From Acidobacteriaceae bacterium (GTDB taxonomy: Bacteria; Acidobacteriota; Terriglobia; Terriglobales; Acidobacteriaceae), in the NCBI GenBank assembly GCA_003131585.1, contig PKVW01000021.1:55354-119353 (forward strand): a stretch of DNA of 64,000 nucleotides. The letters are read 5' to 3'. The translations under genes and the position numbers were made by a program. Positions 1-64,000 of the stretch are shown here, piece after piece. Under the pieces are notes generated by a model. It had not been told where the DNA came from, searched no databases, and saw nothing but the letters and a program-made list of their open reading frames with translations. Position 1 is the stretch's first letter. The number at the start of each line of letters is the position of its first letter.

Positions 1-154
1 GGCTAGAGCATAACCAATGTCACGGCCCTTTCAATTTTTCTCCGCTTTTTTGTTTCTGACCGTTCTGCAATATTCCTTGAAAGAGATTTGCGACAAACGT
101 TTATCCTCTGCTGGCAGACACCGACCCGTCCTTTTCGCGCGAATGGAGATCTTT

Positions 155-1378
155 ATGCCGCGCCTTCTTGTCGTCATCGCCCTTGCGCTTTGTCTCATAT
201 CCCTGCCCGCAATGTGCCAGCAGCCGAACGGCACCGCGCCGGGCCATTATATGTTTGCCTGGACGGGCGATGTAGCGAAAAACGGTAACGACTTTCTCGC
301 GGTGATCGACGCCGACCCAGCCTCCCCATCTTATGGTCGTCTCGTGACCACCGTCGCCACAGATCAGCCAACCAAACTGGTCCATCACACCGAATACATC
401 ATGCCTGCGAGTGGCATGCTCTTCGCCAACGATCACGATGCCGGCCGCACCTTCATTTTCGATGTGCGTGACCCGCTCCATCCCAGGATCGCGGCTTCGT
501 TCACGGACATGGCTGGCTACATGCATCCGCACTCCTACCTTCGGCTGCCCGATGGCCACGTTCTGGCCACCTTTCAGCACTCGCGCGACAGTATGAATCC
601 GGAGTCCCTGGGCAAGCATGGTGGCCTGGTCGAGATCGATGACACTGGCAAGGTGATTCGCTCGGCCAGCAGCGCCGATCCGGCATTTCCCGATGCGTTG
701 CTCACGCCTTATAGCCTGGTGGTTCTCCCCGAACTCGACCGCGTGGTTTCTACGAATTCCGCCATGGACGACGAAGATTTGTTCCGCGGACTCACCTACC
801 AGGTCTGGCGGCTTTCCGATCTTAAGCTGTTAAAGACCATGTACCTCGATGAAGGAGATAATCACTACGGCGAGATCAGTCCGGAAGAACCGCGGCTTGG
901 CCCCGACGGAGCCATTTATGTACAAACACTCGCCTGTGGCCTCGAGCGCATCACCGGTGTCAGTTCCGATGAACCTAAGTCGCAATTGGTCTATTCGTTT
1001 CCTGCCTCGTTCTGCGGCGTCCCTACCATTGTTGGCCATTATTTACTGCAGAGCGTTTCCTACCTTCACAGCGTGATCGTGCTGGATATTGCAAATGGAG
1101 CGAAGCCGGCGGAGGTCTCCAGACTTAAATTCGACGATCGCTATTATCCGCACTGGACCGGCTGGGACCCGAAAACGCATCGCATCGTGGTCACCAGCGG
1201 CGGCAGCGGCGATCCCCGGCTTTATCTGCTGAAGCTGGACTTGTCGAACGGGGCGGTCTCCATGGACAAGGCTTTCCGCGACGCCGACGGAAAGCCTGGC
1301 TTCAACTTCGCCGACCGAAATTGGCCGCATGGATGGAAGGGATCGGGCCAGCCCCACGGAGTTGTTTTCTCTCGCTGA
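155..1378 (+). CDS. Secreted selenium-binding protein (SBP56)-like beta-propeller protein
   Basis: ORF 17..1378 with internal ATG at 155 followed by a signal peptide (MPRLLVVIALALCLISLPAMC); SBP56-like text such as FLAVIDADPASPSYGRLV and PHGWKGSGQPHG. Confidence 0.6.
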   Translation: MPRLLVVIALALCLISLPAMCQQPNGTAPGHYMFAWTGDVAKNGNDFLAVIDADPASPSYGRLVTTVATDQPTKLVHHTEYIMPASGMLFANDHDAGRTFIFDVRDPLHPRIAASFTDMAGYMHPHSYLRLPDGHVLATFQHSRDSMNPESLGKHGGLVEIDDTGKVIRSASSADPAFPDALLTPYSLVVLPELDRVVSTNSAMDDEDLFRGLTYQVWRLSDLKLLKTMYLDEGDNHYGEISPEEPRLGPDGAIYVQTLACGLERITGVSSDEPKSQLVYSFPASFCGVPTIVGHYLLQSVSYLHSVIVLDIANGAKPAEVSRLKFDDRYYPHWTGWDPKTHRIVVTSGGSGDPRLYLLKLDLSNGAVSMDKAFRDADGKPGFNFADRNWPHGWKGSGQPHGVVFSR

Positions 1379-1534
1379 CCCCTCACGATGCGCGAACTCG
1401 CAACCTCCCGCGCTCGCCGCAAAATCGACTTACTTGCGGTCTCCCTTCCTGTGGCATAATCTCACGCGGTATTCGGTCAAAGAAATCGCACTGACGCGAA
1501 TGCCCAGAGGCAGAATCGCAATGGCCAAGGATCT

Positions 1535-1807
1535 CTACGCGGCGACTGCGCCGGCAATCATTTCATCGACGTAGCACCAGATCCATTCCTCTCCAGGCTC
1601 GACCGAGCGCATCACCGGATGGCTGCTCTGATGAAAATGTTTGGTGGCATGCTTATTCTTCGACGAGTCGCAGCAGCCCACGTGTCCGCATAACATGCAC
1701 ATCCGCAGGTGAACCCACGTGTCCCCGATTTTGACGCAGTCCTCACAAACGTGCTGGTCGGTGGTCGTGATCTTGATCTGATCCAGGTGCTTGCATTTCT
1801 TTGACAT
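1535..1807 (-). CDS. UBP-type zinc finger domain protein
   Basis: 90 aa; CKHLDQI..CEDC..W(V)HLRMCMLCGHVGCCDSSKNKHATKHFHQSSHPV matches the ZnF-UBP Cys/His pattern. Confidence 0.85.
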   Translation of the reverse strand: MSKKCKHLDQIKITTTDQHVCEDCVKIGDTWVHLRMCMLCGHVGCCDSSKNKHATKHFHQSSHPVMRSVEPGEEWIWCYVDEMIAGAVAA

Positions 1808-1843
1808 TTCCAGCTCCCGACAGTTTCGTTCAGCATTTGTCGA

Positions 1844-2758
1844 TCAGGCTCTTTCCAGTTCCTTCCGGTCCCATTGCCCGAGATTGGCGCCCGCCTCGTA
1901 CGTGCTGTGCAGGAAGCTGAGCAGCGCCTCCCGGGGTGAGGCGGCGCGGCGCACATCGTCGTACATCAGGAGAAACTCCTTCAGCTTCGGATGGTAGAAA
2001 GCCGCCGCTGGCCGCACCTTTTGTTCGGCGAACCCGGGAGGCTCAGGCGCTGCATAGGCATAGAACGCGGCGCCTTTGATGTCACCACCGCCCGGCCAGA
2101 ATCCCGCGCTGATCGCCTCATGCGAGTAGGCTTCGCGCGTAATGAGGTCGGCTCCCGCGCGTTCCGGAGCGCGCCGCCCGGAAAAGCGCGTCACCGCCAG
2201 GTCGAAGCTTCCCCAGAAGAAATGCACTGGACTGTCCTTGCCGATGAAGCCGGCGCGAAATTCCTTGAAGACGGTATCGCACGAGACCAATATCTGCCAG
2301 AAGCGGTGCGCGTATTCGGGATCATAGGAGGCGTGCTGCGTATCGCCCTCGAAGCGCACAGGGTTCGGCACTTCGCAAGGCATGGTCCAGATTTTCACTT
2401 CAATGCCCAGCGACTGCAAGGCAGACATGAATTCGGCGTAGAAGTCGGCGACCGATCGCGGCTTCAGCGCCAGAGTCTTCGACGAATCCCAGCCGGTCTC
2501 GATGGTCAGACTATGGTCGATAAAATCGAACTGAACCTCGAAAATCCCGTCACCATAAGGAATCGCGGAAGTGGTGAGCCCTCGCGCATTGACATACAGC
2601 GGAACTTCCCACCAGTGATTGACCCGCGGGCTTAGCGCCAGCCGCACCTTGCCCACAACCTGCGTCCACATGTGGAGTGTGGCGTAAGTGTCCTGCCATG
2701 CCTCGAGCCTCAATTCGGGCCAGGATTCCTGGTTCGAGCTGTAGGGATGCGCGGCCAT
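1844..2758 (-). CDS. DUF5996 family protein
   Basis: 304 aa; WPELRLEAWQDTYATLHMWTQVVGKVRLALSP..NHWWEVPLYV typical of DUF5996. Confidence 0.8.
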   Translation of the reverse strand: MAAHPYSSNQESWPELRLEAWQDTYATLHMWTQVVGKVRLALSPRVNHWWEVPLYVNARGLTTSAIPYGDGIFEVQFDFIDHSLTIETGWDSSKTLALKPRSVADFYAEFMSALQSLGIEVKIWTMPCEVPNPVRFEGDTQHASYDPEYAHRFWQILVSCDTVFKEFRAGFIGKDSPVHFFWGSFDLAVTRFSGRRAPERAGADLITREAYSHEAISAGFWPGGGDIKGAAFYAYAAPEPPGFAEQKVRPAAAFYHPKLKEFLLMYDDVRRAASPREALLSFLHSTYEAGANLGQWDRKELERA

Positions 2759-2820
2759 AGCGAAACCTCCCGCTTTCGACCTAAGTTTCTACAAGCTGTC
2801 TCATAAATCGTTTCGGGAAG

Positions 2821-2840
2821 GGCACGGCCTCAGCCGTGCC
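2821..2840. repeat. Short palindrome GGCACGGC-CTCA-GCCGTGCC
   Basis: Perfect 8-bp arms. Confidence 0.8.
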
Positions 2841-2975
2841 GCCCAGAGCCAATAAAGACGCGGGCTTTAGCCCTTGGGGCATTCGGCGGCTTACTCCTCC
2901 GGTTCATTGCCAGACGGTTTCTCGAAAAATGCGCAAATGGATTACCGCCCGGAAATGATAACACCGTTGCCTTCT

Positions 2976-3043
2976 GATTTTGGGTGGTGCAGGATTTTGG
3001 GTAGTACATGATTCTGGGTGGCGCAGGATTTCGGGTGGCGCAG
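2976..3043. repeat. Tandem repeat, 4 x 17 bp (GATTYTGGGTGGYGCAG)
   Basis: Units at 2976, 2993, 3010, 3027 with 1-4 mismatches each. Confidence 0.85.
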
Positions 3044-3098
3044 CGCTTCCAGCGCTGCGATAACTGCCCGCCAATCCTGCGGGCTTTTAGCCCCCGAG
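3027..3098 (-). repeat. Class I dispersed palindromic element, copy 1
   Basis: On minus strand: GGGGCTAAAAGCCC - spacer - ATCGCAGCGCTGGAAGCGCTGCGCCACCCGAAAT. Confidence 0.8.
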
Positions 3099-3112
3099 TA
3101 CTTACCGCCGCG

Positions 3113-4117
3113 TCACTTCTTCTTCGCCGGCAAATACTTCTTCTCAATCGACGCCACGACCACGTAGTTCGGGTCCACCATTTCATTCAAATGAATCTTC
3201 GCAACTTTCGACAGCAGCTCATAAGCGTCCAGTTCCGACAAGCCATAATCCTTGTGGATCCAATGCACAAGCTCGGTAAACGCGATTCGCAGCGCGTCGT
3301 CCAGCGGACGGTAGGCGCCCACGGTCATGATGGCATCGTCGTTCTCAAACTGCGGCCAGGCGATGGTGCGGCCCTTGATCACGCTCAACTGCACTCGCGC
3401 CTTCAGCGGAACTTCGATGGCGGTGCCGGCGATTTCTCCATCGCCCATGGCGGCGTGTCCGTCGCCGATGTAGAACAGTCCACCCTTCACGTTCACCGGA
3501 AAATAAACCGTGTTGCCCACGCTGGCTTCGGGCGAATCCATGTTGCCGCCGAATTCGGCGGGAACCACTGAGCTGCGCGCCTCGCCATTGGCGGGCGCGA
3601 CTCCGATGCAGCCGAAGAAAGGATGCATGGGAATCTTCACCGAGAAATCGGAATCGAGCGCCTTGAACGTGGCCGTGTTCGCCGCATGATCGATGGGATA
3701 GAACCAGATGCGCTCAGGCAGCGGCGCATGCAGCATCGGCGTGTAGTTGGTCTCATTGAGCGCGCCAAATCCCGGAGCGAACGCGCCCGCGCCGGTATCG
3801 CCGTCTACCTGCAGATCGAGAATCTTCGCTACGAGCGTGTCCCCCGGCTCCGCACCTTCGACGAAAAATGGCCCGGTCAGCGGATTGTCGCCCTTCGCCA
3901 TGCTGAGCGTGTCCCCCGGTTTCTTCAGCACGTTGCCAAAGCAATCGAGCGTGTTGGTGTCAAGAATGTCGCCCGACCTCAAATGCGCCACCGGTTCGGC
4001 CGTCGCGAACAAGTACTTCACATTGGCGTTAGTGGCGGCGTAGTGTACTGTATTTTGCGCAGATGCGGCTTGCGCGGCGACAATCAGCAGCAGGACTGCC
4101 GAGACACGAGCAATCAC
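3113..4117 (-). CDS. Secreted acetamidase/formamidase family protein
   Basis: 334 aa with signal peptide; SGDILDTNTLDCFGN..NPLTGPFFVEGAEPGDTLVAKI is a family signature. Confidence 0.85.
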   Translation of the reverse strand: MIARVSAVLLLIVAAQAASAQNTVHYAATNANVKYLFATAEPVAHLRSGDILDTNTLDCFGNVLKKPGDTLSMAKGDNPLTGPFFVEGAEPGDTLVAKILDLQVDGDTGAGAFAPGFGALNETNYTPMLHAPLPERIWFYPIDHAANTATFKALDSDFSVKIPMHPFFGCIGVAPANGEARSSVVPAEFGGNMDSPEASVGNTVYFPVNVKGGLFYIGDGHAAMGDGEIAGTAIEVPLKARVQLSVIKGRTIAWPQFENDDAIMTVGAYRPLDDALRIAFTELVHWIHKDYGLSELDAYELLSKVAKIHLNEMVDPNYVVVASIEKKYLPAKKK

Positions 4118-4288
4118 AGGGATCCTCCGGAGTATTCTTCATTTTACCTTGGTCATTCCGAATCGGGCTGAAAGCCCGCTCCGCGACTATCTTGGTTTTC
4201 CCACGCGGTGCGCGACTCGTCAACGCGCGACCCGCTTCTCTTCGCTACCTCGCGTTGTCTACTAAACATGAGACACACGCCATACACA

Positions 4289-4942
4289 CTAATCAGATAT
4301 GGAAAAACGCTGCGCGGTCTTCTTCTTGGCATAGAACGTCCGCGCTTTGGCGCGGTTGCCGCACTGCTGCATGCTGCACCAGCGGCGGTGGTGATTCTTG
4401 CTACTGTCGAGAAAGAGCCACTGGCAGGTGGGCGACGAACAGGCGCGCACCAGCGCCAGATCGCTCGAGCCGAGCAGATCCGCGGCCGCGCGGGCGATCG
4501 GCCACAGCATCGCGGGCAACGAAGACTTTAGGTCTTCGAAGCGCCACTCGCAACGTCCCTCGCGTTGCGCCAGCCGCGAATGCAGCGCCGCGTCGTGGAT
4601 ATTCGCATTGAGTCTGTCCATCGCCAGTTGCGGCGCGGTTTTCTGATTCATCACAGCCGAAAAGATGGCGTAGAGGGCCTCGCGCAAATTGATGGCGCGG
4701 CGCATCGCCTCCGCGGCCTCATCGGGCATAAGGTGAACGCGCTCGAAGAAGTAATCAAGCTGCTCCGCGGTAAGGATGCCCGTGTCTTCGCCGAAGCGCG
4801 CCAGTTCGTAATAGGACGTCAGCAACTCCTTTGGTTTGGCGCTGGGACGATTGTCGAGCGTGTTGATAAAATCAAGGCAGACGTTTCCTCCGACTAGCTC
4901 GAATTTCGGTGGCCGTCGTCTCCCGGGTTTGGTTTCTGTCAT
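4289..4942 (-). CDS. CGNR zinc finger / ABATE domain protein
   Basis: 217 aa; N-terminal GGNVCLDFINTLDNR, C-terminal CSSPTCQWLFLDSSKNHHRRWCSMQQCGNRAKARTFYAKKK. Confidence 0.9.
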   Translation of the reverse strand: MTETKPGRRRPPKFELVGGNVCLDFINTLDNRPSAKPKELLTSYYELARFGEDTGILTAEQLDYFFERVHLMPDEAAEAMRRAINLREALYAIFSAVMNQKTAPQLAMDRLNANIHDAALHSRLAQREGRCEWRFEDLKSSLPAMLWPIARAAADLLGSSDLALVRACSSPTCQWLFLDSSKNHHRRWCSMQQCGNRAKARTFYAKKKTAQRFSISD

Positions 4943-5072
4943 GGAATCAGACCGATCAAGTCTCCGATGTTAGCGCGCGTGCGCCTGCACCATGACCGGT
5001 GCAATCGTCTCCAAGTCGTCTAACCACTAAAAGCAATTTGACCAGTTATACGAAGTCCATTATTATTCTCTA

Positions 5073-5100
5073 TAACCTGTGAATACAGTTTTACAGGTTA
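5073..5100. promoter_or_regulatory. Inverted repeat (candidate operator) in the divergent CGNR/EamA intergenic region
   Basis: TAACCTGT-N12-ACAGGTTA, perfect 8-bp arms. Confidence 0.5.
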
Positions 5101-5201
5101 ACACGCCGAGATGGTTTTTTCCACTGTTTCGGCGATCCATCATCTCGGATTCTGGACCCGACTCGCGAAGGCAAGATAATACTTAGTTAGGAGGTAGAAC
5201 C

Positions 5202-6192
5202 GTGATCGTCGCTGAGCCACGCAAAGCCGCGAGCGCGCATGATCGAAGTCACGCCATCAAGCTGGCGCTGGCCTTCGTAGCAATCTACGTCATATGGGGA
5301 TCGACCTACCTCGCGATCCGCTATACGGTGGAAACGATTCCGCCGCTGGTGGCGGCGGGGATCCGGCACTCGATTGCGGGCGGGATCATGCTCACATGGG
5401 CCTGGTGGCGCGGATTTCGTCCGACGCGGCAGCAATGGATGGCGGGATTTGGGTTGGGCGCGCTCTTCTTTTTAATCGGGCATGGGACGCTGCACTGGGC
5501 GGAGCAGTACGTGGCATCGGGGCTGGCGGCGCTGCTGATCGCGACCGAGCCGATGTTCATTCTGGTGCTGGGCTGGATGATGGGGCAGCGGAAGATCAGC
5601 CGAATAAGCGCTCTGGGCCTGGGTTTAGGCGTGGCGGGCGTGGCCATGCTGACGGGAGCGGAACTTACTGTAAAAGGTTCGAGCCTGTGGGGATTGCTGG
5701 CGGTGCTTCTGGGTTCTTTGTCGTGGTCGTTTGGCGTGGTGATTTCGCCGAAGCTCAAGCTGCCCACTGACGCGTTGGGACGAACGGCGCTGCCGACGAT
5801 CTTGCGGTGCGCTGATGCTGCTGGTTGCCGCGGGCGTTATGGGCGAGTTCCAGCAGACGCACTGGTCGAGCATCTCGCTGCGGTCTGTGTTTGGGCTGGG
5901 ATATCTGATCACGTTTGGGTCGGTGGTGGCGTTCACGGCTTACATGTGGCTGCTGCAGCACTGTCCGCCGGCGCTGGTGGCGACGCATACCTATGCGAAT
6001 CCCGTGGTGGCGGTGATTCTGGGATGGCTGTTGGCGCGCGAGCCGTTGACGATGCGTATTGTGCTGGCGTCTGTGGCAATTCTGGGAGCGATTGTGCTGA
6101 TCCGGCGGGGCGAACAAGCCATGCTGGCCACGGATCCGCAGGCCGCGGCTAGGTTTGAGGAAGATGACGCCGCGGGCGTAAGGAGCGCGTAA
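5202..6192 (+). pseudogene. EamA (YedA-like) permease with a frameshift near 5800
   Basis: N-terminal half in frame of ORF 5202..6152 (VIWGSTYLAIRYTVETIPP); C-terminal half in frame of ORF 5815..6192 (GYLITFGSVVAFTAYMWLLQHCPPALVATHTYANPVVAVILGW). Confidence 0.75.
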
Positions 6193-6257
6193 TGAGCCGC
6201 CACGTCTGGCCTGGGACGACGACGGCGGCGCACCCGCGCGGCATCTCTACTTACTTG

Positions 6258-6626
6258 CTACGAATAGGGTGCGGCGCGCCGATTCTGAATGCGATGCTGC
6301 CGCATCTCATTCTGCTGATGAGTGCGGATTCGCAGAGCGGACCGCGGCTTGCCCGTGCAAAGCAGAACGAAGCCCGACTCCCGATCTTGAGGATAGTAAT
6401 CCACTGAGTCTGACTGATCCACATTGCCGGGACCGTCGAGACGGCCGGCACATGTCAGACATCGTCCCTGATGGCACAGTGCGGGCAGCACGATGCCGGC
6501 TTTGAACGCGGCATCCCAAATGTGCTCTTCGCGGCCGACCAGGATGGAGCGCTCATCGTCATTATCGGGTAACACCAGGACGACCTGAAAGGCGGTTGGG
6601 TCAGGCTTCATACGTTTTCCCAGCAA
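6258..6626 (-). CDS. 2Fe-2S ferredoxin family protein
   Basis: 122 aa; Cys motif LCHQGRCLTCAGRL..LLC. Confidence 0.8.
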   Translation of the reverse strand: MLGKRMKPDPTAFQVVLVLPDNDDERSILVGREEHIWDAAFKAGIVLPALCHQGRCLTCAGRLDGPGNVDQSDSVDYYPQDRESGFVLLCTGKPRSALRIRTHQQNEMRQHRIQNRRAAPYS

Positions 6627-6636
6627 GTCTTTTTTC

Positions 6637-6668
6637 CCGAGTCCTGCCTGGCGCTTGGGCGCCAGGCA
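6637..6668. repeat. Long perfect inverted repeat (hairpin) between two minus-strand genes
   Basis: CCTGCCTGGCGC-TTGG-GCGCCAGGCAGG, 12-bp arms. Confidence 0.8.
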
Positions 6669-6686
6669 GGGACTTGGGAGTGGCGA

Positions 6687-7307
6687 TCAGGGATTGTAGA
6701 AGGCTGCGTTCTTGCTGTAGGGAGCGTGTCCGGGCTCGCCGCGCCGGAAATGTCCGGACGGAATCGACTTGCCATCGCGTTCATGGGCCAGCAGTTCGAT
6801 GAACCAGGCTTCGTGCTCGATCTCCTCGTTAAGAATGCGGGAAGCCATGTCGTAGGTGCGAGGATCTTTGCCGAAAGTCATGTCGCAAATGGCGATCCAG
6901 CTGCGAATTGCGCAACGCTCCGATTCCAGCAGCAGAGTAAGGATATTCACCGCCGTGGGAGGGTCGGGCAACTTGGCTGCCGCACAACCGGCTAAGTCAT
7001 GAAAGGCCTTGAGATCGTTCGGCAGTTCGCCGCCGAGCTCATAAATTCGGGGCACAATCAGTTCCCAATGAGCGCGGTCTTCTAACCTTGCGTCCTCGCA
7101 GATCTCTTTATAGTCTTCGTGGCCGGCAAGGTGCATACGCAGGATCGTGTAGTAGTAATAGGTGCTGGCGAATTCCGCGGCTGCGTTCGCGATCAACATC
7201 GTGATTAACTTGCCGACGTCGACGCCACGGGCGGCAATCACTTCGACGCCCACGCGTTGCGTGACGTCGCCGTACTTTACGACTGGTGTTTTCTGTTTTT
7301 CCGGCAT
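6687..7307 (-). CDS. Ferritin-like / Dps-type protein
   Basis: 206 aa; ferritin-like helices with repeated [49 protein letters not shown] and [13 protein letters not shown]. Confidence 0.75.
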
Positions 7308-7398
7308 GCGGATCTCCTTATCGTTTGAGTGTATCGTAACCGATAATAACGTGCAGGTCTGGCAGAGTCTTCTTTGGCGAGGGCCGACACGAACTGGC

Positions 7399-7560
7399 TA
7401 GCGGGGCAGGTCGCGTTTGCGGAGGTAGTCGATGAACATTTGCTCGACCGGCTTGTCGTAGGCCCATGAGGGCGCGGCGGGCGGTGTGTCCGCTGACGAA
7501 GTGGCAAACTTCTTCGGCGAGGCCGTGCCGGAGAGGCCATTCGTTGACTAGCCCATGCCG
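7399..7560 (-). pseudogene. Degenerate 3' remnant of phoU (copy A)
   Basis: Minus strand reads GLAEEVCHFVSGHTARRALM, then after a frameshift YDKPVEQMFIDYLRKRDLPR*. Confidence 0.7.
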
Positions 7561-7602
7561 CGTCCGTAAGATGAAGCGACCTGAAAACTATTCATCTCCC
7601 GC

Positions 7603-9996
7603 ATGATCGACGAGACCATCTCGCACTACCGCATTGTCGAGAAGTTGGGCGGCGGTGGGATGGGGGTTGTCTACAAGGCACAAGACGCTCGCCTTCATCG
7701 TTTTGTGGCACTAAAATTCCTGCCCGAAGATGTTGCCCGTGATGCCCAGTCGCTGGCCCGCTTTCAGCGCGAGGCGCAGGCAGCGTCCGCACTGAATCAT
7801 CCCAATATCTGCATTATCTATGACATCGGGGAGCAGGACGGTAAGGCGTTCATCGCCATGGAGTATCTGGAAGGCGAAACACTGAAGCATCGCATTGCCG
7901 GGAAGCCGATGGAGAGCGAGACGGTGCTGGCGCTCGGCATCGAGATGGCCGACGCTCTGAATGCGGCGCACGCTAAGGGCGTGATCCATCGCGACATCAA
8001 GCCTGCCAACATTTTTGTGACGGCACAGGGGCATGCCAAGATTCTCGACTTCGGACTGGCCAAGCTTTCCTCCGCCGGCGCGCGAATTCCTGAAGGTGCG
8101 GTGATGATGGAAGCTACGGTCGAGGTGGGCCCCTCGGAACTGACCAGCCCGGGCACGGCGCTGGGGACGGTCGCCTATATGTCGCCGGAGCAGGTGCGGG
8201 GAAAACAATTGGACGCTCGCACAGACCTGTTTTCCTTTGGCGTGGTGCTTTATGAAATGGCGACGGGCACACTGCCCTTTCGCGGCGATACTTCGGGAGT
8301 GGTCTTTGAGTCCATCCTGAACCGGGCGCCGGCATCGCTGGCGCGCCTCAACCCGGAAGTGCACCCAGAGCTGGAACGGATCATTGACAAAGCGCTGGAA
8401 AAAGATAAGGACACCCGTTATCAACACGCCTCCGACCTGCTGGCCGACCTCAAGCGTCTGAAGAGGCAAAGCGAATCGACCAGAATCGCGGTGCAGATAG
8501 CGCCCGAGGCGAAGCGCAACAGGGCCTGGATTTGGATTGCCGCGGGCGTTGCACTCATCGCGCTGGTGGCTGCTTTCGCGGGGTACCTGCGATCCGGTAG
8601 GGCAGCGCAGATTGATTCGATTGCCGTTCTGCCTTTTGCTAACGTCAGCGGGGATGCCAGCGTTGACTACCTGAGCGACGGCATCACGGAGTCCCTGATT
8701 GCCAGCCTTACCCACGTTCCCGACCTGAAGGTGAAGTCACGCAACTCGGTCTTCCGCTACAAAGGAAAGGATGTAGACGCGCAGAAGGCCGGCAGCGAGC
8801 TGGGCGTGTCGGCCCTGGTCAGCGGGCGCGTAACGCCGCACGGCGACAACGTGGAAGTCAGCGCTGAACTGACCGACGTCCGGGATAATACGGAACTTTG
8901 GGGGCAGCATTACAGCGGCAAGAGCACGCAGATCATCGTGCTGGAGCAGCAGATTGCCGGCGATCTGGCGGCGAAGTTGCGCTCCGGTATAAGCACCTCC
9001 GAGAAACACCTAGTCACCAAACAGGGCACGCAAAATCCTGAGGCCTATGAGCTGTATTTGAAGGGACGCTACGCCTGGAATAAAAGAACGGCTGCGGATC
9101 TGGAGACAGCAATTTCTTATTTCAATCAGGCCCTTGCCAAAGATCCCGGCTACGCTTTGGCGTATTCGGGTCTGGCCGATGTTTATACGGTGTATCCGGT
9201 CTATGGCGGCAAACCGAGCGAGGTTGTTCCCAAGTCGAATGCTGCCGCGCGCAAGGCGCTGGAACTGGATCCGACTCTGGCTCATCCCCATGCGGTTCTG
9301 GGGAGCAACTACATGGAGTACGACTGGGATTTTCCCGGGGGAGAGGCCGAGTACAAGAAAGCCATGCAACTTGACCCCAATGACGCCACGGCCCACCAAT
9401 GGTATGGGGAGGATATGGAATGGATTGGCGGCCGAGAGCAGGAAGCAGTAGCCGAGCTCAATCGCGCCCACCAGCTTGATCCGCTGTCACCGATTATCAC
9501 CCAGACCATGGGAATAGTTCAATTCACGGCACGAAGGTACGACCAGGCTATCGCCACCTGCCGAAAATTGGCCACAGAGAACCCGACGTTTGCCCAAGCC
9601 CACTTTTGTTTAGCCCGCGCCTATTGGGGGAAAGGCATGTACCCACAGGTAGTGGAGGAATTCAAGCTCTTCGGTCAGTTGGATGGGAACCCGAAGGAGG
9701 CTGAGTTTGCCTCCGCTCTGGAACAAGGCTTTCATGCAGGAGGCTGGAAGGGCGCGCTCACCAAAGGCATTGAAATCCGGCAGGCACAGCGGAAGGGCAG
9801 CTACCGGTCTGCATACGACATTGCGGACCTTTACGCTGCATTGGGAGAAAAAGAGGAAGTCTTCCGGTGGCTCAATACCGCTTACGAAGAGCGCGATTGG
9901 CACATGGAGGGCTTGAGAACCGACTTCCGGCTCGATTCCATGCATTCCGACCCGCGCTTCGCCGAACTCGTACGTAAAGTTGGGCTGCCGCAATAG
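7603..9996 (+). CDS. Serine/threonine protein kinase with FlgO-like domain and TPR repeats
   Basis: 797 aa; kinase motifs [32 protein letters not shown] near residue 310; [23 protein letters not shown]-terminal TPRs. Confidence 0.95.
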
Positions 9997-10282
9997 TGAC
10001 GGTAGCTGTACTTTTTACTTTTTACCGGAATCCCACATTCGCACCCATGATTGCATAGACCAAGCGATTGGCGTCTACAGGCAGGTCTACTAATTCTTGC
10101 CAACGATTCTGGGCGGTTAACGGGCAATCCGGAAGGTAGCCGCTTGAGGGGCTTTGCCGCGGCTAGGACTGGGGCCGACACGGTCAGAGGTGGGTTAGAC
10201 ATCAACGGATTGGTCGTGACGGACGAAGGCGGACCAGAGTGTTCCGCACCACGCGAGCATTCTTTCCAAACAACTTATTGCC

Positions 10283-10480
10283 GGTCCCGGCGGCGGAGGT
10301 AGTCGATGAACATTTGCTACGACGGGCTTGTCGTAGGCCATTAGGAAGTGGCGGACGGTGTGGCCGCTGACGAAGTGGCCGACCTCTTCGGCGAGGTTCT
10401 TGGCGTGATCGCCGGCGCGCTCAAGAGACTGGGTCATGAAGATGACCTGCAGAAACCGCAGCGCCTGAAGGCGCGATTGA
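10283..10480 (-). pseudogene. Degenerate 3' remnant of phoU (copy B)
   Basis: Minus strand ALRFLQVIFMTQSLERAGDHAKNLAEEVGHFVSGHTVRHFLMAYDKPV, then 1-bp shift, QMFIDYLRRRDRQ*. Confidence 0.75.
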
Positions 10481-10524
10481 TAGTGCGCGCTTGCGGTATG
10501 CCTGAAGGCATACCCTGATACGAA
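10461..10524. repeat. Class III double palindromic element
   Basis: GCGCCTGAAGGCGC - 20 nt - GGTATGCCTGAAGGCATACC - CTGATACGAA. Confidence 0.75.
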
Positions 10525-10568
10525 TCTTGAGTTTTTCCGCAGCCTTTTCAGGCAGTGGGGAGTAAGGG

Positions 10569-10805
10569 CTACTTGGCGCGATGTTGCTGCTGGTTGGCTG
10601 CTTTGCGTTGGGCCTTCTGGTATTTCTTCATTGCTTTCCGCTGTTTCCTGGCTGCCTTCTTTGACGCTTTTTGATATTGCCTGGACGACTTCTTGGCCTC
10701 GCGGCCGTTTTCTCCGATACTGGTGTTTTCATGTTGAGCATTAGCCGGGATCGACCATGCAACACTCGGGGCGACCAGCAGGATGAAAGCCGCAATTCGT
10801 TTCAT
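10569..10805 (-). CDS. Small secreted Lys/Ala/Gln-rich basic protein
   Basis: Signal peptide MKRIAAFILLVAPSVAWSIPANA followed by low-complexity KKSSRQYQKASKKAARKQRKAMKKYQKAQRKAANQQQHRAK. Confidence 0.6.
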   Translation of the reverse strand: MKRIAAFILLVAPSVAWSIPANAQHENTSIGENGREAKKSSRQYQKASKKAARKQRKAMKKYQKAQRKAANQQQHRAK

Positions 10806-10858
10806 AACGTCTCCGAACGGAAGATCCTCCGGTGATCTTAACACCGAAGCTGCGCTGG

Positions 10859-10875
10859 GCCGGCGGGACGCCGGC
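10859..10875. repeat. Class IV palindrome GCCGGCG-GGA-CGCCGGC followed by GCTACT
   Basis: Perfect 7-bp arms. Confidence 0.6.
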
Positions 10876-10889
10876 GCTACTGTCTTGGT

Positions 10890-12731
10890 TCAGGCGGTAG
10901 GGAGGGTGAAGAGAAAAGCGGAGCCGTGAGCCACATCGCTTTCGGCGCGGATGGAGCCGCCGTGGGCGAGCATGATGTGTTTGGCGATGGCGAGGCCGAG
11001 GCCGGTGCCTCCGGACTCGCGGGAGCGGGCTTTGTCGACGCGGTAGAAGCGTTCGAACAGGCGCGGGAGGTGCTCGGAGGCGATGCCAGCGCCGAAGTCC
11101 TGGACGAAGAATTCGACGGCGTGGGGAACCGCGCGGGCACCGAGCACGATTCGTCCGCCGGAAGGGCCGTACCTTGCACCGTACTTCAGGGCATTGTCGA
11201 TCAGGTTGGCAAAGACCTGGTGAATGGCTTCGCGATCCGCGAGGACCGGGGGGAGATTCTGGATCGGCAAATCGTCACTCGGCGCATCGGGGACCGAGGA
11301 ATCGTGGATTTGCAAATCTTGTATCCGCAGGTCTTGTATCCGCGAATCTTGTATCCGCAGATCAATGCCGTGATTGCGGGCGATTTCGCGGAAGCTCTCT
11401 TCGGCATCGCGAACAAGTTCGGCGGGCGGGACGGGCTCCATATCGAAACGAGTTTCGCCGGATTCGACGCGGGCTAAAGTGAGCAGATCTTCGGTGAGGC
11501 GGGACATGCGGGAGGAATTCTTGCGGATGATTTCCAGAAACTCGCGGGTGGGAGCTCCGTGTTCGGGAGTGCTGTCGAGCAAGGTTTCGGCATAGCCCTG
11601 AATCGAAGTGAGGGGCGTGCGCAGTTCGTGGGAAACGTTGGCGATGAAGTCGCGGCGGGTTTTTTCGACGCGCTCGGTTTCGGTAAGGTCGCGGAGCACG
11701 GCGACGGCACCTCCGCCGGGCAGCGGCGCGGCTGTCACGTCGAAAGCGCGACCGGGGACGATGGAAGTGGCGCGGGCGGTTTTGACTTCGCGGGCGGCGG
11801 TGGCTTCCTTGACCGTGGCGAGGAAGTCGGGGTCGCGGATGGTCTCGACGACGGGCTGGTGCAGGCGAGCGCCTTGCGGAACCAGGCGATCCATGGATTG
11901 ATTGGCCCACTGCACGAAGCCGTCGGCACTGACGGCGATAACGGCGTCCTGCATGCTGTTGAGCAGGGTTTCAAGCTGGCGCTGGCTGGAGCGGACGGCG
12001 GCGAAGCTTTGTTCGACGCGGCGGGCAGGCTGGTCATTGTCACCATCAATATCTTCACCATCAATATCAAGGGCGCCGGCGACGCGGCCAACGTCGTCCT
12101 GAGAAGGTTCGAGGATGCGGGCCTGAAGATCGCCGTCGGCGATGCGGGCGGCGACCTGGACGATGCGATCGAGGCGGCGAGCCGTCCAGTAGGCTGCGAT
12201 GGCAGCCATTACAAGGGCGAACAGAAACGCCAGGCCGGAAGCCAGCTCCAGCCTGCGGCGAAGCTGCGCGGAGACGGCTTCGACATCGGAGAGCGGATAG
12301 GCCAGGCGTACGGCTCCGCCGGCAATGGGAACCGCCACGTAAAGAAACGGAATGCCCGCGGCCGCGCTCGGACGCTGGTCCACGCCTACGCGCCCGGAGA
12401 GCGCGGCGGCGAACTCCTTGCGCTGGGGAACGTTTTCGATTGTGCCCAGGCTGGATTCGGAATCGGCCAGCACGTTGCCGGCGGGATCGATGATGGTGAC
12501 GCGAGCGCCGGCGGCTTGTCCTTCCTGGGCGGCGATATCGGCGAGAGAATGGATGCGGTCGGTTTCGACGCGGTGGGCGAGGAGCTGGGTCTTTTGGATG
12601 AGGTTGCGCTCAATTTCGGAGCGCAGCGAAGTTCGCCAGGCGCTCCCGAGCATGAGGTCGAACATTACTACGGCTGCAAGGATGACGACCAGAAAGGCCG
12701 CCAGCAGCTTAAGGAAAATCCCGTTTCTCAC
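10890..12731 (-). CDS. phoR: PhoR-like sensor histidine kinase (HAMP-PAS-HisKA-HATPase)
   Basis: 613 aa; RRDFIANVSHELRTPLTSIQGYAETLLD, NLIDNALKYG, GTGLGLAIAKHI; adjacent phoB. Confidence 0.9.
   Translation of the reverse strand: MRNGIFLKLLAAFLVVILAAVVMFDLMLGSAWRTSLRSEIERNLIQKTQLLAHRVETDRIHSLADIAAQEGQAAGARVTIIDPAGNVLADSESSLGTIENVPQRKEFAAALSGRVGVDQRPSAAAGIPFLYVAVPIAGGAVRLAYPLSDVEAVSAQLRRRLELASGLAFLFALVMAAIAAYWTARRLDRIVQVAARIADGDLQARILEPSQDDVGRVAGALDIDGEDIDGDNDQPARRVEQSFAAVRSSQRQLETLLNSMQDAVIAVSADGFVQWANQSMDRLVPQGARLHQPVVETIRDPDFLATVKEATAAREVKTARATSIVPGRAFDVTAAPLPGGGAVAVLRDLTETERVEKTRRDFIANVSHELRTPLTSIQGYAETLLDSTPEHGAPTREFLEIIRKNSSRMSRLTEDLLTLARVESGETRFDMEPVPPAELVRDAEESFREIARNHGIDLRIQDSRIQDLRIQDLQIHDSSVPDAPSDDLPIQNLPPVLADREAIHQVFANLIDNALKYGARYGPSGGRIVLGARAVPHAVEFFVQDFGAGIASEHLPRLFERFYRVDKARSRESGGTGLGLAIAKHIMLAHGGSIRAESDVAHGSAFLFTLPTA
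11311..11370. repeat. 15-bp tandem repeat inside phoR
   Basis: tgcaaatcttgtatc/cgcaggtcttgtatc/cgcgaatcttgtatc/cgcagatcaatgcc encoding RIQDS-RIQDL-RIQDL-QIHDS. Confidence 0.85.
12041..12070. repeat. 15-bp tandem duplication in the phoR linker
   Basis: caccatcaatatctt / caccatcaatatcaa, encoding LDIDG-EDIDG. Confidence 0.75.
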
Positions 12732-12753
12732 TTCTTGCTCGCTTTGAAGCTTC

Positions 12754-13446
12754 TCACTTTGGGGCCTCGAAGCGGTAGCCCGCGCCGCGCACGGTCTTGA
12801 GGTAGCGCGGGTTTTCCGGGTCCGGTTCGATTTTTTCCCGGATGCGGCGGACGTAAACGTCGACCGAGCGCGGGGTCACGTAAGACGTGTCACGCCAAAC
12901 AGAATCGAGAAGATGATCGCGGGAAAAGACGCGGCCGAGGTGGCGGGCGAAGTAATCGAGCAGGCGAAACTCGGTGGCGGTGGTGGGAACGGCTTGTCCG
13001 CGGACGGTGAGGGTCATGGCGGCGGGGTCGATGGCGATGTCGCCGACCTGGAGCGGGCTGGGCGGAAGCGGGCGCTCAAAGCGGCGCAGCACGGCCTTGA
13101 CCCGGGCCACGAGTTCGCGCGGGCTGAAAGGCTTGGCGATGTAGTCATCGGCTCCGATCTCGAGACCGAGGACGCGGTCGGCTTCGCTGCTTTTGGCGGT
13201 GAGGAAGATCACCGGCACGGCAGCGAGGCTGGGAGTTTGTCGGACGGTGCGGCAGAGTTCGAGACCGTCTTTGCCGGGCACCATGATGTCGAGCACGAAG
13301 AGCGCCGGGCGCTGGCGCTCGGCGTCGGCGATCACGTTGGATCCGGTGGGATAGACGCGCACGGCAAACCCATCGTTCTCCAGGTGGTGGCGAACGAGGC
13401 GGGAAATATCGGGATCGTCTTCGACAACGAAGATGCTGGGTTTCAC
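12754..13446 (-). CDS. phoB: PhoB-like response regulator (REC-winged helix)
   Basis: KPSIFVVEDDPDISRLVRHHLENDG..LFVLDIMVPGKDGLELC..winged helix YVTPRSVDVYVRRIREKIE; likely GTG start at 13446. Confidence 0.9.
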   Translation of the reverse strand: MKPSIFVVEDDPDISRLVRHHLENDGFAVRVYPTGSNVIADAERQRPALFVLDIMVPGKDGLELCRTVRQTPSLAAVPVIFLTAKSSEADRVLGLEIGADDYIAKPFSPRELVARVKAVLRRFERPLPPSPLQVGDIAIDPAAMTLTVRGQAVPTTATEFRLLDYFARHLGRVFSRDHLLDSVWRDTSYVTPRSVDVYVRRIREKIEPDPENPRYLKTVRGAGYRFEAPK

Positions 13447-13632
13447 GGCTTTTATTGTAGCTGGAAAACAGTTGTCCGCAGCCAGTTGCCAGTTGCCGAA
13501 ACGGGTTAGGGGCGTGATTTTTATCGGATTGTAACAATCAGGTTGGAGGCGAGGTCGAGGTGGAAGCGGGACGATTGTCCGGTTACGGCATTGACTCAGC
13601 GGTGTCCAAAATGATTTGATGAGCATCAGGAT

Positions 13633-13872
13633 TTGTTTCGTCCGCGACGGAGGATAATGATCAGCATGTCGTTTGAAGAAGCATTGGCGGTGGCCTCGCG
13701 GGATGAGGGCTTTAAGGCAACGGTGTACGCGATGAATACGCTGCTGATTCATAAAGGCATCTACACGCAAGAGGAATTTCAGGCACTCTTCGTGGAATGG
13801 GTGGAGAAAGAGCAGATTAGGAAGGCTCCTGCGGTTCAGCGTGCTGAGACATCTAGTGCGTTTTCCGCGTAG
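13633..13872 (+). CDS. Hypothetical small protein
   Basis: 79 aa; SFEEALAVASRDEGFKATVYAMNTLLIHKGIYTQEEFQALFVEWVEKEQ; start could be 13657 or 13669. Confidence 0.55.
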   Translation: MFRPRRRIMISMSFEEALAVASRDEGFKATVYAMNTLLIHKGIYTQEEFQALFVEWVEKEQIRKAPAVQRAETSSAFSA

Positions 13873-14002
13873 TTCTATAGGGCGGATGTTCGCAGCCCGA
13901 CTTCTTGTTTCCGCAGTGAATTCCTTTGTCGTAGGCCCAGCACTCGCACTGGCAGGGAGGCGCGGGTTTGATTTCCGTGGGCGGCTTTCTTGTTGGCCGC
14001 AT
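13853..14002 (-). CDS. Candidate 49-aa Cys-rich small protein
   Basis: Below the ORF-track cutoff; MRPTRKPPTEIKPAPPCQCECWAYDKGIHCGNKKSGCEHPPYRTTRKTH*. Confidence 0.45.
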   Translation of the reverse strand: MRPTRKPPTEIKPAPPCQCECWAYDKGIHCGNKKSGCEHPPYRTTRKTH

Positions 14003-14147
14003 ATGACGAGACCTCATATCCAGCTACTCTGGCACTAGCGCCTGGACTAATGGAAGCGAAGGGAAAGCCAATATTTCATATTAACCTGTGGAGAAATCCA
14101 ATTCCCTGTGGAAAGCGGAGGAAAGATGGCGTGACCGTTTTGCGGAG

Positions 14148-16334
14148 TCATCGGAGTACCGCAATGACAAGGTTTCCAGCACGGTCGAGGTGGAAGCGTT
14201 TGCCGGGCGGGATGACTGTGGTGGCGCTGTATTCGGTGACGATGGCGGGTCCGGAGTAAGTTGTGCCGGGGTTCAGGGCGTCGCGGGAGTAGATCGCGGT
14301 AGCGAGTTTCTTGCCGTCGAAGAAGACTGGGGCGTTGGGCGCGAAAAGCGATCCGAGCTTTGCTCGGCCTGGACGGCCGAGGGCGGCCGTCCCCACATGG
14401 GCTGTGCCCGCTTCACCAATCTTCTCCACATGTGCCGTAGTTGCTTTCAGTGGCGGCGATTTCACAACTGCGCGGAGGCGGACGGTTACTAGCTCTACTT
14501 CGCGCGTGGGATGGGCGTAGCCATAGCGACGCTGGTGTTCTTGTTGGAAATCGGCTAGCAGATTCCTGGTAAAGGGCAGGTTGAGTTCGTATCCCTGGCC
14601 TCGGTAGCGGATGTCGACGCTCGCTTGACAGTGCACTCTTCCCTGCCAGGCTTCCTGATGAAAATCTTTCGCGGCTTGCTTCCGCAGGGCAGAGAACTCA
14701 CGATCCAGTTGCGCGGCTGGAAGTTTGCCGGAGGCGTGCCACAGAATGGTGCGGGAGTAATCCTTGACCACGTCGCTGACCAGAACGCCGAGAGCGGAGA
14801 GCGCGCCGGGCAGGGCGGGCACGATCACGCGGGGGATGCTGAGGGCTTCGGCCAAGGCGCAGGCGTGGAGGCCTCCGGCGCCGCCGAAGGCGACCAGGGC
14901 GAAGTCGCGGGGATCGCGGCCGCGCTCGATGGAGACCACGCGAACGGCTTTCTCCATGGTGGCGTTCACCACGCGGACGACGCCGGCGGCGAAGCGATCG
15001 AGAGTGAGAGGATTTCCCTGAAGCTTGAGCCAATCGCGCGTGATGCGGCGGGTGCGGTCGACATCGAGAGTAAAGTCACCGCCGAGGAAGCGGGTAGACT
15101 GCAGGCGGCCGAGTAAGAGGTTGGCGTCAGTGACCGTGGGCTGCGTGCCCCGGCCGTAGCAGATGGGGCCGGGATCGGCGCCGGCGGATTCGGGACCGAC
15201 GCGGAGAACGCCGCCAGCGTCGAAGCGGGCGAGCGAGCCTCCGCCTGCGCCCACGGTGTGGATGTCGAGCATGGGGACGCCGATGGGGAGTCCGGCGACT
15301 TCGGCTTGGTTGGCGGTGGCGATGGCGCCTTCGACCAGAGAAACATCGGTGGAAGTGCCTCCCATGTCGAAGGCGATGATGCGGGGGAGGCCGCTGCGGC
15401 GGGCGCTGGCGGCGGCGCCGACTACGCCTCCGGCGGGACCGGAAAGAACGGCGCGGACCGGTTCACGGGCGGCGGCGGCCAGGGACGTGATACCGCCGCT
15501 GGATTGCATTACGAAGATTCGAGGGGCATTGGCGCGCTGAGGTCCCTCGGGAGCTAAAGCCCTGATCGAGTTGGACATCTTTTTCGCAGCGCTGAAGCGC
15601 CGCGCCACCCAAAAGCTTCCGGCTGCCGCACTGGTTGCTTCGTCCGCAGACAATTGCTGCGCCGAGCGCTGCTCTAGATTTTCCAGGTAGCGCTGCATGA
15701 CTGGCTGGAGGTAGGCGTTGATTACTACTGTGGATGTGCGTTCGTATTCGCGGAATTCGGGGAGGATTTTGTGAGAGATGGAGAGCGGGACGCCGAGGGG
15801 CTTTAGGACTTCGGCAATTTCTAACTCGGTTTTTGGATTCGCGAACGAGAAGAGCAACGAGATGGCGACGGACTCGGGGTGCTTCGCAGATACTTGGGAG
15901 AAGAGAGATTGCAAATCCGCGGGTGAAGGCGAGGTCAGGATTTCGCCCTCGCTGTCACTGCGTTCTGCGATGCCGAAGCGGAGATCGGCGGGGACGAGCG
16001 GTTCGACACGGTCGAAGAAGAAGTCGTAGAGCTTGGGGCGGGCCTGGCGGCCGATCTCGATGACGTCTTCAAAACCCGCAGTGGTGACCAGAGCGGTGCG
16101 CGCGCCTTTGCGTTCGAGCAGGGTGTTGGTGCCGACGGTGGTGCCGTGCAGGAGAATGAGTTCGCCTTCATGACTGATTTTGCGGAGGGCTTCGACGATG
16201 GCTTGGGAGGGATCGGCGGGAGTGGAGAAGACCTTCAACATGCGCAGGCGGCCAGCGTCCTCGATCCAGACACAATCGGTGAAGGTGCCGCCAGTGTCGA
16301 TGGCTACGCGGAGGGGTTGGGGGCGACGGGGCAT
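14148..16334 (-). CDS. hyuA: Hydantoinase/oxoprolinase (HyuA) family protein
   Basis: 728 aa; RVAIDTGGTFTDCVW, HGTTVGTNTLLERKGA, FDMGGTSTDVSLV, GGAGGLHACALAEALSI. Confidence 0.92.
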   Translation of the reverse strand: MPRRPQPLRVAIDTGGTFTDCVWIEDAGRLRMLKVFSTPADPSQAIVEALRKISHEGELILLHGTTVGTNTLLERKGARTALVTTAGFEDVIEIGRQARPKLYDFFFDRVEPLVPADLRFGIAERSDSEGEILTSPSPADLQSLFSQVSAKHPESVAISLLFSFANPKTELEIAEVLKPLGVPLSISHKILPEFREYERTSTVVINAYLQPVMQRYLENLEQRSAQQLSADEATSAAAGSFWVARRFSAAKKMSNSIRALAPEGPQRANAPRIFVMQSSGGITSLAAAAREPVRAVLSGPAGGVVGAAASARRSGLPRIIAFDMGGTSTDVSLVEGAIATANQAEVAGLPIGVPMLDIHTVGAGGGSLARFDAGGVLRVGPESAGADPGPICYGRGTQPTVTDANLLLGRLQSTRFLGGDFTLDVDRTRRITRDWLKLQGNPLTLDRFAAGVVRVVNATMEKAVRVVSIERGRDPRDFALVAFGGAGGLHACALAEALSIPRVIVPALPGALSALGVLVSDVVKDYSRTILWHASGKLPAAQLDREFSALRKQAAKDFHQEAWQGRVHCQASVDIRYRGQGYELNLPFTRNLLADFQQEHQRRYGYAHPTREVELVTVRLRAVVKSPPLKATTAHVEKIGEAGTAHVGTAALGRPGRAKLGSLFAPNAPVFFDGKKLATAIYSRDALNPGTTYSGPAIVTEYSATTVIPPGKRFHLDRAGNLVIAVLR
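14353..14400 (+). repeat. Class II palindromic element, copy 1 (inside hyuA)
   Basis: CCGAGCTTTGCTCGG-CCT-GGACGGCCGAGGGCGGCCGTCC-CCACATG. Confidence 0.85.
15549..15614 (+). repeat. Class I palindromic element, copy 2 (inside hyuA)
   Basis: GGGAGCTAAAGCCC - 23 nt - CGCAGCGCTGAAGCGCCGCGCCACCCAAAA. Confidence 0.85.
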
Positions 16335-16383
16335 GGAGTTGAATTCGAAAATTTTCAGGCTACTGCAAGCTCCAGGTAGCTCA

Positions 16384-16450
16384 GGGGCTGAAGCCCTCAG
16401 TCAGGGGTTGGCATTTATCGCAGCGCTGGAAGCGCTGCGCCACCCAAAAT
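16384..16450 (+). repeat. Class I palindromic element, copy 3 (hyuA-dinB intergenic)
   Basis: GGGGCTGAAGCCCTC - spacer - ATCGCAGCGCTGGAAGCGCTGCGCCACCCAAAAT. Confidence 0.85.
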
Positions 16451-16490
16451 CGGAGCGATTCAGCAGCTTGCTAGGGTAACATTTGCGGCT

Positions 16491-17096
16491 ATGAGATACG
16501 CATTTCTCGTCGAGACGTATGCGACCGAACGGGTGAAGGTGGTCAGCGTGTGGAGCGAGTTCCGGGACGAGGATCTTCGGGTGCGTCCGCGGGAGGACGA
16601 TGCGCGAGGCCGCAGTGTGCACGAACAGATGGTGCATCAGTGCATGAGCGAAGACCTGTGGTTCCGCAATATGCTGGGAATTGATGTGAGTGCGCCGCCG
16701 CTGCCGAAGCAGGAGGTGCGTTTGGAGTTCATGAAGCGGTATGCCGAGGACAGCGGGAAACGGCTGGCCGCGCTGTTGAAGAGGGATGAAGGTTGGTGGG
16801 AAGAGAATGTGAAGTTTTTCGATGTGCAACGGTCGCGGGCTTGGGTGATGACGCGGCGGATCGCGCATACCTCGCATCATCGGGGCCAGTTGATGGCGAT
16901 GCTGCGCATGCTGGGGCGGGATGTGCACAGCAATTACGGGCCGACTGCCGACACGGGTGGGCTGATGCAGAATCATGCGCCTATGATTTATGCGTATGCG
17001 AATTTGGAGGCGCTGTTCGTCGGGGAGAGTGCTGGAGGGGCGAAGGCTGCGTTGCCGGGGACTGGAGGGAAGGTGGTGACGGAAAGACCGGAGTAG
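16491..17096 (+). CDS. DinB family protein
   Basis: 201 aa; VHEQMVHQCMSEDLWFRNMLGI..IAHTSHHRGQLMAMLRMLG. Confidence 0.85.
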   Translation: MRYAFLVETYATERVKVVSVWSEFRDEDLRVRPREDDARGRSVHEQMVHQCMSEDLWFRNMLGIDVSAPPLPKQEVRLEFMKRYAEDSGKRLAALLKRDEGWWEENVKFFDVQRSRAWVMTRRIAHTSHHRGQLMAMLRMLGRDVHSNYGPTADTGGLMQNHAPMIYAYANLEALFVGESAGGAKAALPGTGGKVVTERPE

Positions 17097-17107
17097 ATTG
17101 GGTACCT

Positions 17108-17171
17108 TGGAAGCTAAAGCCTCATCCATGGTGGAGCTTTTCGCAGCGCTAAAAGCGCCGCGCCACCCAAA
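17108..17171 (+). repeat. Class I palindromic element, copy 4 (dinB-sucA intergenic)
   Basis: GAAGCTAAAGCCTC - spacer - TCGCAGCGCTAAAAGCGCCGCGCCACCCAAA. Confidence 0.8.
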
Positions 17172-17207
17172 GGCATATGGGCAGGAGTGCCCGCGCCACA
17201 ACCTTAG

Positions 17208-17253
17208 CCGAGCTTCGCTCGGCGGACAGCCGGGGGCGGCTGTCCCCACATAT
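17208..17253 (+). repeat. Class II palindromic element, copy 2
   Basis: CCGAGCTTCGCTCGG-C-GGACAGCCGGGGGCGGCTGTCC-CCACATATG. Confidence 0.85.
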
Positions 17254-17275
17254 GATCTCATGATTTCCGTCGTCA

Positions 17276-19792
17276 CTATCCCTTTGTGGTGAAGGCTAAC
17301 GTCAGCAGCGTCTTCTGTTCTACTTCGTGCGCTTTGGCGCTTCCCGTTGCGGGGCTGGCGCTGGAGCTGCGTTTTACGGAGAGCACGTGGCGGGCTCCGG
17401 CGATGCGCTGGAGACGGGGGAGCATGTTGAAAAGCGCTCCCATGTTGGCGGGCTCTTCCTGCACCCAGACGATCTCGCCGGCGTCGCCGTGGCGGGCGAA
17501 TTCGGCGATGAGTTCTTTGTCCGGGAAGGGATAGATCTGTTCGAGAAATACGATGGCGGTGGAGTTGTCGTTTCTTTTTTTGCGCTCGGCGCGGAGCTCG
17601 TGGCCGATCTTGCCGGTGCAGACCAGGATGCGGTCGGCTTCTCCGATTTCAGTGTCGGCAAGCACGTTCTGGAAATTCTTGTGGGTGAAGTCCGCGATGG
17701 GCGATGACGCGTCGGGATGGCGCAGCATGCTCTTGGGAGTGAATACGACCAGCGGTTTGCGCCAGTGACGCAGGGCCTGGCGGCGCAGTAGATGAAAGTA
17801 TTGTGCGGCGTTGGAAGGCTGCGCGATCTGGATGTTGTGTTTCGCGGCGAGTTGCAGGAAGCGCTCAATGCGGGCGCTGGAGTGTTCCGGTCCCTGGCCT
17901 TCGTAGCCGTGGGGGAGAAGCAGGACGAGGCCGGAGAGCAGGTTCCACTTGGCTTCGCCGGCGGAGATGAATTGATCGATGATGGCTTGCGCGACGTTCA
18001 CGAAGTCGCCGAACTGAGCCTCCCAGAGGACCAGCGCTTCGGGATAGTCGCGGCTGTAGCCATACTCGAAGCCGAGCACGCCCGGTTCGGAAAGCGTCGA
18101 ATTATATACTTCGCAGCGGGCCTGGCCGGGCGCGATGTTTTCCAGCGGGACGTATTCGTTCTCGTTTTCGATATCGATCAGAGCGGAATGGCGCTGGTTG
18201 AAAGTGCCGCGGCGGGAGTCCTGGCCGGACAGGCGAACCGGAATACCGGCTTTTACCAGGCTCGCGAAGGCGAGAGCTTCGGCCATGCCATAGTCCGTGG
18301 CGCGTTTGCCCGCGCCCATTTCGGCGCGTTGCTCAAGAAGCTTCTTTACCTTGGGATGGATGTGGAAGCCTTCGGGGTAGGTGGTGAGGTCACGGGTAAG
18401 CTCGGTTAATTCTGCCGTGGAGAGTCCGGTTTCCACTTCGAATTCCGGCTTATGGAGGCCTCCATAGTATTGGTCCCAATACCTAGGCAAGTCTCGCATC
18501 AAGGGCTTCTGAGTGAGAGTGCCGGCTTTTTTCTGAGCGGATTCGAACTCAGCCTTGATGGCGGCGGCCTGCGCCGGAGCGTCGGTTATTCCGGTGTCGT
18601 CGGCGTAGATTTCCCACAGCGGTGGGTGTTCTTTGATCTTCTTGTAGAGCAGCGGCTGGGTAATGGTGGGGTCGTCGACTTCGCTGTGACCGTGGCGGCG
18701 GTAACCGATGAGGTCGATGACCACGTCGGTGCCGAACTGGTAGCGGTATTCGGTGGCGAGGCGGGCCACGCGGACCACGGCGTCAACGTCTTCTCCATTC
18801 ACGTGGAAGATGGGGATCGACTGGCGGCGCGCGATGCAGGCGGCGAAGCGGGTGGAGTGTTCTTCGATATAGCTGGTGGTGAATCCGAGCAGATTGTTAG
18901 CGATGACATGAATGGTGCCGCCGACGGTGTAGCCGGGAAGGTCGGCGTAATTCATGGTTTCGGCGAGGATGCCTTGTCCGGCGAAGGCGGCATCGCCGTG
19001 AACCAGCAGTGGCAGATATTTCTCGCGCCCGCCTTCTCCGGTGCGGTCTTGTTTGGCGCGAGTGCGGCCGACGGTGACGGGGTCGACGGCCTCGAGGTGG
19101 CTGGGGTTGGAAACCAGATGGATGTGAACCTTGTTGCCGCTACGAGTGATGTACTCGCCGGTCGCGCCCATGTGGTACTTGACGTCGCCGGAGCCGAGAA
19201 CGCTGCGCGGGTCGACGTCTTCGAAGCCGGCGAAGATTTCTTCGGGGGATCGGCGGGCTACATGGGCCATAACATTGAGGCGGCCGCGGTGGCTCATGCC
19301 CATCACGAGCTCGATGGCGCCGAGGCGGGAGCCGGTATCGAGAATTTCATCCACCAACGGGATCAGCGCGGTGACGCCTTCGAGCGAGAAGCGCTTGCTG
19401 CCCAAGTAACGCTGCTGCATGACCTGCTCGAAAATGTCGGCGCGGATGAGCAGGTCAAGGATGCGCCGCTGGTCTTCTTTCGGAGGCTCGGACTCCATGC
19501 GCTCGTGGATCCAGCGGCGCCGTTCGGGGGCGTAGATGTGGTTGATTTCGACGCCGATGGTCGAGGAGTAGATGGCGCGGGCTTCGCGGGCGTACTGGCT
19601 GTCGATCTGCAGTTCAACGGTCAGGCGGGGACGGAGAAAACCGAGGGGATCGAGATCGCCTTCGAGGTATCCCCATTGGCGGAAGGCGCTGAAGACGCGT
19701 TCGCGCTCGGAATTGACGCCGTTGTTGTTCGAGGTGTCGATGAGGGCGGCGCCAGCCTCACCGTTGGAAGTCTTCGATTCCGGGGTAGCCAT
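17276..19792 (-). CDS. sucA: 2-oxoglutarate dehydrogenase E1 component
   Basis: 838 aa; GMSHRGRLNVMAHV, SHLEAVDPVTVGRTRAKQ, RRHGHSEVDDPTITQPLLYKKI, LLPHGYEGQGPEHSSARIERFLQL. Confidence 0.95.
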   Translation of the reverse strand: MATPESKTSNGEAGAALIDTSNNNGVNSERERVFSAFRQWGYLEGDLDPLGFLRPRLTVELQIDSQYAREARAIYSSTIGVEINHIYAPERRRWIHERMESEPPKEDQRRILDLLIRADIFEQVMQQRYLGSKRFSLEGVTALIPLVDEILDTGSRLGAIELVMGMSHRGRLNVMAHVARRSPEEIFAGFEDVDPRSVLGSGDVKYHMGATGEYITRSGNKVHIHLVSNPSHLEAVDPVTVGRTRAKQDRTGEGGREKYLPLLVHGDAAFAGQGILAETMNYADLPGYTVGGTIHVIANNLLGFTTSYIEEHSTRFAACIARRQSIPIFHVNGEDVDAVVRVARLATEYRYQFGTDVVIDLIGYRRHGHSEVDDPTITQPLLYKKIKEHPPLWEIYADDTGITDAPAQAAAIKAEFESAQKKAGTLTQKPLMRDLPRYWDQYYGGLHKPEFEVETGLSTAELTELTRDLTTYPEGFHIHPKVKKLLEQRAEMGAGKRATDYGMAEALAFASLVKAGIPVRLSGQDSRRGTFNQRHSALIDIENENEYVPLENIAPGQARCEVYNSTLSEPGVLGFEYGYSRDYPEALVLWEAQFGDFVNVAQAIIDQFISAGEAKWNLLSGLVLLLPHGYEGQGPEHSSARIERFLQLAAKHNIQIAQPSNAAQYFHLLRRQALRHWRKPLVVFTPKSMLRHPDASSPIADFTHKNFQNVLADTEIGEADRILVCTGKIGHELRAERKKRNDNSTAIVFLEQIYPFPDKELIAEFARHGDAGEIVWVQEEPANMGALFNMLPRLQRIAGARHVLSVKRSSSASPATGSAKAHEVEQKTLLTLAFTTKG

Positions 19793-19980
19793 ATGAGTTC
19801 GTTACTTAGGATAACGGATGCCGGGCCGGATCCGGAGGATTCTGGTCCTGGGAACCGATCAACCAAAGAAGGCGCAGAGGCAGAAAAAGACGGAAGCGGC
19901 TAGCGGGATTTTGGACATCCGCTTGCCGGAGCAGGCAAGGTAGACTTGCAGGAATCTCGGTAGGGAGCGAAACACCAGAC

Positions 19981-20784
19981 ATGCCAACTATTCTCGGAAT
20001 TCCGTTCGATGTGAACTCGTCCTGTCTGCGTGGACCGGCGGGCGCGCCGGCGAAGATCCGCGAGGCCCTGCGCAGTGACGCTTCCAACAAGTGGACGGAA
20101 CTGGGTGTGGACTTGGGTGCGGCGGGTGCCTTTGCGGACGCGGGCGATTTGCCGCTGAACGATTCGCCTGAGAGCGTCGGCGATGACTTCGCTGAGATTG
20201 AGCGCGCGGTGGGCAAGTTGTTGGCGAAGGGCGAGGCTCCGGTCTCGCTGGGCGGCGACCACTCGGTTACGTACCCGATTCTCAAGGCTTTTGCGCGGCG
20301 GTATCCCGAGCTGACGATCATTCATTTCGACGCTCATCCGGATTTATATGACGAGTTCGAGGGCAGCCGGGTGTCGCACGCGTGTCCGTTTGCGCGCATC
20401 ATGGAGGAGCGCCTGGCGAAGCGGCTGGTGCAGGTGGGCATTCGAACGATGAATGGCCATCAGCGCGAGCAGGCGGCGAGATTCGGCGTCGAGGTGGTGG
20501 AGATGCGAGCGCTTCCCGCATTCGATCGGCTCAAGATTCGGGGACCGGTTTATGTTTCGTTCGACATGGACGTGCTCGATCCGGCGTTTGCGCCGGGGAT
20601 CTCGCACCGCGAGCCGGGCGGGATCACGGTGCGGGAAGCGATCGCCCATCTGCATGCGATTGAGGGAACGATCGCCGGGGCGGACATCGTTGAATACAAC
20701 CCTGTGCAGGATGTTTCCGGAATGACGGCTACGGTCGCGGCCAAGATTCTGAAGGAAATCTTGGGGAAGATGATTATGGCGTAA
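19981..20784 (+). CDS. Agmatinase/arginase (ureohydrolase) family protein
   Basis: 267 aa; LGGDHSVTYPI, IIHFDAHPDLYD, SFDMDVLDPAFAPG. Confidence 0.88.
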   Translation: MPTILGIPFDVNSSCLRGPAGAPAKIREALRSDASNKWTELGVDLGAAGAFADAGDLPLNDSPESVGDDFAEIERAVGKLLAKGEAPVSLGGDHSVTYPILKAFARRYPELTIIHFDAHPDLYDEFEGSRVSHACPFARIMEERLAKRLVQVGIRTMNGHQREQAARFGVEVVEMRALPAFDRLKIRGPVYVSFDMDVLDPAFAPGISHREPGGITVREAIAHLHAIEGTIAGADIVEYNPVQDVSGMTATVAAKILKEILGKMIMA

Positions 20785-20960
20785 TAAGCGGCGCTTCAAA
20801 CACGTCCCAGCAGGCAAGAAGCAAGAAACGCGGGGCTGATAGGAATGCCTTGCGGGGGTGCCGAGGACTTGATCAAGAATAATTGCGGGCGCCGGCGCGC
20901 TGGTGGCGAAGGCTGTGGAATAATGCTGCCGTCATTATACTTTCGCGATGGGGAGGCCCT

Positions 20961-21341
20961 GTGGCGGAGAATTCCAACCGAGCCCGCGATCATTTAGCCA
21001 ACGAGCGCACGTTTCTGGCCTGGGTGCGGACCAGTGTAGCGATTGTGGTGTTTGGGTTCGCGATTGGGCGATTTGCGATCGCGATGAGGCAGTTGACGGA
21101 GTTTCAGGGCCACGCGTCCAAGACGACGGGGCTTTCGGTGTGGATGGGGATGAGCGCGATTCTGGCGGGAGTGGTGATGGTCGTCGCCGGACTGACGCGC
21201 TATCGGAAGACACGAGCGCAACTGGATGAGGGGAAGTTTGAGCCGGCGGGATTTGTCGTGGATCTGATTACGATTCTGACGGTGTTGTTCGGGCTGGCGC
21301 TGGCGGGGTACTTGATTTACGTGGAGAAGAGCTTGGGATGA
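20961..21341 (+). CDS. DUF202 (YidH-like) membrane protein
   Basis: GTG start; RDHLANERTFLAWVRTSVAIVVFGFAIGRFA with three TM segments. Confidence 0.85.
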   Translation: MAENSNRARDHLANERTFLAWVRTSVAIVVFGFAIGRFAIAMRQLTEFQGHASKTTGLSVWMGMSAILAGVVMVVAGLTRYRKTRAQLDEGKFEPAGFVVDLITILTVLFGLALAGYLIYVEKSLG

Positions 21342-21444
21342 GTGGGCGGCAGGCTTAAGGAGGCTGCGGAAAGAGTCGGTTCCCGAATCGTAGGCGCCTC
21401 CCCAACCGGGCACTCCCGAAAGGAGTCCTCAGCATCGAAGACTT

Positions 21445-22128
21445 ATGGCGAACGATCGAGAAAAAGAAGCGGCGGCGCGGGCGAGCTTGCGATTCGTAGG
21501 AGATGGGCAGGTGGTGGGATTGGGCACCGGCTCGACTGCCGCTTATTTCATTCGGCTGCTGGGCGAGCAGGTGAAGAATGGGCTGCGGATTCGCGGCATA
21601 CCCACGTCGAACCGTTCGCAGGAGCAGGCGGCGAGCCTGGGGATTCCGCTCACCACGCTGGATGAATGTCAGGAGATCGATGTGACCGTGGACGGGGCGG
21701 ATGAAGTCGATCCGCAATTGCGGCTGATAAAAGGTGGAGGCGGAGCGCTATTACGGGAAAAAATTGTGGCTTCGGCTACCAAGCAACTCGTGATTGTGGC
21801 CGATGCGACGAAGAGAGTCCCGGTACTTGGAAGGTTTCCACTGCCGGTGGAAGTGGTCAAGTTCGCGCAGGCGATGGTGGCGAAGAAGATTGAGGCGCTG
21901 GGTGCGGAAGTTGGGCTGCGGCGGCAAGCGGAGGGTCAGCCGTATTTGACCGACGAGAACAATTACATTCTTGATTGCCGGTTCGGGCGGATTCCGGATG
22001 CAAATAGGCTGGCCCGGCAGCTTAGCGATATGCCGGGAGTGGTGGAACACGGTCTGTTCATTGGCATGGCGAGTGTGGTGCTGGTGGCAAACGGGAGTGA
22101 GATCGTCGAGCTGCGGCGCGGACATTAG
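21445..22128 (+). CDS. rpiA: Ribose-5-phosphate isomerase A
   Basis: 227 aa; VGLGTGSTAAYFI, DVTVDGADEVDPQLRLIKGGGGALLREKIVA. Confidence 0.95.
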   Translation: MANDREKEAAARASLRFVGDGQVVGLGTGSTAAYFIRLLGEQVKNGLRIRGIPTSNRSQEQAASLGIPLTTLDECQEIDVTVDGADEVDPQLRLIKGGGGALLREKIVASATKQLVIVADATKRVPVLGRFPLPVEVVKFAQAMVAKKIEALGAEVGLRRQAEGQPYLTDENNYILDCRFGRIPDANRLARQLSDMPGVVEHGLFIGMASVVLVANGSEIVELRRGH

Positions 22129-22214
22129 GTTCGCAGCCCGTAAGGTTTATTTTGGAGTCGCTCTTCTCCGTGACTCCGCGATGAATTTAGTTCCTTCACA
22201 AAACCAGAGGCTCA

Positions 22215-23084
22215 ATGGCGGCAGGGGCGCAAGCACAGGATCAGTCTCACCCGTCGCGGCGGCGTGGGCGGCGATACCGCGTGCAGGCGCCGGTGGATGT
22301 GACCGTGCTGCGTTCGGGGATTCCGGACACTCTGCCGGGACGGTCGGTCAACCTGGGAGAGGGCGGAGTGGCTGTGGTGCTGGCGGGAGAATTGTTGCCG
22401 GATGAGGCGGTGGGATTGGAGATCCGGCTGCCGCTGGCGGCCGATCCGCTGTGCACGCGGGCGCTGGTGCGGCATCACGATAAGCTGCGCTACGGGATGG
22501 AGTTTGTCGGGCTGTCGGTGGAGCAGCAGGCGGCGATTCGCGATTGGGCGGGAGAGGCGAAAGCGGAACCGGAACTGGAAGTACGCGCGAAGATTCCCGT
22601 AGCGGCCGGGAAAGGCTCCGAGAGTGGGAGATCGGGTGGCGCGCCGCCTCCTCCCCGCAAGCGGTTTGGCCGGGGATGGATATTCTTGCTGATGTCGGCG
22701 GCAATCTTACTGGCGGTTTTGTGGTGGCGCTGGAATCGCGGGTGGGAAGATTTGGAATCGGGTCTGCAGGAAAACGAAAAGATAACGGAACCGCCGCAGC
22801 CTCAGGCCCACGTTCCAGCCGATGTGATGGAGAAGCTGGTGACTCACCGCGTGGACCCCGACTATCCCGCGGCGGCGCGGCCGGAGAAGCTGCAGGGAGT
22901 GATCGTGGTGGATGTAGTCGTGGGACGCGACGGGTCAGTGGCGGACATGCACGCGCTGAATGGTCCCGAAGTGCTGGCACAGGCCGCAATGGATGCGCTG
23001 CGCTGGTGGCGGTTCGATCCTTACCGCGTCGAGGGTCAGCCGGTGGTGGTAGAGACGACGGTGGCGGTGGAGTTCAAACCCTAG
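22215..23084 (+). CDS. PilZ domain - TM - TonB C-terminal domain fusion protein
   Basis: 289 aa; RRRGRRYRVQAPVDVTV..SVNLGEGGVAV (PilZ), TM WIFLLMSAAILLAVLWW, DPDYPAAARPEKLQGVIVVDVVVGRDGSVADMHALNGPEVLAQAAMDALRWWRFDPY (TonB CTD). Confidence 0.8.
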   Translation: MAAGAQAQDQSHPSRRRGRRYRVQAPVDVTVLRSGIPDTLPGRSVNLGEGGVAVVLAGELLPDEAVGLEIRLPLAADPLCTRALVRHHDKLRYGMEFVGLSVEQQAAIRDWAGEAKAEPELEVRAKIPVAAGKGSESGRSGGAPPPPRKRFGRGWIFLLMSAAILLAVLWWRWNRGWEDLESGLQENEKITEPPQPQAHVPADVMEKLVTHRVDPDYPAAARPEKLQGVIVVDVVVGRDGSVADMHALNGPEVLAQAAMDALRWWRFDPYRVEGQPVVVETTVAVEFKP

Positions 23085-23165
23085 GGCGGCCTTCTGGCAT
23101 TGAAACTCATCGTTCCGGATCGCGGCAGAAAAGGCAAAGCCGGCCCCCTAACCTGAAGCCGCTCT

Positions 23166-23570
23166 TCAAATGCGGCGTTTGCGCAGAGCGTTGAGGACGA
23201 TGATGCCGCTGACCCCAAAGGACACGACGGCGGCCAGCGCGGCGATCAGCATGAACACTCCGTTGAGCTGAAGGATGTCGGCGAATACGGCTGCGACGGC
23301 GAAGACAACCCCCAGCGCGTTGAGCCAAAGCGGACCTCGAACGGAAGACGCTCGGACGGACGAGGAAAGATCGGGACGCAGGCGAAGCTGCAAAAGCAAC
23401 GCGGCCACTCCGATGGCGGCGACCACGACCAACGCCACCGGGCTCAGGAACGCTCGACGGCTGGTATAGAGGACCACCAGCGCAAGAGCCGCGAGCAACA
23501 GCGCGGCGGCGATGATGGTGGCACCGCGCGGCTGAGGATTGGGGCCGGGGTTGGAGGAGTCGTCAGGCAC
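23166..23570 (-). CDS. Hypothetical membrane protein (four predicted TM segments)
   Basis: 134 aa, hydrophobic segments separated by short loops. Confidence 0.55.
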   Translation of the reverse strand: MPDDSSNPGPNPQPRGATIIAAALLLAALALVVLYTSRRAFLSPVALVVVAAIGVAALLLQLRLRPDLSSSVRASSVRGPLWLNALGVVFAVAAVFADILQLNGVFMLIAALAAVVSFGVSGIIVLNALRKRRI

Positions 23571-23612
23571 GGAGTTCCGTCCCCAGATTTATACAGGCGT
23601 CGGGGAAAGTTT

Positions 23613-24383
23613 TCAAATTGGAGCGCGCCCAGCCTGTATTGGAATCCCTTCTTGAGCGTCCGGTGTGGAGCGGCCCATCCCGGCGAGCCATTCGGCCTGG
23701 AGCGGATCGCCATGATTGACGGCATAGAGGACGAGTTCGACCCGGGATGAGATTCCCAACTTGTCGAATATGCGGAACAGGTACTTCTTAACGGTGTGCT
23801 CGCTGAGGTCGAGTTCCCGGGCAGTATCGCGATTGCTGAGGCCTTCCGCGACGAGTGCGACGACCTGTTCTTCGCGCGGAGTAAGGAGCTGGTGGCCGCG
23901 GGAGTTGAGCACGCGCAGCGAAGGGACTTCGGAGATCAGATCGAGCAGGAAAGTAATCTGCTCGGTGTTGGCCCAGATCTGACCGCCGGCGACCCGCTGG
24001 ATGCACCTGCAGAGCAGCCGGAAATGCGTGTCCGAAATGCAGAAAATGCCGCGGGCGCCGGAGCGAAAAGCGCTCACCACCAGTTCACGATCATAGGACT
24101 CGACCAAAAGAACTTTGGGGACGGTGGGGTGGGAGAGATGAATGCGGCGCATTGCCGCCATCTGGTTGGCGATGCTGACGGAGTGATTCAGCGAAAGAAC
24201 AACGACTTTGGCCGGAGTGGAGGCGACCACCTGGAGAATCGAAGCTGTGTCGACCGGACAGGTGGAGATGCGGAACTCGGAGCGCCGGCGCAAGGCGCTG
24301 GTCAGCAGCTGAGCCTGCATCCGGTTGGAGTCCGCGATGAGGACCGTGATTGCGGGTGAAGTGATGGCTAAGGACGAACTCAT
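23613..24383 (-). CDS. LuxR-family regulator with degenerate receiver domain
   Basis: 256 aa; C-terminal LTPREEQVVALVAEGLSNRDTARELDLSEHTVKKYLFRIFDKLGISSRVELVLYA. Confidence 0.85.
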   Translation of the reverse strand: MSSSLAITSPAITVLIADSNRMQAQLLTSALRRRSEFRISTCPVDTASILQVVASTPAKVVVLSLNHSVSIANQMAAMRRIHLSHPTVPKVLLVESYDRELVVSAFRSGARGIFCISDTHFRLLCRCIQRVAGGQIWANTEQITFLLDLISEVPSLRVLNSRGHQLLTPREEQVVALVAEGLSNRDTARELDLSEHTVKKYLFRIFDKLGISSRVELVLYAVNHGDPLQAEWLAGMGRSTPDAQEGIPIQAGRAPI

Positions 24384-24889
24384 GAAACAGGGCTCCCCAT
24401 GAAACGGAATTGAGTAATGTCATCTTAGGGTGGGCACGGAAAGCTACTCAAGGGGACATGCCACATAATTTGCTCGAGGTTTTCAAATCGGGAATACAGG
24501 TTGCAATGCTGTGGAAAACCGAGGAGTACGTCTGGCGATCTGGGGATTCTTGAGGAAGTTCGAGGAGAATATCTCAGTAGAGTGGCTTTGCTCCGCATCT
24601 TCGAGGCCGCGCTTCTTGAGCGGGGTGTGATTCAGTGAACATGCAAGTCTACTTTTGTAGGTAGCCGGCAAGGGAACAGTCTTACGGCCCTAATCGAAAG
24701 CACCCGGCGCGAAGAAGACCCGCGGCACTTCTGGCTTCGGCACACTTCGGCGCCTAAGCCCGGCATGACCACATTGGTAGACGGTACTTTGCATGTCTTG
24801 CTGCGAAATCGGCATCGAGATACCTTGCACAAAGAGAGCCGCGGAACTGAGTGGCGCTCGGAATCCAGGAAAATAGAGTCCATCACGCA

Positions 24890-25681
24890 ATGAAGCTCCT
24901 CGTCGGCTGGAAAGTAGTTGCGGTAATGGCGCTGTTGGTATTGCAGGTTTGCGTAGCCGCATTCGCCCAGGAGGAAAAGAGGCAGCAGTACCTGGGAGCA
25001 ACCATACAGTCTTCTCAAACCGGCCAAACCGGGGCTGGGCTGGGAAGCACAGGAATGACGGCTGCAAAACCCGGGCAGGCGGACGGCATGGGAAACCCTC
25101 AGCTCGGAGGGGAACGCCGTTCGCTTTACCGGCTGAACCGTAGCGACGTGGTGGCCTTGAGTTTCACGTTATCGCCGGAGTTCGACCAGACGCTCACGAT
25201 ACAACCGGACGGATATGTCGCGCTGAAGGATGCGGGCCCGGTGCTCGCCCAGGGATTCACGCTGGAGGAGTTCCGTCTGGCCGTACGGCGGGCGTACACG
25301 GGATATTTGCACGACCCGCAGGTCGCGGTGGCGCTGAAGGAGTTTGAGCACCCCTATTTTGTGGCGGGTGGAGAAGTGGGAAAGCCCGGCAAGTACGAGT
25401 TGCGCGCAGACACGAGCATCATGGAAGCGGTAGAGATCGCGGGCGGCTTCACGCACGAAGCGAAGCATTCGCAGGTTCTTCTATTCCGGCACGTGAACGA
25501 TGATTTGGTGGAGGCGCGCGTTTTCAACCTGAAGAGGATGTTGAGGGAAAAGAGCCTGGGCGAGGCCTTTCAGTTGCGCCCGGGTGATCTGGTCTTTGTT
25601 CCCCAAAATTCCATCTCGAAGATCGAGCGGTTTCTCAGCAAGCCTTCCCTAAGCATGTACGTGAGTTCTACCCAGTTCTAG
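24890..25681 (+). CDS. Polysaccharide biosynthesis/export protein (Wza-like, SLBB)
   Basis: YRLNRSDVVALSFTLSPEFDQTLTIQPDGYVALKDAGPVLAQGFTLEEF; VAGGEVGKPGKYELR; signal peptide. Confidence 0.9.
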   Translation: MKLLVGWKVVAVMALLVLQVCVAAFAQEEKRQQYLGATIQSSQTGQTGAGLGSTGMTAAKPGQADGMGNPQLGGERRSLYRLNRSDVVALSFTLSPEFDQTLTIQPDGYVALKDAGPVLAQGFTLEEFRLAVRRAYTGYLHDPQVAVALKEFEHPYFVAGGEVGKPGKYELRADTSIMEAVEIAGGFTHEAKHSQVLLFRHVNDDLVEARVFNLKRMLREKSLGEAFQLRPGDLVFVPQNSISKIERFLSKPSLSMYVSSTQF

Positions 25682-25703
25682 TAAGCGACGCAGGTCAATC
25701 CGC

Positions 25704-27203
25704 ATGCCAAACCAAGATCCAGCGCGCAAAGAAGAAGAATCACAGTCGCCGACGATGCGGGAGCTTGCGATGGTCCTGTTCCGGCAGCGGAAACTCTTTG
25801 TCGGCGTCTCGGGGTTGGTTCTGTTCTTGGCCTTTGTCTATGCATTCGCTGGGGCCACGTATCGCGCCCAAGTGCGGGTGCTGGTGCGTCGAGGACGTGC
25901 CGACCCTCCGGTAACCGCACAGCAGAATGCTCCTCCCGATTTTTCCCGGGTGGAAGTAACCGAAGAAGAACTGAATTCGGAGGTGGAACTACTGAAGGAC
26001 GACGATGTTTTGCGCCGCGTGGCGGAGGCCAACAATTTGGCTGTCCAGGATTGGTTGCGATGGCTCCGGCCCCACGAAGAGCAGGCGGCGCGCGTGGAGC
26101 GGGCAGCGAAGAAACTGGCGGGACGGCTGAACGTGGAACCGATTAAGAAAACCAACCTGATCGCGGTGAGTTATGACGCGCCGGATCCGCAAGTGGCGGC
26201 GCACGTGCTGCAGTCGCTAGCCAGCATCTACCTGGAAAAGCACATGGCAGTCCACCGGCCGGGCGGGCAACTTCATTTCTTCGATCGGCAGACCGGGGAG
26301 TCGCGACGGCAACTGGAGGAGGCTCAGGGAAAGCTGGTGGATTTCACGAAGAGTCATGGCGTGGTGGTGGCGGCACAGCAACGTGATCTGGCGCTGCAAC
26401 GGCTCGACGACGTGGAGGCGAGTTACCGGCAGACTCAGGTCGAGATATCGGAGACAGCGCACCGGGTTCAAGAACTCCATGCGCAGTTGGCGAAGTTGCC
26501 GGAGCGGACCACTACGCAGGTTCGCACGGCAGACAATCCGGAGCTGTTGCGGGCGCTGAAGGCGAGCCTGCTGGATCTTGAACTGAAGAAGACTCAGTTA
26601 CTGACCAAGTTTGAGCCAAACCATCGCCTGGTGCGGGAAGTCGAGCAGCAGATCCTGCAGGCCAAGGCTGCGATCGCGGCCGAAAGATTGAGTCCGTTGC
26701 GCGACGAAACCACGGACCAGAATGCGAACTATGAATGGGCCAAAGCGGAACTGCAGAAAGCGCAGGTTGAGATGAGGGGATTGGAAGCTCGAGAGGCAAC
26801 GACAAGCGCGCACTTGGCGGGATATCGCGCCTTGGCCCGCCAACTCGGCGAGGATGCCATTGCCCAGGACGATCTGACGAACAGCGAAAAGGCGGCCCAG
26901 GAGAATTACCTCCTCTATGTGAAGAAACGGGAACAATCACGGATGGGCGATGCGTTGGACGAGGGCGGCATCGTCAATGTAGCTATCGCCGAGCAACCGG
27001 TCGTGCCGGCACTGCCGGTGTGGCCGGCCGGAGCGGTCGTGCTGATGGGATTTGTCGTGGCCCTGACTTCGGGCACTGGAGCCGCGTTCGCCGCGGATTA
27101 TCTGGATCCGGCGCTGCGCACGCCAGAGGAAGTGTTGGCCTGTTTGGAAATTCCGGTACTAGCTTCGATACCGGCAGGAATGGGCAGGCGGTTGTCCGCC
27201 TGA
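25704..27203 (+). CDS. Wzz/GumC-like chain-length determinant protein
   Basis: 499 aa; two terminal TM segments, coiled-coil centre, ESRRQLEEAQGKLVDF. Confidence 0.88.
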   Translation: MPNQDPARKEEESQSPTMRELAMVLFRQRKLFVGVSGLVLFLAFVYAFAGATYRAQVRVLVRRGRADPPVTAQQNAPPDFSRVEVTEEELNSEVELLKDDDVLRRVAEANNLAVQDWLRWLRPHEEQAARVERAAKKLAGRLNVEPIKKTNLIAVSYDAPDPQVAAHVLQSLASIYLEKHMAVHRPGGQLHFFDRQTGESRRQLEEAQGKLVDFTKSHGVVVAAQQRDLALQRLDDVEASYRQTQVEISETAHRVQELHAQLAKLPERTTTQVRTADNPELLRALKASLLDLELKKTQLLTKFEPNHRLVREVEQQILQAKAAIAAERLSPLRDETTDQNANYEWAKAELQKAQVEMRGLEAREATTSAHLAGYRALARQLGEDAIAQDDLTNSEKAAQENYLLYVKKREQSRMGDALDEGGIVNVAIAEQPVVPALPVWPAGAVVLMGFVVALTSGTGAAFAADYLDPALRTPEEVLACLEIPVLASIPAGMGRRLSA

Positions 27204-27213
27204 AGGAGATGAG

Positions 27214-27924
27214 ATGAGCGCGAATGCTGACGTACTGCAAGGGTCCGAAGTGATGGGGTCACCGGCGCAGGAAAGAGCGTGGCCGCAGGTTGGGGTCTTT
27301 CGCGAGACGAACGATTGGAATCCGGAGAACTTCGCGCGCGAACAGATTCGGGGCTTGGTGCGGCGGGTGTTCTTTACCAGCCCAGCTCGACCGGTAAAAC
27401 AGGTCGTCTTCAGCGCGGCGGAGCCGCACACAGATGTGGCCGGTATCTGCGACCAGGTGGGACAGGCTCTGGCGCTGGAGACACGTGCTCATATCGCCGT
27501 CGTGGGCCGTAACCCGCGCGTAGAAGAAATGGTGCGGGCTCACCATCGCGGTATGGGGGGTGCTGCGATCAAATCCTGGTCTACCCAAACGGCGATCAAC
27601 CTGTGGCGCGTGCCGGGGTTTGGGCTGCGCCCATGCGGCGAAGAGTCAGGGACGGGGCGCTATTGGCTTTCCTGCCTCGCGGAGCTCCGAAGTGAATTCG
27701 AATATGCCGTAATTCACGGGCCCGCAGCGGGGATATCGAGCGAGGCCGTATTGCTGGGACAGCTAGCGGATGGAATTATTCTCGTGCTGGGGGCTCATAG
27801 CACACGGCGAGCGACCGCTCGCAAGATCAAGGAAACGCTGGAAGCCGCGCAGTCTCGAATCCTGGGAACGGTGCTGAGCGAGAGAACATTTCCGGTCCCG
27901 GAGCGGATTTACCGCCGGCTGTAG
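27214..27924 (+). CDS. BY-kinase/CpsD-like protein lacking a canonical P-loop
   Basis: 236 aa; position in operon after Wzz; C-terminal FEYAVIHGPAAG..LGQLADGIILVLGAHSTRRATARKIKETLEAAQSRILGTVLSER. Confidence 0.65.
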   Translation: MSANADVLQGSEVMGSPAQERAWPQVGVFRETNDWNPENFAREQIRGLVRRVFFTSPARPVKQVVFSAAEPHTDVAGICDQVGQALALETRAHIAVVGRNPRVEEMVRAHHRGMGGAAIKSWSTQTAINLWRVPGFGLRPCGEESGTGRYWLSCLAELRSEFEYAVIHGPAAGISSEAVLLGQLADGIILVLGAHSTRRATARKIKETLEAAQSRILGTVLSERTFPVPERIYRRL

Positions 27925-28095
27925 TCAATTGAAGCAATTGCGGGCGAAGGCCGACGCTTCTTGAAGTCTCATAGCGCGGCATGATGGATGCCGTGCCGGG
28001 CCACACGCTGGTGGAGCGAAAACGCGCTCCAACCATTGGGCAGGCCGTTCCAACGAGTAACCGTTGTTGCCGCAAGTAGGCGGCAAGAACTGAAA

Positions 28096-28707
28096 ATGCT
28101 GTGCAATGGGAAACTGGAAGGGCGATGGGACTCAATGAGCGGTAGCTATGGGGCCCCGGCGGCAGGCGTTGCCCCTCGGGCACAGATGCCGCCGCAGCCA
28201 GTAGTAGAGGCCACACGGCCACAGTGGTTTGCGGTACAGACGCGATACCGGTTCGAGAAAAGGGTCGTCGCGCAGCTTAACCGCAAGCGCTGCGAAGTCT
28301 ACCTGCCATTGCTGACCGAGCACCACTCCTGGAGCGACCGGCAGCAGGTGGTGACGGTTCCTCTGTTTCCGGGATACGCGTTCGTGCATATCGATCGGTC
28401 CCACGATGCGCGGCGGGCGGTATTGCAAACAGCGGGCCTGATCGGCTTCGTGAGCTTCGGAGGGATGGTTGCGGCGGTTCCGACGAAGCAGATTGAAGAT
28501 CTGAAATTGCTGTTGCAGGAGAAGGGACTCTTCTCCCTGCACCCGTTCGTGCACGCTGGACAGCGCGTGCGAATCCGGGGCGGTTGCCTGCACGGATTAG
28601 AAGGAGTGCTGGTACAACACGAGAAGAGCAAGTTGCTGATCTCAATTGAGTCGATCCAGCGCTCGCTGGCGATTGAGATCCAGGGGTACGAGTTGGAATT
28701 GATCTGA
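28096..28707 (+). CDS. UpxY/RfaH-type (NusG-like) transcription antiterminator
   Basis: WFAVQTRYRFEKRVVAQLNRKRCEVYLPLLTEHHSWSDRQQVVTVPLFPGYAFVHID; KOW-like VHAGQRVRIRGGCLHGLEGVLV; alternative start 28135. Confidence 0.88.
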   Translation: MLCNGKLEGRWDSMSGSYGAPAAGVAPRAQMPPQPVVEATRPQWFAVQTRYRFEKRVVAQLNRKRCEVYLPLLTEHHSWSDRQQVVTVPLFPGYAFVHIDRSHDARRAVLQTAGLIGFVSFGGMVAAVPTKQIEDLKLLLQEKGLFSLHPFVHAGQRVRIRGGCLHGLEGVLVQHEKSKLLISIESIQRSLAIEIQGYELELI

Positions 28708-28708
28708 A

Positions 28709-30025
28709 GTGTCTTCTCCTTTCTTACATCCCAGACAGCCGAACCCTCAGGGAACCGAGTGGGCGGCGCGGTTAATCCCAGGAGCAGCCTCCGTCGGCGG
28801 CCGGAAAAAGGCGCAGCGGGAAGCAGGTCTGCATGCTGCATTCTCGCGTTGGGATGAGGCAACACCATTCCCGCCCCCTGGCCCGAAAAGTGGTCCGAGC
28901 GTTCTCGCTCCGCAGTGGCCCGAACCGCTGCAGAGCCGAGGCGGCAAGAATTGGGTGCGGTCAACCATTGTCTGGAGCGCCGGCATCCTGCACTTTGGCG
29001 CTTTGTTGATATGGCGATGGGCCGAACGGCAGGGCAATCAGCGTGGCACACGCGCCATGAGTAGCATGCGGAATGTGCTCATCGTGGGAACGGGCGAACT
29101 GGGCCGCAGGATCGCGGACCATTTGGAAAAGCATCCGGAGATGGGCCGATCGGTTTGCGGTTTTCTGGACGACTGGGAGGCGTTAGGAAATGGCGTAATC
29201 GGACGAATAAGCGAACTGGCGGAGCTTGCACGCACCGGGTTCGTAGACGAGGTGATCCTGGCGGGGCCGCATGATCGGGAGAAAACCTTGCGCGTGCTTC
29301 GCGCAGCCCAGCAACTGCGGTTGGACGTCAAGATGGCGCCCGATCTGTTTGGTTGCGAGCCGACGCGGGAAACGGAACGGATTGGGGGCATTCCTCTCAT
29401 TTCCCTGCATGAAGAGCGATTGCCGGTCGCGGGATTGTTGCTGAAACGGGCGTTGGACGTGGTGGGTGCCGGGGCGGCGCTGATCCTGATGGCGCCAGCG
29501 CTGGCCCTGCTCGCGATTCTCATCGGACTAGATTCGCCGGGGCCAGTGCTCTATGCAGCACTGCGCGCCGGGCGCAAGGGCCGGCCGTTTCGCTGCTACA
29601 AGTTTCGCACCATGGTTAGGGATGCGGACGCTTTGAAGGAGGGCTTGCGCGAGCGCAATCAGAGGCAGGGTCCGTTCTTCAAAATCACAGACGATCCGCG
29701 AATTACACGGGTCGGACGACTCCTGCGCCGCTATAGTCTGGACGAACTTCCGCAGCTATGGAACGTGCTGAAAGGCGAGATGAGCTTGGTGGGGCCGCGG
29801 CCGCATCCGCTGGACGACTTTTCCGCTTATGCGATTGAGCACTTGCCGCGGCTGGACGTGGTCCCGGGAATCACAGGGCTTTGGCAGGTGTCGGCGCGGC
29901 GGGATCCATCCTTTCAAGCCGGAATGAACCTGGATATTGAGTACATCCACCGCTGGAGCCTGGGGATGGACCTGAGGATTTTGCTGAAGACCGCAGGGGC
30001 CGTGCTGCGGGGGAGCGGAGACTGA
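28709..30025 (+). CDS. Undecaprenyl-phosphate glycosylphosphotransferase (sugar transferase)
   Basis: 438 aa; KRALDVVGAGAALIL, KFRTMVRDAD, TRVGRLLRRYSLDELPQLWNVLKGEMSLVGPRP, PGITGLWQVSAR. Confidence 0.93.
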   Translation: MSSPFLHPRQPNPQGTEWAARLIPGAASVGGRKKAQREAGLHAAFSRWDEATPFPPPGPKSGPSVLAPQWPEPLQSRGGKNWVRSTIVWSAGILHFGALLIWRWAERQGNQRGTRAMSSMRNVLIVGTGELGRRIADHLEKHPEMGRSVCGFLDDWEALGNGVIGRISELAELARTGFVDEVILAGPHDREKTLRVLRAAQQLRLDVKMAPDLFGCEPTRETERIGGIPLISLHEERLPVAGLLLKRALDVVGAGAALILMAPALALLAILIGLDSPGPVLYAALRAGRKGRPFRCYKFRTMVRDADALKEGLRERNQRQGPFFKITDDPRITRVGRLLRRYSLDELPQLWNVLKGEMSLVGPRPHPLDDFSAYAIEHLPRLDVVPGITGLWQVSARRDPSFQAGMNLDIEYIHRWSLGMDLRILLKTAGAVLRGSGD

Positions 30026-31386
30026 TGGCGTCGGCGTCGGTCAGGACGGCGTCACCCGCTTCGTGGGCAGGGGAGGCAGCCTGGCGAGGGCTTCGGGTAG
30101 GGCTGCATCCGCTGCAGGCGATGATGATGTCGCCGGCTGCGCTGTTTCTCGCGGCGCTGGCGGCCATGCTGCTGCGGCCTCCCGATGTGTCTTTCTACGA
30201 GATCGATCGCGTCGCATTCGTGTTGTTAGTCCTCGGGGTGATGGGACGAGCGGTCGTGACGCGGCAGCGGTTACTGGTGGTGGAACGTGCCACGTGGCCA
30301 ATGATCGGGCTGACGCTTTTGGCGGTGGCGAGCGTCATGGGGCAACCGTTCGACAATCGGACCTGGTGTCTGCTCGCGGCGAAATTTATTGTGCCGTTCG
30401 CGCTGTTTCATCTGGCGGCGCTAGTGTTTCGCGAGGAGCGGCGGTTAGAGCAATTCGAGCTTTTCGCCCTCGTGGTGCTTGCCTATCTGTGCTTCACGTC
30501 GATCGCGTTCCTGGTGGGCGCGAAGTCATTGATTTTTCCGCGCTTCATTCTGGACGAGAGCCTGGGCTACCACGCCGACCGGGCGCGAGGACCGCTGCTG
30601 CAGGCGGTGGCAAACGGGGTTTCCTTGAATCTGCTTGGTGTGCTGGCGCTGCACGCGTTTCTGCGGGGAAGAATACGCGGCTTAAGAGCTGCTCTGCTGC
30701 TGGCTTCCCTGCCGGTCGCAATCCTGGCGACGATGACACGCGCCGTCTGGCTCTCATTCGCGGCCAGCATTGGGTTTCTGATTTTTCGTTCGCACAACCG
30801 GAGGCTGAGGCGTATCTGCATCGCCGTAATGATCGTGGGATCTCTGGGCTTACTCATAGCTTTGAGCTTTGACGACCAGCGCCGCGCGCTCACGGACCGG
30901 TTGCGGGAATCTGGCCCCCTCGATTTTCGCCAGGCGGTTTACGCCGGCGGCTGGCAGATGTTCTTAGAAAAGCCATTGACCGGGTGGGGCGTAAACCAGA
31001 TGCCGGCGGAGTTGGCGCGTCACGTCAGCGGCTACAAGGAGAAGGAACTATATCCGCACAACACCTATCTGGAAATACTGGTGGAACATGGCATTGCCGG
31101 ACTGGCGCTGTATGTGTGGCTGATGTGGGAGGTTTTGCGGCTGGGACGGAGCCTGGTGCCACGGGCCGAACGCGAGGGCCTGCTGAATCAGCGGTTTCAT
31201 GCCATGTGGCCGGTATTGCTCGGAGTCTATTGGGTGAACGCCGCTGTTGTGGTGATGAATTATCAGTTCGTGAACGGGCTTCTGTTCACCATGGCGGGAA
31301 TGCTGGCAGCACAGCGGCGGCGCGCTGCTAGAGACTTGGAACGCCCCGCGGCTCCTCTCCTGACACTGCGCGGCTCCGCTGCTTAA
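30025..31386 (+). CDS. O-antigen ligase/polymerase (Wzy/WaaL) family protein
   Basis: 453 aa multi-TM; GWGVNQMPAELARHVSGYKEKELYPHNTYLEILVEHGIAGLALYVWLM. Confidence 0.85.
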   Translation: MASASVRTASPASWAGEAAWRGLRVGLHPLQAMMMSPAALFLAALAAMLLRPPDVSFYEIDRVAFVLLVLGVMGRAVVTRQRLLVVERATWPMIGLTLLAVASVMGQPFDNRTWCLLAAKFIVPFALFHLAALVFREERRLEQFELFALVVLAYLCFTSIAFLVGAKSLIFPRFILDESLGYHADRARGPLLQAVANGVSLNLLGVLALHAFLRGRIRGLRAALLLASLPVAILATMTRAVWLSFAASIGFLIFRSHNRRLRRICIAVMIVGSLGLLIALSFDDQRRALTDRLRESGPLDFRQAVYAGGWQMFLEKPLTGWGVNQMPAELARHVSGYKEKELYPHNTYLEILVEHGIAGLALYVWLMWEVLRLGRSLVPRAEREGLLNQRFHAMWPVLLGVYWVNAAVVVMNYQFVNGLLFTMAGMLAAQRRRAARDLERPAAPLLTLRGSAA

Positions 31387-31422
31387 GTCTTAGTCCTTCA
31401 AGTTCCGCAACTCTCCGATCCC

Positions 31423-32733
31423 GTGTTGACGGTCGCCTATCTCGCCAATCAATTTCCTGCCGCCGTGGAGCCCTACGTGAGCGAGGAGATTCAGGAACTG
31501 CGGCAGCGGGGAGTTCAGGTCATTCCCGGCAGTGTGCGAAGGCCGCATGCGCCACAACGCGGATCGGCCAACGAAGCCTCTGAGCCGCAGATTCTATGCC
31601 TGCAGCCGGTTCGGGCGCTGACGCTTCTGCGAGCTTTGGGGCTGGCGGCGCGGCGCTGGGATCGGATTGCCGATTTAGTGACGCGGGTGCTCCTTCGGGG
31701 AAAGGAATCGCCCAAGCGTCGCCTGAAAGCCCTGCTGCACACCTGGTTGGGAGCGTATTACGCCGTACTGTTGCAAGAGCGTGGGGTGGATCACGTCCAT
31801 GTGCATCACGGCTATTTCGGGTCGTGGATCGCGATGGTGGCGGCCCGGTTGTTGGGAGTGAGTTTCAGCCTGACGCTGCACGGGTCGGACCTGCTGCTCG
31901 ACGGCGCCTATCTCGACGCGAAACTGGAGAATTGCCGGTTTTGCCTAACCATTTCCGAGTACAACCGCCGCTATATTCTGAAGCATTTTCCGGCAATCGA
32001 CCCGGCAAAGATCATAGTCTCGCGGCTGGGCGTCGACGCACCGGAACACGCGGAATCTCCCCGGAAGGTTGCATGTGGGGCACGCCGCACTTTCACTCTG
32101 CTGGCCGTCGGACGCCTGCATGCGGTGAAGGATCACGCATTTCTGGTTCGCGCCTGTGAGCGGCTTCGCGACCGTGGACTCGACTTTGAGTGTCTGATAG
32201 CTGGCGAAGGACCGGAGCGGCAGCATCTCGAATTGCTGATCCGGAAAAACCGGCTGCAAGACCGTCTCAAGCTACTCGGCCACGTCACCCGGCAGCAGAT
32301 GGATTCACTCTACCGGCGCGCCGATGTGGTTGTGCTTACAAGCCGCAGCGAAGGAATTCCGCTGGTGCTCATGGAAGCGATGGTGCGGGGCAAAATTGTG
32401 CTCGCGCCCGCGATTACTGGGATCCCCGAGATCGTCATCGCCGGGGAAACGGGATTCCTCTTTGCGCCGGGGGCGCTGGAGGATTTCGTCGAGAGGATTC
32501 TCTTCCTTCACATCCTGATGCGCTCGGAGGATCGCTATGCAGCGAGCAGGCTGGACTGGATTCGGCACGCAGCGCGGATACAAGTCCTTCACAACTTTAG
32601 CCGCAGGAAAAACCTGACTCACTTTGGCGACCGGTTCCTGCAATTGATCGCAACCCAGAATTTCGCAACCCAGAATTTCGCAAACCAGGATTGGAGCCCT
32701 CCCCATGAGGATCTTGTATTGCAACAAATATAA
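31423..32733 (+). CDS. Glycosyltransferase family 4 (GT-B)
   Basis: 436 aa; LHGSDLLLDGAYL, LLAVGRLHAVKDHAFLVRAC, SRSEGIPLVLMEAMVRGKIVLAPAITGIPEIV; non-ATG start. Confidence 0.88.
   Translation: MLTVAYLANQFPAAVEPYVSEEIQELRQRGVQVIPGSVRRPHAPQRGSANEASEPQILCLQPVRALTLLRALGLAARRWDRIADLVTRVLLRGKESPKRRLKALLHTWLGAYYAVLLQERGVDHVHVHHGYFGSWIAMVAARLLGVSFSLTLHGSDLLLDGAYLDAKLENCRFCLTISEYNRRYILKHFPAIDPAKIIVSRLGVDAPEHAESPRKVACGARRTFTLLAVGRLHAVKDHAFLVRACERLRDRGLDFECLIAGEGPERQHLELLIRKNRLQDRLKLLGHVTRQQMDSLYRRADVVVLTSRSEGIPLVLMEAMVRGKIVLAPAITGIPEIVIAGETGFLFAPGALEDFVERILFLHILMRSEDRYAASRLDWIRHAARIQVLHNFSRRKNLTHFGDRFLQLIATQNFATQNFANQDWSPPHEDLVLQQI
32650..32694 (+). repeat. 15-bp tandem repeat at the 3' end of the GT4 gene
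   Basis: gcaacccagaatttc / gcaacccagaatttc / gcaaaccaggattgg (encodes ATQNF-ATQNF-ANQDW). Confidence 0.9.
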
Positions 32734-35281
32734 CTACCCCTTTAGCGGTACCGAAGCCTACCTGTTCGAAGCCATGGAACTCATGCGCTCCAACGGACAT
32801 GAGGCGGCCCTATTCTCCATGAACGACCCTAGAGGCCAGCCCACTCCGTACGACCGCCATTTCATGCCGCATATCGACTTCAAAACGCAGAGTGGATGGT
32901 TTCACAAGGTAAGGCTGGCGGGACGCGCGATTTATTCACGCGAGGCACGCCGACGGATTCGGGCGATGATCGCGGAATCCCGGCCGGACGTGGCCCATGT
33001 CCGCAACATCTATCATCATCTGTCGCCGTCGATCTTATGGGAGTTGAAGGCGCAGAAAGTTCCAGTCGTCTATCACCTGAACGACTTCAAGGTGCTGTGT
33101 CCCAGCTACAACCTGGTCTTGCGCGGCGAAGCCTGCGAGGCCTGCAAGGGCGGCGAATTCTGGCACGCGCTGCAAGAGAAGTGTTATCCGGGGCGGGGGG
33201 CGCGGATGACGCTGGTCGCGGAGGCTTACGTCCACAAATGGCTGGGCACGTACCGGAAATGCGTGGACTGCTTCCTTGCGCCCAGCCAATTTGTGCGCGA
33301 CAAGTTTGTCGAGCATGGATGGGATCCGGCCAAGTTCGAAGTTCTTCCCCACTTCCAGCCAGTCAAGGCGGTTGTGGAGCGCAATGCCGAAAACGCACCG
33401 CTGCTTTATTTCGGCCGGTTGTCACCGGAGAAGGGCGTAGCCGACCTGCTGTATGCCATGCAGCGCCTGCCAAATCTTCGTCTGATCGTCGCGGGGGAAG
33501 GACCGGAGCGCGGCCCCCTGGAGCAGCTTGCAGTCCAGTTGGGATTGGCCAACGTGGAGTTTGCAGGTCACATGCGGGGAGCGGAACTGGATCGCGCGAT
33601 TGCTAACTCGCGTTTCACGGTCCTGCCGTCGCATGCGTATGAAACGCTGGGCAAGACGATTCTCGAATCCTATGCTGAAGCGCGAGCCGTGGTGGCCACA
33701 GACCTGGGATCGCGGCGGGAATTGGTACACGAGGGCAAGACGGGACTTCTATATAGAACGGGCGATGTCGGCCAACTGACATCGGCCATCCAATTTCTCA
33801 GCTCGCAACCGGAACTGGCGGACAAAATGGGGCTGGCCGGCCGGGAGCAGTTGTGGCGGAGATATGCGCCAGAGGCGCATTACGAAGCGTTGGTTGGCTT
33901 GTATGAGCGCCTGGCGGATGGAAAAAAGCAATCGTCAGGCGTGTCAAAGCTGAGAAAGATTCGAAGCACGGCTCTCACGGCGAACACCGCACAAACTGGG
34001 ATGCCGCGAGTGGATAGAGGTGACTTCGTTCCCTTGCAACGCTTGGCCTTCGCCGCTGCGTTGCCGGGTTCCACCGACGTTCCTCCGGCAGCGGTGCAGA
34101 AACGGATGCTACGGGTCGCGTTCATTGGTGGGCGGGGCGTAGTTTCGAAGTACAGCGGGATTGAGACCTACTACGAAGAAGTTGGAAAACGGCTGGCGGG
34201 GATGGGACACCAGGTAACGGCATATTGCCGGACCTACTTCACTCCGCCGGGGAAACAACACAACGGAATACAAGTGGTGCGGCTGCCAACGGTCCGATCC
34301 AAGCATCTGGAAACGTTGGTGCATACGTTTCTCAGCACACTCCATGTGCTCGCGAGCCCCTGTGATGTCGTTCACTACCATGCGCTGGGGCCGGCACTAT
34401 TTTCGTTTATTCCGCGCCTCGCAGGAAAGAAAACCGTGGTCACGGTGCAGGGTCTGGACTGGCAGCGCAAGAAATGGGGACGCATCGCCTCGATTGTCCT
34501 GCGGTTTGGGGAGCGAGCGGCAGTGAGTCTGCCCACCCGCACAATGGTGGTCTCCCACGCGTTGCAGAAGCACTACAGGGGGAACTATGGAGTGGAGACC
34601 TCTTACGTGCCGAACGGCGGCGCGCTGCGCGAGCGGCGTTTGCCAGATAAAATCTTTGATTGGGGTCTTGAGGCGGGAGAATACATTCTGTTTCTGGGAA
34701 GATTTTCGCCGGAAAAGGGCTGCCATCTGCTGGTCGAGGCGTATGAGAAGTTGGACACCGACATAAAGCTCGTAATGGCGGGGGCGTCGAGCTATTGCGA
34801 CGACTACTCACGCCGCCTGCGAGCCCATGCGGGTGAGCGGATCAAGATGCTGGACTGGGTTTCGGGCGAAGCTCTCGACGAGTTGCTGACCAATGCCATG
34901 GTGTTTGTCTTGCCGTCCGATCTGGAGGGCTTGTCCCTGGCCCTGCTGGATGCAATGGGCGCCGGGCTTTGCGTGCTCAGCAGCGACGTTGCGGAAAATC
35001 GGGAAGCGGTCGACGACGCAGGATTCACGTTCCGGCGCGGTGACGTTGCAGATTTGACGGACCGCCTGCGATTCCTGATTGCGAATCCAGCGGTGCGCGA
35101 GGCCGCGGGACAGGCCGCGAAACGCCGCATCCGCGAACATTACCAGTGGCCGAAGATTGCCGCGGAGATCGAGCGGGTCTATTTCGAAATGATGGGATGG
35201 GAGTCGGCGGAGACTCCATCCAGAAAGCCGCTCGGACGGGTAGCAGCGCCTGCACTGGCCACACGACGACGGGCGGGATAG
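32705..35281 (+). CDS. Two-domain GT4-GT4 glycosyltransferase
   Basis: 858 aa with two complete GT-B units: YFGRLSPEKGVADLLYAMQRL and FLGRFSPEKGCHLLVEAYEKL, separated by a linker (~residues 400-465). Confidence 0.9.
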   Translation: MRILYCNKYNYPFSGTEAYLFEAMELMRSNGHEAALFSMNDPRGQPTPYDRHFMPHIDFKTQSGWFHKVRLAGRAIYSREARRRIRAMIAESRPDVAHVRNIYHHLSPSILWELKAQKVPVVYHLNDFKVLCPSYNLVLRGEACEACKGGEFWHALQEKCYPGRGARMTLVAEAYVHKWLGTYRKCVDCFLAPSQFVRDKFVEHGWDPAKFEVLPHFQPVKAVVERNAENAPLLYFGRLSPEKGVADLLYAMQRLPNLRLIVAGEGPERGPLEQLAVQLGLANVEFAGHMRGAELDRAIANSRFTVLPSHAYETLGKTILESYAEARAVVATDLGSRRELVHEGKTGLLYRTGDVGQLTSAIQFLSSQPELADKMGLAGREQLWRRYAPEAHYEALVGLYERLADGKKQSSGVSKLRKIRSTALTANTAQTGMPRVDRGDFVPLQRLAFAAALPGSTDVPPAAVQKRMLRVAFIGGRGVVSKYSGIETYYEEVGKRLAGMGHQVTAYCRTYFTPPGKQHNGIQVVRLPTVRSKHLETLVHTFLSTLHVLASPCDVVHYHALGPALFSFIPRLAGKKTVVTVQGLDWQRKKWGRIASIVLRFGERAAVSLPTRTMVVSHALQKHYRGNYGVETSYVPNGGALRERRLPDKIFDWGLEAGEYILFLGRFSPEKGCHLLVEAYEKLDTDIKLVMAGASSYCDDYSRRLRAHAGERIKMLDWVSGEALDELLTNAMVFVLPSDLEGLSLALLDAMGAGLCVLSSDVAENREAVDDAGFTFRRGDVADLTDRLRFLIANPAVREAAGQAAKRRIREHYQWPKIAAEIERVYFEMMGWESAETPSRKPLGRVAAPALATRRRAG

Positions 35282-35343
35282 ACCAGCCAGCCGTGTAGCC
35301 GCACGAACCGCTTTAGCTCGCACAAACCGAACGCACCAACAAG

Positions 35344-35373
35344 AGGACGGGATGAATCCCGTCCTTTTTGTTT
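35344..35373 (+). terminator. Rho-independent terminator
   Basis: AGGACGGGAT-GA-ATCCCGTCCT-TTTTGTTT. Confidence 0.85.
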
Positions 35374-35449
35374 ACAATTGGAAGTAGCCTCGCGGGCAGC
35401 GGCGTGGCGAGCGGGCGCATGCCGTTTAATCCAGAGCAGCTTCCACGAT

Positions 35450-36514
35450 ATGGAAAACACGATCCTGGTCACTGGCGGAGCAGGCTTTATCGGATCCAAT
35501 TTCATCCTGCAGCGGATGGAACGGGAATCGGATTCCGTTGTGAACCTGGACAAACTCACCTATGCGGGGCATCTGCGCAATCTGGAAGCCATCGCAAACG
35601 ACCGGCGCCACGAGTTTGTGCACGGAGACATTGCAGACCGGGGGCTGGTGCGGGGCCTGCTGGAACGTCGGAGGCCACAGGCCATCGTGCATTTTGCAGC
35701 CGAGAGCCATGTGGATCGTTCCATCCGGGGACCGGATGATTTCATCCGCACGAATGTGGATGGTACTTTCGCGCTGCTGGAAGAGGTACGAACATATTGG
35801 GGAGGTCTGACTGAGCAGGAGAGAGCGGACTTTCGCTTTCTACATGTTTCCACGGATGAGGTGTTCGGCTCGCTCGATCCCGAGGATCCCGCTTTTTCTG
35901 AAACTACGCCGTATGCGCCCAATAGTCCTTACGCCGCTTCCAAAGCAGCCTCGGACCATTTTGTGCGCGCCTACCACCACACGTACGGGTTGCCAGTCCT
36001 GACCACCAACTGCTCGAATAACTACGGGCGATTTCAATTCCCGGAGAAGCTGATACCGCTGGTGATCCTGAACGCGCGCGCCGGTAAACCGCTGCCCGTT
36101 TACGGGGACGGGCAGAACGTTCGGGATTGGCTTTATGTGGAGGATCACTGCGAAGCGATCGCAACGGTACTCACCCGAGGACGAGTAGGGCAGACGTATA
36201 ACATCGGCGGCTGGAATGAGAAGCGGAACATCGACATCGTGGAAATAATCTGCGACATTGTGGATGAGATGGCGGGGCGCCGCGGATCTTCGCGCCGCGG
36301 CCTGATTACATTTGTGAAGGACCGCCCCGGGCACGACCGGCGTTACGCCATGGACGCAAATAAGATTGAGCGGGAACTCGGCTGGCGTCCGCTGGAAACA
36401 TTTGAGAGTGGAATTCGCAAGACGGTACGATGGTACTTGGAGAATGAGGAGTGGGTCCGCGATGTGACGAGCGGGAGCTACCGGCAGTGGATTGAAACGC
36501 ACTATTCTTCGTGA
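35450..36514 (+). CDS. rfbB: dTDP-glucose 4,6-dehydratase
   Basis: [71 protein letters not shown]. Confidence 0.96.
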
Positions 36515-36562
36515 ATTAGAGCCGTTGAATTGCGGCCGCAGCCCGAGCAGAAGAATCGCCCT

Positions 36563-37465
36563 ATGATGCACGCCTCGAACAGCACAGGTTATAAGGGGAT
36601 CATTTTGGCGGGAGGGTCGGGAACCCGCCTCTATCCCGTGACCCATGCCATGGGCAAGAGCCTGCTCCCGGTTTACAACAAACCCATGATCTATTACCCG
36701 CTGTGCACGCTGATGCTGGCGGGGATTCGCGACATCCTTCTTATTACGACGCCAGAGGACGTGCTCAAGTTTCAAACGTTGCTGGGGGACGGAAGTCAGT
36801 TTGGAATCCACTTGCAATACAAAGTGCAGCCCAAGCCGGAAGGAATCGCTCAGGCTTTTTTAGTAGGAGAGGCATTTCTTGGATCCAGCGCTTGCGCCCT
36901 GGTATTGGGCGACAATATTTTTTATGGGCACGACCTGGCCAAGGACTTGCGGGAAGCCGCAACTAAGACTCAGGGTGCGCGCGTATTTGCCTATCCCGTA
37001 CACGATCCCGAACGTTATGGCGTTGTGGAATTCGATGGCGCCGGGCGGGCTCTCAGCATCGAAGAGAAGCCCAAGCGGCCGAAATCGCGTTACGCGGTGA
37101 CTGGAATTTATTTTTACGACGATCAGGTGGTCAAGATCGCGAAGTCGCTGAAGCCCAGCGCACGGGGCGAGTTGGAGATCACCGACGTGAACAAGGCATA
37201 CCTGGAACGCGGCCAATTGGAGGTCGTGGTCATGGGACGTGGCATGGCATGGCTGGATACAGGCACGCATGAGTCCTTGATGGATGCGGCGCTCTACATT
37301 CAAGCCATCGAGAAAAGGCAAGGGCTGATGGTGGCTTGCCCCGAAGAGATTGCCCTCCGCTCCGGTTACATTACGGCAGAGCAAGTGGAGAAAATCGGCA
37401 ACTCGATGAAGAACAACAGTTACGGCACTTACCTGCTGCAACTCTTGCGAGAGAAGGTATTCTGA
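36563..37465 (+). CDS. rfbA: Glucose-1-phosphate thymidylyltransferase
   Basis: [47 protein letters not shown]. Confidence 0.96.
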
Positions 37466-38046
37466 TGGATGCAGTTCAAGCAATTCGCCCGGTGATGGAT
37501 GCACTCAAGAGAATCCCGACCTCGCTGCCCGGAGTATTCGTCCTCGAACCAAGGGTATTCGGGGACGAGCGTGGATTTTTCTTCGAGAGCTACAACCAGC
37601 GCATCATGGCCGATGTGGGAATTGTTGAGAGATTTGTGCAGGACAACCATTCCTGCTCCTCCCGCAACGTTTTGCGGGGTTTGCATTATCAGGTAAGGCA
37701 TCCGCAGGGAAAACTTGTGCGCGTTGCCGAGGGGGAGATTCTGGACGTCGCCGTCGACCTGCGCCGAAGTTCTCCGAGCTTTGGCCACTGGGAAGCGGTG
37801 CGGTTGACGGGCGAGAACAAACGCATGTTGTGGATCCCGATGGGCTTTGCGCACGGATTCCGCGTGCTTTCGGAAAAGGCTCACGTGCTTTACAAGGCGA
37901 CTGATTTCTACGCACCCGAGCACGAACGCACACTCGCCTGGAACGATCCCCATCTCAAGATCAACTGGGAATTGGAAGGCGAACCGATCGTGTCGGCAAA
38001 AGACCAGCGCGGCGCCGCATTCCGCGACGCCGAGAGTTTCGAATAA
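37465..38046 (+). CDS. rfbC: dTDP-4-dehydrorhamnose 3,5-epimerase
   Basis: PGVFVLEPRVFGDERGFFFESYNQ, QDNHSCSSRNVLRGLHYQ, WIPMGFAHGFRVLSE; ATGA overlap with rfbA. Confidence 0.96.
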   Translation: MDAVQAIRPVMDALKRIPTSLPGVFVLEPRVFGDERGFFFESYNQRIMADVGIVERFVQDNHSCSSRNVLRGLHYQVRHPQGKLVRVAEGEILDVAVDLRRSSPSFGHWEAVRLTGENKRMLWIPMGFAHGFRVLSEKAHVLYKATDFYAPEHERTLAWNDPHLKINWELEGEPIVSAKDQRGAAFRDAESFE

Positions 38047-38051
38047 ATCCG

Positions 38052-38891
38052 ATGCGAGTCACAATTTTTGGCGTTTCCGGCCTGCTGGGTAAGGCGCTCA
38101 TGCAGGAGTGGAGCGGAGATATCGTGACTGGACTCACCTCGCGCGCTGCAGACATCCGCGATGCCAGGCGCGTAGAGGCGGTGGTGCAGGAAACACGTCC
38201 GGAGTGGATCGTGTTGGCCGCAGCTTACACCGATGTGGACGGATGCGAAAGCAATCCGGACCTGGCGTTCGCGGTGAACCGCGATGGAGCGGCAAATGTC
38301 GCCACGGCGGCAAAGATGGCCGGGGCACGGCTGCTATTCCTCAGTTCCGATTACGTCTTCGCCGGAAACAAGACCACACCCTATGAGACCTGCGACGCAC
38401 GAAATCCGCAGAGCGCCTACGGGCGCACCAAGGCGGAAGCGGAGATCAAGCTGCTGGAGTTGATGCCGGATTGTTGCATCGTCAGAACGTCGTGGCTGTT
38501 CGGCACGGGCGGGAAATGCTTTCCCGACACGATCTTGAAGTTGGCAGCCAGCCGTCCTGCAATCGATGTGGTCAACGATCAGCGCGGTTGCCCAACTTAT
38601 GCGGTAGACCTGGCACGGGCGATTACTCAATTGTGCCGGAAGAGCGCGAACGGAATTGTGCACGTGACCAACGCGGGCGACTGCACTTGGTTTGAGTTTG
38701 CGCAAGAAATTGTCCGGGGAGCGGCCCTTTCCACAACCGTGCGGCCGGTGAGCAGTCAGCAGATGGCGCGGCCTGCGCCTCGGCCCGCGTATTCAGTTTT
38801 GTCGCCGGCCGGTCTGCAGGCGCTCGGAATTGAAATGCCTCCCTGGCGCGATGCATTGCGGCGCTACCTGGAGCAACGACAGAGCCGATAA
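38052..38891 (+). CDS. rfbD: dTDP-4-dehydrorhamnose reductase
   Basis: 279 aa; AAAYTDVDGCESNPDLAFAVNRDGAANVA, SSDYVFAGNK, YGRTKAEAE. Confidence 0.93.
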   Translation: MRVTIFGVSGLLGKALMQEWSGDIVTGLTSRAADIRDARRVEAVVQETRPEWIVLAAAYTDVDGCESNPDLAFAVNRDGAANVATAAKMAGARLLFLSSDYVFAGNKTTPYETCDARNPQSAYGRTKAEAEIKLLELMPDCCIVRTSWLFGTGGKCFPDTILKLAASRPAIDVVNDQRGCPTYAVDLARAITQLCRKSANGIVHVTNAGDCTWFEFAQEIVRGAALSTTVRPVSSQQMARPAPRPAYSVLSPAGLQALGIEMPPWRDALRRYLEQRQSR

Positions 38892-38958
38892 GCTGGCGCG
38901 GAGATTGCCTCGCCTCCAGCCGCCCTGCTACGATTGCCGAGGCCCGCCTGGGGATCTC

Positions 38959-40413
38959 GTGAAATTAATCCAGAATTACGTTGATGGCCGCTTCGTGCCC
39001 GGGAAGCGCGAGTTTGCGGATGTGAATCCCGCGGACGGGACGGTGATCGCGCAGGTCACCGAAGCCGACGACGCGCAAGTGGATGAGGCGGTGCACGCGG
39101 CTCGGCGTGCATTGCGCGGAGAATGGGGGCGGCTCGGAGTCCGCGAACGCGCGGCGCGATTGCACAGGGTCGCGGATGCGATTGAGAAGCGGTTCGAATG
39201 CTTCGTTCAGGCCGAGGTTGGGGACACGGGCAAGCCGGTCTCCCTGGCTTCAAAGCTCGACGTTCCTCGCGCGGCGGCGAATTTCCGTGTCTTTGCCGAC
39301 TTGGTGAAAATGGCTGGGCTGGAATCGTTTCAGACAGAAACTCCGGACGGAACAAATGCTCTGAACTACGCGGTGCGCAAGCCGCTTGGAGTCGTCGGCG
39401 TGATCACGCCGTGGAACCTGCCATTGCTCTTGCTCACCTGGAAAGTCGCGCCGGCGCTGGCTTGCGGGAATGCGGTGGTCGTCAAGCCTTCGGAAGAAAC
39501 TCCGGCTACAACCACGCTGCTCGCGGAGGCGATGCAGGACGCGGGAATTCCGAATGGCGTCTATAACGTGGTGCATGGCTTCGGGCCCGGGTCGGCGGGA
39601 GAGTTTCTGACGAAACATCCTGACGTGGACGCGGTCACATTTACCGGCGAATCAACCACCGGTGCAGCCATCATGAAGTCGGTGGCGCCCACGGTGAAGC
39701 CGGTCTCGTTTGAACTGGGCGGAAAGAATGCGGCGGTCGTATTCGCGGACTGCAACTTTGAAGAAGCAGTGAACGGATTGGCCGAGGCCGTGTTCCTTAA
39801 TACGGGACAAGTCTGTTTATGCACCGAGCGCATTTATGTGGAACGGAAGATTTTCAGCGCGTTTGTGGAGGCTCTGAAACAGAAAGCGGAGAGCCTGCAT
39901 TCGGGCTGGCCGAACGACGCGAAGACTGATCTGGGTCCGCTGATTTCGGCGCAACATCGCGAGAAAGTACTCTCTTACTACCGGCTGGCCCGGGAAGAAG
40001 GGGCGACGGTGGTGACTGGCGGAGGGGTTCCGAAACTTGGCGACAATCGCGACAACGGTTTCTACGTGCAACCAACCATCTATACTGGACTTCCGGAATC
40101 GGCGCGGTGCGTGAAGGAAGAAATCTTTGGACCGGTGTGCCACATCACGCCGTTTGATTCGGAAGAAGAAGCGATCGCCATGGCCAATGACACGAAGTAC
40201 GGACTCGCGGCGTCAATCTGGACCGGCAACCTGAAGCGCGGTCATCGCGTAGCACATCAAATGAATGTGGGTATTACGTGGGTGAATTGCTGGTTCTTGC
40301 GCGATCTGCGAACGCCGTTTGGTGGAGCGGGGATTTCTGGCATTGGCCGCGAAGGCGGGATGCATTCGTTGAATTTCTATTCCGAACTGAACAATGTCTG
40401 CATTCGGCTGTGA
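38959..40413 (+). CDS. Aldehyde dehydrogenase, probable 2-aminomuconate semialdehyde dehydrogenase
   Basis: Probable GTG start; GVVGVITPWNLPLLLLTWKVAPALACGN, FELGGKNAAVVF, NTGQVCLCTERIYVE; gene context. Confidence 0.85.
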   Translation: MKLIQNYVDGRFVPGKREFADVNPADGTVIAQVTEADDAQVDEAVHAARRALRGEWGRLGVRERAARLHRVADAIEKRFECFVQAEVGDTGKPVSLASKLDVPRAAANFRVFADLVKMAGLESFQTETPDGTNALNYAVRKPLGVVGVITPWNLPLLLLTWKVAPALACGNAVVVKPSEETPATTTLLAEAMQDAGIPNGVYNVVHGFGPGSAGEFLTKHPDVDAVTFTGESTTGAAIMKSVAPTVKPVSFELGGKNAAVVFADCNFEEAVNGLAEAVFLNTGQVCLCTERIYVERKIFSAFVEALKQKAESLHSGWPNDAKTDLGPLISAQHREKVLSYYRLAREEGATVVTGGGVPKLGDNRDNGFYVQPTIYTGLPESARCVKEEIFGPVCHITPFDSEEEAIAMANDTKYGLAASIWTGNLKRGHRVAHQMNVGITWVNCWFLRDLRTPFGGAGISGIGREGGMHSLNFYSELNNVCIRL

Positions 40414-40464
40414 ATTTTGCGGCTGCACAAATCAGCGCGGCCAGGATAGGTTGACCAGGAGAAG

Positions 40465-40887
40465 ATGGGCGGGATGGAGAGCCAAGTCGTCGAAGGGAAA
40501 GCGGCGCCGCGCGGCAAATATCCGCACATCAAGCGGGCCGGCGACTTTCTGTTTGTATCCGGCACCAGCGCGCGTCGTGCCGACAACACGATTACCGGCG
40601 CCGAAGTCGACCCATTGGGTGCAACACGTCTCGACATCCGCGCGCAAACGCGCGCGGTGATCGAGAATATCCGCGACATCCTGCGGAGCGCAGGAGCGCA
40701 ACTGCAAGATGTGGTCGAAATTTCCACTTATCTGGTGAACATGAATGATTTCGCCGGCTACAACGAAGTGTATGGCGAATTTTTCGGATACGATGGTCCG
40801 GCGAGAACGACGGTGGCCGTGCATCAGTTGCCGCATCCGCACTTGCTGATTGAAATCAGGACCATGGCTTACAAACCGCTGAAATAG
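40465..40887 (+). CDS. RidA family protein, probable 2-aminomuconate deaminase
   Basis: 140 aa; [65 protein letters not shown]; gene context. Confidence 0.83.
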
Positions 40888-40895
40888 GAGGCGCG

Positions 40896-41423
40896 ATGGC
40901 GTCCATCAAAAATCTGAAGGCGTTCAACTTTCAGGGCTGGATCGAGGAAAACAAAGAGAAGCTCAAGCCTCCCGTGGGAAACGCGCAGGTGTGGGAAGAC
41001 GGCGAGATGATGGTGACCGTGGTGGGTGGGCCAAACCAGCGGCGCGATTATCATGACGATCCCACGGAGGAATTCTTCTACCAATTGAAGGGCAACATTG
41101 TTCTCCGCATCATGGAGACCCCGGGAAAGCCGCCGCTGGAAATACCGATCAAAGAAGGCGAAATCTTCCTTTTGCCCAAGCACATGCGCCACTCGCCGCA
41201 GCGGCCGGCTGAAACCGTCGGAGTGGTCGTCGAAGTGCCGCGCCCGGAGGGCTCTCTGGATGCCTTTGAATGGTACTGCCCGAGCTGCCACCAGTTGATC
41301 TACCGCGCCGAAGTGAAGCTGAAGAGTATTGTCAAAGATCTGCCGCCTCTGTTCGAACAGTTCTATTCGAACGAGAGCCGGCGCAAATGCAAGCATTGCG
41401 GCACGATTCATCCGGGCAAATGA
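40896..41423 (+). CDS. haaO: 3-hydroxyanthranilate 3,4-dioxygenase
   Basis: 175 aa; DPTEEFFYQLKGNIVLRIME, EGEIFLLPKHMRHSPQRPAETVGVVVE, C-terminal YCPSCHQLIY..CKHCGTIH. Confidence 0.93.
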   Translation: MASIKNLKAFNFQGWIEENKEKLKPPVGNAQVWEDGEMMVTVVGGPNQRRDYHDDPTEEFFYQLKGNIVLRIMETPGKPPLEIPIKEGEIFLLPKHMRHSPQRPAETVGVVVEVPRPEGSLDAFEWYCPSCHQLIYRAEVKLKSIVKDLPPLFEQFYSNESRRKCKHCGTIHPGK

Positions 41424-41426
41424 AGC

Positions 41427-43298
41427 ATGCAAGTCATCGACATCCATAACCATTTTTTTCCCAGCTCATGGCCCGATCTGGCGGCGCGCTACGGCACGCC
41501 GAACTGGCCCTGGATCAAACATACCGAGCCGGGGAAGGCGGACATAATGGTGGGGGACCGCTTCTTCCGGCATATTTATTCGGCGTGTTGGGAGCCGGAG
41601 GTTCGACTCCAGGAAATGGATCGTGACGGCGTTGACGTGCAGGTCATCTCTGCCACGCCGGTGTTGTTCGCCTATGAGCGTCCGGTGGAACACGCGCTGG
41701 ATTGTGCGCAAATGTTCAACGATGCAGCGCTTCAGCTTTGTAGCCGGGGAAAAGGCAGGTTGAAATCGCTTTGCCAGGTGCCGCTACAGGATGTTGACGC
41801 GGCTTGCAAGGAAGTTAGCCGGTGCATGCGGTCAGGACATCTGGGCGTACAAATTGGCAACCATGTTGGAAGCAAGAATTTGGACGATCCCGGCGTTGTG
41901 ACTTTTCTACACCACTGCGCGGATGAAGGCGCGGCCGTGCTCGTCCATCCCTGGGAGATGTTGGGACAGGACCGGATGCCGAAATACATGATGCCGTGGA
42001 CGGTCGGCATGCCGGCGGAGACGCACCTGTCGGTGGTAGCGCTGATCTTGAGTGGAGCGTTCGATCGGCTGCCGAGTGCGCTCCGCATCTGTTTCGCGCA
42101 TGGCGGCGGGAGTTTCGCGTTTTTACTCGGGCGGCTGGAAAATGCCTGGCATCACCATCCAGTCGCGCGTGGAGACTGTCAACACCCACCCAGCCACTAT
42201 CTCAACCGCTTCTATGCCGACTCCGCGGTGTTCGACCAACGCTCGCTGCAATTCCTGGTGGGAACGATGGGAGCGGATCAGGTGATGCTCGGTTCGGACT
42301 ATCCTTTTCCGCTCGGCGAAGAACGCGTAGGCTCCCTCATCCGCCAAAGCAATTTGCCACAGCATACCAAGACTAAGCTTCTGAGCGGGAATGCAATGCG
42401 GTTCCTGGAACTTACAGCCGAGTCGCATGAGGCCCGGGACAAGAGGTTTGCCGCGGATGTCGGTTCATCCCCGCCCGCGCCCGAGCCTGGGCAGCTCACT
42501 TACAGCTCGTATTTGAAGATTCCGGAACTGTTGGAGTTGCAGCAGCCGCAATCTTCACCACCGCACCATGATGAGTTGCTATTCATCCTTGTGCATCAGA
42601 CCTACGAACTGTGGTTCAAGGAACTGCTGCACGATCTCGATGCCGTGGTCGCGAATTTGCGAAGGGCCGGCGCCGCTCGGCAAGCGCGTGACGAAGTCTA
42701 TGAAGCGGCACGCCTGCTGCGCCGCTGCACTGAGATCACGCGGGTATTGGTCGAGCAGTTCACGATTCTGGAAACGATGCTGCCCACGCATTTTCTCGCG
42801 TTTCGCGGCCTGCTGGAGCCTGCCAGCGGATTTCAATCCGAGCAGTTTCGAGAGATTGAATTTCTATGCGGCCTGAAGGACGAGAAAATGCTTCGCTATC
42901 ACCGGCCTACACCGGAGGCTTACGCGAATCTGAAACGCCGACTGGAAGAACCCTCGCTGCACGACGTATTCTTCGGAGCTTTGCAGGCGATGGGCAAACT
43001 ACCGCCGGCCAGCGAGGAGTCGACCGACAGGGAGCGATTCGAAGCCCGCGCCCGCGCGGTCCACGCGCTCTACAAGGATGAGCATCATCATCGCGACTGG
43101 ATTGATGTATGCGAGCGGCTGACGGAGTTTGACGAACTGGTGGTGAGCTGGCGGTTGCGCCACATTCAACTGGTCGAGCGCATCATCGGCATACGCATGG
43201 GCACTGGGGGAAGCACGGGAGCGTCCTACCTGAAGCTCACGCTCGACAAGAAGTTCTTTCCCGAATTGTGGGAGGCAAGGACGTTATTGACCGAATGA
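41427..43298 (+). CDS. Fusion: 2-amino-3-carboxymuconate-6-semialdehyde decarboxylase (N) - tryptophan 2,3-dioxygenase (C)
   Basis: 623 aa single ORF; N: IDIHNHFFPSSWPDLAARYG, LVHPWEMLG, FAHGGGSFAFLLGRL, MLGSDYPFPLGEE; C: LTYSSYLKIPELLELQ..HHDELLFILVHQTYELWFKELLHDLD..GTGGSTGASYLKLTLDKKFFPELWEART. Confidence 0.92.
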   Translation: MQVIDIHNHFFPSSWPDLAARYGTPNWPWIKHTEPGKADIMVGDRFFRHIYSACWEPEVRLQEMDRDGVDVQVISATPVLFAYERPVEHALDCAQMFNDAALQLCSRGKGRLKSLCQVPLQDVDAACKEVSRCMRSGHLGVQIGNHVGSKNLDDPGVVTFLHHCADEGAAVLVHPWEMLGQDRMPKYMMPWTVGMPAETHLSVVALILSGAFDRLPSALRICFAHGGGSFAFLLGRLENAWHHHPVARGDCQHPPSHYLNRFYADSAVFDQRSLQFLVGTMGADQVMLGSDYPFPLGEERVGSLIRQSNLPQHTKTKLLSGNAMRFLELTAESHEARDKRFAADVGSSPPAPEPGQLTYSSYLKIPELLELQQPQSSPPHHDELLFILVHQTYELWFKELLHDLDAVVANLRRAGAARQARDEVYEAARLLRRCTEITRVLVEQFTILETMLPTHFLAFRGLLEPASGFQSEQFREIEFLCGLKDEKMLRYHRPTPEAYANLKRRLEEPSLHDVFFGALQAMGKLPPASEESTDRERFEARARAVHALYKDEHHHRDWIDVCERLTEFDELVVSWRLRHIQLVERIIGIRMGTGGSTGASYLKLTLDKKFFPELWEARTLLTE

Positions 43299-43352
43299 GG
43301 TGTTTTCGTCTTCCGCCGTGTTTGTCGAACGTCTTGCTTAGTCGAATCTGGC

Positions 43353-44720
43353 ATGAAACCCACACTTGAAAAAATCACACTGATCGGCGCCGGACTCAAC
43401 GGTCCCCTTCTGGCGATTCTTCTAATGCAGAGGGGATTCGCGGTTGAGATCTATGAGCGGCGCCCGGACATGCGGCAAGTGCGCATGAGCGCGGGACGGT
43501 CCATCAATCTCGCACTCTCAACCCGCGGTATTCACGGGTTAAAGCAGGCCGGCCTGTGGGAGCGGATGCAGAGCATCATCATCCCGATGAAGGGCCGGAT
43601 GATGCATTCGATTGCTGGAGAACTTACCTTCCAACCCTATGGAAAGAATGAAGCGGAGGTCATCAACTCGATTTCCAGGTCGGAGCTGAACATCGCGCTC
43701 ATAAACGCGGCGGAGGAACACGGTGCCACCATTCATTTCCATCAGCGCTGCACGGAATACGACCTGAGGACCGGCTCGATACGAGTGCGCAACGAGGAGA
43801 CGGGCGAAGAGACCACCCGGGAGGCTGGGGTTGTGATCGGCTGCGATGGTTCAGCGTCGTCGATTCGGGCGCAGATGCTCAAGCTGAACCGTTTCAACTT
43901 TTCACAACAGTATCTCGATTACGGCTACAAAGAGCTGACGATTCCGGCCGGTTCCCAAGCAGAGCATCTGCTGGAGACTCACGCCCTGCACATCTGGCCG
44001 CGGGGCAACCACATGCTGATTGCATTGCCGAACATCGATGGCACGTTCGCCTGCATTCTGTTTCTGCCGTTTGAGGGCGCAGACGGTTTTGCCAGCCTGA
44101 CCACGCAGGCACGGGTGATTCGGTTTTTTGAATCTCGCTTCCCGGACACGGTTCCGCTGATGCCGCAGTTGGCCGAGAACTACTTCACAAATCCGACCGG
44201 CGCGATGGTTACCATCAAGTGCTCCCCGTGGCATGTGGAAGGAAGAGCTCTACTTCTCGGGGATGCGGTTCATGCCATCGTTCCCTTCTTCGGCCAGGGA
44301 TTGAATTGCGGATTCGAAGACTGTACCTGTCTGTTGGAGTTGCTCGACCGGCACGGTCCAGACTGGAAGCGCGTGTTCGCCGAGTTCGAGATTGAGCGCA
44401 AGGTCAACACTGACGCGATCGCGGACATGGCCATTGAGAATTTTACGGAGATGAGAGATCGGGTTGCGGACTCACGCTTCCTGTTTCGAAAGAAAGTGGA
44501 ATTGGCGCTGGAAGCAAAGTATCCCCAAATCTTTGTGCCGAAATATGCCATGGTGACCTTTCATCGCATTCCATACTCGGTCGCACTGACTCGCGGCGCC
44601 GTGCAGGACCGAATGCTGGCTGAACTCTGCGAGCCTATCAATCGCGTGGAGGATCTCGACTGGGAAAAGGCAGACCGGTTGATTCGCCGCGATCTCACTC
44701 CCTTGGAGCTCCGGCCGTGA
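43353..44720 (+). CDS. kmo: Kynurenine 3-monooxygenase
   Basis: 455 aa; GAGLNGPLLAILLMQRGFAVEIYERRPDMR, GRSINLALSTRG, LLLGDAVHAIVPFFGQGLNCGFEDC. Confidence 0.95.
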   Translation: MKPTLEKITLIGAGLNGPLLAILLMQRGFAVEIYERRPDMRQVRMSAGRSINLALSTRGIHGLKQAGLWERMQSIIIPMKGRMMHSIAGELTFQPYGKNEAEVINSISRSELNIALINAAEEHGATIHFHQRCTEYDLRTGSIRVRNEETGEETTREAGVVIGCDGSASSIRAQMLKLNRFNFSQQYLDYGYKELTIPAGSQAEHLLETHALHIWPRGNHMLIALPNIDGTFACILFLPFEGADGFASLTTQARVIRFFESRFPDTVPLMPQLAENYFTNPTGAMVTIKCSPWHVEGRALLLGDAVHAIVPFFGQGLNCGFEDCTCLLELLDRHGPDWKRVFAEFEIERKVNTDAIADMAIENFTEMRDRVADSRFLFRKKVELALEAKYPQIFVPKYAMVTFHRIPYSVALTRGAVQDRMLAELCEPINRVEDLDWEKADRLIRRDLTPLELRP

Positions 44721-46000
44721 CCGGCTTCGAATTCCAACCAGAGTTCCAACCAGGCGAGGATTTTGCGATTGCGATGGATGAACTCGATCCCCTGAAGGAA
44801 TTCCGCGAGCGCTTCTTGTTTCCCAAGATAGAGGGCGGTGATTGCGTTTACCTGTGTGGGCACTCGCTCGGGCTGCAGCCTAAAACCGCGGCAGCATATG
44901 TTGAGCAAGAATTGAAAGACTGGGCTCAACTTGGCGTGGAGGGCCACTTCCGGGCGAAGAACCCGTGGATGCCCTACCACAGGTTGCTTGCAGAACAGAC
45001 CGCAGAATTAGTGGGAGCGAAGCCCCTCGAAGTGGTGGTGATGAATTCGCTCACGGTGAACCTTCATCTAATGATGGTTTCGTTTTACCTTCCGACGGCG
45101 GGGAGGCACAAGGTTGTTGTGGAGCGCGGAGCTTTTCCCTCCGATCAGTACGCCGTGGAGTCGCAGATTCGTTTCCACGGTTTTGATCCCGCGACTTCGC
45201 TGATCGAGTTGACTCCGCTGCCCGGTGAGTCCTGCCTTCGCGATGAAGACATTGAGTCAGTGATCGAGCGCGCGGGGAATGACACCGCACTGATCCTGCT
45301 GGGAGGACTGAATTACGCGACCGGTCAAGCGTTTGACATGGCACGCATCACGCGATCGGGCCACGCGAGGGGCTGCGTGGTTGGTTTCGACCTGGCACAC
45401 GCAGCCGGCAATTTGCATTTGAAGCTTCATGAGTGGGGCCCGGACTTTGCCGTGTGGTGCAGCTACAAATATCTGAATGGCGGTCCGGGATGTGTTGCGG
45501 GATGTTTTGTTCATGAGCGGCACGCGCGCTCCTGGGATCTGCCTCGCCTCGCCGGTTGGTGGGGCCACGACGAAAAGTCACGGTTCGAGATGGGACCGAA
45601 GTTTCAACCGATGTCCGGCGCCGACGGCTGGCAGTTGAGTAATCCTTCAATTCTGAGCCTGGCTGCTCTGCGCGCTTCGATGGATATCTTCCACGAAGCG
45701 AGCATGGAGCGTTTGCGGGCTAAGAGCGTATCGTTGACCAGTTATCTGGAGTTCCTGCTAAGTCGGAAGGCATCTCCCAAGTTCTCAATCATCACGCCGC
45801 GTGAAAAAGAGCGGCGCGGCGCGCAGCTCTCTATCCGCGTTCCTCGGAACGGTCGGGCATTGTGTGAACATCTGACCCAGGAAGGCATACTGGGCGACTG
45901 GCGGGAGCCGGATACTTTCCGAGTTGCGCCCGTGCCCCTGTACAACTCCTATCGCGATGTTTTCCGGTTTGTTCGGCGATTCGCGGCCGTGCTCGACTAA
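44717..46000 (+). CDS. kynU: Kynureninase
   Basis: 427 aa; YLCGHSLGLQPKTAAAYVEQELKDWAQLGVEGHF, GFDLAHAAGNLHLKLHEWGPDFAVWCSYKYLNGGPGCVAGCFVHERH; ATGA-type overlap with kmo. Confidence 0.96.
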   Translation: MTGFEFQPEFQPGEDFAIAMDELDPLKEFRERFLFPKIEGGDCVYLCGHSLGLQPKTAAAYVEQELKDWAQLGVEGHFRAKNPWMPYHRLLAEQTAELVGAKPLEVVVMNSLTVNLHLMMVSFYLPTAGRHKVVVERGAFPSDQYAVESQIRFHGFDPATSLIELTPLPGESCLRDEDIESVIERAGNDTALILLGGLNYATGQAFDMARITRSGHARGCVVGFDLAHAAGNLHLKLHEWGPDFAVWCSYKYLNGGPGCVAGCFVHERHARSWDLPRLAGWWGHDEKSRFEMGPKFQPMSGADGWQLSNPSILSLAALRASMDIFHEASMERLRAKSVSLTSYLEFLLSRKASPKFSIITPREKERRGAQLSIRVPRNGRALCEHLTQEGILGDWREPDTFRVAPVPLYNSYRDVFRFVRRFAAVLD

Positions 46001-46081
46001 CAGTCAGGGAGCACGTTCAGGCCACTTGTGCGATTACTTCCGTAATGCCGTGCCCTCCTGGCACGAACATACACTCTTAGA

Positions 46082-47917
46082 GTGGGCTTAAGTTCTGTGC
46101 GACAACCCAGCAGGTGGATGGGAATCGTGTGTGCAGTGATATGCGTGCATGTTTTCGTGTCTCTGCTGGTCCCACGCGGTGCTGGACTCACCGCTTTCGG
46201 CGACCTGACGCAGGCTGCTCTGCTTTTGTGCGGAACGCTGTCCATTCTCTCGAACATTAAAACCAGCGACAAGAAAGCCCAGCTCTTCTGGGCCCTCATG
46301 GCGTTCGGCTGCGGAATGTGGCTCTGCGCGCAGGTTCTGTGGACTTATTTCGAGGTCTTTCTGCGCCAGGAGACGCCGAACCCCTTTGTCGGAGACGTGG
46401 TTCTGTTCCTGCACGTCGTTCCCATGATGGCGGCCCTGGCGGTGCAGCCGCACATTCAACGGAAGGACCGTTCCCTGCGGCTCGTATCTCTCGATTTCTT
46501 CCTGCTGCTGACGTGGTGGCTTTACCTGTATTTATTTATTGTGATCCCATGGCAGTACGTTTCCCCGAACGAAACTGTGTATGGACGCAGCTTCGACCTG
46601 CTCTATGCCGGTGAGCAGATCGTCTTGATTCTTGGGGTGGGGCTGGTTTGGAAGCGCAGCAGTGGGCCTTGGCGGACAGTCTATGGGCACCTTTTCAAAG
46701 CGGCAGTCCTCTACAGTGTGGGCTCCATTCTCGCCAGCGTGGCCATCGATTATCATCAGTACTATACGGGCAGTCTTTACGATGTTCTGTTGGTGGCGGC
46801 TATGGCGTGGTTCGCGAGCGTGGGGTTTGTAGCGCGGGGAACTCTGCCAGAACAGCCCGCCGACCAGGCGTCCAGCCACGACCACAGCATGTGGACCGCG
46901 CGCCTGGCAATGATGGCTGTATTCTCCACGCCGCTCATGGTGGCGTGGGCGGAGTTTGGCGGAACAGCCCCGCCGCGCGTGCGCGCGTACCGGCTATTGT
47001 TGACCGCAGCGGCGATGATCTTCATGGGCACGCTGGTGTTCTTAAAGCAGCATTGGATGGACCGCGAACTGCTTCACCTGCTGCGTTTGTCGCGCCAAAA
47101 TCTCGATGAGATGTGCAAACTAAAAGACGAATTGGAGAGCAAGGAACAGTCTCTGCGGTGGCACAGCCTGGAACTGCAGCGCAAGAATCTTGAACTTCAG
47201 GAAATCTCCTTCACCGATTCTCTGACTGGCTTGTGGAATCGGCGCTATCTCGAAGAGATCCTTACGGCCGAAGCCGGACAAGTCTTGCGAAACTATGAGC
47301 GGGCCCGCGGCAGCGGCATTCGCAAGATGGACCATCGCGATCTGGTCTTCATCATAGTGGATATGGACTTCTTCAAGCAAGTGAACGATCTTCATGGTCA
47401 TCCCGCGGGTGATCGCCTGTTGCAGCGAGTGGCCGAGCGTCTGACCAGTGTTGTGCGGAAGTCTGATGTCCTGGTTCGGTGGGGAGGGGAAGAATTCCTG
47501 ATTATGTCCCGTTCCGCGGACCCGTCCGGAACGCCTGCTTTCTGCGAACGAATTTTGGACATCATGGCATCGGAAGCGTTCGATCTCGGACACGGCGTTC
47601 GGGTGCGGAAGACTTGTTCCGTGGGATGGGCTCCCTTCCCTTGGAGTCGCGGCGCATACGAGGCCATTTGCGCGGAAGAGACCATCGAACTCGCGGACAC
47701 CGCGCTCTACCGGGCAAAGGCTGGAGGACGAAATCAGGGCATAGGAATTCTGCCTGGCGATGGCGCCGTTGCGGCTCCCCATGCCATTACGCTGGAAGCC
47801 CTGCAAGGCGACGACGGTGTTCTGACGCATACTGTGAGGGTCCAGAATTCCGGCGTCGGCGGCAGCAGCCACCCTGTTGCTGAAGACATGATATCGAGCG
47901 AACAACGCGAAGTCTAA
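46082..47917 (+). CDS. Membrane-bound GGDEF diguanylate cyclase
   Basis: 611 aa; multiple TM segments, coiled coil, FTDSLTGLWNRRYLEEIL, DMDFFKQVNDLHGHPAGD, RWGGEEFLIM. Confidence 0.92.
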   Translation: MGLSSVRQPSRWMGIVCAVICVHVFVSLLVPRGAGLTAFGDLTQAALLLCGTLSILSNIKTSDKKAQLFWALMAFGCGMWLCAQVLWTYFEVFLRQETPNPFVGDVVLFLHVVPMMAALAVQPHIQRKDRSLRLVSLDFFLLLTWWLYLYLFIVIPWQYVSPNETVYGRSFDLLYAGEQIVLILGVGLVWKRSSGPWRTVYGHLFKAAVLYSVGSILASVAIDYHQYYTGSLYDVLLVAAMAWFASVGFVARGTLPEQPADQASSHDHSMWTARLAMMAVFSTPLMVAWAEFGGTAPPRVRAYRLLLTAAAMIFMGTLVFLKQHWMDRELLHLLRLSRQNLDEMCKLKDELESKEQSLRWHSLELQRKNLELQEISFTDSLTGLWNRRYLEEILTAEAGQVLRNYERARGSGIRKMDHRDLVFIIVDMDFFKQVNDLHGHPAGDRLLQRVAERLTSVVRKSDVLVRWGGEEFLIMSRSADPSGTPAFCERILDIMASEAFDLGHGVRVRKTCSVGWAPFPWSRGAYEAICAEETIELADTALYRAKAGGRNQGIGILPGDGAVAAPHAITLEALQGDDGVLTHTVRVQNSGVGGSSHPVAEDMISSEQREV

Positions 47918-48207
47918 TTCCTCTCCAAGAGTTGCACTTTCTCCGAAAGCGGCGGTTGCCGTCGATCCCGGTGAGATCGAAACGGTGAAGCTACGATTCA
48001 CAGCCCAGCAGCGGAAAACACGCGGAGACTCCTGCCTTGAGCCGCGAGTCGCTTATTCAGCGTGTTCGAAGCCCCTTGACCTTCCGATGCTGCGTTGAAT
48101 ACATTGAGAAGCCGCCCTGCCGGGATGCAAGGTTGGCACTAAAGTGAAGCAGGCCGCGCCAAGTCAAGAATAGAATTCTGTGGGGCACATTCTGTGAGGT
48201 ACATCCG

Positions 48208-48780
48208 ATGATGAATGCGAGAACTAATCTCCGAACGACGGGACTGCGCCAGAAGGCGCAACTGATGTCGGCATCGGAAATTGAGCGAACGCTGGTCCGC
48301 TTAGCTTACGAGATTGTCGAGAAAAACGGCGGCGTCGAGGGTTTGGGATTGGTCGGAATTCGCCGCCGCGGCGTCCCCATCGCGGAGCGCCTGGGGAAGA
48401 TCGTCACTCGCATCGAGAACGCCGAAGTCCCGGTCGGCACGTTGGACATTACTTTCTATCGCGACGATCTTTCAACGCTTGGACCCAAGCCAGTGGTGCA
48501 AGACAAGGAGATTGGGTTCTCGATTGAGGACAGGAACATCGTGCTGGTCGACGACGTGCTTTTCACCGGGCGCACGACGCGGGCCGCGCTGGACGCGCTC
48601 TTTTCGCACGGCAGACCTCGGCGGGTGCAACTGTGCGTGCTGATTGACCGTGGGCATCGGGAATTGCCAGTCGAGGCCAGCTTCGTCGGCCGTAATATTC
48701 AAACCTCCATGAACGAGGTGATCGAGGTCAAGTTAACTGAGATTGACGGCGCGGAGAAGGTTCTCCTCATGGAGAGATAG
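48208..48780 (+). CDS. pyrR: Bifunctional pyr operon regulator / uracil phosphoribosyltransferase PyrR
   Basis: 190 aa; [19 protein letters not shown]-like, [35 protein letters not shown]. Confidence 0.95.
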
Positions 48781-48811
48781 GACTGGCGGACAAGGTGCGA
48801 CCGGCAAAATG

Positions 48812-48843
48812 AAAAAGACGGCGGTGAACCCGCCGTCTTTTTT
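48812..48843. terminator. Bidirectional rho-independent terminator between convergent pyrR and ALDH
   Basis: AAAAAGACGGCGG-TGAAC-CCGCCGTCTTTTTT. Confidence 0.93.
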
Positions 48844-48855
48844 GGGAGCGGCCGG

Positions 48856-50361
48856 CTAGGACAATCTGGTGCAGATCGCCTTGGTCTGGGTGTACAGGTT
48901 AAGGGCCTCATGCCCCATCTCGCGGCCCCAACCGGATTGTTTGTATCCGCCGAAGGGCAGCGCGGCATCGAGAATGTTGTAGCAGTTGATCCACACCGTA
49001 CCGGCGTGAAGATGTTCTGCCATGCGGTGGGCCTTGCCGATGTCCCGCGTCCAAACGGCAGCCGCCAGGCCGTAGTCGCTATCGTTGGCGCGCGGCAGAA
49101 TTTCCTCGGGATCGTCGAACGGCATCGCCACTACCACCGGCCCGAAGATTTCTTCCTGTACCACCTTCATGTCTTCGCGGGTATTCACGAGAACGGTAGG
49201 CTCCACAAAATAGCCTTTGTTCCCTTTCTTGTGGCCGCCAGCGAGCGCTGTGGCGCCTTCCGAGAAACCCGCCTCCAGATAGCCGCAGACTCGGCTTAAC
49301 TGTTCCTGAGAGACCAGCGGTCCCATGTGCGTCTCCGGATCGAGACCCGAGCCCACATTGATTTTCTTCGCATGGTCGGCGACCCCTTCCACAACCCGGT
49401 CGAAGATCGGTTTCTCGACGTAGAGACGCGATCCGGCGCAGCAACACTGGCCTTGATTGAAGAAGATCGCGCTCGCGGCCCCGGGGATCGCCGAGTCGAG
49501 ATCGGCGTCTTTGAACACGACGTTCGGAGACTTGCCTCCAAGTTCCAGCGAAACCTTCTTCAAGTTGCCCGTCGCGGCATGCACGATTAGCTTCCCAACT
49601 TCCGTGGAGCCGGTGAAAGCTATTTTGTCCACCTTCGGATGTGCGGCCAGTGCTGCGCCTGCCGTCTCGCCGTAGCCTGGCACGATGTTCACCACGCCTT
49701 CGGGGAATCCGGCTTCCATGATCAGTTCGCCGAGACGCAGCGCCGAAAGCGGCGTTTGCTCCGCCGGCTTCAAAACGACCGTGCAGCCGGAGGCCAGCGC
49801 CGGACCCAGCTTCCACGCTGCCATCAGCAGGGGAAAGTTCCACGGGATGATCTGTCCCGCGACTCCAACCGGCTCTCGCAGCGTGTAGGCAAGATACTTC
49901 GCTCCAGGCGTATACGGAACCGAGATCGGAATGGTATTGCCTTCGATCTTCGTGGTCCAGCCCGCCATATAGCGAAACAAGTCAACGGCCAGTGGCACAT
50001 CGGCGCCCCTCGCGATGGTGAGAGGCTTGCCGTTATCCAGGCTCTCCAGGTAGGCGAATTCTTCGGTGTGCGACTCCAACAAATCGGCGAGCTTCCAGAT
50101 GAGGCGTCCGCGTTCGGAGGCGGTCAACCGCCGCCAGGGACCCTGATCGAAGGCCCTGCGCGCGGCCTTCACCGCTTGTTCAATATCTTCGCGATCGCCT
50201 TCCGCCACTTGTGCCAGAATTTCACCCGTGGCGGGATTATAGGTGGGGAAAGTTTTGCCGGAAATGGAGTTTACCCACTTGCCATTGATCAACATTTGGC
50301 GCGGCTTTTCGAGGAACTCCGCGACTTGGGGATGAATCTGCGGTGACACTGCGATGCCCAT
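48856..50361 (-). CDS. NAD(P)-dependent aldehyde dehydrogenase
   Basis: 501 aa; GQIIPWNFPLLMAAWKLGPALASGC, SLELGGKSPNVVFKDADLD, NQGQCCCAGSRLYVE. Confidence 0.95.
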   Translation of the reverse strand: MGIAVSPQIHPQVAEFLEKPRQMLINGKWVNSISGKTFPTYNPATGEILAQVAEGDREDIEQAVKAARRAFDQGPWRRLTASERGRLIWKLADLLESHTEEFAYLESLDNGKPLTIARGADVPLAVDLFRYMAGWTTKIEGNTIPISVPYTPGAKYLAYTLREPVGVAGQIIPWNFPLLMAAWKLGPALASGCTVVLKPAEQTPLSALRLGELIMEAGFPEGVVNIVPGYGETAGAALAAHPKVDKIAFTGSTEVGKLIVHAATGNLKKVSLELGGKSPNVVFKDADLDSAIPGAASAIFFNQGQCCCAGSRLYVEKPIFDRVVEGVADHAKKINVGSGLDPETHMGPLVSQEQLSRVCGYLEAGFSEGATALAGGHKKGNKGYFVEPTVLVNTREDMKVVQEEIFGPVVVAMPFDDPEEILPRANDSDYGLAAAVWTRDIGKAHRMAEHLHAGTVWINCYNILDAALPFGGYKQSGWGREMGHEALNLYTQTKAICTRLS

Positions 50362-50548
50362 AAGGCCTCCTTAGACCAAGCACGAGATCAAGTACGAACG
50401 ATCAAACAAGACTTGCATGATGTGAAGCTATAGATGCCAGGCGGATAAGAATGACGGGAGTATGCTAGCTCCGAGTCAGGACAAAAGCAATTGCGATTCG
50501 AGCGGCCTCGCCCCTGAGACCTCCAGGTCCAGGCTCGCGAGCTCCGGC

Positions 50549-52966
50549 TCATTCGCCGTAAGGAACCCAGATATTCTTCACCTGGGTGGCATGCTCGAGA
50601 AACCAGCGTCCTTCGGCCAGCTTCGGATTGAACCAGTCGATGGCTCGGCCTTCGTTGGTCCAAACCTGTTTTAGATTACCGATCGACATCGCTTTTGCGG
50701 CAGCGGCGCTGGCTTCGTCTCCAAAAGACCAGATGGCGTCCACATCGTCGTGCTCAGCGAGAACTTTCAAAAGTTGCGAAGCATAGCCCGTTACAATGTT
50801 CACCGCGCCGCCGGGCAGATCGCTGGTGTCGAAAAGCTGATAGAGATCACTGGCGATGAGCGGGTACGTTTCCGAGGGAACCGCGATGACGGTGTTGCCG
50901 ACAGCGAGGGCTGGCATCACAAGAGAAAGAAAACTCAGCAGCGGCGCTTCCGCGGGACAGATGATGCCCATGGTTCCGAGCGGCTCGTTCACTGCAATGG
51001 CGATGTTGCGGAACGGAGGATTGTGCACGGCGCCGTCAAACTTGTCGGCCCAAGCCGCGTACGAAAAAATGCGTTCGATCCCGAGATCCAACTCTGCGGC
51101 GGCTTGCTTCGCACCGACGACCGCCGTGAGTCCGCGAACAATTTCGTCGCGGCGTTGGGAGAGGTTCTCGGCGCAGTAGTAAAGCACCTGCGCACGATGG
51201 TGCGCGGTGGCTTTCGCCCATACATCCGCCTTACGGGCGGCTTCGACAGCATTGCGAATGTCCTTGCGGTTGCCGAGCGAAGCTTCGCCCAACAAACGGC
51301 CATCGGCTGAACGCACCTCCGTGCTGTAGCCAGAGTCCGGCCGCGCCTGCTTGCCGCCAATGTAGAGCTTCACGGTGCGATCAATGGCCGGCGTGCCAGC
51401 TTCCGGCTGGCCTGCTGTCTGCGGAGCCGCGGGCGTGTGCGCGGCGGGCAACTTGGGAGCGTTCTTGAACCACGCCGGTTGCATATATTCGAGCAGGCCT
51501 TCCCTGCCACCCTCGCGCCCGTACCCGCTCTCGCGGTAGCCGCCGAAACCGCAGGATGCGTCGAACAAGTTCGTGCAGTTCACCCAGACGACGCCGGCTT
51601 TCAGTTGCGCCGCAATATGCAAGGCTACGTTGATGTTCTCGCTCCAAACGCATGCCGCCAGACCATAGACCGTATTGTTGGCCAATTCAACAGCTTCTTT
51701 CGGAGTGCGAAACGTCATCGCAGCCAGCACAGGTCCGAAGATCTCCTGCTGCGCAACGATGGATGTTGGATGCACATTGCTCAGCAGCGTGGGCGGATAG
51801 TAAAAGCCGCGCGAAGGCAATGCTACCTGCGGTTGCCAGCAGATGGCGCCGTCTGCGACCCCTTGCTCAACCATGCGCTGGATACGATCCAGTTGCACAC
51901 GCGCAACGATCGCACCGATGTCAATCGCCTTGTCCAGAGGAAGACCGACGCGCAGGCTGCTCATGCGCTCCCTGATTTTGCCGAGCAAAGTCTCGGCAAT
52001 ACTTTCCTGCATCAGCAGGCGCGAGCCCGCGCAGCATACCTGCCCCTGGTTGAACCAAATTCCGTCCACCAACCCTTCGACTGCGCTATCCAGGTCAGCA
52101 TCGTCGAAGATGATGAACGGAGACTTGCCTCCCAACTCAAGCGATAAACGTTTGTGAGTTGCTGCCGTGGCACTTCGAATCGCGCGTCCGACTTCAGTCG
52201 AACCAGTGAACGCGATTTTGTCCACGTCGGGATGTTTCACCAGGGCCTCGCCGGTCGAGCCGTCGCCAGTCACAATGTTGACGACTCCGGCGGGCAATCC
52301 GGCTTCCTGGCAAAGCTCGGCGAAAGCGAGAACAGTCAGAGGAGTGAATTCCGCGGGCTTTAAGACCACCGTGTTTCCGGTGGCTAGAGCCGGAGCGATC
52401 TTCCACGCCGCCATGAGCAACGGAAAATTCCAGGGAATAATCTGGCCCACAACACCGCAACTTTCGTGCGTGGGAAACTCCTGATCGAGCAGTTGCGCCC
52501 AGCCGGCATGGTAGTAGAAGTGCCGCGATACCAGCGGAATGTCGATGTCACGGCTTTCGCGGATCGGCTTGCCGTTGTCCATCGTCTCCAGAACGGCGAG
52601 AAGACGGGAATGTTTCTGCACCAATCGCGCCAGGGCGTACAAGTAACGTGCCCGGACATGCGGAGTGAGTGCACGCCACTTTGGAAACGCTGCGCGCGCA
52701 GCCCGCACAGCACCGTCGATGTCGGCGGATGAACCCTGAGCAATCGAGGCCAGCTTTTCTCCATTCGAAGGATCAAGCGTGTCGAAATGTTCGCCGGCGG
52801 CCGGAGTTTGCCATGCACCGTTAATGAAATGTCCAAAGCGATGGCCGTGGCGCTCCAGCCAGGCTTGCGCTTCTTTCGGATCTTCCGCAGCGGGACCGTA
52901 CTCCATCGTCACAAATTTGTTAGCAATACTCATGCAGTTCGGCTCGATTCTCTCGTTTTCTGGCAA
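50549..52966 (-). CDS. ALDH16-like tandem aldehyde dehydrogenase (complete N-terminal domain plus truncated C-terminal domain)
   Basis: 805 aa; domain 1 SLELGGKSPFIIF..NQGQVCCAGSRLL; domain 2 from ~residue 530 lacks the catalytic Cys block; possible start at 52933. Confidence 0.88.
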   Translation of the reverse strand: MPENERIEPNCMSIANKFVTMEYGPAAEDPKEAQAWLERHGHRFGHFINGAWQTPAAGEHFDTLDPSNGEKLASIAQGSSADIDGAVRAARAAFPKWRALTPHVRARYLYALARLVQKHSRLLAVLETMDNGKPIRESRDIDIPLVSRHFYYHAGWAQLLDQEFPTHESCGVVGQIIPWNFPLLMAAWKIAPALATGNTVVLKPAEFTPLTVLAFAELCQEAGLPAGVVNIVTGDGSTGEALVKHPDVDKIAFTGSTEVGRAIRSATAATHKRLSLELGGKSPFIIFDDADLDSAVEGLVDGIWFNQGQVCCAGSRLLMQESIAETLLGKIRERMSSLRVGLPLDKAIDIGAIVARVQLDRIQRMVEQGVADGAICWQPQVALPSRGFYYPPTLLSNVHPTSIVAQQEIFGPVLAAMTFRTPKEAVELANNTVYGLAACVWSENINVALHIAAQLKAGVVWVNCTNLFDASCGFGGYRESGYGREGGREGLLEYMQPAWFKNAPKLPAAHTPAAPQTAGQPEAGTPAIDRTVKLYIGGKQARPDSGYSTEVRSADGRLLGEASLGNRKDIRNAVEAARKADVWAKATAHHRAQVLYYCAENLSQRRDEIVRGLTAVVGAKQAAAELDLGIERIFSYAAWADKFDGAVHNPPFRNIAIAVNEPLGTMGIICPAEAPLLSFLSLVMPALAVGNTVIAVPSETYPLIASDLYQLFDTSDLPGGAVNIVTGYASQLLKVLAEHDDVDAIWSFGDEASAAAAKAMSIGNLKQVWTNEGRAIDWFNPKLAEGRWFLEHATQVKNIWVPYGE

Positions 52967-52978
52967 CTACGCTGGCAA

Positions 52979-54151
52979 CTACGCTATCGGATGACGATAC
53001 TCCGCCGAATAACGTCCCGTCGCATGGTGCTGCAGTTGCCGCTCGATATCGCCCAACAAGCCACTGGCGCCAAAGCGAAAAAGCTCCGCGCGCATCCACG
53101 ACTGCCCGAGTTCTTCTTTCATCATGGCCAGCCAGTCGGTCGACTGCTTCGCAGTGCGAATCCCACCGGCGGCCTTGAACCCCACGGTCATTCCCGTTTG
53201 CCCGGCATATTCGCGGATGGCGCGGGTCATCACCAAGCCCACGGGCAACGTGGCATTGGTGGGTTCTTTGCCGGTTGAGGTCTTGATGAAGTCGGCTCCC
53301 GCCATCATGGCTACGACGCTGGCGCGCGCCACGTTGCGCAAAGTGAGCAGGTCGCCGGTCGCCAGGATGACCTTCATGCGAGTAGATCCGCAGGCTTGTT
53401 TGAAGGCCGCAATTTCGTCATACAGCGCCTGCCAGCGGCCGCCAAACACATGGGCTCGCGTGATCACAACGTCAATCTCGTGGGCGCCCGCCTCCACCGA
53501 GCGGCGAATTTCTGCAACCCGCTCCGCCAGCGGCGATAGACCTGCTGGGAAGCCAGCGGACACCGCTGCGACGTGCACGCCACTTCCTTCCAGGGCGTAC
53601 AGCGCCGTTTCAATAAACGCGTGATAGACACAAACCGCTGCGACTTTCACTCCAAGTTCTTCAATTTGCAGCTTGTGCACGAGATCTTGCTGTACCGGCT
53701 GCCGAGCCTTGGCACACAGGCGCCGCACCCGCTTTTCCGTGTCATCGCCGGAAAGCGTGGTCAAATCCATGCAGGTGATCGCCCGCAGAAGCCATGCCGC
53801 CTGCCATTCTTTCTTCACCGTTCTTCGCGCTACCTGCGTCTGGGCGCGGCGTTCCACCGCGCTTGGGTTTACTCGAACCTCCCGCACCCAATTCAGGTCG
53901 AGAGGAATTCCAAAGTTTGGCTGGAGAGGGCGGCCACCAAGGGCGGCAATGGAAGTTCCGGCAGGCGGCTGCTCGCTTGCCGCCCTACGCGCAATTTCGT
54001 GCGCTGCTTCGGGATGGTTGTGATCTACCGGCACTGGATTTCGCTTCACCCGCGGGACGGCAACCACGCCACGAGCCGTTTCTCGCGCTGTAATTGTACG
54101 GCAGGCTATCCTCACAACGCGAGTTGCGGTGCACGGCAATCCTCGCTTCAC
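52979..54151 (-). CDS. deoC: Deoxyribose-phosphate aldolase (long DERA type)
   Basis: ORF 390 aa; ITCMDLTTLSGDDT, VCVYHAFIETAL, HEIDVVITRAHVFGGRW, KVILATGDL, DFIKTSTGK; true start likely downstream of 54151. Confidence 0.92.
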   Translation of the reverse strand: MKRGLPCTATRVVRIACRTITARETARGVVAVPRVKRNPVPVDHNHPEAAHEIARRAASEQPPAGTSIAALGGRPLQPNFGIPLDLNWVREVRVNPSAVERRAQTQVARRTVKKEWQAAWLLRAITCMDLTTLSGDDTEKRVRRLCAKARQPVQQDLVHKLQIEELGVKVAAVCVYHAFIETALYALEGSGVHVAAVSAGFPAGLSPLAERVAEIRRSVEAGAHEIDVVITRAHVFGGRWQALYDEIAAFKQACGSTRMKVILATGDLLTLRNVARASVVAMMAGADFIKTSTGKEPTNATLPVGLVMTRAIREYAGQTGMTVGFKAAGGIRTAKQSTDWLAMMKEELGQSWMRAELFRFGASGLLGDIERQLQHHATGRYSAEYRHPIA

Positions 54152-54242
54152 TCATCGCGCTCCAAGAAAAAGCGTTGAATAGTTTGGCCAGGGTTTACAA
54201 TGGCCCTCGATTTCGCCGTTTCGCCGCGAGACCTTTCCCGTT

Positions 54243-54653
54243 ATGCGCAAGAAAACGCTGCCTGCCGATGCAAGAGCGACACTGCTGCGGTCCGCGAAGA
54301 AAGTCATGAAGAACGCCCACGCACCCTACTCGAAGTTCAGGGTCGGGGCCGCCATCCTCCTCTCGAACGGAAAAATCTTTCCGGGGTGCAATGTGGAGAA
54401 CGCTTCCTACGGAATGACCAACTGCGCCGAACGCACGGCGATTTTCTCGGCTGTCGCGCAGCTTGGACCCATGATCGAGATCCGCGCGGTCGCTGTAGTC
54501 AACGGCCAAGGAGTGCCCTGTTCTCCCTGCGGTGCGTGCCGTCAGGTCATTTACGAATTCGGTCCCGATGCAACGATTTTTTTCCAGGGGGCGAAGGGGC
54601 CAAAACAGGCTCACATCACCGAACTCCTCCCGGAAGGATTTCGCCTCCCGTGA
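54243..54653 (+). CDS. cdd: Cytidine deaminase
   Basis: 136 aa; HAPYSKFRVGAAILLSNGKIFPGCNVENASYGMTNCAERTAIF, PCSPCGACRQVIYEF. Confidence 0.96.
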   Translation: MRKKTLPADARATLLRSAKKVMKNAHAPYSKFRVGAAILLSNGKIFPGCNVENASYGMTNCAERTAIFSAVAQLGPMIEIRAVAVVNGQGVPCSPCGACRQVIYEFGPDATIFFQGAKGPKQAHITELLPEGFRLP

Positions 54654-56005
54654 GCCAGACCCCACCCACCACGCAGACTTTCCGTGCCATCGATGTGATC
54701 CGCAAAAAGCGGGATGGCGGCGAGCTGTCTCGGTACGAAATCGAGTCGCTGGTAAACGCGTACACTCGCAGTGATATTCCCGACTATCAGGTCTCGGCGT
54801 GGCTGATGGCGGTGGTGTTGCGGGGCATGACGCGGGCCGAGGCCGCTGCGCTGACGGATGCCATGCTGCGCTCGGGCGAAGTGCTCGATCTCTCTTCGCT
54901 TCCCGCGAAGAAAGTCGACAAACACTCGACCGGCGGAGTGGGGGACAAGACTTCACTCGTGCTGGCGCCGCTTGCGGCCGCCGCAGGCGTTGCGGTGCCC
55001 ATGATCAGCGGTCGCGGTCTGGGACATACGGGAGGCACGCTGGACAAGCTTGAGGCTATTCCCGGCTTCAACGTGAATCTTTCCCTCGCTCAGTTTCGCC
55101 GCGTGCTTGAGACCTGTGGTTGCGCCATGATTGGCCAGACCGCCGAAATCGCTCCCGCCGATCGCAAGCTCTACGCGCTACGCGATGTGACTGGCACGGT
55201 GGAAAGCCCCTATCTGATCTGCGCGTCCATTATGAGCAAGAAACTTGCGGAAGGCATCGACGCGCTCGTCCTCGACGTAAAGACCGGTTCCGGGGCGTTC
55301 ATGAAGACGGAAAAGGATGCCGCCTTTCTTGCTGAACTGATGGTTGAAACTGGCGAGCGGATGGGAAAGCTCGTGGTCGCACTTATCACGGACATGGACC
55401 AGCCGCTGGGATGCAGGATCGGCAATGCGCTTGAGGTGATCGAAGCAGTGGAGGTTCTGCGCGGAGAAGGACCAAAGGATTTGCGCCAGCTTTGTCTCGA
55501 ACTTGCAGGTTGGATGCTGCATCTGGGCGGAGTCTCCGATACGGTCGCGGAAGGAAGAAAGCAAAGCGAGAAACTGATCGCTTCCGGCAAAGCGCTCGAC
55601 AAGTTTCGCCAGATGGTAGAACTGCAGGGCGGAGATCCGCGAGCGGTCGACGATCCCAAGAAACTGCCTCAGGCTCGTCATGCGATGATGCTTTCCAGCC
55701 CGAAGGATGGATATCTCGCGTCTCTGCAGTGCGAAGAAGTTGGTATCGCATGCGTCATTCTTGGTGGCGGTCGCGAACGCAAAGAAGATTCGGTCGATCC
55801 CGCGGTGGGCATCGTGCTTCACAAGAAAGTGGGGGATGCCGTTTCCGCCGGCGAGCCGCTCGCGACGATTTACTACAATGCGGAAACCCGCGCGGCTCGT
55901 GCCCGGCAACTGCTCGAAGAGAGCTATCGGATTGCCGATTCGCGCGTGCTCGAGAACAGGCCGTTGATCCACCGCGTGATCGGAAAAACCGGAGAAAAAA
56001 ACTGA
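54650..56005 (+). CDS. Thymidine/pyrimidine-nucleoside phosphorylase
   Basis: GTG start overlapping the cdd stop; VDKHSTGGVGDKTSLVLAPLAAAAGVAVPMISGRGLGHTGGTLDKLEAIPGF. Confidence 0.95.
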   Translation: MSQTPPTTQTFRAIDVIRKKRDGGELSRYEIESLVNAYTRSDIPDYQVSAWLMAVVLRGMTRAEAAALTDAMLRSGEVLDLSSLPAKKVDKHSTGGVGDKTSLVLAPLAAAAGVAVPMISGRGLGHTGGTLDKLEAIPGFNVNLSLAQFRRVLETCGCAMIGQTAEIAPADRKLYALRDVTGTVESPYLICASIMSKKLAEGIDALVLDVKTGSGAFMKTEKDAAFLAELMVETGERMGKLVVALITDMDQPLGCRIGNALEVIEAVEVLRGEGPKDLRQLCLELAGWMLHLGGVSDTVAEGRKQSEKLIASGKALDKFRQMVELQGGDPRAVDDPKKLPQARHAMMLSSPKDGYLASLQCEEVGIACVILGGGRERKEDSVDPAVGIVLHKKVGDAVSAGEPLATIYYNAETRAARARQLLEESYRIADSRVLENRPLIHRVIGKTGEKN

Positions 56006-57250
56006 ATGGGACGATACACCGGAATCCTCGGCCTCTTGACCATGCTGGGATTGGCCTATGCCTTTTCGACCAATCGCCGCGCCATTCGGCTAAAGACAGT
56101 GGCGTGGGGTTTGGGCTTGCAGTTCGTTTTTGCGGTATTTGTATTGAGAGTCGACGCCGGGCGGCGGATTTTTCAGAAAGCCGGCGATGTAGTCAATCGC
56201 TTGCTCAGTTACGCTTTTGCCGGCTCGCAGTTTGTTTTCGGGGAACTCGGGAAACAAGGGTCCCACCTGGGCTTCTATTTCGCTTTCCAGGTGCTGCCCA
56301 CCATCATCTTTATCGCCGCATTTTTCGCCGTGCTTTACCACTACGGTGTCATGCAGTTCATCATTAAGATCGCCGCATGGATTATGACCCGCGTGATGGG
56401 CGCAAGCGGCGCGGAGTCTCTGAATGTGGCCGCCAGCATTTTCATGGGACAAACCGAAGCGCCATTGACCATCCGGCCATTTCTGCCCGATCTCACGCGA
56501 TCAGAACTGATGACCGTGATGACCAGCGGCATGGCGCACGTTTCCGGCGGGATCATGGCGGCCTACATCGCATTCGGCATCGAGCCCAAACACCTGTTGA
56601 GCGCGGTCATCATGACGGCGCCTGGAACGCTGTTAATGGCGAAGATGCTTGTGCCCGAAACGGAGCAGCCGAAAACCGCCGGAAGAGTTGTGATGCGCGA
56701 AGACGAAGAGAAAGCCGAGAAAGAAGAGAATCTGCTCGGCGCGGTCGCCCGCGGGACGACCGATGGCCTTCATCTGGCCTTGAACATCGCCGCCATGCTG
56801 ATTTCGTTTCTCGCCCTGATCGCGCTCACGAATGGCATCCTGGGCGGTGTACACAACTGGCTGGCCGGCCACGGCATCCTGTGGTTTCCCGCGAGCCTGG
56901 AAAGGATTTTCGGAGTACTCTTTGCGCCAATTGCCTGGGTCATCGGCATTCCCTGGCATGATTGCGGAATCATCGGCAACCTGCTCGGCACACGCATGGT
57001 GCTGAACGAGTTGGTGGCATTTTCCATGCTCGGACCGATGCGGGCGACGCTCGATCCGCGCTCTTTCACGATTGCCACGTTCGCGCTTTGCGGCTTCGCG
57101 AATCTCAGTTCAATCGGAATCCAGATCGGCGGCATCGGCGCACTCGCACCGAACAAGAAGAGCGAACTGGCGCGGCTGGGAATTCGCGCGATGCTGGCGG
57201 GAACCATGGCCAACCTGATGTCGGCATCCATCGCGGGCATGCTGCTATAG
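56006..57250 (+). CDS. nupC: Concentrative nucleoside transporter (NupC/CNT family)
   Basis: 414 aa multi-TM; FMGQTEAPLTIRPFLPDLTRSELMTVMTSGMAHVSGGIMAAYIAFGI. Confidence 0.94.
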   Translation: MGRYTGILGLLTMLGLAYAFSTNRRAIRLKTVAWGLGLQFVFAVFVLRVDAGRRIFQKAGDVVNRLLSYAFAGSQFVFGELGKQGSHLGFYFAFQVLPTIIFIAAFFAVLYHYGVMQFIIKIAAWIMTRVMGASGAESLNVAASIFMGQTEAPLTIRPFLPDLTRSELMTVMTSGMAHVSGGIMAAYIAFGIEPKHLLSAVIMTAPGTLLMAKMLVPETEQPKTAGRVVMREDEEKAEKEENLLGAVARGTTDGLHLALNIAAMLISFLALIALTNGILGGVHNWLAGHGILWFPASLERIFGVLFAPIAWVIGIPWHDCGIIGNLLGTRMVLNELVAFSMLGPMRATLDPRSFTIATFALCGFANLSSIGIQIGGIGALAPNKKSELARLGIRAMLAGTMANLMSASIAGMLL

Positions 57251-57281
57251 GCATACCGGCATTCGAGAAAGGACTATTCCC

Positions 57282-58334
57282 ATGAAGCGACTTCTGAGTG
57301 CATCCATCCTCATTTCGTTCTGCGTTCTAGCCTTTCTGACGAGTGCTCGAACGCAAGCCACACCGCGGCGGGTGATCATTGACACCGATCCCGGCACCGA
57401 CGATGCCATGGCCATCATCCTCGCTTTGAATTCTCCGGAGTTCAAGGTGGAAGCGCTGACGGTGGTGCCGGGCAATGTGGATGCGCGACAGGGATTGGAG
57501 AATGCGCTGAAGATCGTTTCGCTTGCAGGACGCTGCGACGTTGCGGTCGCGGGTGGAGCGCAACATCCGCTGAATCAGAAGCTGATTACCGCGCAGTTCT
57601 GGCATGGCAAGAACGGACTGGCGAACGTCCAATTGCCGCCTTCCAAATGCAAAGCGGATCCCCGGTTTGGTCCGGATCTCATCATCGAGATGGTCCATAA
57701 ATACCCGCATGAGATCACGCTGATTCCGGTAGGGCCGCTGACCAATATCGCACTTGCGGTTTCGAAAGATCCTTCGATTGCGGCCCTGGTCAAGGATATC
57801 GTCATCATGGGCGGCTCGATCACCGGCGGGAACGTCAACGGTGCGGCGGAAGCCAACATCTATAACGATCCCGAAGCGGCCCAGATTGTGTTCAATGCGG
57901 GCTGGATGGTGACGATGGTCGGCTCCGACATAGGGGAGCGAACGCTGATTACGCGAAAGTATCTCGCGGAGCTCCAGTCGTCCCACGGACCGCAGAGCGA
58001 CTTCATCGCTAAAATTGCCGACTTCTATTTGACTCGCAGCGAGAAGAGCGGATACAGCGGGGCCGCGATGTATGATCCGCTGGCGGTGGGGATCGCTCTG
58101 GATCCGACGCTAGGTACGCTGAAGGAGATGCACGTCGATGTCGAGACCAAGGGTGAATATACTCGCGGAGAAACCGTGGCGAACCGCATGGGCTCAAACG
58201 AGCTCAACGTCTTGCATGGAGACCACTACGAAATCGAGGGCGTCATCGATCTGAAACCGAATGCGCGAGTTTGCGTGGCTTCAGATGCCGAGCGGTTCTT
58301 GCAGCTATTTGTGAATCGGGTCAAAGGGAAATAG
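57282..58334 (+). CDS. Nucleoside hydrolase with signal peptide
   Basis: 350 aa; RRVIIDTDPGTDDAMAIILALNSPEFKVEALTVVPGN, NIYNDPEAAQIVFNAGW. Confidence 0.93.
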   Translation: MKRLLSASILISFCVLAFLTSARTQATPRRVIIDTDPGTDDAMAIILALNSPEFKVEALTVVPGNVDARQGLENALKIVSLAGRCDVAVAGGAQHPLNQKLITAQFWHGKNGLANVQLPPSKCKADPRFGPDLIIEMVHKYPHEITLIPVGPLTNIALAVSKDPSIAALVKDIVIMGGSITGGNVNGAAEANIYNDPEAAQIVFNAGWMVTMVGSDIGERTLITRKYLAELQSSHGPQSDFIAKIADFYLTRSEKSGYSGAAMYDPLAVGIALDPTLGTLKEMHVDVETKGEYTRGETVANRMGSNELNVLHGDHYEIEGVIDLKPNARVCVASDAERFLQLFVNRVKGK

Positions 58335-58354
58335 GCCCGGGAAATAGGCCCGCC

Positions 58355-59332
58355 TTAGCCATTCGCCCGTACGACCAGGAAAATTGCCAATCCATAGAAG
58401 ACGAACATCAGGCCGAGGTAGGCTTTGGCACGAGATCCCGAATTCTCAAATTCTTTCCATACGAGAACTCCCCAGAGCGCCGCAACCATCGGAGCGGATT
58501 GGCCGATGGCATACGAAATGGCAACGCCGGTGAAGCTTGCGGCCACTAGATTGAAGACCGTGCCAATGCCCCAGATGAATCCACCAAGAAGCCCCAGCAG
58601 ATGCCCTGAGGCAGGCCCGCCGAAAAATCCACTGAAACTTACTGGCTCTCCCACCAGCGGGTGTTTCATGAAATAAATATTCCAGATAAAACAAGAGAGT
58701 AACGCTCCCAGCGTCAGGAACACGGCGGCGCTGTAGGGTCCTAAAGCATTGCCGCGGGTCATTGCATGCGTCATGAATGGGGCCCACAGGCCCATCAGAA
58801 TCCCTGACACCACGCATGTGATCAGACTCTTTTTTGAGATGGAGCGACCTGCAGCCGCGAGACTGCCATACGCCTTGCCATCCAACAGCACCGCGATCAA
58901 CGCGCAGGCGACGCCAAGGGCCAGGAAGATGGCATTCCCCTTGGGCTGCAACGCGTAACTCAGCACAACTCCGACCACCAACGCGATTCCGATTGAAATG
59001 GGAAACGCGACGGCCAGTCCGGCCATATCAATCGCAGCCACGAGCAGGAGATTGGCGAGGTTGAACAGCGCCCCTCCGATGAGTGCATTGGCGATGTTCG
59101 CGGTGTCCGCCGAGTGGAGGTTGTTCAGAAAACTGGAGGAGTCGTTCCCTGTGCTCCCCATTGTGAAGGCGAGCACCAGTGAGACCACAAAGATGCCAAC
59201 GGCATAATCCCAGTAGAAAAGCTCGAAACGATAGCCCTTAACGCCTTTATAGGTGTTCGCCCACGAGCCCCAGCAAACGGCGCTCATGATCATCATCAAC
59301 AGCGCAACGCTCAGACTCGACGGCGTGAACAT
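58355..59332 (-). CDS. DMT/GRP-type sugar transporter
   Basis: 325 aa, ~10 TM; MMIMSAVCWGSWANTYKGVKGYRFELFYWDYAVGI; adjacent to ribokinase. Confidence 0.75.
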   Translation of the reverse strand: MFTPSSLSVALLMMIMSAVCWGSWANTYKGVKGYRFELFYWDYAVGIFVVSLVLAFTMGSTGNDSSSFLNNLHSADTANIANALIGGALFNLANLLLVAAIDMAGLAVAFPISIGIALVVGVVLSYALQPKGNAIFLALGVACALIAVLLDGKAYGSLAAAGRSISKKSLITCVVSGILMGLWAPFMTHAMTRGNALGPYSAAVFLTLGALLSCFIWNIYFMKHPLVGEPVSFSGFFGGPASGHLLGLLGGFIWGIGTVFNLVAASFTGVAISYAIGQSAPMVAALWGVLVWKEFENSGSRAKAYLGLMFVFYGLAIFLVVRANG

Positions 59333-59524
59333 CGCTTCCCCCTAAGGCGTCGTACGACCGGAAAGTTTGTAACTGTACTCCTCTTTTATTCGCGCCACAA
59401 GTATTCACCCACAGGTATTCACCCCAGCAGGATGCGATCCTCACGGGTACGCAGGCCCGTCTCCGTTGACACAACGGCGAGTGCCAAATAAACTCGGCGT
59501 TCGAACGGTTCTCCGAAAGAAGCT

Positions 59525-60460
59525 ATGGTCGCGCGCCCTCGCATCGCGGTGGTTGGAAGCGCCAACATCGATCTGACGACATTCACGGATCGGTTCCCGA
59601 AACCCGGGGAGACTATCTTCGGCCAGAGATTCGATCTCGGATTCGGGGGTAAGGGCGCGAATCAGGCGGCCGCAGCGCGCCTTTGTGGCGCGGATGTGTT
59701 CATGGTGGCGCGAGTTGGAAGCGACCTGTTTGGTCCGGCCACAATCGAGAACTTTAAGAAACTTGGCATCGACGCAAGCCACGTGAAGCAAGTCGAGGGA
59801 TTGTCCAGCGGCGTGGCACCGATCTTCGTCGAACCCAACGGGCAAAACCGCATTCTGGTGGTGAAAGGAGCGAACGACGCGTTGAAAGCGGCGGACGTTG
59901 ACGCCGCTGCCGAGACCTTGAAAACCGCCCATTGTATTGTCCTCCAGTTTGAGATTCCGCTAGAAACCGTCTACTACACGATCGCATTTGCGCGAAAGCA
60001 GGGAATTCGCTGCATCCTGAACCCGGCACCCGGTCAGCCCGTCGACATGGGCGCGCTAACGGGCCTCGATTACTTCGTTCCAAATGAGAGTGAAGCCGAA
60101 ACCATTACCGGGATTGCGGTACGGAATGTCGAGGACGCGAAGAAGTGTGCGGAGAAACTGGTGGCGGGCGGTATTCGCCACGTCATTATTACGCTGGGAG
60201 CCAACGGATCCCTGCTCGCGGGCGGCGCCTTAAGCGAGCACGTACCTCCGTTTGCCGTAAAAAGTATCGACAGCACTGGCGCAGGCGACGCATTCATCGG
60301 GAGCTTCGCGGTGTTCCTCGCAGAAGGAGTACCGGAACGAGAGGCCGTGCGGCGCGCCAATCTGTATGCTGCACTTTCGACGACAGGCGTCGGAACGCAA
60401 AAATCTTTTTATGATCGCCGGCGGTTTGATGCAGAGTGGGCTGTTCGAGGCCGAAACTAG
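59525..60460 (+). CDS. rbsK: Ribokinase
   Basis: 311 aa; [60 protein letters not shown]. Confidence 0.94.
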   Translation: [311 protein letters not shown]

Positions 60461-60588
60461 CTCGGCTTTCGCCGTGTCACCCAAACAAGGCCCACTCTCC
60501 AGAGCCACCAAGCGGTTTTGCTCATGAACCTGTTCCAAAAAGAGAGCCTGAAGACACCAGCTAATTATTTATATACTGCCGAAAAGTC

Positions 60589-60617
60589 TTGACTTGAGAA
60601 GGAGCGGCAATTTATAA
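60589..60617 (+). promoter_or_regulatory. Sigma70-like promoter upstream of the TonB-dependent receptor
   Basis: TTGACT-N17-TTATAA. Confidence 0.45.
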
Positions 60618-60706
60618 GGCCGTTCTACGGTCTAAACACTCCCAGCATCAATACGGAACGGAAAGTCACTTCGTCGTTCAGTGCGGGGCCGCCGAAAGGG
60701 GTTGTA

Positions 60707-63700
60707 ATGTTGAATAAGAGGATGCTGCTCGGTGTCGTTTTCCTTTCGCTTGTGCTTTCGGTGTGTCCACTCCTTTACGGCCAGGCAACTGGCAGTCTTT
60801 CGGGCACTGTTTCCGACAAGGCGGGCGCTGTGGTGTCAGGCGCGAAGGTAAAGGTCACCTCGCAAGGCACGGGCGTTTCTCGCGAGGCGAAAACCGACGA
60901 TTCAGGCCATTACCTGATCCCCCTGCTGCCGGTGGCGTTCTACACGATTCGCATGGAGTCCCAAGGTTTCCAGACTACCGAACAGAAAGACATTCGGCTG
61001 CAAGTCGATGAGCATCGCGAAGTGGATTTCGCCCTCGCACCCGCGTCTGTTACCACTGCGGTCGAAGTAAGTGCAACCGAAGTGGCTGTGGAAACCGCGA
61101 ATCCAACGTTAGGCCAGGTCATCACGTCCGAGGAGGTCGCCGATCTCCCCTTAAACGGCCGCAACTTCGTGCAACTGGCGACGCTGACGCCGGGCACCAC
61201 CGCGTCAACCAGCCCGGTGAGTTTCTTCAATGGCGCTGCCAGCAGTGAAGCCTCCACTCGCGGATCGTTCTCGCTTTCGGTCGGGGGTTCTCGCGAACAG
61301 AGCACCGATTGGCTGCTCGATGGCAACGATAACAATCAACTAGATGAGGGCGGGATTGCGATTTTCTCTTCGATCGACGACATTCAGGAATTCAAAGTAT
61401 TGACCTATAACTACTCCGCGGAATACGGAGAACGAGCCGGTCCGACGGTATTGGTCACCACGAAGTCAGGGTCGAATCAGTTTCACGGGTCGCTGTTTGA
61501 ATTCTTTCGCAACACGGTCCTCGACGCCAGCACACCTTTCGTCAACAAAACGCCGCAATTCAATCTCAACCAGTTCGGCGGCTCTTTCGGCGGCCCAATC
61601 AAGAAGGACAAAACGTTCTTCTTCGCCGACTATCAGGCAAAAATGCAGCGCAAGGGAATTCCGTTTACGGGCGTGGTGCCGTCGCTTGCAATGAGGACGC
61701 CGAACGCCAACGGCGATTTCGATTTCAGCCTGGATCCGTTCGGCCTTACCCGCGGTGTTCCTCACCCTGAGTACAACAACAAGGTTGCGTTCCCCAATCT
61801 CGTGAATCCTTTTACTGGCCTGGCTTTCCCAGGCAACATAATCCCTGGCGCCATGGCCAATCCAGTTGGCCTCGCCGTGCTTAGCCTCTATCCCGCACCT
61901 AACGCGAACAACGCGGCCCTGGATTTTAACTACACCGAAGTGCCGGATAGGAAGCTCAACGAAGGCACATGGGACACCCGCCTCGATCACAATTTTTCCA
62001 GCAAGGATTCGATCTTCGCGCGCTTCAGCTACGATCAGGCGACCAACTTCGTGCCGGGCGGTTCCCCGGGATTCGCCGAAGCCACCGCCTTTGGCAGCAC
62101 GCAGTTGATTGACAACCACGGTCGCAATCTGGCGCTGTCGGAAACCCACATTCTGTCCCCGAATACGATCAACCAGTTCAATGCCGGCTTCAGCCGGATT
62201 TTCAACCACATTCTTTCTTTTGGCACCGGTAGCTGTAAGGCGGCGAGGCTGGTCGATCCAGTAACCGGCCTGCCCGCACCGATTCCCGGCGCCGATTTAG
62301 GGAGCGCGTGCGACAGTTTTACCGGCTATCCCGCGAGCCTGAACCAGGCCAGCAACGACTGCGAAGGGTGTGGTATGACTTCGTTCTCGATGTCCAGCTA
62401 CTACTCCGTGGGGGACCGCGGATATGCCCCTTACCAGGGTGGAAGCAATGTCTACTCGGTGTCCGATACGCTCGAATTGATTCGGGGCAAACATGAGATC
62501 CGGTTCGGCGGGGTATTTCGCGACAACCAAATGAATGTCAGGAATAACGCCTTCCAGGACGGCTTCGTCTCGGAGATTGGCAATCAAACGGGCGATGACA
62601 TCGCCGATACCCTTCTCGGCGGGATGGGGAGTTTTGCCGCCCACGATCAAACGTTCCTGGGCGCGACCGTCGGCCGGCGTTGGAAGCTGATTCGCCCGTT
62701 CGTCCAGGATAACTGGCGCGTGACGAGCAACCTGACCGTGAACATCGGACTGGCCTGGGCTGTGGTGACGCCTGAAACCGAAGTGGAGAATCGCCAGTCG
62801 AACTTCGACTTGGTGACGAAACAGTTTTACGTTCCGAAGGGCAGCCCCGCCGTGAGTGGCTGCACGAACTGCATTGCTTCCGACGGGCGCGTGGGTATCC
62901 AGCTTGACAAAAGCGCTTTGGAGCCGCGTATCGGGCTCGCTTGGAAGCCCATGGGAAGCCAGAGCACCGCAATCCGCCTCGGTTACGCGATCTTCCACGA
63001 CTCCTCGTGGAACCAGGGCGGACAGGGATTGTGGCAGAACCCGCCCTACTACGCGGAAGTGGATCCCAACGTCATTTTTGGTTTCACCTCTGGCGTGAAC
63101 TTATCCAGTGGCTTCCTCCTTCCGGTCGGCACCCCTTCTACCACGCCGGTCGCCGGCGGTGCAGTTTATAACGCACCTGTGAACCCAAGCTCCTACACCG
63201 GCACCATTCAATCCCAGAACCGCAATTTCAAGCAGGGTGTGGTGCAGCAATTCAACCTCAACATTGAGCATCAACTGCCCGGGAATGTTGTGCTGACCGC
63301 AGGTTATGCCGGCTCGCGCAGCGCACATATTCTGGTGAGCCAGGTGGATGAAAACATAGCCTCGCCTCTCGCGTGCCCTGGCAACGGCACCTCTACCGTG
63401 GCTGGCTACACGCTGGGCTGCGGCATTCCGGCCCCTCCCTACACACCGTTCCAGTTCATCGTCAGCAATAACAGCGTCGGCGCAGCCCGTTATGATTCTC
63501 TGCAAATAAAAGCTGAGACGAAGAGCGCGCGGCACGGGCTTTACGCCCTTGTAGGCTATACCTATGCCCGCAACTTCGACTCTGGCATGACCGATGGCCT
63601 GGGCACCAACGCCGGCGCCTTGTACTGGCCGCTGCCCGGAACGCAGAAGCTGGATTGGGGTTTGTCGCAACTGAACCTCAACAACGTCTTTACCGCCAGC

Positions 63701-64000
63701 ATTCTCTACGATCTGCCATTCGGCAAGGGCAAGCGCTACGGCAGCAACTGGAGCGGAGCCGCCAACACCCTCTTAGGACATTGGCAAGTGAATCTAATTG
63801 AGAGAGCCCAGTCGGGATTTCCGCTGTTTGTCGTCGATAGCGACAACGCGGACATCTTCCCCGGTGCGGCGGGGGACTCGGGAACTTTCTTCAATTACAA
63901 CGGCTTCAGTCTCAACCGTCCGGATGAGGTGGGGGACCCGAACAAGGGCGGCCCGGAGGGTGGCAGTACGAGCTGCCCGGCCCGGGTCCACACGCTGCAG
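60707..64000 (+). CDS. TonB-dependent receptor with carboxypeptidase-regulatory-like N-terminal domain (Oar-like), 3' truncated by window end
   Basis: Not in ORF track because it runs off the window; starts MLNKRMLLGVVFLSLVLSVCPLLYGQATGSLSGTVSDKAGAVVSGAKVKVTSQGTG, then plug motif LPLNGRNFVQLATLTPG. Confidence 0.92.
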   Translation, partial: MLNKRMLLGVVFLSLVLSVCPLLYGQATGSLSGTVSDKAGAVVSGAKVKVTSQGTGVSREAKTDDSGHYLIPLLPVAFYTIRMESQGFQTTEQKDIRLQVDEHREVDFALAPASVTTAVEVSATEVAVETANPTLGQVITSEEVADLPLNGRNFVQLATLTPGTTASTSPVSFFNGAASSEASTRGSFSLSVGGSREQSTDWLLDGNDNNQLDEGGIAIFSSIDDIQEFKVLTYNYSAEYGERAGPTVLVTTKSGSNQFHGSLFEFFRNTVLDASTPFVNKTPQFNLNQFGGSFGGPIKKDKTFFFADYQAKMQRKGIPFTGVVPSLAMRTPNANGDFDFSLDPFGLTRGVPHPEYNNKVAFPNLVNPFTGLAFPGNIIPGAMANPVGLAVLSLYPAPNANNAALDFNYTEVPDRKLNEGTWDTRLDHNFSSKDSIFARFSYDQATNFVPGGSPGFAEATAFGSTQLIDNHGRNLALSETHILSPNTINQFNAGFSRIFNHILSFGTGSCKAARLVDPVTGLPAPIPGADLGSACDSFTGYPASLNQASNDCEGCGMTSFSMSSYYSVGDRGYAPYQGGSNVYSVSDTLELIRGKHEIRFGGVFRDNQMNVRNNAFQDGFVSEIGNQTGDDIADTLLGGMGSFAAHDQTFLGATVGRRWKLIRPFVQDNWRVTSNLTVNIGLAWAVVTPETEVENRQSNFDLVTKQFYVPKGSPAVSGCTNCIASDGRVGIQLDKSALEPRIGLAWKPMGSQSTAIRLGYAIFHDSSWNQGGQGLWQNPPYYAEVDPNVIFGFTSGVNLSSGFLLPVGTPSTTPVAGGAVYNAPVNPSSYTGTIQSQNRNFKQGVVQQFNLNIEHQLPGNVVLTAGYAGSRSAHILVSQVDENIASPLACPGNGTSTVAGYTLGCGIPAPPYTPFQFIVSNNSVGAARYDSLQIKAETKSARHGLYALVGYTYARNFDSGMTDGLGTNAGALYWPLPGTQKLDWGLSQLNLNNVFTASILYDLPFGKGKRYGSNWSGAANTLLGHWQVNLIERAQSGFPLFVVDSDNADIFPGAAGDSGTFFNYNGFSLNRPDEVGDPNKGGPEGGSTSCPARVHTLQ

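Follow-up and report, generated by a model that had tools for sequence, protein, structure and literature searches.

A two-hairpin repeat in frame within hyuA and other conserved genes of an acidobacterium, and its association with RAYT/TIRYT-type transposases

The window analysed here, a 64,000-nucleotide stretch of an Acidobacteriaceae genome (contig PKVW01000021.1), contains four two-hairpin elements of class I, one of them within hyuA, and two copies of a second repeat family, one of which is also in frame in hyuA. The features are:

14148..16334, minus strand: hyuA (hydantoinase/caprolactamase-alpha-like), 728 aa, reading frame uninterrupted by either insert
15547..15616, plus strand: class I two-hairpin element in hyuA, in frame and antisense to the gene, approximately residues 240-263
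15549..15562, plus strand: left hairpin of the hyuA copy, GGGAGCTAAAGCCC
15585..15604, plus strand: right hairpin of the hyuA copy, short-loop form, CGCAGCGCTGAAGCGCCGCG
15605..15614, plus strand: conserved 3' tag of the hyuA copy, CCACCCAAAA
14353..14398, plus strand: in-frame repeat of the other family in hyuA, VGTAALGRPGRAKLGS on the minus strand, approximately residues 646-661
17208..17251, plus strand: intergenic copy of that second family, from its alignment with 14353-14398
3027..3097, minus strand: intergenic class I copy, 73.4 bits
16381..16451, plus strand: intergenic class I copy immediately upstream of hyuA, 85.5 bits
17107..17174, plus strand: intergenic class I copy, 61.5 bits

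The original prediction described a repeat of about 66 bp at 15549-15614, translated without a break in the hyuA frame and present at three non-coding sites of the window. At the sequence level this description holds throughout: the repeat is a full copy of the two-hairpin element (covariance model match 15547-15616, 72.8 bits, rank 21 of 129 matches), the 728-residue reading frame stays open, and the copies at 3027-3097 (minus), 16381-16451 (plus) and 17107-17174 (plus) all lie between genes. The peptide encoded across the element is SFWVARRFSAAKKMSNSIRALAPEGPQ, an in-frame addition of approximately 24 residues. The repeat at 14353-14398, in the C-terminal part of hyuA, is unrelated to class I and is found in many orthologues. 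A peptide similar to it is also present in PurL of this genome.

The element is about 70 bp long, and the class I consensus comprises AGGTACCTC, the left hairpin GGGGGCTAAAGCCC, approximately 20 nt, TTAT, the right hairpin CGCAGCGCTGGAAGCGCTGCG and the outer tag CCACCCAAAATC. The left hairpin is common to all classes and the right hairpin is class-specific: class II has the same left hairpin together with GGCACGGCTGAAGCCGTGCC and CTTCCC, and class III, when the other strand is read, is GTGGAAGAGCGGCGCTTTAGCGCCGC. Compensatory changes are evident at one left-hairpin pair (8 cells vs 2.6 in shuffles); the single hyuA copy folds no better than its shuffles (z -0.08). The GTAG tetranucleotide is absent from the element ends, which are AGGTACCTC and CCACCCAAAATC, as is the CGTC tag from the class I element, which is thus neither a GTAG nor a CGTC repeat.

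Degenerate patterns for the long and short right loops occur at 27 and 17 places, respectively, in the 3.93-Mb genome, for which the closest organism names are Candidatus Sulfotelmatobacter and Acidobacteriaceae; reversed-pattern controls occur at none (0 and 0), which puts the element far above chance. Genome-wide, a covariance model based on 25 copies finds 129 matches at E<=1, approximately 110 of these at E<=0.001, the weaker matches including the sister classes. The element is not confined to the hyuA locus, being present also in other genes and in dozens of intergenic places. Among copies scoring at least 30 bits 11/95 are coding, a strong deficit against a genome assumed to be 85% coding, and since so few are coding most insertions into genes have probably been purged; an insertion preference for intergenic DNA could add to this deficit. 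At E<=1e-9 copies are found in 41 of 43 genomes of the same genus vs 0 of 28 others, a comparison that may overlook divergent forms beyond the genus, the copies used to train the model having come from this genome.

PF01797 genes are frequent in the genus; for three clades of these transposases the flanking repeats belong to class I, class II and class III, respectively. The typical geometry is outward-facing, with the upstream copy on the opposite strand and the downstream copy on the same strand as the transposase gene. With the class I protein as a fresh query, 12 loci were recovered, in 12 genomes of relatives of which four had already been seen, and at all 12 class I copies lie on both sides of the Y1/HUH (RAYT-like) transposase gene, within 111 nt at 11. 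Flanking within 200 nt is seen for 15/15 transposases of clades I-III vs 0/37 others, five of the clade I-III loci having been picked for a nearby copy and three used as seeds; without loci so chosen or used the figures are 9/9 vs 0/37. The control loci have few copies apart from the HyuA inserts. The class I transposase carries the HUH motif HFH, plus YIRQNP, and the median copy number is 18 in genomes that encode it vs 7.5 in those that do not (p=0.008, in a test that ignores genome relatedness).

We consider the element to be a non-autonomous repeat of the RAYT/TIRYT type, of which in-frame insertions survive in tolerant loops (probability roughly 0.85). The Y1/HUH transposase, whose gene in relatives sits between two copies facing outward, would move the element as single-stranded DNA; copies would land everywhere, gene-breaking ones would be lost, and those landing in frame in a flexible loop would persist as neutral or near-neutral protein inserts. 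It is unlikely, given the clade-specific flanking and the mostly fixed outward geometry, that class I is moved by something else and that the flanking transposases are mere neighbours. Such a mover would nonetheless fit this genome (assembly 96% complete, 75 contigs), in which we found no class I transposase at >=59% identity, the nearest being 49% identical and class III-like, and no class I element beside its RAYT genes, so that the link is seen only in relatives; it would also fit the genomes that have many copies and lack the class I transposase.

Three further arrangements were seen in this genome. The product of the RAYT-like gene L035 (G000:C23) has PQGLKPVLLEGSNGAPEGAPFQN, a class II-like peptide, close to its C-terminus; another RAYT gene has on each side a palindrome of a different kind, CGCACCTTTCG-N7-CGAAAGGTGCG (L031 1278-1306 and 2227-2255); and an AAA-ATPase-like gene (G000:C28:166507-168837) lies between pairs of outward-facing element copies.

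Besides HyuA, class I has in-frame copies in HemB, TilS and TrmFO of this genome; class II has them in PurL (twice), HemD, MoaA, HpnE, a gamma-glutamyl-GABA-hydrolase-like protein and a Ycf48-like protein, the families being named by NCBIfam; GyrA of a relative carries class III. The inserts span conserved and likely essential enzymes, in which they lengthen surface loops by approximately 24 residues and leave the proteins unbroken. These coding calls rest on homology, because codon scores separated coding from non-coding sequence poorly, and several long ORFs over copies were rejected as coding, as the real start is downstream or there is no family match. Reading frames vary by gene, with HyuA and HemB sharing the same antisense frame and TilS and TrmFO using two sense frames. 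PDB homologues skip the inserts of HemB, PurL, MoaA and TrmFO, and the HemB insert of 24 aa compares with a short loop in two relatives. Comparison of filled and short-loop HemB sites gave no clear target site duplication; neither such a duplication nor a very recent filled/empty pair was found. A different repeat (NVVIPSGARDPG) occupies nearly the same HemB loop in the relative G020 (L265), and a class II-like insert, possibly coding, lies close to the open end of an agmatine-deiminase-like ORF (L235). Inserts of this kind split domain matches and can mislead annotation.

Alignment of HyuA orthologues, named beforehand as the test of whether the stretch is an insertion, reveals orthologues without it or with other inserts there. 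Among 77 orthologues the loop at the insert site can be as short as 7 aa or as long as 118 aa; most orthologues, including most outside the genus, have 7-27 aa, and the 118-aa extreme lies within it. Many Sulfotelmatobacter genomes have a long loop filled by class I, class III and other repeats, some genus members have several repeat units there, and some genomes of the same genus have a short loop. A solved PDB homologue skips residues 225-271, and AlphaFold predicts disorder at 238-267 (pLDDT <50) and in a second stretch, 631-663, which takes in the second repeat family. The HyuA tree has poor resolution within the genus and requires a minimum of 11 insert changes, with gain and loss indistinguishable and with L043 and L048 falling outside the insert class by the rule used. 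The HyuA loop has repeatedly been invaded by different repeat families.

This repeated refilling, sometimes by several units, together with the one common frame and orientation of the class I and class III inserts in HyuA, would be expected if the inserts were functional, selection keeping useful linkers or regulators and the HyuA loop being a domesticated landing site. We regard this as improbable, as genomes of the same genus have short loops, the inserts vary in family, length and sequence, disorder is predicted for the segment, and unrelated proteins also carry inserts. An assembly artefact or a decayed hyuA gene might be suspected in a fragmented assembly of 75 contigs, but is very improbable when inserts occupy the same loop in independent genomes and the 728-residue frame is unbroken and can be aligned along its length to orthologues. 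Although many genus orthologues have some longer loop, there is next to no chance that the coding copy is ancestral HyuA sequence, its likeness to the intergenic repeats being fortuitous or derived from HyuA, as the same DNA element is in HemB, TilS, TrmFO and dozens of intergenic places and most orthologues outside the genus have loops of 7-27 aa.

Insertion of RPEs into Rickettsia proteins has been reviewed (PMC10969869, PMC2229807), and the original prediction proposed an analogous protein-invading repeat in an acidobacterium. The analogy survives in the other in-frame copies in conserved genes; the element is, however, not simply RPE-like but a repeat flanking a RAYT/TIRYT-type transposase. 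It resembles RPEs in its in-frame insertion in unrelated conserved proteins, and differs in its length of about 70 bp vs approximately 100-150 bp (PMC10969869, PMC2229807), in having a candidate transposase and in lacking the CGTC tag, which a 2013 survey of GTAG and CGTC repeats (PMC3733652) reports for RPE sequences. That survey describes intragenic REPs, as well as families of TIR repeats that flank TIRYT genes ('TIRtrons'), including in Koribacter versatilis. Our element is like the TIR repeats in that, in Acidobacteria, its family includes the inverted repeats on either side of an IS200-like Y1 transposase gene, and in its two hairpins, some TIR repeats being double palindromic; unlike them, it reaches approximately 110 matches in a single genome, comes in three sister classes that share their left hairpin and has copies lying in frame within conserved genes, intragenic TIR repeats being unreported in the sections consulted (PMC3733652). 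Like the GTAG REPs/REPINs with their RAYTs it is a hairpin repeat with a candidate cognate transposase and some in-frame copies in conserved proteins, but it has no GTAG tag and is an asymmetric two-hairpin unit of approximately 70 nt (PMC3733652). The element behaves like an RPE and most likely belongs to the RAYT/TIRYT-associated repeats. REPs within genes were known before, and the acidobacterial element adds a variant with a candidate transposase; a limited literature search found no report of acidobacterial protein-invading repeats.

These data extend RPE-like protein invasion to presumably free-living soil bacteria, with a transposase that can be tested. The fate of random protein inserts is directly measurable here, dozens of related genomes having filled, differently filled or short loops. 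We raise only as a doubtful extension that transposase-driven insertion of short repeats may keep supplying the genus with new protein segments, several repeat families landing preferentially in HyuA-type loops, which may be selected as such sites. Elsewhere in the window, at 11302-11361, three tandem 15-nt units in a histidine-kinase-like ORF give RIQDLRIQDLQIHD-type peptide repeats.
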